DNA of 40,390 nucleotides from Acidobacteriaceae bacterium. GTDB lineage: Bacteria; Acidobacteriota; Terriglobia; Bryobacterales; Bryobacteraceae. The notes below the pieces were generated by a model. It was not told the origin of the DNA. It made no database searches and was given only the letters and a program-made list of their open reading frames with translations. Below, piece by piece: positions 1 through 40,390 of the stretch; position 1 is the first letter of the stretch, and every line of letters begins with the position of its first letter. Both the position numbers and the translations under genes were made by a program. The stretch spans positions 1-40,390 of the forward strand of contig JAFATG010000047.1 in assembly GCA_019244055.1 (NCBI GenBank), in the 5' to 3' direction.

Positions 1-1570
1 CCGAGCGCAGCCAGCCGATGCGAAGGTGGGCCTCGGCGGGGCCGTTCTCGGCGCGGACGTTGGGAATATCGAACGGGAGATCGACGACACCCATCGAGAG
101 CTCGCCAGCACCGCCGTAGCGCTCCTTGTTATCGAAAGTCGAACCGATCGGCGGGAACACGGTACGCATCAGGAATGCATTCGGTTTGCCGGTTGAATCA
201 AGACCCGCCTTAAAGTACATCCCGGATGTCGAGTGATAGTAGTCGAAGCGGATATCTTCTTCCCGGGTCCACGAGATCTTGACGGGCTTGCCAATCTTTT
301 TCGAAAGGATTGCGGCCTCAGCGACGTAATCGGGCTTAGACTTTCGTCCGAACGCTCCGCCGAGGAGTGTGACGTGGCATGTCACGTCATCGGGCTTGAT
401 GCCGAGAGCCTTGGAAACGGTCTCCTGTACCTGCTGCGGATCCTGAGTGGCGGTCCAGGTTTCGACTTTGCCATCGCGATATTCAGCGAGAGCGGCCGGC
501 GGTTCCATGGAGGCGTGCGCAAGGAGTGGCGTGTAGTAAGTGGCTTCGACGGTTTTCGCGGCACTGTTGAAAGCGGCATCGACGTCACCGAGATTGCGAC
601 AGACTTTTTGCGGCTTGCCGGCGGCATCGATCAAGTACTTCCGGTACGAATCTGAATCGTAAATGGCGTGCGGACCGTACTCCCAATCGATTTTGAGCTT
701 CTTGCGTCCTTTCGAAGCGGCCCAGGTGTTATCAGCGATAACAGCGACGCCACCGAGCGCCTGAAATCCATAAGGCGGCTGAGCTTCTTCAATGACAAGA
801 GTTTGCTGCACGCCGGTGACTTTGCGGGTGGCAGAATCATCGAAACTCTTCAGCTTGCCACCGAGAACTGGAGGCCTCTCAATCGAGGCGTAGACCATGC
901 CAGGCAGGTGGGCATCGAAACCGTACACGGCATGCCCGGTGCAGATGTCTTTCAGATCGACGATCGAAACGCCTTTGCCGATGTATTTGAACTCGGCAGG
1001 AGTTTTCAGCCGGATTTGCTCCTTGGCCGGCACGGGCTGTTTGGCGGCTGCAGCGACCAGTTCACCAAAACCGAGTTTGCGTCCGGTGGGCGAGTGAACG
1101 ACCTGATGGTTTTCAGCGCGGCACTCACCCGGAGAAACGTTCCACTGTTCGGCGGCGGCGCGTTCGAGCATGAGACGAGCGGTTGCGCCCGCTTCGCGCA
1201 TAACGACATAGAAATCGCGGATGGACATGGACCCATCGGTGTCCTGCGATCCGTAGAGCTTACTGCCGATCGCCTGTTGGACGCGAACGCGATTCCAATC
1301 GGCATCGAGCTCGTCCGCGACAACCATCGGCAGCGACGTTCGGATGCCGGTGCCCATTTCGGAGCGGTGAGCAACAATGATGACGGATCCATCGGCGTTG
1401 AGACCGAGATAGACGCTAGGGTTCCAGACAGCTTTCGAGGTATCCGAGGAGGCAAAGCGAGCAGCGCGCGCGACAGGCACTTCGGCTACGAGGATCAGCG
1501 CGCCGGCGGAAAATATACCTTTAAGAAAATCGCGGCGGCTGGCGTGTTCAATGCGACGGAAGGGTGTCAT
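1..1570 (-). CDS. Molybdenum hydroxylase large subunit, isoquinoline 1-oxidoreductase beta-like (3' end cut by window)
   Basis: This is the molybdopterin-binding subunit of a xanthine dehydrogenase/aldehyde oxidase family enzyme that hydroxylates aldehydes or N-heterocycles outside the cytoplasm. Reading from 1570 leftwards gives [18 protein letters not shown], a twin-arginine signal with an RRDFLK core, then a hydrophobic stretch ending VARA. After it come the family motifs [28 protein letters not shown] (around residues 90-100), [17 protein letters not shown] and [13 protein letters not shown]. About 523 codons are present; the family is usually about 720-760 residues, so the C-terminal third lies beyond the left edge. 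The start ATG overlaps the stop of the [2Fe-2S] subunit gene as ATGA, which implies translational coupling. The substrate cannot be told from sequence. Long plus-strand open frames here are antisense shadows. Confidence 0.9.
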
Positions 1571-2022
1571 GCCTTCACCTCCGCGGCGGCTTTGATGGCC
1601 TGACGGATTCGTTGATACGTTCCGCAGCGGCAGATGTTGCCCTGCATGGCCTCGTCAATATCGTGGTCCGTGGGCTTGCGGTGGGTCTTCAGGAGAGCGG
1701 CAGCCTGCATAATTTGGCCGCCTTGGCAATAGCCGCACTGCGGCACGTTAGCTTGCGCCCACGCAATTTGCAACGGGTGATCACCGTGCTGGCTCAACCC
1801 CTCGATGGTTACGATCTCCTTGCCCGCGGTGTCCTGCATCGGTGTGAGGCAACTGCGGGCAGCCTCGCCGTTGACATGTACGGTACACGCACCGCATAGG
1901 CCGACACCGCAGCCAAATTTCGAACCCGTGAGTTGCAAGATATCGCGGAGATACCAGAGCAGCGGCATTTCCGGATCACCGGTGAATTCCCTTGCGGCTC
2001 CATTCACTTTCAGGCGGATCAT
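1567..2022 (-). CDS. [2Fe-2S] small subunit of molybdenum hydroxylase, isoquinoline 1-oxidoreductase alpha-like
   Basis: This 151-residue protein is the electron-transfer subunit that carries two [2Fe-2S] clusters for the large subunit encoded immediately downstream. The N-terminal plant-ferredoxin-type domain has Cys38, Cys43 and Cys46 in [16 protein letters not shown] plus Cys58. The C-terminal helical domain has [13 protein letters not shown] and the closing [15 protein letters not shown], the standard second-cluster cysteines. The length is normal for the family and there is no signal peptide. This fits export with the Tat-tagged partner in folded form (hitchhiker export, inferred). An AGGAGG lies just upstream of the ATG, though closer than usual (about 3 nt). 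The gene overlaps the large-subunit gene by 4 nt. The glucosidase upstream on the same strand ends 56 nt away. Confidence 0.93.
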
Positions 2023-2078
2023 ATGCCTCCTGTTTGGCGTAGAATTCCATACGTAGTGTATCGCTGGAGCGAGTGATG

Positions 2079-4718
2079 CTAACCGCCGCTTTGTTGAAGA
2101 AGCTTAGCGGCAACGCCGGTCCATCCGGTCTGGTGACTGGCGCCGAGGCCTTTACCCGTGTCGCCGTCGAAATATTCGTAAAAGAGCGGGTAACAGCGAA
2201 AATTGGGATCGTTCTGGAATAGAATATTACCGTCGTATTCGGGACGATGGCCGTTGGCGTCGGGCAAGAAAAGCGATGACAGGCGAAGCGAGAGCTGCCG
2301 CGCGGCTTGATCCAGAGTGATCCGCTTGCCGGAGCGCGCTGGAAATTCGACGGTAAAGGATTCGCCGAAGTAATGCTGGAGTCGCTGCAGTGCTTCGATG
2401 AGCAGGAAATTCCCCGGGAACCAGACAGGCCCGCGCCAATTTGAGTTTCCACCGAAAAGACCAGTCGTGGATTCACCGGGCTCGTAGTCCACTTGGAACC
2501 TGGCGCCATCAACCTCCAGCGTGTAAGGATGCTCTTTGTGAAAGCGCGAGAGGGAACGAACCCCAAAAGGCGATAGAAATTCGTTCTCATCAAAGACGCG
2601 TTGGAGTATGCGCTCTAACCGCGGACGATTCACTACGGACAGTAGGCGGCGCTCCTCGATTCCGCAAAGGGTCATGGACGCGAGACCCGATGTGAGATCA
2701 GGCCGATTATCAATGAACCATTCCATCCGCTTCTTGAAACCGGGATGTTTCTCGACGGTATAGGCGTCGAGTGTGTCTGTTGCAAACAGCGGGACAAGAC
2801 CGACCAGGGAACGCACTCTGAGGGATCGGTATTTATCATCCCCCAAACGCAGCCGGTCATAATAAAACCCGTCCTCTTCATCCCACAGACCCGTCCCTTT
2901 AGAGTGGTTGACCGCATAGGAGATGTAGAGAAAGTGTTCGAAGAACTTGCTGGCGATGTCCTCGTAAGTCACGTCGACAGTGGCAAGGTGTAGCGCGATC
3001 TTCAGCATGTTCAGGCAATACATCGCCATCCAACTCGTGCCATCGGATTGCTCGAGCATCCAACCGTACGGCAAGACGGTATTGCGATCGAAGATGCCGA
3101 TGTTATCGAGCCCAAGAAAGCCGCCTTCAAAGATGTTGGCATCGGAGGAGTCCTTGCGGTTCACCCACCAGGTGAAGTTCATCAGGAGCTTGAGAAACAC
3201 GCGTTCGAGGAACTCATAATCGGCGCGTCCTTTAATGCGCTGGTCGATCTTGAAGACGCGCCAGGCGGCCCAGGCATGAACAGGTGGATTCACGTCGCCA
3301 AAAGCCCATTCGTAGGCGGGGATTTGCCCGTTCGGATGCATGTACCATTCGCGCAAGAAAAGCGAGAGCTGAGCTTTGGGAAAGTCGGGATCAGCGGGCG
3401 CAATGGCGACGGCATGAAACGCCAGATCCCAGGCGGCGTACCATGGGTACTCCCATTTATCGGGCATAGAAATAACATCTTCGTTGAAAAGATGCCGCCA
3501 CTTGTGATCGCGGCCCTCTTTGCGCTGTTCCGGAGGTTTAGGCATGGTATTGTCGCCCTCCAGCCAGGTTTCCACTACGAAGTGGTAATACTGCTTGGTC
3601 CAGAACATGCCCGCAAAGGCTTGCCGTTGCACTTGGCGCGCTTCGTCGGAGAGGCCTTGGGAGAGACGGGCGTAGAATTCGGACGCCTCACGGATTCGAT
3701 CGTCGAAAATGCCGGGCCAGAGCTCACTGCGGATTTCGGGCAAACCGGCACGTGACAAACGAAAGTACAGGGCTGCTTGGTCGCGAGGACCGAGAGAAAG
3801 AGAATAGACAGCGCAGGCCTTGGTGCCCAGGTGCTGCGGATTCACTGCGTTCTGACGGCCGTCGATCAAATAGTCGTGAAAAGCATCCTTATAGAAGGTG
3901 TTCTGACCCTTCCAGTTCCAAAGGCGCTCAGTGTTGCTTTCGTTCTCAGTGAAGAGAAGATCAGGGGTTCCCTGCAGAGCAAGAGTGAAGCGGCCAAGAG
4001 TAGGATGGTCGGCTTCGATCTGTGTGGCTTCGGATTGAAACAGCCGCGGCTTTTGAGCGGGATCGTAATTTTTATCCCAATCCCAGATGTTACGGAACCA
4101 AAGTGTCGGAAGAAGGATTAGCTGCGCCGAATCTGGACCGCGGTTTGCGACAGTTATGCGGATCAGGATGTCATCGACATCATTCTTCGCGTACTCGGCG
4201 AATACATCAAAATACCGGCTTTCATTGAAGATGCCCGTATCCTCAATTTCAAACTCCGGATCCTGACGCGTGCGCTTACGGTTCTCTTCCTGGAGCCGTT
4301 CGTATGGATAAGCGGCTTGCGGATACTTGTAAAGGCCCTTCAGGTAGGAGTTAGTGGGTGTCGCATCGAGGTAGTAGTAAATCTCCTTGACATCCTCACC
4401 GTGGTTGCCCTGCGGACCCGTGAGGCCGTAGAGGCGCTCTTTCAGAATGCAATCCTTTCCATTCCACATTGCAAGCGCGAAGCAAAGATATTGATGGTTA
4501 TCGCAGATGCCCAGAATGCCGTCTTCGGTCCAGCGATAGACACGGGAGCGGGCGTGATCGTGCGGAAAGAATTCCCAGGCGTCGCCGTTTGAACTATAGT
4601 CCTCGCGAACGGTTCCCCAGGCGCGCTCAGCCAGATAGGGGCCCCAACGTTTCCAGTGCTTTTTTCGCGCTTCCGCTTCCGCTAACCGCTGCTGCTCTGC
4701 CGTAGTTGTAGCGCGCAT
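2079..4718 (-). CDS. GH63/MGH1-like glucosidase (processing glucosidase-like)
   Basis: This 879-residue protein belongs to the (alpha/alpha)6-barrel glycoside hydrolases related to GH63 mannosyl-oligosaccharide glucosidase and mannosylglycerate hydrolase. It probably cleaves alpha-glucosides or glucosylglycerate-type compatible solutes; the exact substrate is not resolved. An N-terminal beta-sandwich carries [19 protein letters not shown] around residues 94-112. The catalytic barrel has [17 protein letters not shown] around residues 425-441 (Asp431 is the likely acid) and [16 protein letters not shown] around 466-481. Further on are [26 protein letters not shown] and a C-terminal [21 protein letters not shown]. 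There is no signal peptide, so it should be cytoplasmic. I start it at ATG 4718 ([16 protein letters not shown]) because family homology begins there; the frame stays open upstream into an Mrr remnant (see pseudogene entry). No strong Shine-Dalgarno precedes this ATG, so the start is not certain. Confidence 0.85.
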
Positions 4719-4774
4719 ATGCAAGTATTCCAGTGTACGCGGGAAAGAGCGAGTCTCAGACCAGAGTGAAAGTG

Positions 4775-5040
4775 CTATGCGGCGGCTTTTTCGTCCTCCG
4801 CAGACGGCAAAAGGCGACCGTCTACGCCACCTGTGGAGGCTTGTTGTTTGCGGAGCTTGGCTGAATGCATGAGAACCAACCATTCGTGACGCTCTTGCTG
4901 ACGATTTTGGCGGGCTTCGCGGCGGGCCGGCTCCTTCAAAGGTCGTTATCGGAAGTGCCCGGGCGTCCCACTTTCTACCGTGCTTGAGTACTGCCGCGCC
5001 CGCCCACTTCGGATTAACGCTAATGGTTTCTGGTCCGGAG
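4775..5040 (-). pseudogene. Possible frameshifted remnant between the Mrr remnant and the glucosidase
   Basis: The 300-nt stretch between the recognisable Mrr domain and the glucosidase is Arg/Ser/Pro-rich and unlike either in the frame that joins them. A coding-like string, [17 protein letters not shown], is in the Mrr frame. A second one, [19 protein letters not shown] followed by [12 protein letters not shown] and ending in EDEKAAA at a TAG (4775-4777), is in another frame. Together they suggest a short gene broken by a frameshift, or simple read-through of non-coding DNA. I do not recognise a family, and confidence is low. Confidence 0.25.
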
Positions 5041-5456
5041 CCGCTGGGCGATAATGATGACGCTTTCAAATCTCCGACGTCGTCGGCGGCTTCATCTGGT
5101 TTGTGTTCCGCTCGACCTCTTTCCCTGAATTGCTGAAACTCGTTGAACTGCGCGAGTAAAGTGTTGTCGATGTGATCAGGGCGCGTATCGAGTACCTGTC
5201 TGCCACGGGCCGTGATTTTGAAGTGACCGCGCCGGGTGTTCTCAAGTAAACCCGCTTGCGCCATGTAAGTCTTGGCCCAGTGCACTCGATTGCTGAAGGT
5301 GGTTTGCCTGCCAGAAGGTAGCAATTCGCTGCGTTCTTCAGGAGTAAGCCCTAATTTTTTGGCCAATTCTTCAACGGCTGCACTGATGCGAACCTCTCCG
5401 TTTGAAGCGAAGAGCAGAACAGGCAACATCAGGGATTGATAGTCAGGGATGGGCAT
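5041..5456 (-). pseudogene. mrr: Truncated Mrr-type restriction endonuclease (N-terminal winged-helix domain only)
   Basis: From ATG 5456 the protein begins [18 protein letters not shown] and continues with [37 protein letters not shown] and [11 protein letters not shown]. This is the N-terminal (Mrr_N) winged-helix DNA-recognition domain of Mrr/type IV restriction endonucleases, about residues 1-100, followed by the usual charged linker ([19 protein letters not shown]). The catalytic PD-(D/E)xK domain, which should follow with its QAKRW-type motif, is absent. Family resemblance stops around codon 135 (near 5050). The frame then happens to stay open into the glucosidase, so a naive gene call gives a 1125-residue fusion. 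A truncated Mrr is the simplest reading; a real fusion with a regulatory winged helix cannot be excluded. Confidence 0.7.
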
Positions 5457-5500
5457 TAGGTTTTGAGTTTAAGGGATGAAGGGGAAGTTGTGGCTGGCCG

Positions 5501-5659
5501 CTAAGGTAGAGAAATCGGGACTTTGGGCAACAGGTCAAGGTGTCCGGTCAGTGCAAGAACGATCACAACCACGAGAAAAATAATCAAGACAGCCACCGAA
5601 GGGCCCACAACTAACTTCCAGTCTTTACCCTGAAATCCAAATAAGGGGTGCTTTCCCAT
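5501..5659 (-). CDS. Small single-pass membrane protein, 52 residues
   Basis: A short open frame runs from ATG 5659 to TAG 5501. It encodes MGKHPLFGFQGKDWKLVVG, then a hydrophobic segment (VAVLIIFLVVVIVLALTG, about residues 24-41), and ends LDLLPKVPISLP. A charged, Gly/aromatic N-terminus followed by one strong transmembrane helix is typical of real small membrane proteins. The hydrophobic run is long enough that chance is a weaker explanation. No convincing Shine-Dalgarno is visible. It lies alone in an otherwise empty 470-nt interval between the Mrr remnant and the next plus-strand gene. The function is unknown and I recognise no family. Confidence 0.45.
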   Translation of the reverse strand: MGKHPLFGFQGKDWKLVVGPSVAVLIIFLVVVIVLALTGHLDLLPKVPISLP

Positions 5660-5931
5660 GGACGGATTGCAAGAGATATCAGCAGATCGCCCATGGCCAA
5701 ACTTCTAGCAGCGGAAATTTGTAGCGACCGAAGCGTTCCGAGGCTAATTTTCAGACCTCGGCCCAAAACGGGGTCACGGCCCCAGAAAATATCGATATCC
5801 CTTGAGCCCAGCGCGGCTTAGCGGAATTTTCGCCCTTCGCTTCCATTGGATTCAGGCCCTCTCCGTGCTACTGTCTACCAGGCTCGCCGAGCGCATCCCG
5901 TTCAGCGGGCCATTTCTATTCAGGAGCTTTC

Positions 5932-6612
5932 ATGGCGACGGACGCCCAAATCGCAGCGAACCAAAAGAACGCGCAACTCTCGACGGGACCTACCAGCGAA
6001 ACTGGTAAGACCAAGTCCTCCCTCAATGCCGTCAAAACCGGACTCACCGGCCGCACTGTGCTGCTCCCGAGCGATGACGCCGAAGCCTATCAAAAGCACG
6101 TCGCCGGCTTCTTCGAGCACTGGAAACCCGCCGGCGACAACGAACGCAATCTCGTCCAATCTCTCGCTGATACGGAGTGGCGTCTGTTGCGAATTCCCGC
6201 TCTCGAAATGGGCATCTACGCGATCGGTCGTCTCGAATTCGCCTCTGAGTTCGCCAATGAGGACCAAGCTGTCCGCAAGCATCTCATCGAAGCCAAAGTC
6301 TTCCTCGCCTATCGCAAAGACCTGAACAACCTGAGTATCCAGGAATCGCGTCTCCGCCGTCAGCGCGAACGCGACACGGAAACTCTGAAAGAGTTGCAGC
6401 ACCAACGCGCCCAGGCAGCCAAGGCGCGGCTGAACAAAGCCGCCCAACTGTACATCGAAGCTGTAAAGGAAAACCGCAACGGCGACTTCGACTTGGGCCA
6501 ATTTGGGTTCGAATTTTCAATCGCGCAAATCGAGATCCGCGCTCTCGAAATTAAGCCGCATCTGTTCGACGAGTATTGGCGCCAGGAAGAGGAGCGCAAC
6601 AAAGCCGCTTGA
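5932..6612 (+). CDS. Hypothetical protein of a family seen in Acidobacteriota
   Basis: This 226-residue soluble protein starts MATDAQIAANQKNAQLSTGP and continues with GKTKSSLNAVKTGLTGRT. This N-terminal ANQKNAQLSTGP...GK signature recurs in many acidobacterial hypotheticals, to my knowledge often in several copies per genome. The rest is mostly helical, with a charged segment around residues 135-190 (QESRLRRQRERDTETLKELQ) that could form a coiled coil. There is no signal peptide or transmembrane segment. An AGGAG sits 6 nt before the ATG. No neighbour suggests an operon: 102 nt separate it from the 6-phosphogluconate dehydrogenase gene. The function is unknown. The basic, lysine/arginine- and asparagine-rich N-terminus could bind nucleic acid, but that is speculation. 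Confidence 0.8.
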   Translation: MATDAQIAANQKNAQLSTGPTSETGKTKSSLNAVKTGLTGRTVLLPSDDAEAYQKHVAGFFEHWKPAGDNERNLVQSLADTEWRLLRIPALEMGIYAIGRLEFASEFANEDQAVRKHLIEAKVFLAYRKDLNNLSIQESRLRRQRERDTETLKELQHQRAQAAKARLNKAAQLYIEAVKENRNGDFDLGQFGFEFSIAQIEIRALEIKPHLFDEYWRQEEERNKAA

Positions 6613-6714
6613 GCCGCGAACCGCGAGTCAGTGGTTAGGTATCATCAAGTCTTTTCCGCATGACCGGCGGGCGAAGGAACCGCGCGCCGTTCAGAGAGGA
6701 TAAAGTCGATACAT

Positions 6715-8175
6715 ATGCAAAACGGAACCTGCGACCTGGGACTGATCGGACTGGCCGTAATGGGTCAGAACCTAGTTCTGAATATGAACGACCACGGCTA
6801 TAAGGTGGGTGTCTATAACCGGACGACGTCGAAGGTGGACGAGTTTCTGGCCAAAGAGGCCAACGGCACGCAGGTCGTGGGTGCGCACTCCATTCCTGAA
6901 CTGATCCAGGTGCTCAAACGGCCCCGGCGCGTGATGCTCATGGTGAAAGCGGGCGAGACAGTCGATCAGATGATCAATCAGATATCGCCGCACCTTGAAG
7001 CAGGCGACATCGTAATCGATGGCGGCAATTCGCATTTTCCGGATACGACCCGCCGATGTAAGGCGCTGAATGAGAAGGGCATTCGGTTCATAGGAACAGG
7101 CGTGTCGGGCGGAGAGGAAGGCGCGCGGTTTGGACCCTCTATCATGCCTGGCGGCAGTAAGGAGGCTTGGCCACACGTAAAAGAAATTTTTCAGTCGATT
7201 GCAGCCAAGGTCGAAGACGGCTCGCCGTGTTGCGATTGGGTGGGCGAAGAGGGCGCCGGCCATTACGTAAAGATGGTCCACAACGGGATCGAGTACGGAG
7301 ACATGCAGTTAATCTGCGAAGCCTACCAACTCTTACGGGATGGGCTGGGCTTAAGCCCGGATGAATTGGGCGATGTCTTTGCCGAGTGGAACAAGGGCGA
7401 GCTCGACAGCTTTCTGATCGAAATCACGGCGGAGATTTTCAAAAAGAAGGATGACGACGGGCGGCCCCTCATCGACAGAATTCTCGATACGGCCGGGCAG
7501 AAAGGGACAGGCAAGTGGACCGCGATCAGCGCGCTAGACCTGGGAATGCCGGTAACACTGATCGGCGAAGCAGTCTTCGCCAGGTGCCTATCGTCTTTGA
7601 AAGGGGAGCGCGAGGCGGCCTCGAAGGTTCTGCAAGCACCGCATTACAAAATGGACACGCACGGACGGGAGGAGTTCATCGAGGAGGTGCGGCGCGCTCT
7701 CTACTGTTCGAAGATGATCTCGTATGCGCAGGGCTACATGCTGTTGCGGGCGGCGGGTGAAGAGCAGGGCTGGACCCTCAATATGGGCGGGATCGCGCTG
7801 ATGTGGCGCGGCGGCTGTATTATTCGCAGCCGTTTTCTGGGGAAGATCAAGGAGGCCTACGAAAACAATCCAAAGCTTACAAATCTGCTTCTCGACAATT
7901 TCTTTAGCGACGTGCTGAACAAATATCACACGGCCTGGCGTCAGGCGGTCATTCACGGAATCGGGTTCGGCGTGCCGACTCCGGCGTTCTCCACCGCATT
8001 GGCCTTCTACGACGGCTATCGGACTGCCACATTGCCTGCCAACCTGCTGCAAGCGCAGCGGGACTTCTTTGGCGCTCATACTTACGAGCGGGTGGACAAG
8101 CCGCGCGGGCAGTTCTTCCATACCAACTGGACAGGGCGCGGAGGGCGTGTTTCGTCGGGCAGTTACAACGCCTAA
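6715..8175 (+). CDS. gnd: 6-phosphogluconate dehydrogenase (decarboxylating)
   Basis: This enzyme oxidatively decarboxylates 6-phosphogluconate to ribulose 5-phosphate with NADP, the second dehydrogenase of the oxidative pentose phosphate pathway. The 486-residue length is the full dimeric-form length. Motifs in order are: dinucleotide fold GLIGLAVMGQNLVLNMND (residues 9-26); GDIVIDGGNSHFPDTTRR around 97-114; the substrate loop GTGVSGGEEGARFGPSIMPGG around 127-147; the catalytic GHYVKMVHNGIEYGDMQ with Lys186; and the C-terminal QRDFFGAHTYERVDKPRG tail. It is cytoplasmic. The kinase gene downstream starts 92 nt after its stop and probably shares its sugar-acid theme. Confidence 0.98.
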   Translation: MQNGTCDLGLIGLAVMGQNLVLNMNDHGYKVGVYNRTTSKVDEFLAKEANGTQVVGAHSIPELIQVLKRPRRVMLMVKAGETVDQMINQISPHLEAGDIVIDGGNSHFPDTTRRCKALNEKGIRFIGTGVSGGEEGARFGPSIMPGGSKEAWPHVKEIFQSIAAKVEDGSPCCDWVGEEGAGHYVKMVHNGIEYGDMQLICEAYQLLRDGLGLSPDELGDVFAEWNKGELDSFLIEITAEIFKKKDDDGRPLIDRILDTAGQKGTGKWTAISALDLGMPVTLIGEAVFARCLSSLKGEREAASKVLQAPHYKMDTHGREEFIEEVRRALYCSKMISYAQGYMLLRAAGEEQGWTLNMGGIALMWRGGCIIRSRFLGKIKEAYENNPKLTNLLLDNFFSDVLNKYHTAWRQAVIHGIGFGVPTPAFSTALAFYDGYRTATLPANLLQAQRDFFGAHTYERVDKPRGQFFHTNWTGRGGRVSSGSYNA

Positions 8176-8267
8176 TTGCCGCGCCCGAAGTAATGTTTGG
8201 CAGCGAGGGACATCTATAGGACGGCTCGCGCAGCCAGCGCCTACAGGAACACCTTCAGGAGCAGAGC

Positions 8268-9350
8268 ATGGACTACGGACTAAACGTTCGACAGAGCGCC
8301 GCATTAGATTTCGTGTCGGTGGGAGCGGTGATACACCGGCTGGATCCCGGCATTATTCCCTTTCGCAAAGCGACGGAGTGCCTGATTCACGTAAGCGGCG
8401 GAGAGTACAACGTGGCCGCGAACCTTTCAGATTGCTTCGGTCTCAAAACGGGAATCGCGACTGCAATGGTGGATTACCCGATCGGCGATTTGATTGCGGA
8501 ACGCGTGCGCGCCATGGGGGTGAAGGGCTTTTATAAGCATTTCAAGCATAACGGCGTGGATGGTCCGAACATGGCCACCGTCTACAGCGACCGCGGCCAG
8601 GGAGTTCGCGCTCCGGTGGTGTTCTACAACCGCGCGAATGAGGCGGGCGCAAAGCTGAAACCTGGCGACTTCAACTGGGGCGCAATGTTCGAAGGCGGAG
8701 TGCGCTGGTTTCACAGCGGAGGAATCTTTGCAGCTCTCTCACCAACTACATCCGAGGTGATCGTAGAAGGCATGCAGGCGGCGAAGGCGGCGGGCGCTGT
8801 GATTTCGTTCGACCTGAACTATCGTGAAAAACTGTGGAACGTGATCGGTGGGGAGCAGAAAGCTGTCGAAACGATCGATCGTATCGTGAAGAATGTCGAC
8901 GTACTCGTTGGGAACGAGGAAGACCTGCAGAAAGGGCTCGGGATTCCTGGCCCGGAGGTTGCGGCAAAATCGAAGCTCGATCCGAGCGCCTTTTTCAGCA
9001 TGATGGAGAACGTGCGCAAGAAGCATCCGCAGGTCAAGGTCGTTGCGACGACCTTGCGCGAAGTGCATTCCACGAACCGGCATAGTTGGAGCGCAGTGGC
9101 CTGGATCAATGGGAAGACGCATCAGGCTCCGACTGCGGAGCTGGACGTTTATGATCGCGTCGGCGGCGGCGATGGTTTCGCGGCCGGACTCTTCTATGGG
9201 TTGTTAACGGGCGAACCGGGAGACGAGGCGGTTAGGTTGGGTTGGGCGCACGGAGCGCTGCTCACCACTTTCCCCGGCGACACAACCATGGCGACGCTGG
9301 AGCAGGTCCGGCAGGTTGCGAAGGGTGGGTCGGCGAGGATTCAGAGATAA
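8268..9350 (+). CDS. PfkB/ribokinase-family sugar kinase, 2-keto-3-deoxygluconate kinase-like
   Basis: This 360-residue cytoplasmic kinase of the PfkB family probably phosphorylates 2-keto-3-deoxygluconate (KDG) or a related sugar acid. The evidence includes the family N-terminal GGEYNVAANLSDCFGLKTG (residues 44-62), the SFDLNYREKLW segment, VGNEEDLQKGLG, and the C-terminal anion-hole/catalytic DRVGGGDGFAAGLFYGLL, whose GGGD contributes the catalytic Asp. The ATG follows CAGGAG by 6 nt, a good Shine-Dalgarno. It is next to the 6-phosphogluconate dehydrogenase gene, and glucose-oxidising enzymes occur elsewhere in the window, which favours a KDG role in semi-phosphorylative Entner-Doudoroff metabolism (inference). 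Fructokinase-type specificity is the main alternative. Its last 10 nt overlap the end of the convergent membrane-protein gene. Confidence 0.85.
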   Translation: MDYGLNVRQSAALDFVSVGAVIHRLDPGIIPFRKATECLIHVSGGEYNVAANLSDCFGLKTGIATAMVDYPIGDLIAERVRAMGVKGFYKHFKHNGVDGPNMATVYSDRGQGVRAPVVFYNRANEAGAKLKPGDFNWGAMFEGGVRWFHSGGIFAALSPTTSEVIVEGMQAAKAAGAVISFDLNYREKLWNVIGGEQKAVETIDRIVKNVDVLVGNEEDLQKGLGIPGPEVAAKSKLDPSAFFSMMENVRKKHPQVKVVATTLREVHSTNRHSWSAVAWINGKTHQAPTAELDVYDRVGGGDGFAAGLFYGLLTGEPGDEAVRLGWAHGALLTTFPGDTTMATLEQVRQVAKGGSARIQR

Positions 9351-10078
9351 GCACGCGGGTTACCCGCCGCGAGCCCCTCGGTTATCCGTTCATTCGTGCC
9401 GAACCGTTCGGGTTTCTCCTTCACCCGTGATTGGGATCTCGTGTAGTTGATCCAGATCTCAGCGGCAATCAGATGCATGGTGAAGCCAAGCCAAAACGCA
9501 GTACCAAAGAAGTCGTGAGGCGTTAGATGCGTAAGGCGTCGGGTAGCGAAGAACACGCCCACGATGGGGCGGATGGTAGCCACCGCTAACCCGATCGCAA
9601 AGGCCCGAATCATCCATTCCCGATGCAGAGCGATGTTCCCCGTGCGAATGGACACGAACGCTTTGACCAAAGCGAACAAGAAGATGACAGCAAAGAACAT
9701 GGTGGCTACTGTCTCATTCGCGCCGCCGATCGCCATTTGCGGACTCATTACGAGGGCCGTGCTGCCGATAATCAGCCCGGAAGCAAGCACTATGCGCCCC
9801 ATACAGCGGTGCAATCGAGGCCGACGGCTCCGCAGCCTGCGAACAAACTGGAGAGGCGCGAGCACCATGAAAAGTAGTCCCGGGATGATGTGGATCATCG
9901 TCAACAGGCGATGCGGCGCGAAACTCGCATCCATCGCCGCCGCTTCTGGAAAGTTCGAGGGCGCAGGAGAGGGAGCAAAGAGGTGGAGCATCCTCCGGAT
10001 TACGATTACCACTCCAATCAAAGCCAGAAAAAGAGTGATTGACCAGAGTATTCGGCTAAGCGCTGCTCCTTGTCTCAC
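9341..10078 (-). CDS. DUF2306-like integral membrane protein
   Basis: This 245-residue protein has about six to seven predicted membrane helices, e.g. ILWSITLFLALIGVVIVI (residues 10-27) and MIHIIPGLLFMVLAPLQFV. It carries the histidine/arginine signature of DUF2306-type proteins: HRLLTMIHIIPG, HRCMGRIVL, ALHREWMIRAFAIGLA and a late TMHLIAAEIWINY. Conserved membrane histidines suggest haem or metal coordination, but no function is established for the family. It lies 16 nt downstream of a PadR regulator gene on the same strand and is very likely its target. Its 3' end overlaps the convergent kinase gene by 10 nt. Confidence 0.85.
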   Translation of the reverse strand: MRQGAALSRILWSITLFLALIGVVIVIRRMLHLFAPSPAPSNFPEAAAMDASFAPHRLLTMIHIIPGLLFMVLAPLQFVRRLRSRRPRLHRCMGRIVLASGLIIGSTALVMSPQMAIGGANETVATMFFAVIFLFALVKAFVSIRTGNIALHREWMIRAFAIGLAVATIRPIVGVFFATRRLTHLTPHDFFGTAFWLGFTMHLIAAEIWINYTRSQSRVKEKPERFGTNERITEGLAAGNPRAYL

Positions 10079-10094
10079 AACAATTGCTTTCCGA

Positions 10095-10439
10095 TCAGGC
10101 GTGCTCGACCCCCGTTACTCGACCTATTGCGGTTACGAATTCCTTCCAGCTCTGCCGTTGTGAACGAAGCACCTTCCGGCCTTCAGGCGTCAGGGTGTAA
10201 TAACGTCTCCTTCGTTGCTCAGGCTTTTCCACCCAGCGGCCAATGATCCAGCCCCGGTCTTCCAGCCTGTACAACAGCGGATAAAGAGAGGTGACGTGAA
10301 AGCGCAAAACTCCACCCGATCGGATTTGGATCAACCTCGAGATGTCGTACCCGTGACGGGGCTGATCTTCAAGTAACGACAAGACTAAAAGCTCGGCGCT
10401 CCCCTTCTTCCACTCCTGATCCGGTGAATTCGCGGCCAT
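10095..10439 (-). CDS. PadR-family transcriptional regulator
   Basis: This 114-residue winged-helix repressor is of the short PadR-s2 type. The canonical N-terminus KGSAELLVLSLLEDQPRHGYDI (in two parts: KGSAELLVLSLLE then QPRHGYDI, residues 12-32) is followed by HVTSLYPLLYRLEDRGWI and the beta-wing YYTLTPEGRKVL. A C-terminal helix serves dimerisation (SQRQSWKEFVTAI). PadR proteins usually repress their own operon, here with the DUF2306-like gene 16 nt downstream. The start codon lies inside one arm of a perfect inverted repeat that brackets a TATAAT box, which suggests autoregulation. The effector is unknown. Confidence 0.95.
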   Translation of the reverse strand: MAANSPDQEWKKGSAELLVLSLLEDQPRHGYDISRLIQIRSGGVLRFHVTSLYPLLYRLEDRGWIIGRWVEKPEQRRRRYYTLTPEGRKVLRSQRQSWKEFVTAIGRVTGVEHA

Positions 10440-10473
10440 ATTTGTTCGTTCATTATATAGGACTCACAAATAT
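10438..10473 (-). promoter_or_regulatory. Inverted repeat around the padR promoter (candidate operator)
   Basis: A perfect 8-bp inverted repeat, ATATTTGT (10438-10445) and ACAAATAT (10466-10473), is separated by 20 nt. On the minus strand a TATAAT (10457-10452) sits between the arms, 12 nt before the padR ATG. The arms would cover the upstream side of the -10 region and the transcription start. No clear -35 box was found, and the leader would be very short. Confidence 0.5.
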
Positions 10474-10605
10474 CTACGCCGGCTCCCGGCGATTTGTTCC
10501 AATGCCGCCGGCCATGTATTAAAGTCGCCCCGAATCTGGTACATAGCTACCGTGATCTGGCCTTCAGTTGCGGTGCTATCATCAGGTCAGAAAGCATCAA
10601 TCTGC

Positions 10606-11694
10606 ATGCGGACATGCGCTCTGTCCCGCATTTTTGACTTGAGCGTCCGAGCGGGAGGACGCTTCGCCCTTAACCAACTTTCGAAAGCCGGATTCGCGCT
10701 ACTTTGCGCATTGTTAGCGACGACTTGGCCCGCCGGTGCGCAGGCTGAGAAACAGGGTAACGATACCCCCCAGGCAGTGCAGACACCGGGTGAACCGGTG
10801 GCGATCCCATCTCGAAAACCGGCAGCGGCTGCGGCGGTCGCATCAAAACCGGTTGATATCCGAGTGGAGAGGCAGTTGGTCCTAATCAACGTGACGGTGA
10901 CCGATCCACTGAACCGGTTTGTCACAGGATTGGAGAAACAGCATTTCCGGCTATTTGAGGACAAGGTTGAACAGATCATCACCCACTTTTCGAGCGAGGA
11001 CGCGCCTATTTCGATCGGATTAGTTTTCGATACGAGCGGTAGCATGGGGTCGAAACTGCAGAAATCCCGGCAGGCGGCAGCGGAGTTCTTCAAGACGGCG
11101 AACCCGTCGGACGAATTCTTCCTCGTTCAGTTCAACGACAGGCCGGAGCTGACGGTTCCCTTCACGACCGACACGGATAAGGTACAGAGCACTTTGACAT
11201 TCACGCAATCACACGGGAGAACGGCGCTGCTCGATAGCGTTTATCTGGCGATGCACGAGATGAAGAAGGCCAAGAACCCGCGAAAAGCGCTGTTGATCAT
11301 TTCAGATGGCGGAGACAACAGCAGCCGCTATACCGAAACCGAGATTAAGAACGCTGTTCGTGAAGCGGATGTGCAGATTTTCGCAATCGGAATTTTCGAG
11401 TCCATGGCGAACCGCGGACGCACGCCGGAAGAAGCCGCAGGCCCCGGTTTGCTGAACGAACTGGCGGAACAGACCGGCGGCCGCGAGTATGCTGTTGAGA
11501 ACGTGGCGGAGCTCCCGGACATCGCCGCAAAGATAGGGATTGAATTGAGGAACGAGTACATCCTGGGCTACACTCCGAGAAACACGGAGCGGGACGGCAA
11601 GTACCGACGAGTAATGGTGAAACTGAATCAGCCGCGGGGGCTTCCCCCTCTGAAAGCCTATTTCCGGCTTGGGTATTATGCACCGACCAATTAG
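10606..11694 (+). CDS. Secreted VWA-domain protein 1
   Basis: This is a VWFA-related acidobacterial domain protein of about 362 residues. A signal peptide (AGFALLCALLATTWPAGAQA) is followed by a low-complexity linker. Next comes a short Ig/CNA-like strand region, LINVTVTDPLNRFVTGLEKQ then FRLFEDKVEQ. The VWA domain has a full MIDAS: DTSGSMGSK, a Thr in GRTALLDSVY, and ISDGGDN. The C-terminus ends with EYILGYTPRNTERDGKYRRV and a LGYYAPTN tail. The family is abundant in Acidobacteriota and no substrate is known; metal-dependent adhesion or protein interaction at the cell surface is expected. I use ATG 10606, but a GTG at 10552 is also in frame and neither has a strong Shine-Dalgarno. The gene overlaps the next VWA gene by 17 nt. 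Confidence 0.88.
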   Translation: MRTCALSRIFDLSVRAGGRFALNQLSKAGFALLCALLATTWPAGAQAEKQGNDTPQAVQTPGEPVAIPSRKPAAAAAVASKPVDIRVERQLVLINVTVTDPLNRFVTGLEKQHFRLFEDKVEQIITHFSSEDAPISIGLVFDTSGSMGSKLQKSRQAAAEFFKTANPSDEFFLVQFNDRPELTVPFTTDTDKVQSTLTFTQSHGRTALLDSVYLAMHEMKKAKNPRKALLIISDGGDNSSRYTETEIKNAVREADVQIFAIGIFESMANRGRTPEEAAGPGLLNELAEQTGGREYAVENVAELPDIAAKIGIELRNEYILGYTPRNTERDGKYRRVMVKLNQPRGLPPLKAYFRLGYYAPTN

Positions 11695-12661
11695 CAGCTT
11701 TCGCTGTAAAACTGTTCTCACGAGAGAGCTGCTGGCAGCGCTTGCCATTTGCATTTTGCCGGTTTGCGCGCATGCGCAATTTCGCGCCGACACCAGGTTG
11801 GTCGTCTTGCACGCAAGCGTCACCGATAAGAGAGGCAAACTGCTGACCAACCTAAATCGGGATGCGTTCAAAGTATATGAGAACGGACAACTTCAGCAGG
11901 TCAAGGTTTTCCGACGAGAGGACGTGCCGGTATCGCTCGGGATCATTATTGACGATAGCGGCAGCATGGCTACGAAGCGCGCTCGGGTAGAAGCGGCGTC
12001 TCTGGCCATGGTCCGTGAATCGAACCCGCAGGACGAAGTGTTCATCGTAAACTTCAACGACGAGCCATTCCTCGATGTGCCGTTCACCAATGACATTCAC
12101 AAACTGGAACAGGGGCTGGCGCGTATCGATTCGCGAGGCGGAACGGCCATGCGCGATGCCATCAGCAGTTCACTCGATTACATGAAACAGAAAGCCAAAA
12201 AGGACAAGAAGGTCCTGATGGTGATAACCGACGGTAACGACAACGCCAGCAATATCTCCCTTGAAAAAGTAGTGGCGAGATCAAACCAGAGTGACACGCT
12301 GGTCTATGCGATCGGGTTGTTTACCGAAGAGGAGCGCCACGAGGCAACTAAGGCGCGCCGGGCTTTGAACGAACTCACTGGAGCCACAGGCGGCCTGGCC
12401 TTTTACCCGAAAGAAGTGGCCGAGGTCCAGTCGTTGGCAGTGGAGGTGGCACACGATATTCGCAGCCAGTACACGATCGCGTATAGCCCAAGCATTCAAC
12501 AGCTCGACGGCAGCTACCGCCAGATCAAGGTCACGGTCAGTGCGCCAGGTAAGCCTGTCGTGCGAACTCGGTCCGGTTACTACGCTACTCCGGACGTAGA
12601 GCGGTCGAAGCAGGTGAATGCCAATGCGACTACGACGGTCGCGTCCGTGCCGCAGCCTTGA
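11678..12661 (+). CDS. Secreted VWA-domain protein 2
   Basis: This 327-residue paralogue of the preceding protein has an N-terminal signal (LAALAICILPVCAHAQF). The strand region is RLVVLHASVTDKRGKLLTNL. The VWA domain has MIDAS residues in DDSGSMATK, GGTAMRDAIS and ITDGNDNASN, and the C-terminus is SQYTIAYSPSIQQLDGSYRQ followed by RSGYYATPD. The ATG lies 17 nt inside the upstream gene, so the two are almost certainly translationally coupled. Two different VWA proteins made in step could form a heteromeric surface assembly (inference). The last base of its TGA stop is the first base of the ATG of the small downstream gene. Confidence 0.93.
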   Translation: MHRPISSFRCKTVLTRELLAALAICILPVCAHAQFRADTRLVVLHASVTDKRGKLLTNLNRDAFKVYENGQLQQVKVFRREDVPVSLGIIIDDSGSMATKRARVEAASLAMVRESNPQDEVFIVNFNDEPFLDVPFTNDIHKLEQGLARIDSRGGTAMRDAISSSLDYMKQKAKKDKKVLMVITDGNDNASNISLEKVVARSNQSDTLVYAIGLFTEEERHEATKARRALNELTGATGGLAFYPKEVAEVQSLAVEVAHDIRSQYTIAYSPSIQQLDGSYRQIKVTVSAPGKPVVRTRSGYYATPDVERSKQVNANATTTVASVPQP

Positions 12662-12858
12662 TGCTTAAGTTTCTATGGATAGCCACCAGAGGCTATCGTT
12701 TTCGGCCCTGGGAATCGCCTTACCTGCGCTGGCGGATAGAAACGTATTCCGGAATACCCGCCGATTCGATCACACGGGAATCGTTTTTTCACTTCATCTG
12801 GGCTGAGCGCCACTCGTTGTGGCAGTACCTCCGATGGGTTGCCCGGATGAGCGGCTGA
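12661..12858 (+). CDS. Small basic/aromatic protein coupled to the VWA pair, 65 residues
   Basis: The ATG shares its A with the stop of the VWA gene (TGATG), a classic coupling arrangement. The product begins MLKFLWIATRGYRFRPW and continues with SPYLRWRIETYSGIPAD and a C-terminal AERHSLWQYLRWVARM. It is rich in Trp, Arg and Tyr, with repeated aromatic-Leu-Arg-Trp motifs (YLRW twice). I recall similar short acidobacterial hypotheticals with this RxSPYLRWRIETY core, but I cannot name a family. There is no transmembrane helix or signal peptide. Its last 65 nt overlap the 3' end of the convergent rhamnosidase gene. The function is unknown. Confidence 0.6.
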   Translation: MLKFLWIATRGYRFRPWESPYLRWRIETYSGIPADSITRESFFHFIWAERHSLWQYLRWVARMSG

Positions 12859-15526
12859 CCACATTATTCGGCGCGGCTGGCTCCGTGCGCTCTCCAACTC
12901 GAAAAACGTAGTCCCCCGATCCGATATCGCACACAACGTCGTCCTCAAGCATGTGAACGTTCGAAACACCATTTCCGCCAATTTGCGGTTTGCTCGAACG
13001 GTACAGCGGAGTGCCGGTCTCACTGATTTCGGGGTCCGCCAGTTTTAGAAGCTGGAAATGGACGGAGGCCGTTGCGCCAACCGGAACAGTGACTTTCAAC
13101 TCATAGCCGGGACCGATGCGGCGCCAGGCACTGGATACGCCACCTCGGACCGTTTCCGTTGAGGCCGAAACCCAGTTGAGGCCATGGACAAGTTCTGGCT
13201 GAATGCGGATGGTTGAGTAGCCGAGTCCCTCGCCGCGATTTATGCCGGCAAGGACATTGAATAGAAACGTCCCCGCGCTGGCGAACATGTGGTGGTTATG
13301 TGAGTTCATCTCGGGTCCGGTCCGGTCCTGCCAAAGCTCCCACAGCGTGGTCGCTCCGTGGGAAAGCATGAAACCGTAACCCGGGTAATCGGGCTGAGTA
13401 AGAACCTCAAAGGCAAGGTCGGCATGGCCACGCGAAGCAAGCACAGGAAATAGATATTTGGTTCCGAGAATGCCTGTCGTGAGGTGGACGTTGTGGTAGT
13501 AATTGACATCGTCCAGCAAGCGGGACATTGTTTCGCCTTCCTCTCGTCCGGGAATCACGTGTGCATTTAACGCGAGTACCTGTGCGGCCTGCGAGCCGGA
13601 TCCATACACCCCTTCTGGACTGCGCCATTTGCGATTGAAGGCCTCGCGCGCCATGGTCGCGAGATCACGATACTGTTTGGCTTCATCTTCTTTGCCGAGG
13701 ACATCGGCAGCCATCGCGACTATATCGAGAGCCTTTATATATGCCCAAGTACCCGCCAGCAGTTTGGGCGTGGCATCGATGCCGACCCAATCGCCAAAAT
13801 ACGAATAATCGACCGTGCCGTCCGGAGCATGGCGATGGAGGAAATCGGCCCATGCTTTGATGCCCTCATAATGCTGCTGGACGATGCGCTTGTCGGCGTA
13901 ATTTCGGTACAGGTATTGGACGAGTAACGGATATGCAAGACCCCACGAGGGATCGCCCACGCGATTCTTGTTAAAGCGCTCGATAAAGGGAACGATATTC
14001 GGGACTTCGCCCTGGCTGCCTTGCGCGTCGCGAATGTCGCGCAGAAAGTTCGTGTAGAACGCGGCCATATCGAAGTTCAGAATGGCTGTTTCGGCCGACA
14101 GATGCGCGTCACCCATCCAGCCAAGGCGCTCGTCGCGCTGATCGCAGTCGGTCGGCACGCTGGCCAAATTGGTTTTTATGCTCCAGATAAACATGTGCTG
14201 AATGGCGTTAAGCATCGGGTCGGATGAAGCAAAATTCCCAATAGTCTCAACGGCGGTATGCACTTCACGGCCGCGGACGGAATCGAGAGAGGGCACGGAA
14301 GGGAAGCCGCTCAGCTCGACGTAACGGAAACCGTGATAGGTGAAGTGAGCCTCATATTCCTCGCCGTTTGGGTCGCCCCGAAGGATGTAAGTGTCAGTCG
14401 AACGAGCGCTGCGCAGATTGTCAAGCATGACGGAGCCATCCGGGTTGACCAACTCGGCGTAACGGATCTGGACGCGCGTTCCCGCAGGGCCGTGGACCTT
14501 GATCTTCGCCCAACCGCTGAAATTCTGTTCGAAATCGTAGACGTAGATGCCGGGAGAGGATTCAGTCATTTTGCGAGGCACGAGCGTATCCATTATTTGA
14601 ATCGCGGGCATCATTTGGGAGGAGAGAGTGACACCCGGCAAATCGACTACGCTGACAGGCTGGCCCGCGTCACGTTCGGCCGGCTCCGTCTCGAGCCGCG
14701 CATCATAAGTCTCGCCGTCATAGATATCGTCCAGGGTGATCGGGCTCTTATAAGCGCGCCAGTTCTCGTCCGATGTGAAGAGAAACGGTTTGCCGTTTTC
14801 GTATTCGCCTTGAATCTGGCAAATTAACTTGGGTGCTTGCCTCAAGATTTTCCCGTACCATGCCCGACCTACGAGCACGCGTAACGTGTTCCCGCCCGAA
14901 TGGAGCTGTTTGGTGACGTCGTAGGCGGAATAGAGGACGCGCTTTGAATAATCTGTCCAGGCAGGATCGAGCACGTGGTCGCCGATCCGATAGTCATTGA
15001 TGTGAAATTCGTAATAGCCGGACGCGGCAACAAAAAGGCGAGCGCGCTTGACGGGCTTGCTCAGTGTAATGAAATCCCGAAGCAGACCGCTGCCGGTGAT
15101 CCACTTGGCTTTCCAATCGGAGGACTGAAGCATGCCCGTGCTGAACTCAGCTGTGTCACTCCAGGGGCTCTCTGCCCCATTCGCGTCGCGAAACCGGACC
15201 CTCCAGAGGTAAGTCGTGTCGGAAGCGAGCGGTGGTCCTTTGTACTCAACCTGGAATGTGTCGGGAGTGTTGACTTCGCCTGAATTCCAAACCACTCCCT
15301 TAAACCTGGCGTCGCGGCTGACCTGAAGCTCGTACGACGTTTGGTGTTGGCTCCGATCGGTATGGTTCAGAACCCAGGCGAAGCGCGGAACGGCCACGTC
15401 GATAGCTGTAGGGTTCTGAAGGTATTCGCAACGCAGGTGTGTCGGGGCAAGTGGGCCAGACCAGAGCGAAGAGGCGCCGAGAAACGAAAAAAGGAACGTC
15501 GCAGGGACAGGAAAGTAGCTGCGCAA
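12794..15526 (-). CDS. Secreted GH78 alpha-L-rhamnosidase
   Basis: This 910-residue exported enzyme hydrolyses terminal alpha-L-rhamnose from plant pectin side chains, flavonoid glycosides or bacterial polysaccharide. A signal peptide (ATFLFSFLGASSLWSG, residues 9-24) precedes a fibronectin-like domain starting APTHLRCEYL and the rhamnosidase N domain (RLFVAASGYYEFHIND, around 163). The concanavalin-like domain has DFEQNFSGWAKI around 331. The (alpha/alpha)6 barrel carries VPTDCDQRDERLGWMGDAH (residues 457-475), with Glu466 the expected general acid. The likely base Glu is in ATTLWELWQDRTG, and NSHNHHMFAS follows. The start is TTG at 15526, supported by AGGAGG 8 nt upstream; that AGGAGG is buried in a perfect hairpin (see regulatory entry). 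The gene is 55 nt downstream of the sigma/anti-sigma/secreted-protein genes and may be co-transcribed. Confidence 0.95.
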   Translation of the reverse strand: MRSYFPVPATFLFSFLGASSLWSGPLAPTHLRCEYLQNPTAIDVAVPRFAWVLNHTDRSQHQTSYELQVSRDARFKGVVWNSGEVNTPDTFQVEYKGPPLASDTTYLWRVRFRDANGAESPWSDTAEFSTGMLQSSDWKAKWITGSGLLRDFITLSKPVKRARLFVAASGYYEFHINDYRIGDHVLDPAWTDYSKRVLYSAYDVTKQLHSGGNTLRVLVGRAWYGKILRQAPKLICQIQGEYENGKPFLFTSDENWRAYKSPITLDDIYDGETYDARLETEPAERDAGQPVSVVDLPGVTLSSQMMPAIQIMDTLVPRKMTESSPGIYVYDFEQNFSGWAKIKVHGPAGTRVQIRYAELVNPDGSVMLDNLRSARSTDTYILRGDPNGEEYEAHFTYHGFRYVELSGFPSVPSLDSVRGREVHTAVETIGNFASSDPMLNAIQHMFIWSIKTNLASVPTDCDQRDERLGWMGDAHLSAETAILNFDMAAFYTNFLRDIRDAQGSQGEVPNIVPFIERFNKNRVGDPSWGLAYPLLVQYLYRNYADKRIVQQHYEGIKAWADFLHRHAPDGTVDYSYFGDWVGIDATPKLLAGTWAYIKALDIVAMAADVLGKEDEAKQYRDLATMAREAFNRKWRSPEGVYGSGSQAAQVLALNAHVIPGREEGETMSRLLDDVNYYHNVHLTTGILGTKYLFPVLASRGHADLAFEVLTQPDYPGYGFMLSHGATTLWELWQDRTGPEMNSHNHHMFASAGTFLFNVLAGINRGEGLGYSTIRIQPELVHGLNWVSASTETVRGGVSSAWRRIGPGYELKVTVPVGATASVHFQLLKLADPEISETGTPLYRSSKPQIGGNGVSNVHMLEDDVVCDIGSGDYVFRVGERTEPAAPNNVVSRSSGQPIGGTATTSGAQPR

Positions 15527-15529
15527 AGA

Positions 15530-15561
15530 AAGATCCTCCTGAGGATTGTCAGGAGGATCTT
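15530..15561 (-). promoter_or_regulatory. Perfect 13-bp hairpin that sequesters the rhamnosidase Shine-Dalgarno
   Basis: Read on the minus strand, AAGATCCTCCTGA, a 6-nt loop CAATCC and TCAGGAGGATCTT form a stem without mismatch. The right arm contains AGGAGG (15540-15535), spaced 8 nt from the TTG start of the rhamnosidase. The left arm contains its exact complement CCTCCT, acting as an anti-Shine-Dalgarno. The stem is followed by TTTCTTT, so it could also act as a weak intrinsic terminator for the gene upstream. Both readings make it a control point between 15582-16397 and the rhamnosidase. Confidence 0.75.
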
Positions 15562-15581
15562 ACTACAGGTTTCGCGAAATG

Positions 15582-16397
15582 CTACTCCTGCGGAGGTCCG
15601 GGCGGAGGGGGACCGCCGGGGCCACCTGGTCCACGAAAATTTGGGACATCGCGTACGCTGTACCCTTGCGGAATTTGAAATAGCGAGGGATCGGGATTGC
15701 CGCGTTGAATATTGGTTAACGTGTAGGTCGATTCACCAATGCGCGGATCGGTATGAACCGATTTCACGGCGACTTGGAGCTCGGGAGAATACCACGTCTC
15801 GGTCTTGGAAACCAACGGCATGGTGTTTCCGATGGCGCCCGCCTGAATGGTTCGCGTAATGCTCTTGCCCTGGGCAGTCACACCGCCAACGGATTGAATA
15901 CCCAAATCCGTTTCGACCACGGTCGCATTGTTACCCTCAGGATGCCGCGGCATATCAGATCGTGCCTGACCGGCCGGTGGCGCCTTAAATGGGTGTTTGG
16001 TGGCGGTATGCTCGCTCGTATGCAAAGTGTAAGCGTAGCCCGCAACAGGATCTGTGATGAAGATCAGAGTAGTTGGCGCGCTCGTGAAAGGACCTTGCCT
16101 GATATTTTCCTGAACATAAGTGCGTCCCTGGGCATCACGGGCAACCCTGCCGGTCGTGGTGCGCTGAATCGTATTGCCGTCGGCTAAGGTTTGCACGAGA
16201 GTGTTGGTGATGTCGGCCGAATACGGCGCGCCGGTGACCACTTTCATTAGCGATCTACCAATTCCCATGCCGGGGCCTTCCATCCCCCGATGCGGCGGCA
16301 TCATGGGGGGCGGCCCTTCCGGCGGTGTCACCGCCGTTTGCCCGAACGCAAAGCCAGCGAACAGGAAAACTAACAGTAGCGAGGTACTTCGTTTCAT
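15582..16397 (-). CDS. Secreted protein with Pro/Gly-rich tail, sigma-factor-operon partner
   Basis: This 271-residue protein has an N-terminal signal peptide (LLLVFLFAGFAFGQT), a Pro-rich spacer (PPEGPPPMMPPHRGM), a central domain of about 190 residues, and a disordered tail GPGGPGGPPPPGPP. The central part has beta-like features: LVQTLADGNTIQRTTTGRVA, RDAQGRTYVQENIR and VAGYAYTLHTSEHTATKHP, then KTETWYSPELQVAVKSVHTD and YTLTNIQRGNPDPSLFQIP. A GAGGAG lies 6 nt before the ATG. I know this architecture from acidobacterial operons next to anti-sigma factors, but no function is established. Its place 49 nt after the anti-sigma gene suggests a member of the regulon, perhaps an envelope sensor or structural protein (inference). 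Confidence 0.85.
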   Translation of the reverse strand: MKRSTSLLLVFLFAGFAFGQTAVTPPEGPPPMMPPHRGMEGPGMGIGRSLMKVVTGAPYSADITNTLVQTLADGNTIQRTTTGRVARDAQGRTYVQENIRQGPFTSAPTTLIFITDPVAGYAYTLHTSEHTATKHPFKAPPAGQARSDMPRHPEGNNATVVETDLGIQSVGGVTAQGKSITRTIQAGAIGNTMPLVSKTETWYSPELQVAVKSVHTDPRIGESTYTLTNIQRGNPDPSLFQIPQGYSVRDVPNFRGPGGPGGPPPPGPPQE

Positions 16398-16446
16398 TGA
16401 ATTCTCCTCAGAGGCAACTCACCACGCATAGATCGAAAGATTACCC

Positions 16447-17073
16447 TTAATCGAGGCTCACAACGTGGACACCTAGCGGCTGCCCATCCATTCCGAATAG
16501 GACATCGGCAAGAACGGACCGATCCATTCCCTGAGCGCCATTCGAGACGGGTTCGAAGGTGATTCCAGCAGCAGCAAGAGAGCCTACCGGCACCTGCATC
16601 TGAACGATATGAGGAGCGGCCGTCGAAAGGTCAGGATTGGAATAAGGCAGCAGAATAAAATTCTCTCCATCAACTTCGAACATGCCGCTCTGGACTTGCG
16701 CCACCGTGTTACCGGCCGGCTTTACCGGATGAATCCAGCGCGGTAACAGGACCGCCATTAGCGCCAGGCTGGCCGCCAGTGCCATTGTCCAACCGAAACC
16801 GAGAGCGAGTCTGGATGAGCGGCGTGCGAGCGATGAGCGCGCCTGGGTTTCTAGCTTATGGGCAAGAGCCTGGCGCTGAGCGGCAGCGGGCCCGGCCGCC
16901 GTGGCGACGAGCGATTCGATTTTTCCCGAAAGGAAACGAAACTCAGCCGAGCGGCCCTTACATGCCTCGCAAACGCGCAGATGCGGGTCTATGACCTCGG
17001 CTTCCTCGGGAGTGAGTTCATCATCGAGAGCCCTGATCAACAGGTCATTTGTTAAGTGATCAGGAGTGTTCAT
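16447..17073 (-). CDS. Transmembrane anti-sigma factor with zinc-finger motif
   Basis: This 208-residue protein holds its partner ECF sigma factor inactive at the membrane. The N-terminal anti-sigma domain has the zinc-binding HLRVCEACKG (His-x3-Cys-x2-Cys, residues 32-39), preceded by the acidic helix LDDELTPEEAEVIDPH. A single transmembrane helix (WTMALAASLALMAVLLPRWI, around residues 94-113) leads to an extracytoplasmic domain of about 95 residues that presumably senses the signal. Its ATG overlaps the sigma factor stop by 4 nt (ATGA), which ensures equal synthesis. Confidence 0.93.
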   Translation of the reverse strand: MNTPDHLTNDLLIRALDDELTPEEAEVIDPHLRVCEACKGRSAEFRFLSGKIESLVATAAGPAAAQRQALAHKLETQARSSLARRSSRLALGFGWTMALAASLALMAVLLPRWIHPVKPAGNTVAQVQSGMFEVDGENFILLPYSNPDLSTAAPHIVQMQVPVGSLAAAGITFEPVSNGAQGMDRSVLADVLFGMDGQPLGVHVVSLD

Positions 17074-17630
17074 AACAGTTCCTTTAATTTCTCCAGGCCG
17101 CGCTGGATGTTCTCGCCGACAGTGGATGTGGAAAGGTTCAACACGTCGGCGATTTCACGATATTTAAGGCCTTGTGACCGAAGAACGAGGCAGTCCCGTT
17201 GCGCCGGGCTCAAGGCCTGAATGGCGCTGTTCATGAGGTCGAGGCGTTCCCGCGCCAGGAGATCCTGCTCCGCCGAATTGGAGCGGGCCGGAGGATCGCC
17301 TGCCAGCGTCACATCAGCCAAAAAATCCGTCCTGCTCGAGCGGAAAGCCGATTGCGAATTACGCGCCAGATTGTGAGCCACACGATAAAGCCAGGCGCGA
17401 AGATTTGTCCGGTCCCCTCGAGCGAGGAGGTGCTCTTGCAGTTTCAAAAAGCATTCCTGCACGATTTCAAACGCAGTTTCCGGGTCGATACCAAGGAACG
17501 CAACGTAACGCCGGAGCGAGAGTTGTTCCCGGTCGTACTGCTCAAGAATCAGCCGCTGAACAGAAGTATCTTCCAGTAGATCTGTTTCCCACACCGCGCC
17601 CGCCATTGCGAGATTTCCCACGGATTCCAT
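17070..17630 (-). CDS. ECF-type RNA polymerase sigma factor
   Basis: This 186-residue sigma-70 family protein lacks region 1 and 3, as ECF factors do. Region 2 spans about residues 35-95, with GIDPETAFEIVQECFLKLQE and the promoter-melting segment NLRAWLYRVAHNLARN. Region 4 covers about 130-186, with ALSPAQRDCLVLRSQGLKYR and the helix-turn-helix EIADVLNLSTSTVGENIQRG. The C-terminus ends in a plain LEKLKELL. The first-gene position before its cognate anti-sigma factor, overlapping it by 4 nt, is standard. It should control its own operon, possibly through to the rhamnosidase. The start is ATG 17630; ATG 17606 is an alternative with the signature intact. Confidence 0.95.
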   Translation of the reverse strand: MESVGNLAMAGAVWETDLLEDTSVQRLILEQYDREQLSLRRYVAFLGIDPETAFEIVQECFLKLQEHLLARGDRTNLRAWLYRVAHNLARNSQSAFRSSRTDFLADVTLAGDPPARSNSAEQDLLARERLDLMNSAIQALSPAQRDCLVLRSQGLKYREIADVLNLSTSTVGENIQRGLEKLKELL

Positions 17631-17689
17631 GACTATCCCACAATAATTGAGGAACTCCCAGCCAATCTAAGCCGTGCAAAAACAGCGAG

Positions 17690-17748
17690 GGCCACAAGAG
17701 AGTTTTTGGGGGAGTTGCACTTGGGGTTGGGATTACTCTCCTGTGGCC
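17690..17748. repeat. Long imperfect inverted repeat in the sigma/DinB intergenic region
   Basis: Arms GGCCACAAGAGAGT (17690-17703) and ACTCTCCTGTGGCC (17735-17748) pair at 13 of 14 positions around a 31-nt G-rich loop. They lie between the divergent sigma factor and DinB-like genes. This could be an operator, a folded leader or a degenerate mobile-repeat unit. The remainder of 17631-17861 shows nothing clear. Confidence 0.5.
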
Positions 17749-17861
17749 TGGCGTCTCGCATGCTAGGTGCCTATGAAACAGTCGGGAATTAGTGTTTTCC
17801 GGCTGAGCGGGGGAAAAATAGCGCTGCAGGGTGCAGCAGGCATTGCTAGTCTGGATAAATT

Positions 17862-18410
17862 ATGGGAACAACTAGCGCCGAAAATGTTCGTGACCTGCGT
17901 TACCCGATTGGCCGCTTTGAGCCTCCCCAGACGGTGACCCGTAAGCAACGCGATGCTTGGATTGGCGATCTGGAGCGTTTCCCTGCCGACCTGACGAGAG
18001 CGGTCAGAGACCTCAATGATGCGCAGCTTGATACGGCCTACCGCCCGGGCGGCTGGACAGTACGTCAGCTTGTTCATCATCTTCCGGACAGCCATCTGAA
18101 CGCCTACGTGCGATTCCGCCTAGCCCTCACCGAGATCACGCCCGTTATCAAGCCGTATGACGAAGCAGCCTGGGCGCGACTGCCCGATGCCAATACGGCG
18201 CCAATCGAGCCGTCGTTAAAACTTCTCGAAAGCCTACATATCCGTTTAACGCTGCTCCTTCGATCGATGCAGGATGCCGACTTCGCCAGAAGCTTCCAGC
18301 ATCCGGAGCTCGGAGACGTGCGGCTGGATAGGAATCTTGCGCTGTATTCGTGGCACGGCCTACATCATTTGGCGCATATTACAGGCCTGAAAGAACGAGA
18401 GGGTTGGTAG
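17862..18410 (+). CDS. DinB/YfiT-family putative metal-dependent hydrolase or thiol transferase
   Basis: This 182-residue four-helix-bundle protein closely resembles the YfiT/BstA branch of the DinB superfamily. It has DLRYPIGRFEPP at the N-terminus and a helix with QLDTAYRPGGWTVRQLVHHL. The metal-binding histidines are in VHHLPDSHLNAYVR (about residues 66-79) and, near the C-terminus, LYSWHGLHHLAHITGL. Members bind Ni or Zn through three histidines. BstA is a bacillithiol S-transferase, but whether this organism uses bacillithiol cannot be judged here. No strong Shine-Dalgarno is present before the ATG. The gene is convergent with the GH15 gene, 4 nt apart. Confidence 0.92.
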   Translation: MGTTSAENVRDLRYPIGRFEPPQTVTRKQRDAWIGDLERFPADLTRAVRDLNDAQLDTAYRPGGWTVRQLVHHLPDSHLNAYVRFRLALTEITPVIKPYDEAAWARLPDANTAPIEPSLKLLESLHIRLTLLLRSMQDADFARSFQHPELGDVRLDRNLALYSWHGLHHLAHITGLKEREGW

Positions 18411-18414
18411 TCAG

Positions 18415-20211
18415 TCAGCAACACGCGCGATGATGCGCCGGGCCTTTGGCGCTGCAGAGATTATGCGCGGTATTGACAAGCGCCAGATGTGAGAACGCTT
18501 GGGGAAAGTTGCCGAGCTGGCGGCGTTCCTTGGGATCGTATTCCTCCGAAAGCAGACCCACGTCGTTGCGAACAGCCAGGAGCTGCTCGAATAAATTGCG
18601 AGCATCCTCATGGCGGCCCTGCAATATGTAGTTGTCAGCCAGCCAGAAGCTGCACGCGAGGAAAACGCCTTCATCGCCGCCGCCTAACCCGTCCACATTG
18701 CTGCCGGTGTTATATCGCGCGACGAAACCATCGTGCAGCAGAGATTTCTCGATCGCCGCGACGGTGCTGAGCATTCGTGGATCGCGCGCGGGCAGGAACC
18801 CGACGAGCGGCATCATGAGCACACTGGCGTCCAGTTCCGTGCTGCCGAAATATTGAACAAAAGCCTGAGCATGCCGGCTGAACCCGAGACGGCACACGTC
18901 CTCATGTATCTCCGAACGGAGCCTTTTCCAACGCTCCAACGGGCCTTGCTCACCGAATTCCTCGATCGTGCGAACTGCGCGATCCACGGCCACCCAGGCC
19001 ATAACTTTCGAAAATGTAAACTGGCGGCGTCCTCCGCGGATCTCCCAAATGCCATCATCTGGTTCGGGCCAAATCTTCTCGAGATGTTCCACCAGCTCGC
19101 GTTGGAGAGCCCAGCTCTCGTCGGATTTGCGAAGGCCTTTGTTGCGCGCTAGATAGAGCGAATCGAGCACTTCGCCGTAGACATCAAGTTGCAGTTGAGC
19201 GGCGGCTGCGTTCCCGATGCGAACCGGTCTTGATCCTTCATAACCATAGAGTTCCACGAGCTCGAATTCGGTGAGGCGGCGTTCACCAGCAACGCCGTAC
19301 ATGATCTGCATTTGCGCGGGATCTCCCGCAACGGCACGGAGCAGCCAATCCCTCCAGGCTTTGGCTTCATCGATGAAACCGGCTTCGAGCAGCGCGTACA
19401 GCGTGAAAGTGGAATCGCGCAACCAACAGAAGCGGTAATCCCAATTGCGAACGCCGCCGACGCCTTCAGGAAGAGAGGTCGTGGGGGCAGCGACAATACC
19501 GCCGGTGCGATGATCGGTCAACGCTTTGAGGGTGATGATGGAGCGCAGAACCGCCTCGGAATACTCGCCTTTGGGAGTGTGCTGGCTGGACCATTTCTGC
19601 CAAGCATGAGTGACATTGGCCACAATTTCCTTAGCGGGCTTCGGATTAGGGAGCGGTGCGTAGGAGGGAGACCAGGTGAGAACGAACGGGATCTCCTGGC
19701 CTTCGGCGATTTCGAATTCAGCGCGAGTCGTCAGGTCTTCCCCGCGGAGCTCAACGGGCGAGTCAATCATTAAGCGCTCGGCGCCTGCGATCGCCTGAAT
19801 CCGATTTTTGTCCAGGCTGCGAACCCAAGGAACGACTTGCCCGTAATCGAAGCGCATGATGAGCTCCATTTGCATTGCAACGCGGCCGCGCAAACCCCGA
19901 ACCAACCGGACCACGTCTTGATGCTGGCTACGCTGATCCATGCAGTCGACGAGAACGACTGAGCCTTCGGGCGTACTGAATTCTGTTTCCAACACCAGAG
20001 TGCCTTGACGGTAATGGCGTGTAACCTTTGGGTGTTCGCTTTGAGGGGTGATGATCCAACGTCCGTTCCATTTCGAACCGAGCAGGGAGGCGAAGCAGGC
20101 AGGAGAATCGAAACGCGGAAAGCCGAGCCAGTCAATAGAACCATTCCGGCCCACGAGCGCAGCGGTCGCGTTATTGCCGATGAGCGCGTAATCTTCAATC
20201 AAGAGCGTCAT
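18415..20211 (-). CDS. GH15 glucoamylase/trehalase-like glycoside hydrolase
   Basis: This 598-residue enzyme of the GH15 family releases glucose from alpha-glucosides; bacterial relatives with this N-terminus include trehalases and glucodextranase-like enzymes. The N-terminal beta domain starts IEDYALIGNNATAALVGRNG then SIDWLGFPRFDSPACFASLL, the standard family opening. The (alpha/alpha)6 barrel shows GGVRNWDYRFCWLRDSTFT around residues 236-254, FIDEAKAWRDWLLRAVAG, and VELYGYEGSRPVRIGNAAAA (around 319). Near the C-terminus is LGGGDEGVFLACSFWLADN, whose DEGVF Glu is a likely catalytic residue. It has no signal peptide, so it should be cytoplasmic and act on trehalose or imported oligosaccharides (inference). 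It follows the glucose dehydrogenase-like gene by 14 nt, so released glucose could be oxidised directly by its neighbour. Confidence 0.93.
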   Translation of the reverse strand: MTLLIEDYALIGNNATAALVGRNGSIDWLGFPRFDSPACFASLLGSKWNGRWIITPQSEHPKVTRHYRQGTLVLETEFSTPEGSVVLVDCMDQRSQHQDVVRLVRGLRGRVAMQMELIMRFDYGQVVPWVRSLDKNRIQAIAGAERLMIDSPVELRGEDLTTRAEFEIAEGQEIPFVLTWSPSYAPLPNPKPAKEIVANVTHAWQKWSSQHTPKGEYSEAVLRSIITLKALTDHRTGGIVAAPTTSLPEGVGGVRNWDYRFCWLRDSTFTLYALLEAGFIDEAKAWRDWLLRAVAGDPAQMQIMYGVAGERRLTEFELVELYGYEGSRPVRIGNAAAAQLQLDVYGEVLDSLYLARNKGLRKSDESWALQRELVEHLEKIWPEPDDGIWEIRGGRRQFTFSKVMAWVAVDRAVRTIEEFGEQGPLERWKRLRSEIHEDVCRLGFSRHAQAFVQYFGSTELDASVLMMPLVGFLPARDPRMLSTVAAIEKSLLHDGFVARYNTGSNVDGLGGGDEGVFLACSFWLADNYILQGRHEDARNLFEQLLAVRNDVGLLSEEYDPKERRQLGNFPQAFSHLALVNTAHNLCSAKGPAHHRACC

Positions 20212-20225
20212 AGCAGCAGGTGCAG

Positions 20226-21275
20226 CTATGCCGAAGCAAGTTGAAGGACCACCTTAATGTCATCGGGATCGCGTTTCAGCGCGTCTTCGAAGTTCGCTAG
20301 CGGAACGCGGCGCGAGATCAGCCGGGAGATCCAGTTTCGATCCGCCTTTAAGAGAGCTTGCTTGGCCAACTCGTAATGCCGATGATTGGCATTCACACAC
20401 CCGAATATGACGGCATTCTCCAGCACGAGACAGCGATTTATCTTGCCGAAATCGATGCTCTGCGCCTGATTGCGCGAAGAGACGCCAAGTAGACACAGAA
20501 TGCCGTCGCTGGCCATGTGAGCCATGGTTTCAACAATCACTTCCGCAACACCTGTGCACTCGATCGTCACGTCCGGAGCAAAGCCGATCTTATTCACGGG
20601 ACCGGTGTGGTACGTGCCGCCAAGATCGTGCACCAATTGCGGCTTAAGGCCTTCCTTGACGACATCCAAGACATGAACATCGAGGCCGCGCTGTTTTCCT
20701 AGTAACGCCGCCAGCAACCCGATAGGACCCGCGCCGGTGACCAGCAGCGTGCGCGGCTCCCACCTGGCGCGTTCGCCAATGCGGCTGATGTGATCCCAGG
20801 CCTTCGCGACTATGGTGGTCGGCTCCATGAGAACGCCAATAGTGTCGAGGGTTGGCTCGAGGCCGAGAGCAAACTCCGGTTCAATGCGCCAGTACTCGGA
20901 ACCGAATCCGTTTCGTTCCTTTATGCCACGCTCAGTGTACTTCCCATTGCGGCACATGTCCCACTGACCTACCGCGCAGGCGAGGCACGGAACCGGATCG
21001 GGCCGGCGAACAATGCCAACAATGAGATCGCCCTTATTGAACCCGCTGCCTGGCGGGGCTTCTTCGACCCGTCCAAATGACTCATGGCCGAGAATCAGAT
21101 GGTTGCTTCCCGGGGGCGCCCAGCCGTATTCGGCGCGAATCAATTCGAAGTCGGTACCGCAGATCCCCAATTCCAGGGCTTTTACGAGAATCGAGCCGTC
21201 GCCTGAAGGAGGATCTGGAACATCTTTAACCGCGGCGGAATTCGCCTTTCCCGGGACTATTGTTAGGGCCTTCAT
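20226..21275 (-). CDS. Zinc MDR dehydrogenase, glucose 1-dehydrogenase-like
   Basis: This 349-residue protein resembles the archaeal-type NAD(P) glucose dehydrogenases of the medium-chain dehydrogenase/reductase superfamily, which convert glucose to gluconolactone. The catalytic zinc site is ELGICGTDFELI (residues 34-45) plus LILGHESFGRVEE. The structural-zinc cysteine cluster is thinned: CLACAVGQWDMCRNG has three cysteines. The glucose-dehydrogenase signature GKYTERGIKERNGFGSEYW follows, then FALGLEPTLDTIGVLMEPTT and the dinucleotide fold [16 protein letters not shown] start at ATG 21275 (MKALTIVPGKANSAA), where homology begins; the frame extends 19 codons further without similarity. It pairs with the GH15 gene 14 nt downstream. 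The gene is divergent from tdh, with 169 nt between the starts. Confidence 0.9.
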   Translation of the reverse strand: MKALTIVPGKANSAAVKDVPDPPSGDGSILVKALELGICGTDFELIRAEYGWAPPGSNHLILGHESFGRVEEAPPGSGFNKGDLIVGIVRRPDPVPCLACAVGQWDMCRNGKYTERGIKERNGFGSEYWRIEPEFALGLEPTLDTIGVLMEPTTIVAKAWDHISRIGERARWEPRTLLVTGAGPIGLLAALLGKQRGLDVHVLDVVKEGLKPQLVHDLGGTYHTGPVNKIGFAPDVTIECTGVAEVIVETMAHMASDGILCLLGVSSRNQAQSIDFGKINRCLVLENAVIFGCVNANHRHYELAKQALLKADRNWISRLISRRVPLANFEDALKRDPDDIKVVLQLASA

Positions 21276-21444
21276 AAGAGATTTTCGATAGTGAGAGCAA
21301 GCTGCTGGCGCGAGCGTTTCTGCGCCGTCCAAAAGCTTCCGCTTGGTAGATGAGAAAGGGGCAATTTAGTAACAACTCGCAGGGAACTACAGAGTCGGGG
21401 ATACCATGCGAGTAGATGAAACGTGATGACGGAACGGACTTGCC

Positions 21445-22479
21445 ATGAAAGCGTTGGTGAAGAGCCAACGGGCGCCGGGGTTGTGGTTAGAGAATATAGC
21501 TGAGCCAACGATCGGAATCAACGATGTTCTGATTCGAGTAAGTCACACGGGAATTTGCGGCACCGATCTTCATATCTACGAGTGGGACGAATGGGCGCGA
21601 GCGACCATTCCCGTGCCGATGGCGATCGGCCATGAGTTTGTCGGCGAGATTATCGATGTTGGAGCAAACGTAAACGATTTTCATCCCGGTGAGATCGTCA
21701 GCGGCGAGGGGCATGTGGTCTGTGGCCGCTGCCGCAATTGTTTAGCCGGTCGGCGGCATCTGTGCGCGCACACCCAAGGAGTGGGGGTGAACAGGCCGGG
21801 AGCTTTCGCCGAATACATTGCGCTTCCGATGAGCAATATCTGGCGGCACAATTCAAAGATCAATCGCGAAATTGCGGCCATTTTCGATCCCTTCGGGAAC
21901 GCAGTGCATACTGCGCTTTCATTTGCAGTACTTGGAGAGGACGTACTGATCACGGGCGCCGGGCCGATCGGGCTAATGGCAATTCCTGTCGTGCGCCATG
22001 CGGGAGCGAGATATGTAGCAGTTACCGACCTGAATCCTTGTCGGCTCGAGCTGGCACGCAAGATGGGGGCGACGCTTGCGGTGGATCCAAGGCAAACCTC
22101 GATTCGCGAAATCCAACAGCGACTGGGAATGCAGGAGGGGTTCGATGTCGGATTGGAGATGTCGGGCACTCCTTCCGCATTTCGTGACATGCTCGCGAAC
22201 ATGAGCCACGGCGCCAAAATCGCGATGCTCGGGATTCCGAGCAAAGAAATGGCAATTGACTGGCACCAGGTGATCTTCAACATGCTCACAATCAAAGGAA
22301 TCTACGGCCGCGAGATGTACGAGACGTGGTACAAGATGACGGTGATGCTGGAATCCGGCTTGGATATCACGCCAGTGATCACGCACCGCTTTTCGTATTG
22401 CGAATACGACAAGGGTTTCGAAGCAATGCGATCGGGAAACTCGGGCAAGGTGATTCTCGACTGGACTCATGTATCGTAA
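21445..22479 (+). CDS. tdh: L-threonine 3-dehydrogenase
   Basis: This enzyme oxidises L-threonine to 2-amino-3-ketobutyrate with NAD, using zinc. The 344-residue length is typical. Catalytic zinc ligands are Cys38 in [18 protein letters not shown] and His63-Glu64 in IGHEFVGEI. The structural zinc cysteines are 93, 96, 99 and 107 in [17 protein letters not shown]. The dinucleotide fold is [16 protein letters not shown]. Family-specific C-terminal features are [20 protein letters not shown] and the closing [10 protein letters not shown]. It opens a plus-strand operon with sdaA (27 nt later) and kbl, which carries the second step of the same pathway. Confidence 0.97.
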
Positions 22480-22506
22480 GTCGGCGACCTTTAAAGCCGG
22501 GTGCGC

Positions 22507-23871
22507 ATGAAGACCAGCGTCTTCGATCTTTTCAAAATCGGGATTGGTCCTTCAAGCTCACATACGGTTGGACCGATGCGGGCAGCGCTGCGCTTTACGG
22601 AGCGGCTGCTGGAATCGGGGCGTCTGAATTCGGTTCGCCGCGTGTTCGCCGAATTGTATGGCTCGCTCGCTCTGACAGGAATCGGGCATGGTACCGATCG
22701 CGCGCTTCTGCTCGGATTGTCTGGAGAGAAGCCTGAGGAATTAGATCCCGAAACGATTCGAGCCAAGCTCGACAGAATTCGAAGCAGCAAGACATTGCGG
22801 CTGCTGAGCGTGCACGCAATCGGATTTGAAGAGGCGCGGGATCTTGTCTTTCACGAAGATAAGCGGCTACCGGGCCACCCAAACGGGATGAAGTTTACGG
22901 CGTTCGACACAGCAGGAGATGTGCTGTCGAGCGAAATCTACTACTCGGTGGGAGGCGGCTTCATCGTGCGCGGGGGAGAGGCAGTTGATAGCGAGCCCGA
23001 GGCATTACATGTGCCATATCCATTTTCCAATGGGGCCGAACTACTGGAGCAGGCGGAACGGAACGGATTGCCTATTTGGGATTTGATGCTGCGGAATGAG
23101 AGCGCGCTGCGGAGCGAGCAGGAAGTGCGCGATCACATGCGCAGGATCTGGTCTGTGATGGATGCCTCGATCGAGCGCGGGTTGCATACGGAAGGAATTC
23201 TGCCCGGCGGATTGAAAGTCCGCAGAAGGGCGCCACGCCTACTGAAGAAGATCGAATCGCAAGGGGCGAACAATCCGCTGAAGGCGATGGATTGGCCGAA
23301 TGTCTTTGCGATGGCGGTGAACGAGGAGAATGCGGCGGGCGGCCGGGTGGTAACGGCTCCGACTAACGGCGCCGCCGGATTGATTCCCGCTGTAGGACGA
23401 TACTATCGCCAGTTTCTGCCCGAGAGTTCGAATGAAGGTTTAATGCGCTACCTCCTGACCGCTGGGGCAATCGGGATCCTCTATAAGGAGAACGCCTCGA
23501 TTTCGGGAGCCGAGGTGGGCTGCCAGGGCGAAGTTGGCGTGGCGTGCTCGATGGCTGCGGCTGGCTTGGCGGGCGCGCTGGGTGCGAGCAATGAAGAGGT
23601 GGAACACGCCGCCGAAATTGGAATGGAGCACCACTTGGGGATGACGTGCGATCCCATTGGCGGCCTGGTGCAGATTCCTTGTATCGAAAGGAATGCCATC
23701 GGAGCGGTGAAGGCTATTAACGCGTGCCGCATGGCGATGCAGGAGGGCGGCGAGCATAAAGTGTCGCTGGACCAAGTGATTCGAACGATGTATCAGACAG
23801 GTTTGGATATGCAATCGCGCTACAAAGAGACCGCGCTGGCCGGACTGGCGGTGAACGTGAAGGATTGCTGA
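22507..23871 (+). CDS. sdaA: L-serine ammonia-lyase, iron-sulfur type
   Basis: This enzyme deaminates L-serine to pyruvate and ammonia with a catalytic [4Fe-4S] cluster. The 454-residue single-chain form begins [20 protein letters not shown], the beta-domain signature. The alpha domain has [14 protein letters not shown] (residues 283-296) and [20 protein letters not shown], with Cys339, Cys347, Cys381 (GMTCDPIGG) and Cys392 (QIPCIE) as cluster candidates. An in-frame GTG lies two codons before the chosen ATG. It sits between tdh and kbl. Glycine made by those two could be converted to serine by GlyA (not in the window) and then to pyruvate here. Confidence 0.97.
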
Positions 23872-23883
23872 GAAGGAGATTGT

Positions 23884-25065
23884 ATGTACGCGAGTGTTGA
23901 ACCGTATTTAGAGCAGAAGATTCGCGATATTGAAGCCGCGGGATTATTCAAGCGCGAGCGGCTGATTGAGAGCCCACAGCAAGCAGAAGTGAAGGTCGGT
24001 GGCGATTCGGTCCTGGTGCTGTGCGCGAACAACTATCTTGGCCTTGCGAATCATCCGGCAGTAGTGGAAGCGGCGCACAAGGCGCTCGATGAGTGGGGAT
24101 ATGGGTTATCGAGCGTGCGCTTTATCTGTGGGACACAATCGATCCACAAGCGCCTGGAGAAAGCGCTGAGCGATTTTCTCGGGACGGAAGACACGATTCT
24201 GTACACGTCTTGCTTTGATGCGAACGGTGGATTATTCGAGACCCTAATGGAGGCGGAAGACGCGATCATCAGTGACGAGCTGAATCACGCCAGCATCATC
24301 GACGGAGTGCGGCTTTCGAAGGCGCAGCGCTTCCGCTACAAGAACGGGGACATGGCGGATCTCGAAGTCAAGCTCAAGGAAGCGAGCGGGCTGCGCAACA
24401 AGATCATTGCCACGGACGGCGTCTTTTCGATGGACGGGTACGTGGCGAAATTACCGGAGATCTGCGATCTGGCCGAGCGATACAACGCCATGGTTATGGT
24501 AGACGATTCGCATGCGGTTGGATTCATGGGCAAACACGGACGGGGAACCCATGAATATCACAACGTGATGGGCCGGATAGATGTCATCACAGGGACGCTT
24601 GGCAAGGCATTGGGCGGAGCGAGTGGTGGCTACACGAGCGGGCGCAAGGAAATCATCGAGCTGCTGCGGCAGAGATCGCGGCCCTATCTGTTTTCTAATT
24701 CCGTAGCTCCGGCGATCGTTGGCGCGTCGTTGAAAGTGCTAGAGCTGTTAAGCGAGACCTCCGATCTGCGGGAGCGGCTGTTCTCAAATACGAAGATGTT
24801 TCGGGACCGGATGACGGCAAAGGGATTCCAGATCCTTCCGGGTGAACATCCGATTGTGCCGGTGATGTTAGGCGATGCTTCGCTGGCGACCAAGATCGCA
24901 GACGCACTGCTGAAACGAGGCGTGTATGTGATCGGATTCTCCTATCCCGTCGTTCCCCAGGGAAAGGCACGGATCCGGGTGCAAGTCTCGGCGGCGCATA
25001 CGCCCGAAGAGCTGGAATTTGCGGCCGAGCAGTTTGGGGAGTGCAAACGGAGTTTAGGGATCTGA
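23884..25065 (+). CDS. kbl: Glycine C-acetyltransferase (2-amino-3-ketobutyrate CoA ligase)
   Basis: This PLP enzyme of the alpha-oxoamine synthase family cleaves 2-amino-3-ketobutyrate with CoA into glycine and acetyl-CoA. The 393-residue length matches the family. Visible motifs are [63 protein letters not shown] (Asp207 and His210) and the PLP lysine Lys241 in [25 protein letters not shown] lies before the ATG and supports the start. The gene is 12 nt after sdaA and completes the Tdh/Kbl threonine degradation pair. AONS (BioF) is a paralogue, but the adjacent tdh strongly favours Kbl. Confidence 0.97.
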
Positions 25066-25069
25066 CGAG

Positions 25070-25948
25070 ATGCTGCGCGCCGCGACCGTCGCGATGAGCG
25101 CGATCCTCTGTGCAGGAATCGTGTGGGGGCAATCAAATGAGCATCGCACGATCCTCCTTTGGCCGGAGGGTGCTCCGGGCGCACAGGGCGAAACGGAGGC
25201 GGACACACCATCACTGACGCTCTATCCGGCTTCGGACGCGAACAAGGTTCCGACAGGAGTTGTGGTGTGTCCCGGCGGCGGATATGTACATCTTGCGATG
25301 GATTACGAGGGGTTTGAAATCGCGGAGTGGCTGAATAAACTGGGAATTTCCGCTTTCGTTTTGAGATATCGGCTGGGCCCGAAATACCACTACCCGGTTC
25401 AGCTTCAGGACGCGCAACGCGCTATTCGATACGTCCGGCTGCATGCGCAGGAATTTGGAGTACAGCCGGATCGCATTGGAATTTGGGGCTTCTCGGCAGG
25501 CGGGCATCTGGCATCGACTGTTGGGACGCATTTCGATGCGGGAGACAAGGGCTCCAGGGACGTGATTGAGCAGCAGAGCTCGCGGCCGGACTTCATGATT
25601 CTCGCCTATCCGGTTATCACGATGATGGACCCGTACGTGCACCGGGGCTCGTTGCACGCGCTTTTAGGAGATGATCCTGATCCGCGCCTCGTCCGGCTTC
25701 TATCCAATGAATTGCAGGTGACACGGCGGACCCCCCCAACGTTCTTGTTCCATACTGCGAATGACAACGTTGTACCGGTAGAGAACAGCATCGAGTTCGA
25801 CGAAGCTCTCAACAAAGCCGGCGTACCCGCGGAAATGCACATTTATCTCAAAGGCCGCCACGGCGTGGGGCTTGCGGCGGACGATCCGGTCCTGCGCACG
25901 TGGCCGGACCGGCTGGCAGATTGGCTGAGAGTCCAGGGACTGCGATAG
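25070..25948 (+). CDS. Secreted alpha/beta hydrolase, acetyl-esterase/xylanase-esterase-like
   Basis: This 292-residue exported esterase of the alpha/beta hydrolase fold is close to the BD-FAE/acetyl xylan esterase type that removes acyl groups from carbohydrates. After a short signal (ATVAMSAILCAGIVWGQ) comes the family opening LLWPEGAPGAQGETEADTPS. The oxyanion-hole VVVCPGGGYVHLAMDYEG follows, then IGIWGFSAGGHLAST with the nucleophile Ser. The acid Asp is in LFHTANDNVVPVENS and the His in LKGRHGVGLA. The start lies 4 nt after kbl, so it shares the transcript although its function is unrelated. It may serve glycan breakdown with the many hydrolases in the window. Confidence 0.92.
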   Translation: MLRAATVAMSAILCAGIVWGQSNEHRTILLWPEGAPGAQGETEADTPSLTLYPASDANKVPTGVVVCPGGGYVHLAMDYEGFEIAEWLNKLGISAFVLRYRLGPKYHYPVQLQDAQRAIRYVRLHAQEFGVQPDRIGIWGFSAGGHLASTVGTHFDAGDKGSRDVIEQQSSRPDFMILAYPVITMMDPYVHRGSLHALLGDDPDPRLVRLLSNELQVTRRTPPTFLFHTANDNVVPVENSIEFDEALNKAGVPAEMHIYLKGRHGVGLAADDPVLRTWPDRLADWLRVQGLR

Positions 25949-25982
25949 ACTGCCGGGGTAATTCTTTCGAAGGGAGGTTCAT

Positions 25983-27203
25983 ATGGCTGAGCGGGATTCC
26001 AGGCGCGGTTTTCTGCAGAAATCTTTGATCGCCAGCGTTGGGTTGACAAGCCTTGGGGCAGGCAGTCCGGGGATAACGGCGCAGGAGCATAACGCAGCTC
26101 GAACTACGGCGGAGTCGCCGATTTTGCCGCTGAGCGAACCAGCTCCGAACAGCGAATGGCGCAACAAGCAGGCAGGCATGGCCTACAGGCGGCTGGGGCG
26201 AACGGGTTTGATGATCTCGGAAATTGTATGCGGCGGAGACCCTATTGGAACGGACAATTACAAGCACTTGGACCTGGCCTTGGAAATGGGGCTGAACTAT
26301 CTCGATATGGCCCCAGCTTATGGAAACGGCGATTGCGAGATCGCATATGGCAAATTTCTGGGAGGTCCGGCCAAGCGAAATAAAGTTTTCCTGCAGACCA
26401 AGGTGAGTGCGTTCGGTCGTCTGCGGAACCAGTTATATCGTGAGATTTTCAACAGCCTGCCTTCGGAAAAGCAGCAGTCCATCATGGCGCGAGTGGAAGA
26501 GATTCGCCGGACAAATCTCGCTGAGAAGCCTGGTTACTACTTGACGTACTTCCCGGGGCAGCACAATCAGTTCGAAGGCGCATATCTCAGCAGCGCCATG
26601 ATGCCGGATTACGCTCACCTTGTCGAAGGCAGCCAGCAGTTTCGTAAGTGCATTACGGATTCGTTAGAAGCCAGTCTGCGGCGCGTGGGTACAGACCATT
26701 TCGATCTGTTGATGTGCCCTCACGGCGCGAATACCCCGGACGAGCTCGACAATCCCCACATATACGAAACTTTCTTGGAACTGAAGACGCAGGGCAAGGT
26801 CCGGTTTCTGGGCGTGACATCGCATAACGACGCAGCGGGAGTGCTTCGCAAAGCGACGGAACTAGGTCACTACGATGCCGTGCAGATGGCATACAACGTC
26901 ATCAACGGAGGCTACGTGGACCAGGCGATTCTGGATGCGGCTGCAAAGAACGTAGGAATGATCGCGATGAAAACAGCGCATGCCGTGGCAACACATCACA
27001 AGGAGCTGCAGCCCATTCCGCAATGGCGTATCGACAAAGTGAACAAGATCATTCCCGGCGATATGAAGCCGCCGCTGAAGGGCTATCTCTGGGTACTGCA
27101 GAACCCGTGGATCTCAGCGGTCAATTCGAATCTGTGGGATGAGACCTTCGTCCGCGAAAACCTTGGACTCGCCGGCAAGAAAGTGCAGCTTCAGCAGGTT
27201 TAA
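25983..27203 (+). CDS. Tat-exported aldo/keto reductase
   Basis: This 406-residue aldo/keto reductase family protein carries a twin-arginine signal (DSRRGFLQKSLIASVGL). Family motifs are YRRLGRTGLMISEIVCGGD, LDMAPAYGNGDCEIAYGKFL (Asp and Tyr of the tetrad), VFLQTKVSA (Lys) and FDLLMCPHGANTPDE (His), then GKVRFLGVTSHNDA and MIAMKTAHAVATH. Between the Lys and His motifs lies an insert of about 90 residues, including KQQSIMARVEEIRRTNLAEK, longer than the standard fold. Export of a predicted NAD(P)-dependent enzyme is a known oddity of such Tat-tagged families; it may use a bound cofactor. GGGAGG precedes the ATG. The gene ends the tdh-kbl-esterase run. The substrate is unknown. Confidence 0.92.
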   Translation: MAERDSRRGFLQKSLIASVGLTSLGAGSPGITAQEHNAARTTAESPILPLSEPAPNSEWRNKQAGMAYRRLGRTGLMISEIVCGGDPIGTDNYKHLDLALEMGLNYLDMAPAYGNGDCEIAYGKFLGGPAKRNKVFLQTKVSAFGRLRNQLYREIFNSLPSEKQQSIMARVEEIRRTNLAEKPGYYLTYFPGQHNQFEGAYLSSAMMPDYAHLVEGSQQFRKCITDSLEASLRRVGTDHFDLLMCPHGANTPDELDNPHIYETFLELKTQGKVRFLGVTSHNDAAGVLRKATELGHYDAVQMAYNVINGGYVDQAILDAAAKNVGMIAMKTAHAVATHHKELQPIPQWRIDKVNKIIPGDMKPPLKGYLWVLQNPWISAVNSNLWDETFVRENLGLAGKKVQLQQV

Positions 27204-27242
27204 GCTGTATCTCAATTTGTCGCGAGTGAAGCCGTTGAACCC

Positions 27243-27554
27243 TTACGGGCGCTCTTTCAGGATGCGACGGATGTTGCGTTTCCCATGAAGGACAGCAACG
27301 ACTTGAAGCGGGGACGTATCTGGCCGGTAAACAACGGTGTAGTTGGGATAGCGAGTCAGTGTCCAGAACCGGAGTGAACGGTTTGTAAGATCAGGCCTAA
27401 GGTGACCCCGCGATCGACCTTCGGCGAGAAACCCGCAAGCGTCATAGATTGCCTGCTCAACGCGGTCCGCCGCGGTTTCGCTGGCCTCCGCAATGTACGC
27501 CCAGATCTCGAAAATGTCGGCCTTGGCAAGAGCCGTGAGAGCATAGGCCCTCAT
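27243..27554 (-). CDS. RelE/ParE-family toxin
   Basis: This 103-residue toxin is of the type II RelE/ParE superfamily, ParE branch. MRAYALTALAKADIFEIWAY is the family N-terminal helix region. LRPDLTNRSLRFWTLTRYPN and YTVVYRPDTSPLQVVAVLHG are the characteristic C-terminal strands, and KRNIRRIL closes the protein. ParE toxins usually poison DNA gyrase; RelE-type mRNA cleavage is the alternative. The ATG overlaps the antitoxin stop by 4 nt. The order antitoxin-toxin is standard. Confidence 0.92.
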   Translation of the reverse strand: MRAYALTALAKADIFEIWAYIAEASETAADRVEQAIYDACGFLAEGRSRGHLRPDLTNRSLRFWTLTRYPNYTVVYRPDTSPLQVVAVLHGKRNIRRILKERP

Positions 27555-27826
27555 TGTCGGCGCGAACGCTGTTCACGCCATTTCTCTTTCATAGCCCGAA
27601 TTTCACGATGCGCTTGTGGGCTGTCGATAAGCTCCCCGCGTTCCGCCTGCTGATAGCCTTCCTCGATGTACGCCGACAAAGCGCGGCGCTCGTCGTCGTC
27701 CCAGCTTTCCTCAGCGTCCTGCGCCTGAAGAGCGCGGCGTAACACGTCCTCCGCGTCGGCATAGGCGCCGCTGGAAAGGCGCTTATTAATCAGCATCTCA
27801 AGGTCGGGGGGAAGGGTCAATTGCAT
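27551..27826 (-). CDS. ParD-like ribbon-helix-helix antitoxin
   Basis: This 91-residue antitoxin is the partner of the ParE-like toxin. The N-terminal ribbon-helix-helix segment begins MQLTLPPDLEMLINKRLSSG and continues AYADAEDVLRRALQAQDAEE, the typical DNA-binding and autorepressor domain. The C-terminal half (about residues 45-91, LSAYIEEGYQQAERGELIDS and onward) is the disordered toxin-binding tail. The pair should repress its own promoter in the 102-nt interval upstream, where no clear operator was identified. Confidence 0.9.
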   Translation of the reverse strand: MQLTLPPDLEMLINKRLSSGAYADAEDVLRRALQAQDAEESWDDDERRALSAYIEEGYQQAERGELIDSPQAHREIRAMKEKWREQRSRRQ

Positions 27827-27928
27827 ATCGTTTCGTTCTCGCTTTTCATCGTAGCTTTTTGCCCGTGGTTCGGTACGCGCGCCAACGGCATCGGCCGGTA
27901 TCGCGGTTAAGGCTAAGGTTGCCGCGAG

Positions 27929-29137
27929 TTACGCAAGGCGGTCGACGATCCCCTTGAGGTCTGTTGGATTTGCTTCGACCGCGCCACGGGAAAGATTGGG
28001 GCCGATCGCGAGTGCTTCACGATGGCCTTCGAACCAGACGAGAAAACGGGCTTGATCAGCGCCGGGTAGCCGCTGCTGGTTGATCCAGGTGTAATAGCTG
28101 CCCATATCGGCGTCGACGAGAGAGCCTCGTGGATCTGGCGTTGTGGCTTGGCGGTTGCCCGCGAGGAGCTCGCGCATGGATTGCTCACGGACGCGAGGTG
28201 CAAAGCGAGCCAGAAGAGTCAACGGTTGAGCCCGTCGTAAGACCTCGCGCGCTGACCATTGAACAAATGTTGTGCTGAACAACTGGGTGCCGGATCCTTC
28301 CGTCAGGATGCTGATCTGAAACCGGTTAAGAACGGCTGTATCACCCCAGCCGGTCATGCCGAGGTCTTCCGGTCGCATGGAGGCCAGCATCGTGCGGAGC
28401 ACTTCCGGGCCACCACCGCCCGGCTGCATGACTCGCCGCATCTTATCCACTAACGTTGTCCGAACGGGAGTGAGGGAAGTGTAACAGACGGAGGTTACGG
28501 ATGCAGGTATGGGTTCATTACTACCGCCGTCGATGTACCAATGCCCGAACGGCAGGGGCTGCGCCGCTGCTCTCGCCGCCACGGTATCGAGCAGAATGCG
28601 GCAGCCATTCTCCGGCTGGACGTTCGTGAAATACACGCCTTGTGGACGGAGCTTTCGGAAAAGCGGATATTTGTTTTCGCCGACGCCCTGACCCACAATG
28701 GCGATGCCGAGCCGGTGTGTAGGCGGGGCCGCTTGCGGAGTTGCCGCATTCAGCTTGCTGATGTATTCAATCGACGCGCTGCGAAATGCATCGATTTGAT
28801 GCGATGCCCACAGGTGCGCCGTGAGTTTCTCGGAAAACTGTTGCGGCGAGTTGAGCCAATCGAATCGAATTAGGTCGTCCGATACGTGGAGGCGTGCAAA
28901 CGGTGCCATTGCTTGCGCGACTTGGTCTCGCGACAGGGCCGTTAGATACGAGAACTGATTATCGAGGTCGCGGCGCTCTGCCGGAAACTTCCAGTCATAG
29001 GCAATTACCTCGCGTAATAGCAGCGGCAGGAAGGATAGCGGGAGCTGCTGAAGCAACGAAACGTGGCTGCTTGCCAATTGGCGCGCCAGGGGTGGATAGC
29101 TCGCGAAGGATTCAGGCGTCAGCTCGGCAGGCAGCAT
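27929..29137 (-). CDS. Hypothetical protein paired with an alkaline-phosphatase-superfamily protein
   Basis: I do not recognise a family for this 402-residue protein. The N-terminal third is helical (ASYPPLARQLASSHVSLLQQ, LPLLLREVIAYDWKFPAERR). The central part looks like an alpha/beta domain: RLGIAIVGQGVGENKYPLFR, QGVYFTNVQPENGCRILLDT and PFGHWYIDGGSNEPIPASVT. The C-terminal third is helical again (TDLKGIVDRLA). There is no signal peptide or transmembrane helix. Its ATG follows the TAA of the upstream gene directly (TAAATG), so it is translated with that Tat-exported protein. A cytoplasmic partner of an exported enzyme is unusual. A role in maturation or in sensing is only a guess. Confidence 0.75.
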   Translation of the reverse strand: MLPAELTPESFASYPPLARQLASSHVSLLQQLPLSFLPLLLREVIAYDWKFPAERRDLDNQFSYLTALSRDQVAQAMAPFARLHVSDDLIRFDWLNSPQQFSEKLTAHLWASHQIDAFRSASIEYISKLNAATPQAAPPTHRLGIAIVGQGVGENKYPLFRKLRPQGVYFTNVQPENGCRILLDTVAARAAAQPLPFGHWYIDGGSNEPIPASVTSVCYTSLTPVRTTLVDKMRRVMQPGGGGPEVLRTMLASMRPEDLGMTGWGDTAVLNRFQISILTEGSGTQLFSTTFVQWSAREVLRRAQPLTLLARFAPRVREQSMRELLAGNRQATTPDPRGSLVDADMGSYYTWINQQRLPGADQARFLVWFEGHREALAIGPNLSRGAVEANPTDLKGIVDRLA

Positions 29138-30268
29138 TTACGACACCTCGGAAATCGGATTGCCGTGCGAAAGTTGGGCTGAGAAACCAAGTACAGACCC
29201 CAGCGTGGGGACGAGATCCACCGATTCGACAGCGCGATCTATTACGACATTCTGGCGAATGCCCGGGCCGAGCACCATCATCCAGGTTGTGCGCGATAAC
29301 GGATCACCGGTTCGATGGTGCTGAAAACCATTGCCACCGGCATCGTTATCCGAGTCGCGGCCGAAATCAGGAAGGATGAACAGGGTAGTTTTGCCCGCGT
29401 ACTCAGGGTCGCTTTGGATGGTGTTCCAAATTTCAGCGCAGAGACGGTCGGAACGCTGAATGCCTTCGATGTAGAGCGAATAAGCGCCGGAATGTGCGAT
29501 ATCGATGTCGTGAAGAGTGATCCAGAGCAGGCTCGGCGCGAGTTGCCGCATGAGCTGGCGGGCGATGTATACCGAGAGCTCGTCAGGGCTCGCGAGGCTG
29601 CGGGCGTGCGCAGTGAAATCGCTAACCGACAGCTTCAGGATTTCAGCCATTTGCCGTAGCTCAATTTCGTTGCCGCTGAGTTCCGGCGTGTAGAGCGGGG
29701 TTTCGTAGTTGTCGCGCAGGAGATGCTCGTACTGGCCTTCTCCCGCCGAGGAAAGAGCCGCTGCGAGAAGCCGTTTGGGAAGAATCACCCCGGCGCCGAG
29801 TCCTCGCCCATATCCGCGATGATCGCTTTCACCAATACGATTGAAGCCGTTACTCGGGGCAACAACCCACGCGTCGCTGGCCGGCCGCTTCAGCTCTCGG
29901 CGGAAATACTCAAAGACTGTCGGATTGTCTGGCGGCACGGCGGCGAAGTTATTGAACGTCTCGTAAACGCCGGTGGCGAGGCTCGCGGTGGCCACATAGT
30001 GACCAAGAATGCCGCGGTTCACCACCTGAGTGAAGAACGTAGATTGCGGGATGAGCTCATTCAGCAGATGCGGAATGTTCTCCTGACCTTCGGGCATGAA
30101 AGTCTCTTCGTCGCGCGCGCCACCGCCGAAAGTGACGACAACAACTTTTCTGGTCCGTGGCAGAGCGAGGGCGCGAAGCGGGGCAAGACTGAACAGAGCT
30201 GCGCCTGCCGTTGCCCCGGTGATGCTGCGCAGAAAATCCCGGCGATGCGTGCCGACGGCCTGTGTCAT
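29138..30268 (-). CDS. Tat-exported alkaline-phosphatase/sulfatase-superfamily protein
   Basis: This 376-residue protein has a twin-arginine signal: MTQAVGTHRRDFLRSITG, a hydrophobic Ala-rich stretch, then LRALALPR. The mature part has the alkaline-phosphatase-superfamily outline: an opening strand KVVVVTFGGGARDEETFMPE, where the catalytic Ser/Thr or Cys would sit. LLWITLHDIDIAHSGAYS lies near the middle. Late metal-ligand-like residues are in LFILPDFGRDSDNDAGGNGF followed by QHHRTGD, then VDLVPTLGSVLGF at the end. Standard sulfatase CxPSR and alkaline-phosphatase DxS motifs are not obvious, so catalytic activity is uncertain. I chose ATG 30268 because it gives a normal Tat N-region; an in-frame TTG lies 16 codons upstream. 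The stop abuts the start of the next gene. Confidence 0.8.
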   Translation of the reverse strand: MTQAVGTHRRDFLRSITGATAGAALFSLAPLRALALPRTRKVVVVTFGGGARDEETFMPEGQENIPHLLNELIPQSTFFTQVVNRGILGHYVATASLATGVYETFNNFAAVPPDNPTVFEYFRRELKRPASDAWVVAPSNGFNRIGESDHRGYGRGLGAGVILPKRLLAAALSSAGEGQYEHLLRDNYETPLYTPELSGNEIELRQMAEILKLSVSDFTAHARSLASPDELSVYIARQLMRQLAPSLLWITLHDIDIAHSGAYSLYIEGIQRSDRLCAEIWNTIQSDPEYAGKTTLFILPDFGRDSDNDAGGNGFQHHRTGDPLSRTTWMMVLGPGIRQNVVIDRAVESVDLVPTLGSVLGFSAQLSHGNPISEVS

Positions 30269-30359
30269 CTCACGAGGGCTGCCGGCCCCGTTCAGGAGAC
30301 TACGATAGAAATTCAAGTTAGCTCTTTAGTTAAGTCTTATTATGCCGAAGATCAAGTCA

Positions 30360-30365
30360 TATAAT
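30360..30365 (+). promoter_or_regulatory. Possible -10 box for the PQQ dehydrogenase gene
   Basis: TATAAT lies 17 nt before the ATG of the quinoprotein gene, in the 114-nt divergent interval. The expected -35 region (around 30337-30342, TTATTA) matches the consensus poorly, so this is weak support. Confidence 0.25.
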
Positions 30366-30382
30366 GCCGGGCGGACTGAAGA

Positions 30383-32509
30383 ATGAGAACACGTCTTTTT
30401 CTCCCGGTCAGTTTCGGACTGCTGCTAGCTGTGTTGGCGTTCAAGCCATCGAAGAAGTTGCCAAACCGTAATGGGTGGCCGGTGTACGGCGGGGCGCCGG
30501 ATAATATCCACTACTCGACGCTGAAGCAGATCAATCGCAAGAACGTCAAGGATCTCCAAGTGGTCTGGACCTTTGACACCGGAGATGCGTTCCCGGGCTC
30601 AGAGATGGAGTGCAATCCGATTATCGTGAACGGCATCCTGTACGCGACCACGCCAAAGCTCCGGGTGATTGCTCTTGATGCTGGCACGGGCAAGCCCAAG
30701 TGGAGCTTCGACCCAAACGAAGGTCGCCGCGTTAGCAGCAAAATGCGGAACCGGGGCGTGGCGTATTGGGAAGGCTCGAATAGCGACAAGCGCATTTATT
30801 TGACGATCCGGCAGTATTTGTACGCGTTGAACGCGGAGACCGGAGAGCCGGTGACAGAGTTCGGCGACAAAGGAAAGATCGATTTGCGGTGTGACCTTGG
30901 ACGCGATCCAGCGCAGTTGTTCGTTTCCGACACGAGTCCCGCGATCGTATACAAGGATTCGCTGATCGTCGGGAGCATCGTTCCTGAAACTCTGCCTGCC
31001 GCGCCCGGAGACATCCGGGCTTATGATGCGCGAACAGGCAAACTGCGCTGGAGCTTTCATACGATTCCCCATCCCGGCGAATACGGTTACGAGACTTGGC
31101 CGAAAGACGCCTGGCAGTATATCGGGGGCGCGAACAACTGGTGCGGCATGAGCCTGGATGCTGAGCGCGGCGTTGTGTTCGTTCCCACGGGCTCGGCAGC
31201 ATTTGACTTCTATGGAGCGAACCGGCTAGGAGACGACCTATTTGCCAACTCACTGATTGCTCTGGATGCCAACACAGGCAAGCGACTGTGGCATTTTCAA
31301 ACTGTCCGGCATGACGTGTGGGACCGCGACCTGTCTTCGCCACCCGCTTTGGTGAGAGTGAAGCACGACGGGAAATGGGTGGATGCGGCTGCGCAGCTCA
31401 CAAAGTCCGGATGGGTTTACCTGTTCGACCGCCAAACAGGACAACCTCTGTTTCCGGTGGAATATCGCAAGTACCCGAAGAGCGAAGTGGATGGCGAAGT
31501 GACTGCGGACACGCAGCCGCTGCCCGTGAAGCCGGCCCCATTTTCGCGGCAGATATTCACGCCCGATATGGTTACCGACCGCACGCCGGAAGCGCACGAG
31601 GCAGTGCTGAAACAATTGCAGGGTTCGGTCAGCGCGGGCCAATTCGTGCCGCTGAACCTGAAAGGAACGATTGTCTTCCCTGGGCTGGATGGCGGCGGCG
31701 AGTGGGGCGGCCCGGCTTTCGATCCAGAGACAGGAATTCTGTATGTGAATTCCAACGAGATGGCGTGGAATCCTCATTTGATCGAGCGTGGTCAGAGCGT
31801 CGCACACAGCGGGAAGGAACTGTATCTGAACAACTGCGCAACCTGCCATCGCGGTGACATGAAGGGCAGCCCGCCTGAATTTCCATCGCTCGTGAACATT
31901 GCCACCAAGATGGACGAAAACGAAGTGATGAACATGATGGAGCAAGGCTCGGGAAGAATGCCGTCATTTTTAAACCTTCCTTCTTCAGACCGGCATGCCA
32001 TCATGCGCTATGTCGTGTACGGCGAGGATATCCCGGTGGGAGCTGGTCCGAGAAAGCCCTCACCTATCGACCTTAAATATCAATTCAGCGGTTACGACAA
32101 GTTTCTGGATCCTCAGGGCTATCCGGCTGTGAAGCCGCCGTGGGGCATGTTGAGCGCCATCAATCTCAATACAGGCGAGTATGTCTGGAAAACACGATTC
32201 GGTGAATACCCGGAACTAGCGAGGCAGGGTGTTGCTTACACTGGCAGCGAGAATTACGGCGGCGGAGTGGTTACCGCCGGAGGTCTCTTCTTCATCGCGG
32301 CCACGAGCTACGACAAGAAGATGCATGCGTACGATAAGGCAACGGGCGAGTTGCTTTGGCAAACAGTATTGCCGGGTGCGGGGAATGCTACTCCCGCCGT
32401 TTACGAACTGAATGGCAAAGAATATGTGGTCATCGCATGCGGCGGTGGGAAATCTAAAGATCCGCCTGGCGGATCGTATGTCGCGTTTGCCTTGCCGTCC
32501 AAGCGATAA
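30383..32509 (+). CDS. PQQ-dependent dehydrogenase with inserted cytochrome c domain
   Basis: This 708-residue periplasmic quinoprotein of the glucose/alcohol dehydrogenase type passes electrons to its own haem. An N-terminal signal ([16 protein letters not shown]) precedes [20 protein letters not shown], the standard propeller opening. Blade motifs recur: [50 protein letters not shown] and [17 protein letters not shown] cytochrome c segment around residues 470-550 has CATCH (Cys485, Cys488, His489) and a candidate axial Met526 in [12 protein letters not shown]. The propeller then resumes with [20 protein letters not shown] and ends at residue 708, so the haem domain is inserted, not appended. 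The substrate is probably a sugar or alcohol. PQQ synthesis genes are not in the window. Confidence 0.93.
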
Positions 32510-32543
32510 GCTGCAAGCGTACCGAGTTTTTGGGGGAGTCTTT

Positions 32544-33458
32544 ATGAACCGACGAACATTTGCAAAGGATCTGGCGGGAGCGGCAGTGGGAGCAGCAGCG
32601 CTGGGGAAGGGGCCCGAGTTGGCCAGAGCCGAACAAGGTGAGGGAGGCGCAAACGCACCGTACAAGATCTCCGTGATGCTTTGGACGATACTTCGCGACA
32701 AGCCTTTCGAACAACGGCTGGAGAAAGTTGCCGAAGCCGGCTACAACCAAGTCGAGCTGGTAGGCGAATACCGGAAGTGGTCCGACGAGGAGTTCAATCG
32801 GGCGAACGCGAAGCGCAAAGAGCTCGGAATACGATTTGACGTCACAGCGGGGCTGCGCCATGCGGTGGGCAATCCCGCCGACCGCGACGCCATGCTTGCG
32901 GATGTGAAAAACGAACTGCCGATCATGGAGCGGATTGATTGCCCGGCCGTGATCATCATGTCCGGCAATGTAGTTCCGGGGATGGCGCGAGAACAGCAGC
33001 ATCAGAGTTGCATCGAAGGGCTGAAGCGTGCGGCGGCGTTGGTGGAAGGCAAGCAGATCGCGGGTGAAACTGTCAGGTTGCTGCTCGAAAATATCGATCC
33101 GGAAGAGAATCCGAAGTATTATCTGACTTCTGTGGCTGAAGGGTTCGAGATCGTCCGGGCCGTAAACCATCCGCAGGTTCGCCTGCTCTATGACTTCTTT
33201 CACGAGCAGATCTCAGAAGGAAATCTGATTGAGAAGTTGCGAAAAAACATTGAGTACACTGGACTGGTTCACATCGCCGACGTACCGGGGCGTCACGCGC
33301 CGGGAACAGGCGAAATTCATTACGACAACATTTACAAAACATTGGCGGAGCTGAACTACTCGCATAACGTTGCAATGGAATTTCTGCCACTTGGCGATCC
33401 AGTAACGGAGTTGCGCGCCGCAAAGGAACAGGCGTTACGGGCGGGAAAGAGCGCCTGA
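32544..33458 (+). CDS. Tat-exported TIM-barrel protein, hydroxypyruvate isomerase-like
   Basis: This 304-residue protein of the AP-endonuclease-2/xylose-isomerase-like TIM barrel family is closest to hydroxypyruvate isomerase. A Tat-like signal is present (MNRRTFAKDLAGAAVGAAAL). The barrel shows FEQRLEKVAEAGYNQVELVG, VRLLLENIDPEENP (metal Glu), VRLLYDFFHEQISEGNLIEK (Asp and His) and the family hallmark HIADVPGRHAPGTGEIHYDN, ending in VAMEFLP (Glu). These match Hyi residues closely. Hydroxypyruvate metabolism outside the cytoplasm makes no obvious sense, so the true substrate is probably a sugar released in the periplasm. ATG 32544 follows GGGGGAG by 5 nt. The gene is 34 nt downstream of the PQQ dehydrogenase gene and probably co-transcribed. 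Confidence 0.92.
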   Translation: MNRRTFAKDLAGAAVGAAALGKGPELARAEQGEGGANAPYKISVMLWTILRDKPFEQRLEKVAEAGYNQVELVGEYRKWSDEEFNRANAKRKELGIRFDVTAGLRHAVGNPADRDAMLADVKNELPIMERIDCPAVIIMSGNVVPGMAREQQHQSCIEGLKRAAALVEGKQIAGETVRLLLENIDPEENPKYYLTSVAEGFEIVRAVNHPQVRLLYDFFHEQISEGNLIEKLRKNIEYTGLVHIADVPGRHAPGTGEIHYDNIYKTLAELNYSHNVAMEFLPLGDPVTELRAAKEQALRAGKSA

Positions 33459-33462
33459 AGCG

Positions 33463-35058
33463 TTACTCAAACCGATAGACCACGACCTTTTCAATGCTGG
33501 TAGTTTGGGGAGCAAAGCGCCAATACTGGCCCTGGTCGTTTTCGTCTCCATTTAGCCGGCGGCCGGGCGTCCATACTGTACTTGCAAATTTGCCTTCCTC
33601 CACATAACCGATTCCCGCGTGCGCGGGGCCGGCTGAACGAGGCTCGAACTTGACGCGGAAACCCCGGCCCGCTCCGACAAACTCGTTCGGACCAGTGGCG
33701 ACAATAAGGCCGAAACCCTTATCCGCGCTGGAACCAAAAATCTCGTCGAGGCTGATAAAAAGAAGATAGCCATTCATGACTCTTGAGACGCTTGGATGCG
33801 ATTTGTCGAGAACAAAGCCCGTCGTTTCGTCCGCTCCCTGGTGCTGCAAGATGAGAGGCGTGAGTTGGGCCAGCACTTCATAGCTGTTGCCGAGATCATT
33901 CTTCTGATCGTTCCAGGAATCGATACCGAACGGCGAAAAACAAATGGCATCGTGTTCGCCCAGAGCATAAAAGGCATTCGCTTCTCCGGTCGCGCCGCCC
34001 GCAGCCTCCGGGATGAACAGCGGATTCCCAGCGCGATGGTACCGATCGCACCATTCCGCGAAATTCGGTGCGTAAATATCCGGCGAATAGATATCGATTG
34101 CGGAGCCCGCGGCTTTCCAAACGTCGATAACGCGGGGTTGTGGACCGCCGCTCGGATAGACGCCGGGAGTGGCATCCTCTCCGGCAAGCCAGGTGTTCAC
34201 ATACATTGGCAAGGAATATTCAGCTTTACCCGAGGCAGCGACATGATTCACATAACGGCCGTAATTCCAGGCCATAAAGATTTCATCGGCGCGCGGGGTG
34301 TTGCCGAAGACCTCCGTCCACGTGCCAGATGTCTTAGCTCCGTTCGAATCCCAAAGCTCACGCAAGTCCGGGTACAGCGTGTCGTGATGCTTCCGGAGGT
34401 GGCTGGTCAGCTCCGGCGGCACGGCGGAAGCGAATGCCTTATCGGCAGCCGCGGAATGGTCGCGAGTATTACCTAGCACGCCAACTTCGTTTTCAACCTG
34501 CATCATCAGCACCGTGTGATTCTGACCATCGAGCTCGCGGATATGCCGCAGCGTTGCCGCGAACGCTCTTGAATCGGCGTCCATGGTGGCGCGTCCCAGA
34601 GTGCTCAGGATTTCGACTTCGTTTCCGTTTTCCTCGACGCGCGGAAACCGGCGAGTGTCTCTCTTCAACCAAAGTGGCGCGTAGCTGGACATGCCGTTCT
34701 TCCAACTTGCGAGCCAGAGAAAGACAACATGGAGATTGCTTTCACGGGCTTGCTGGATCAGGCCATCTACTAGCGCGAAGTCGTATTTGCCCTCCTCCGG
34801 TTCGATCAGTTCCCACGAGAGCGGAGTCAATACCGTATTTAGAGGGATCGCGGCAAGACGCGGCCAGATTGGCTTCATGTAATCGAGGCTGGACGAGCTG
34901 GAATTGTGTATCTCGGCGCCAAGAATCAGAAACGGTTTGCCGTTGACCATCAATTGGACTGCGGTGCCCCGCCGTTCGAGGTGAGGCGCGGAGTCAGTTT
35001 GGGCTGAAACGGATAGGCACAGCAGAAGAAGACCAAGATGAAGATATCGGGCCCTCAT
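33463..35058 (-). CDS. Secreted GH35-like beta-galactosidase with DUF5597-type C-terminus
   Basis: This 531-residue exported glycoside hydrolase is of clan GH-A. A signal peptide (YLHLGLLLLCLSVSAQ) precedes the barrel start LMVNGKPFLILGAEIHNSSS. NTVLTPLSWELIEPEEGKYD follows, then the acid/base Glu in LMMQVENEVGVLG (around residues 193-205) and the putative nucleophile Glu in LFIPEAAGGATGEA. A C-terminal beta domain (GFGLIVATGPNEFVGAGRGF) resembles the DUF5597 domain of such enzymes. Beta-galactosidase activity is likely but a different beta-linked sugar is possible. I start at ATG 35058, one nt after the TGA of the alpha-galactosidase gene, so the two are coupled. The gene is convergent with the isomerase-like gene, 4 nt apart. 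Confidence 0.9.
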   Translation of the reverse strand: MRARYLHLGLLLLCLSVSAQTDSAPHLERRGTAVQLMVNGKPFLILGAEIHNSSSSSLDYMKPIWPRLAAIPLNTVLTPLSWELIEPEEGKYDFALVDGLIQQARESNLHVVFLWLASWKNGMSSYAPLWLKRDTRRFPRVEENGNEVEILSTLGRATMDADSRAFAATLRHIRELDGQNHTVLMMQVENEVGVLGNTRDHSAAADKAFASAVPPELTSHLRKHHDTLYPDLRELWDSNGAKTSGTWTEVFGNTPRADEIFMAWNYGRYVNHVAASGKAEYSLPMYVNTWLAGEDATPGVYPSGGPQPRVIDVWKAAGSAIDIYSPDIYAPNFAEWCDRYHRAGNPLFIPEAAGGATGEANAFYALGEHDAICFSPFGIDSWNDQKNDLGNSYEVLAQLTPLILQHQGADETTGFVLDKSHPSVSRVMNGYLLFISLDEIFGSSADKGFGLIVATGPNEFVGAGRGFRVKFEPRSAGPAHAGIGYVEEGKFASTVWTPGRRLNGDENDQGQYWRFAPQTTSIEKVVVYRFE

Positions 35059-35059
35059 T

Positions 35060-37246
35060 TCATTGAACTCGATGCAGCAGCACAAGCGTGCTGTCGAAGT
35101 CTCCTTTCAACTGGAGTTGTAAACCGTTCTGCATAAGCCATGCGCCGCTGGCCTCTTGTTGCTGGTTCGGCAGTTTGTTGTCTATTGACTCGACCCGGTA
35201 AGTCGCATGCGCATCCAGGCCTTCCAAGTAGATGATCGGCGGCACGGTGTTGTACTCCTGCGAATGGCGGAAGCCGAAGAGAACTGCTTCGGTGCCGTCC
35301 CGCGAGACGTACTCGTTTGCCGTAGTGTCGCTTGTGCGGGGAGAGAGAATCCGATAGAGCTTGCCGAATTGCACGGTGTCGCGGATCTTCTTATCGAGCG
35401 CGATCATTTTCGCGGCAAGCTGTGTATCCTCATCCGTCCATTTGTTCAGGTTGGCGCCGACCCCGAGAGCGCCTTGCATGGCGACGAGAAATCGATATTG
35501 CAGGGGCGTACTGCGCTGATTCATGTTCGGTACATCTGTTACCCACGCCGACATCAGTTTCGGGGCGTACGCCTGAGAGAAGCCCTCCTGAATGCGAAGG
35601 CGGTCGAACGCTTCCGTGTTGTCGGAAGTCCAGAATTCGTCAACATAACGTAGAATGCCGAGATCGATGCGGCCGCCTCCGCCAGAGCAGGATTCGATCT
35701 CCAAATTCGGATGCTTCGCGCGAAGCCGGGCCATGATGTCGTAGAGATTCCGAACGTACTTCACCCAAAGCTCCTTTTGCTCCTCGGGCGCTACTTCGGG
35801 CCAGCCTGGTTCCGCAAACGTACGGTTCATATCCCATTTGAAGTAACTGATCTTGTACTCGGTCGCGAGCTTGTCGAGAACGTTAAATATGTATTCCTTC
35901 ACGTCATCGCGGGCGAGATTCAGCACGAGTTGATTCCGCAGTTCGCTGCGCGGCCGCCCGGGGAAATTCATGACCCAATCCGGGTGTGCTCGATACAGAT
36001 CGCTGTCCGGGTTCACCATTTCGGGTTCTACCCAGAGGCCGAAATCCATGCCCAGCCCGTTCACATAGCTGATCAAAGCATTCAGCCCGTTTGGAAACTT
36101 TTGCGGATTGACCACCCAGTCGCCAAGCCCGGCATGATCGTTATTGCGCTTGCCAAACCAGCCGTCATCGATCACGAAGAGCTCGATAGCCAGCTTGGCC
36201 GCTTTTTCCGCCAGTTCCTTTTGCCCGGCTTCGGTGAAGTTGAACTCGGTGGCTTCCCATGAGTTGTACAGAACGGGACGGGCGCGCGCTTTCAGCCCAT
36301 GCGGCTGTATATCCGCCAGCTCTAACTGATGCAGGAGGCGGGAAGCTTCGCCGAAACCCGAATTGGAATAGCCGCCGTAGAACACGGGTGTTTCGAGCGA
36401 TTCGCCGGGTTTGAGCGGATAGGCGAAATCAAAGGTGTTGAAACCGCCTGTGACACGCACCTGCTGATATGGAGTCTGCTCGATGGCGATGCGCCAGTTC
36501 CCGCTCCATGCCAGCGCCCCGAACCAGACGCGCCCATGCTGTTCATCTGCATTGCCCGGATCGATTGCAAACCACGGATTCAGGTTGTGGCCCGTGTGAC
36601 CGAGGCGGCTCTCGAGTATTTTCATTCCTTCCTGAACCGGCTCACGATTGAGCTGCGTCTCGGCCGCCCAGCGTCCACTTAGATACGACAATCGATAGCT
36701 CACTCCGCGCGGCATATACCAGGTGGCCGATTGCGCGCTCTCCAGGGTAATGGGCTGATTCGTGCCGTTGCGGATGACGGCCCAGCGGCCGATGATTCCG
36801 CTGTCCGGATAAACACGATAATACAGGGTGGCTTCGATATCGTCACGGATGTCCTTCAGCGCGATCTCCAACTCGTTTTCCTGAATGCTGTGGCGCTCGT
36901 AGTGCAACACGAGATCGCGGTCGCCATTCGCGCGCGTGATCTTCAACCCGGGCTCATAATAGCGGGGACCACCCCAGCCGGGGAACTCTTCGTTTTCGAG
37001 CATCTGGTGCGGATCGAAGGAAGAGATGTCGTGAGACTCCTGTGCCGCAGGAACATCCGCGATGCGCCAGAGCGGCGCGCCCCAATACAAGTGCTGAAGC
37101 TGACCGGTGGGCCCGATCCCCATCGCATACGAGCTGTGCGAAGACGTGATCAGCCAGACTTTGCGGCTTGCGTCGTACTGAATCTGGGCAAGGGCGGCAC
37201 AAGCGAAGAAAAGCGCGAAGCAGCAGCCGATTGGAAGAGAGCGCAT
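35060..37246 (-). CDS. Secreted GH36 alpha-galactosidase
   Basis: This 728-residue exported enzyme removes terminal alpha-galactose from melibiose, raffinose-family sugars or galactomannan. A signal peptide (CCFALFFACAALAQ) leads into an N-terminal beta-supersandwich (residues about 25-310), then the barrel. Motifs are RPVLYNSWEATEFNFTEAGQ, LFVIDDGWFGKRNNDHAGLG and FGLWVEPEMVNPDSDLYRAH. The nucleophile is in YFKWDMNRTF (Asp472), and the acid/base is Asp542 in FWTSDNTEAFDRLRIQEG, preceded by ESCSGGGGRIDLGIL. This is full length for the family. It leads a two-gene operon with the GH35-like gene and is divergent from the GH42 gene across a 55-nt gap. Confidence 0.96.
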   Translation of the reverse strand: MRSLPIGCCFALFFACAALAQIQYDASRKVWLITSSHSSYAMGIGPTGQLQHLYWGAPLWRIADVPAAQESHDISSFDPHQMLENEEFPGWGGPRYYEPGLKITRANGDRDLVLHYERHSIQENELEIALKDIRDDIEATLYYRVYPDSGIIGRWAVIRNGTNQPITLESAQSATWYMPRGVSYRLSYLSGRWAAETQLNREPVQEGMKILESRLGHTGHNLNPWFAIDPGNADEQHGRVWFGALAWSGNWRIAIEQTPYQQVRVTGGFNTFDFAYPLKPGESLETPVFYGGYSNSGFGEASRLLHQLELADIQPHGLKARARPVLYNSWEATEFNFTEAGQKELAEKAAKLAIELFVIDDGWFGKRNNDHAGLGDWVVNPQKFPNGLNALISYVNGLGMDFGLWVEPEMVNPDSDLYRAHPDWVMNFPGRPRSELRNQLVLNLARDDVKEYIFNVLDKLATEYKISYFKWDMNRTFAEPGWPEVAPEEQKELWVKYVRNLYDIMARLRAKHPNLEIESCSGGGGRIDLGILRYVDEFWTSDNTEAFDRLRIQEGFSQAYAPKLMSAWVTDVPNMNQRSTPLQYRFLVAMQGALGVGANLNKWTDEDTQLAAKMIALDKKIRDTVQFGKLYRILSPRTSDTTANEYVSRDGTEAVLFGFRHSQEYNTVPPIIYLEGLDAHATYRVESIDNKLPNQQQEASGAWLMQNGLQLQLKGDFDSTLVLLHRVQ

Positions 37247-37280
37247 CGAGTCGATTGTACGCGGGATGCCGCGCTCGATG
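37244..37280. promoter_or_regulatory. Inverted repeat in the divergent galactosidase promoter region
   Basis: Arms CATCGAG (37244-37250) and CTCGATG (37274-37280) form a perfect 7-bp inverted repeat in the 55-nt gap between the GH36 and GH42 genes. An inner GCGG-GATG-CCGC repeat (37261-37272) is nested inside. The left arm overlaps the GH36 start codon. A shared operator is plausible, but the signal is short. Confidence 0.35.
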
Positions 37281-37301
37281 ATTTAATGAGGCAATACACG
37301 A

Positions 37302-39404
37302 ATGCCTAAACTCCGACTCGCGGCATCAGCAGCGCTCATTATGTCGCTTACCTTTCAACCTGTGCTGCTGGCGCAGAATCCTGATTGGTTCCCGAAAAAG
37401 GACATGCTGACGATCGGTGTTTATTACTATCCCGAAGCATGGCCCGAATCGCAATGGGCTCGGGACATGGCGAACATTCGGAAGCTCGGCATGGAGTTCG
37501 TCCACATGGGCGAGTTCGCCTGGTACTTTATGGAACCGGAGGAAGGACATTACAATTTCGATTGGTTGGAGAAGAACGTGGATCTCGCCGCGAAGAACGG
37601 GCTCAAAGTCGTTCTTTGCACGCCGAGTGCGACTCCGCCCATCTGGCTTGAGCGTGAGCATCCCGAAATCCTTATGGTTGACGCGCGGGGGCGGACCATG
37701 CAGCACGGCAGCCGGGAACAAGCCGATTGGAGTTCGCCGGTTTATCGCGAATATGTCGCTAAGATCGATACCGAACTCGCGAAACACTTCGGTAACGACC
37801 CGCGCGTCTGGGGCTGGCAGATCGATAACGAGCTCAGTCACTATGGACGGCAATATTCGTATTCGAAAGCGTCAACGGAGAAGTTTCGCGACTGGCTCCG
37901 CGAGAAATATGGAAGCATCGACAAGCTGAATGAAGCCTGGGGCGGCACCTTCTGGTCCGAGATGTATCAGAACTTCGATCAGGTCGAGATGCCGAATCCG
38001 CAAACGCTTGTGGCGGACCCAAGCCCGCACGCGCTTCTCGATCTGAATCGGTGGTTTGCGGACGAGGCGGCGAATTACCTGAAATTTCAGGCGGGCATTC
38101 TCCGCCAGTACACGAAAAACCAGTGGATCACTACCAACTTTATGACGCTGCACAAGGATGTGGATGCATCACGTTTGCAAAAAACGCTGGATGTGTTCAC
38201 CTGGACTCACTACCCGGTTCACGGCGAATTGGGAGAAGGCGCTCTCGGTTTCCGGCTGGGCAGCGCGGAACAGATGGGCTTCATGCACGATTGGATGCGA
38301 TCGTTCAACGGGCTCTCCGGGCCGATGGAGTTGCAACCTGGCCAGGTCAATTGGGGCGATGTGAATCCATGGCCGCTGCCCGGCGCGATCCACATGTGGA
38401 TTATGCGCGCGTTCGGAGCCGGAGCGCGCTTGGTCTGCACCTATCGGTACCGTCAACCGCTCTATAATTCGGAGCTCTACCACAAAGGTCTGGCGGAGAC
38501 AGATGGCGTCACTCCCTCACCCGGCGGTCGCGAGTATGCACAGGCGATGCAGGACGTAATCAAGCTACGCCAATACTTTGATTCCAACGCCCAGGAACCG
38601 CAGGCGTACGCGAAGCGGCGGACAGCGTTCCTAATCAACTACGACAATTGGTGGGACATCTCGAACCATCCGCAAACGAGTCGTTGGAATACGGTCGGGC
38701 ATTGGATGAGTTATTACCGTGCTCTGAAAAGCCTGGAAGCGCCTATTGATGTGATCACGCCCAATCGGGATTTCAGCAAATATCCGTTTGTGGTTGGGCC
38801 TGCATATCAGTTGGTCGACGAGGAGCTGATTCGACGGTTTCACGAGTATGCGAGGAATGGTGGGCACTTGATCCTGACCGCTCGTACCGGGCAGAAAGAT
38901 CCGCATGGGCATCTTTGGGAGGCTCTATGGGCCGCGCCGATTTATCCGCTTATTGGAGCAAAAATTCCACGCTATGATGTGCTGCCTGTTGGCGTGGACG
39001 GACACGTCAGCTCAGCTGGAAAGAGTTATGCCTGGGGCGCGTGGGGCGATGTCCTGGAACCCGACGTGGGAACACAGGTGCTCGCGACGTACGCCGATCA
39101 GTTTTACGCGGGGAAAGCCGCGGCCGTAACGAGGAAATACGGAAAGGGAACTGTGACCTATGTTGGCGTTGACACCCTCGATGGCGAACTGGAACGTGCG
39201 CTGCTGCATCGCTTGTATCAGGACGCTGGTGCAGCTCCGGCGAATCTCGATCCGAATTTTCTCGTCGATTGGCGTGATGGATTCTGGGTGGCGACCAATT
39301 TCGCAAGCAAGTCTGAGGCAATCCCAGCTCCGCCCAATGCGCGAATACTAATCGGCCAGCGAGAGGTGCCTCCCGGCGGCGTGGCGGTTTGGCAAGAGCC
39401 GTGA
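37302..39404 (+). CDS. Secreted GH42 beta-galactosidase
   Basis: This 700-residue family 42 enzyme hydrolyses beta-galactosides. A signal peptide (LAASAALIMSLTFQPVLLA, residues 6-24) is present; most family members are cytoplasmic, so export is a noteworthy variant. The barrel has GVYYYPEAWPESQWARDMAN, GMEFVHMGEFAWYFMEPEEG and TPSATPPIWLEREHPEIL. The acid/base Glu177 is in WGWQIDNELSHYG and the nucleophile Glu343 is in GPMELQPGQVNWGDVNPWPL. Trimerisation and C-terminal domains follow (YPFVVGPAYQLVDEELIRRF; YGKGTVTYVGVDTLDGELER). It is divergent from the GH36/GH35-like operon, which suggests one galactoside-utilisation locus. Confidence 0.96.
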   Translation: MPKLRLAASAALIMSLTFQPVLLAQNPDWFPKKDMLTIGVYYYPEAWPESQWARDMANIRKLGMEFVHMGEFAWYFMEPEEGHYNFDWLEKNVDLAAKNGLKVVLCTPSATPPIWLEREHPEILMVDARGRTMQHGSREQADWSSPVYREYVAKIDTELAKHFGNDPRVWGWQIDNELSHYGRQYSYSKASTEKFRDWLREKYGSIDKLNEAWGGTFWSEMYQNFDQVEMPNPQTLVADPSPHALLDLNRWFADEAANYLKFQAGILRQYTKNQWITTNFMTLHKDVDASRLQKTLDVFTWTHYPVHGELGEGALGFRLGSAEQMGFMHDWMRSFNGLSGPMELQPGQVNWGDVNPWPLPGAIHMWIMRAFGAGARLVCTYRYRQPLYNSELYHKGLAETDGVTPSPGGREYAQAMQDVIKLRQYFDSNAQEPQAYAKRRTAFLINYDNWWDISNHPQTSRWNTVGHWMSYYRALKSLEAPIDVITPNRDFSKYPFVVGPAYQLVDEELIRRFHEYARNGGHLILTARTGQKDPHGHLWEALWAAPIYPLIGAKIPRYDVLPVGVDGHVSSAGKSYAWGAWGDVLEPDVGTQVLATYADQFYAGKAAAVTRKYGKGTVTYVGVDTLDGELERALLHRLYQDAGAAPANLDPNFLVDWRDGFWVATNFASKSEAIPAPPNARILIGQREVPPGGVAVWQEP

Positions 39405-39406
39405 CG

Positions 39407-40390
39407 CTAACGCGGTTCTGTGATGGTCAGGACACGGTCGCAGCTCTGGTTGTCGAGGACCTGCCGCACTCCCGACGGCCAGGCAATTTCTATCCGATCA
39501 ATGTTGGTTGCGGACCCGACTCCAAATTCGAGACGAAGATCGCTCTGCGACAGATAACTTCCTCCGCTACGGACCTCACTGGTTTGCGAATGACCGCCAG
39601 CAACGAGCTTGACGCGCGCCCCGACCGCGCTGCGATTTGAGTGGGTACCGGTCAGTTTCAGAATCGTCCAATGGCCGGGAGGGTTCACTGACTGCTTGAG
39701 CAAGGAAGGTGGCTCGTTTTGGTTATTAACCGCGATCTCGATGGCGCCGTCATTATCGATGTCTCCAAACGCGGCACCTCGAGACGAATGCAGCTCGCGC
39801 AGCGCGGGCCCAGCCTCTTGTGAAATGTCCCGGAATCGCCCGTTCGCGAGGTTTTGGTACAGAATTGCGTGGTCTTTGTAGTGAATGTCAGTGTGGAGAT
39901 TGTCGATTTCGGGGAAAACGTGGCCGTTGACCAAAAGCAAGTCCTTCCATCCGTCGTTGTCGAAGTCGAAGAAGCCGGTTCCCCAGCCGACGTATCGAGT
40001 ATTCCCGCCCAGACCCGAGTCGAGCGTCACGTCATCGAAGATGCCCTTGCCGCGGTTTCGGTATAGTGTCTCGAATTCATCCGAAAAATTGGTTCGAAAG
40101 ATGCTGAGGTGCCCGTCAGCGCAGTAATCGGCTGCAGCCACGCCCATCCCGGACATGGCCTTCCCATTCTGGTCGAATGCCACGCCGCGAATCACTCCTT
40201 GTTCCTCGAACTTACCTTCGCCCTTGTTGATGTAGAGCAGGGAGGGGGTCTGGTCGGCCGCGACATAGATATCCGGCCGGCCGTCCTCGTTGAAATCGCC
40301 GGTAAGCACGCCGAGCGAATAGTGGCCCACCGGTTCGGCAATGCCGGATTGTTCGGAGACATCGGTGAACGTGCCGTCGCCGTTATTGCG
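39407..40390 (-). CDS. FG-GAP/VCBS repeat protein with ASPIC/UnbV domain (5' end beyond window)
   Basis: This is the C-terminal 327 residues of a secreted CRTAC1-like beta-propeller protein. The open frame enters from the right edge with RNNGDGTFTDVSEQSGIAEP. Calcium-binding FG-GAP/VCBS repeats recur: GDFNEDGRPDIYVAAD, GFFDFDNDGWKDLLLVNGHV and AFGDIDNDGAIEIAVNNQNE. The C-terminal ASPIC/UnbV domain is typical: RSAVGARVKLVAGGHSQTSE then VRSGGSYLSQSDLRLEFGVG and IEIAWPSGVRQVLDN. The start codon and signal lie outside the window. Acidobacteriota carry many such proteins, whose role is likely adhesion or surface binding. The 3' end is 2 nt from the convergent GH42 gene. Confidence 0.93.
   Translation of the reverse strand, partial: RNNGDGTFTDVSEQSGIAEPVGHYSLGVLTGDFNEDGRPDIYVAADQTPSLLYINKGEGKFEEQGVIRGVAFDQNGKAMSGMGVAAADYCADGHLSIFRTNFSDEFETLYRNRGKGIFDDVTLDSGLGGNTRYVGWGTGFFDFDNDGWKDLLLVNGHVFPEIDNLHTDIHYKDHAILYQNLANGRFRDISQEAGPALRELHSSRGAAFGDIDNDGAIEIAVNNQNEPPSLLKQSVNPPGHWTILKLTGTHSNRSAVGARVKLVAGGHSQTSEVRSGGSYLSQSDLRLEFGVGSATNIDRIEIAWPSGVRQVLDNQSCDRVLTITEPR

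Follow-up and report, generated by a model that had tools for sequence, protein, structure and literature searches.

A GH78 alpha-L-rhamnosidase gene follows a sigma/anti-sigma operon in the window, by which we mean the whole stretch of DNA that was analysed (40,390 nucleotides), and its Shine-Dalgarno (SD) sequence lies in a hairpin between the two. This raises the question of whether the hairpin serves the operon that ends there, the gene that begins there, or both. The order of the genes can be read directly from the DNA:

17070 to 17630, minus strand: ECF-type sigma factor (domain match)
16447 to 17073, minus strand: zf-HC2 (anti-sigma-like) protein (domain match)
15582 to 16397, minus strand: 271-aa protein, last gene of the sigma operon, with its stop codon 20 nt before the stem
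12794 to 15526, minus strand: GH78 alpha-L-rhamnosidase, whose N-terminus by eye resembles a signal peptide

The 271-aa protein had no Pfam or NCBIfam match at E 0.001. For GH78 the best named match was a contig labelled Bryobacteraceae (L036, 74 percent), and the matches of L036 are the same as those of G014. Besides, a 66-aa open reading frame at 12658-12858 on the plus strand overlaps the 3' end of GH78 on the opposite strand, and by eye a coding sequence like it seems to be convergent to the operon in relatives. Elsewhere in the window, 2079-5456 on the minus strand encodes a 1125-aa protein of which the N-terminal 137 residues match a model of a type IV methyl-directed restriction enzyme (PDLC03657, E 2.4e-21).

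The original prediction described a perfect hairpin that carries the SD sequence AGGAGG in one arm, 8 nt ahead of a TTG start codon, and the exact anti-SD CCTCCT in the other. All of this was recovered on the minus strand by sequence and RNA folding, with 13 uninterrupted base pairs, a loop of 6 nt and the SD at 15540-15535:

15562 to 15568, minus strand: conserved flank CTGTAGT, directly 5' of the stem
15549 to 15561, minus strand: 5' arm AAGATCCTCCTGA with the anti-SD CCTCCT (sequence and RNA folding)
15543 to 15548, minus strand: loop CAATCC, variable in length and sequence in relatives
15530 to 15542, minus strand: 3' arm TCAGGAGGATCTT with the SD (sequence and RNA folding)
15535 to 15540, minus strand: SD sequence AGGAGG of GH78, which is GGGAGG in G001 and G015
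15524 to 15533, minus strand: U-rich tract TCTTTCTTTG, which overlaps the stem base and includes the start codon
15524 to 15526, minus strand: TTG start codon, retained wherever a gene stands behind the hairpin (six genomes)

The TTG also holds as the start codon, being the sole in-frame ATG, GTG or TTG from the preceding in-frame stop to codon 44 of GH78. The tail, proposed as TTTCTTT, stood only in part, since two of its T's pair at the stem base and the unpaired tail is TCTTTG. A rule that counts stem-base pairs as tail accepted this U-rich stretch and the rule of a simple terminator scan rejected it; the site was not listed by that scan, presumably because of the two paired T's. The 76-nt stretch around the hairpin had a folding z-score of -6.17, and none of 200 shuffles was equally stable. 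In a region of 131 nt the best and centroid folds contained no alternative structure. The hairpin is the single such site in its genome with up to three mismatches allowed. A sample of 570,747 bases of the genome contained seven perfect hairpins of at least 10 bp, two of them of at least 13 bp; this sample (40 stretches and the window) is not random, because 16 of the 40 stretches sit on contigs matched by earlier searches.

In the main fold the SD is paired, a state that according to folding and alignment is conserved among relatives. The stem over the SD was calculated at -17 to -23 kcal/mol across the genomes, with about -21 kcal/mol in the window, and at 37 C the modelled SD was open to 0.01 percent in six genomes and to 0.28 percent in the seventh. 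An RNA thermometer had been named as one possible switch, and the location of the SD within the stem would suit it. However, over a modelled range of 20 to 75 C the open fraction of the SD, taken at 75 C, did not exceed 0.4 percent in six genomes and was 3.4 percent in G006; the thermometer claim did not survive this, and we regard such a mechanism as extremely improbable. A leader peptide that would end at TAGTAA or within the stem was also considered and rejected, as the frames open ahead of TAG and TGA vary in length and in start across the seven genomes, and several of these lack a start codon. In Rfam no match to the hairpin region reached its gathering score; the stretch 15480-15640 gave seven sub-threshold matches with E-values up to 5, the best of them by E-value being ar14 with 21.7 bits versus 58.8.

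The locus was then compared within the genus, whose genomes are drafts of uneven completeness (55 percent for G015), so that absence from any one of them is weak evidence. The 271-aa gene adjoins the anti-sigma gene in 15 of the 17 genus genomes searched; G008 has no match to the protein, and G004 has a weaker match without these neighbours. The sigma gene was seen at 13 of the 15 loci, the remaining two being cut short or without a match. GH78 comes next at five loci (G000, G001, G002, G005 and G014). All five genomes with this complete gene order, the window's genome counted, retain the stem over the SD, which strengthens the original prediction. They all have CTGTAGTAAGATCCTCCTGA, a loop that varies, an arm with the SD (GGGAGG in G001) and a TTG inside the U tract. 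Of the six hairpins that have a gene behind them, five contain CTGTAGTAAGATCCTCCTGA unchanged, and in that of G001 it carries a 2-nt insertion within its first six letters.

A covariance model of the hairpin (R1, seven sequences) matched 7 of the 17 genus genomes and none of the 220 other genomes of the family, in searches (100, then 237 genomes) whose filters can drop weak matches. The E-values of R1, and of the model R2 described below, are rough, and the model sequences came from 7 R1-matched and 13 R2-matched genomes. All seven matches among the 237 family genomes lie at the sigma-operon locus, with weak second matches on the reverse strand of the same palindrome, and no wider regulon appeared in either search. 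Similarly, a 17-mer search allowing up to three mismatches gave 92 matches in the 17 genus genomes, the seven loci included, versus 84 for a reversed control. Upstream of GH78, an SD hairpin was found at one of 79 distinct loci outside the genus (L082, with unlike sequence) versus four of four inside, and a stem of some kind with at least 9 pairs at 25 of 83 loci; this survey omitted loci in which less than 220 nt preceded the match or the match began beyond residue 60.

Five of the seven genomes have GH78 behind the hairpin, one has an L-rhamnose-isomerase-like gene and one has no GH78 at the locus. The second case is G006, which has no GH78 match at E 1e-50; its hairpin is followed by a gene that matches TIGR02635 (E 1.8e-150) with 501.1 bits, short of the cut-off of 531.35. 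The first start codon in frame with this gene is the TTG of the U tract, and the next one is codon 55. Its first two codons, TTG CGT (gene at L122:1550-2743), resemble the GH78 start in G000 and G014. The 14 other genus genomes with a match to the L-rhamnose-isomerase-like gene carry it on a different contig than the operon or, in G004, have no operon, and the hairpin motif was not found upstream of any of these 14 genes (12-mer, up to three mismatches, up to 400 nt). The third case, G015, has no GH78 match; it keeps the hairpin, followed by a 15-codon open reading frame, perhaps a remnant, and by convergent VWA genes. Moreover, G010, a sister of G001 without GH78 at the locus, carries AAAAGCTCCTGAACG..CGTTCAGGAGCTTTT (L018:1410-1475, minus strand), which could be the same hairpin 3 nt shorter on both arms. 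As to a single origin of the hairpin on the sigma/anti-sigma/271-aa tree, a tree that groups the seven genomes was rejected (p-AU 5.45e-07), but gains and losses are not countable, because just 2 of the 12 inner branches are well supported.

In the alignment of the seven sequences, 95.6 percent of the cells are paired. Sliding the partner by 1 to 3 columns lowered this to 42-59 percent, although such a control is biased towards any structure that was derived from the sequences themselves. The search for compensatory changes, suggested as a check on the stem, gave a thin result: a single double change in seven sequences, the outer A-U pair having become G-C in G015, which has no GH78, and this count was reached by 74 of 500 shuffles. 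The covariation of the hairpin is weak. Changes are more frequent in the 3' arm than in the 5' arm: G001 has an A-to-G change, G005 has two from T to C and G006 has lost 3 nt, none of them answered in the 5' arm. The 5' arm and the unpaired CTGTAGT flank are conserved beyond the needs of pairing, and of 209 four-fold sites in GH78 just 7 are invariant across the five GH78 genomes. The pattern of conservation thus argues for the stem and, in addition, for a further constraint on the 5' part, unpaired CTGTAGT included. A hairpin that acts as a lock on the SD and nothing more accounts poorly for this pattern and for G006, with its shortened 3' arm and unchanged 5' arm.

A different reading would make the inverted repeat a DNA operator for a dimeric regulator. 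A perfect 13-6-13 repeat across a possible -10 element would fit this, but the spacer varies from 6 to about 19 nt, two genomes retain a stem pair as U-G and the genome holds no second site within three mismatches. We therefore consider an operator very unlikely.

What the position after the 271-aa gene has in common within the genus is a tendency towards terminators. Under one rule, a terminator-like hairpin was found within 90 nt after the 271-aa gene at 9 of the 15 genus loci. Five of these are the hairpin itself, those in G007, G009 and G012 are unlike it by eye, and the one in G010 is maybe a diverged copy. The other six loci do not pass. In G006 and G015 the hairpin itself is present but has a long loop or a mismatch; G011 and G013 form stems of 13 and 12 pairs that are followed by too few T's; G003 and G016 have no stem of 8 pairs under the rule, although by eye G016 contains a long palindrome whose loop is large. 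Applied to the genome sample, the same rule passed 5 of 468 genes, the 271-aa gene among the five, and 1 of 468 shuffles; the genes were uncurated greedy open reading frames of at least 100 aa and the shuffles mononucleotide. Nine of 15 loci versus 5 of 468 genes suggests that a terminator-like hairpin, of whatever sequence, tends to occupy this position. The earlier idea of attenuation gains from this in its terminator part, as four of the eight genus loci without the hairpin and GH78 have terminator-like hairpins in the same place.

These counts would also be expected of a plain terminator with an SD in its arm that is used since read-through or other transcripts suffice, the stem having no role for GH78. 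Four of the nine passing loci have something other than the hairpin itself, and G015 keeps the hairpin without GH78. However, unlike stems occupy the same place in relatives, and still the letters are nearly frozen where a gene follows the hairpin; a stem of the calculated stability over an SD is also unlikely to be neutral for translation. We judge a plain terminator unlikely.

It is somewhat probable, in our view, that the hairpin is a terminator that doubles as the initiation region of the next gene and blocks run-in transcription. As the intrinsic terminator of the sigma/anti-sigma/271-aa operon, it would stop most operon transcription at the U tract. Its 3' half would be where translation of the next gene is initiated, with the SD in the 3' arm and the TTG in the U tract. 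On run-through transcripts the stem would cover the SD, and such RNA should hardly be translated. With operon transcripts stopped and run-through RNA hardly translated, GH78 would be insulated twice from the sigma operon. We infer from the sequences that termination occurs here, that read-through is silent and where the GH78 transcript starts. Several points speak against a terminator that is also an initiation region: the U tract is both short and interrupted, the site is missing from the output of the simple terminator scan, and G006, G015 and four of the eight loci without the hairpin and GH78 fail the terminator-like rule. Furthermore, the 271-aa stop codon is close enough to the stem that ribosomes there may lower termination; excerpts of a study in an E. 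coli system describe termination as lowered by a nearby stop codon and near maximal beyond 30 bp (PMC4824070).

The same proximity underlies another explanation, translational coupling, in which ribosomes finishing the 271-aa gene would hold the stem open, so that transcription reads into GH78 and the gene is translated along with the operon. In the five GH78 loci, 20 to 44 nt separate the stop codon from the beginning of the stem, and the lowered termination near stop codons in the excerpted E. coli work (PMC4824070) would agree with coupling. Yet those excerpts place near-maximal termination beyond 30 bp, the distance at this locus is not conserved, and the stem can refold after the ribosome has left. 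Coupling appears to us quite unlikely.

If the hairpin both terminates the operon and hides the SD, GH78 would most simply be translated from RNAs that begin inside the hairpin, at about 15550, without the anti-SD. Two candidate elements for such a start lie in the 5' arm:

15557 to 15562, minus strand: -10-like TAAGAT, a putative element without a consistent -35
15549 to 15550, minus strand: candidate transcription start omitting CCTCCT, proposed from spacing

TAAGAT (15562-15557) is present in each of the six genomes where a gene stands behind the hairpin, reads TGAGAT in G015, and is a fair candidate for the -10 of the next gene. A start 7 nt beyond it would be G15550, which omits exactly CCTCCT, and such an RNA is predicted to fold weakly (-3.7 kcal/mol for 30 nt). 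In the model, the SD was open with a probability of 0.0001 in the full stretch versus 0.30 in an RNA starting at 15551. For such inner-start RNAs the value was 0.11 to 0.30 in six genomes and 0.83 in G006. Against an inner start, the SD is thus open to a small degree in six genomes, a consensus promoter scan found no promoter at the hairpin, and no consistent -35 is present: at spacers of 16-18 the best matches were 2 to 4 of 6 positions against null means of 2.1 to 2.5, with no two genomes agreeing. Sigma-70 and GGAA-type -35 elements were rejected as candidates; the best scores were 4 of 6, in G006 and G005 but at -10 positions that differ, and 4 of 5 for AGAAA in G005. A transcription start between 15550 and 15530, which the original prediction named as a possible refutation, is thus conceivable, and one for GH78 at about 15550 is possible but doubtful. 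We are just as tentative about the more complete proposal of a single 45-nt cassette that joins the terminator of the sigma operon with the promoter core, SD and start codon of the next gene, and in which run-in RNA is both ended and silent. By its geometry, good translation would arise solely from RNA started inside the hairpin. The L-rhamnose-isomerase-like gene of G006 suggests that the cassette may be able to serve another gene.

The constraint on the 5' part would also be explained by a regulated attenuator, in which a protein, a small RNA or another ligand on the conserved CTGTAGTAAGATCC side prevents the hairpin and thereby causes antitermination and frees the SD at once. Conservation of the 5' arm and unpaired flank past the pairing requirement is in line with this, and both kinds of gene behind the hairpin are rhamnose genes. 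Control at both steps is described, in the part of the source at hand, for tlrB of Bacillus subtilis (PMC6851288). On the other hand, the folds of the 131-nt region contain no alternative structure, neither a conserved leader peptide nor an Rfam match at gathering score was found, and the motif was not found ahead of the other 14 rhaI genes in the genus or among the other family genomes searched. A regulated attenuator is rather unlikely on balance, if still worth considering.

A terminator that doubles as an initiation region resembles several known systems. Like intrinsic (Rho-independent) terminators, the hairpin combines a stem with a U-rich tract after a last gene, and similar hairpins stand there in several relatives; it differs in having a short U tract and in providing, with its 3' arm and U tract, the SD and start codon of the gene that follows. 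With SD-sequestering hairpins of translation attenuation it shares an exact anti-SD paired to the SD and a predicted SD access near zero, but here no alternative open form or leader peptide was found, and the stem bears a terminator-like tail. Some riboswitch terminators have been described as overlapping the SD. In the tlrB (yxjB) leader of B. subtilis, termination and SD hiding likewise precede one gene; as far as the excerpts of that study go, a terminator and a separate SD-sequestering hairpin are governed by a ribosome stalled on a leader peptide (PMC6851288), whereas the GH78 locus has one hairpin and no conserved leader peptide. Among the literature matches listed, judged by title and opening of the abstract, no report was found of one hairpin serving as intergenic terminator and as the SD of the next gene, and one may still be in print; a literature search on RNA motifs in Acidobacteria gave no match. 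The arrangement is real, conserved and uncommon, and is built from known parts.

A separate feature became apparent at the other end of the operon:

17684 to 17762, minus strand: conserved structured leader upstream of the ECF sigma gene

Across 13 genus members, 13 of its 21 predicted pairs show at least one compensatory double change, and both a bulge (ACGGCA in most) and a loop around CAACCCCAAGTGCAACTCC are conserved. The sigma leader is strongly covarying. No Rfam family matched it up to E 5. Its covariance model R2 matched 14 of the 17 genus genomes in a search of 100 genomes, including G015, which is not a model sequence (E 6.4e-19); the sole match outside the genus was weak (G020, E 0.02). 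Directly 5' of the leader lies a promoter-like CCGGAAAA-N13-CTGTT (17777-17802, minus strand), with similar letters in aligned genus members, possibly the ECF factor's own promoter. This leader merits a separate study, perhaps more than the hairpin does.

If our reading of the hairpin as both terminator and initiation region is true, it would represent a compact form of insulation from a neighbouring operon, in which one hairpin ends the upstream transcript and hides the start codon region on any RNA that escapes. Moreover, the retention, loss and reuse of the hairpin within the genus would allow natural variants to separate its role in termination from its role in translation.
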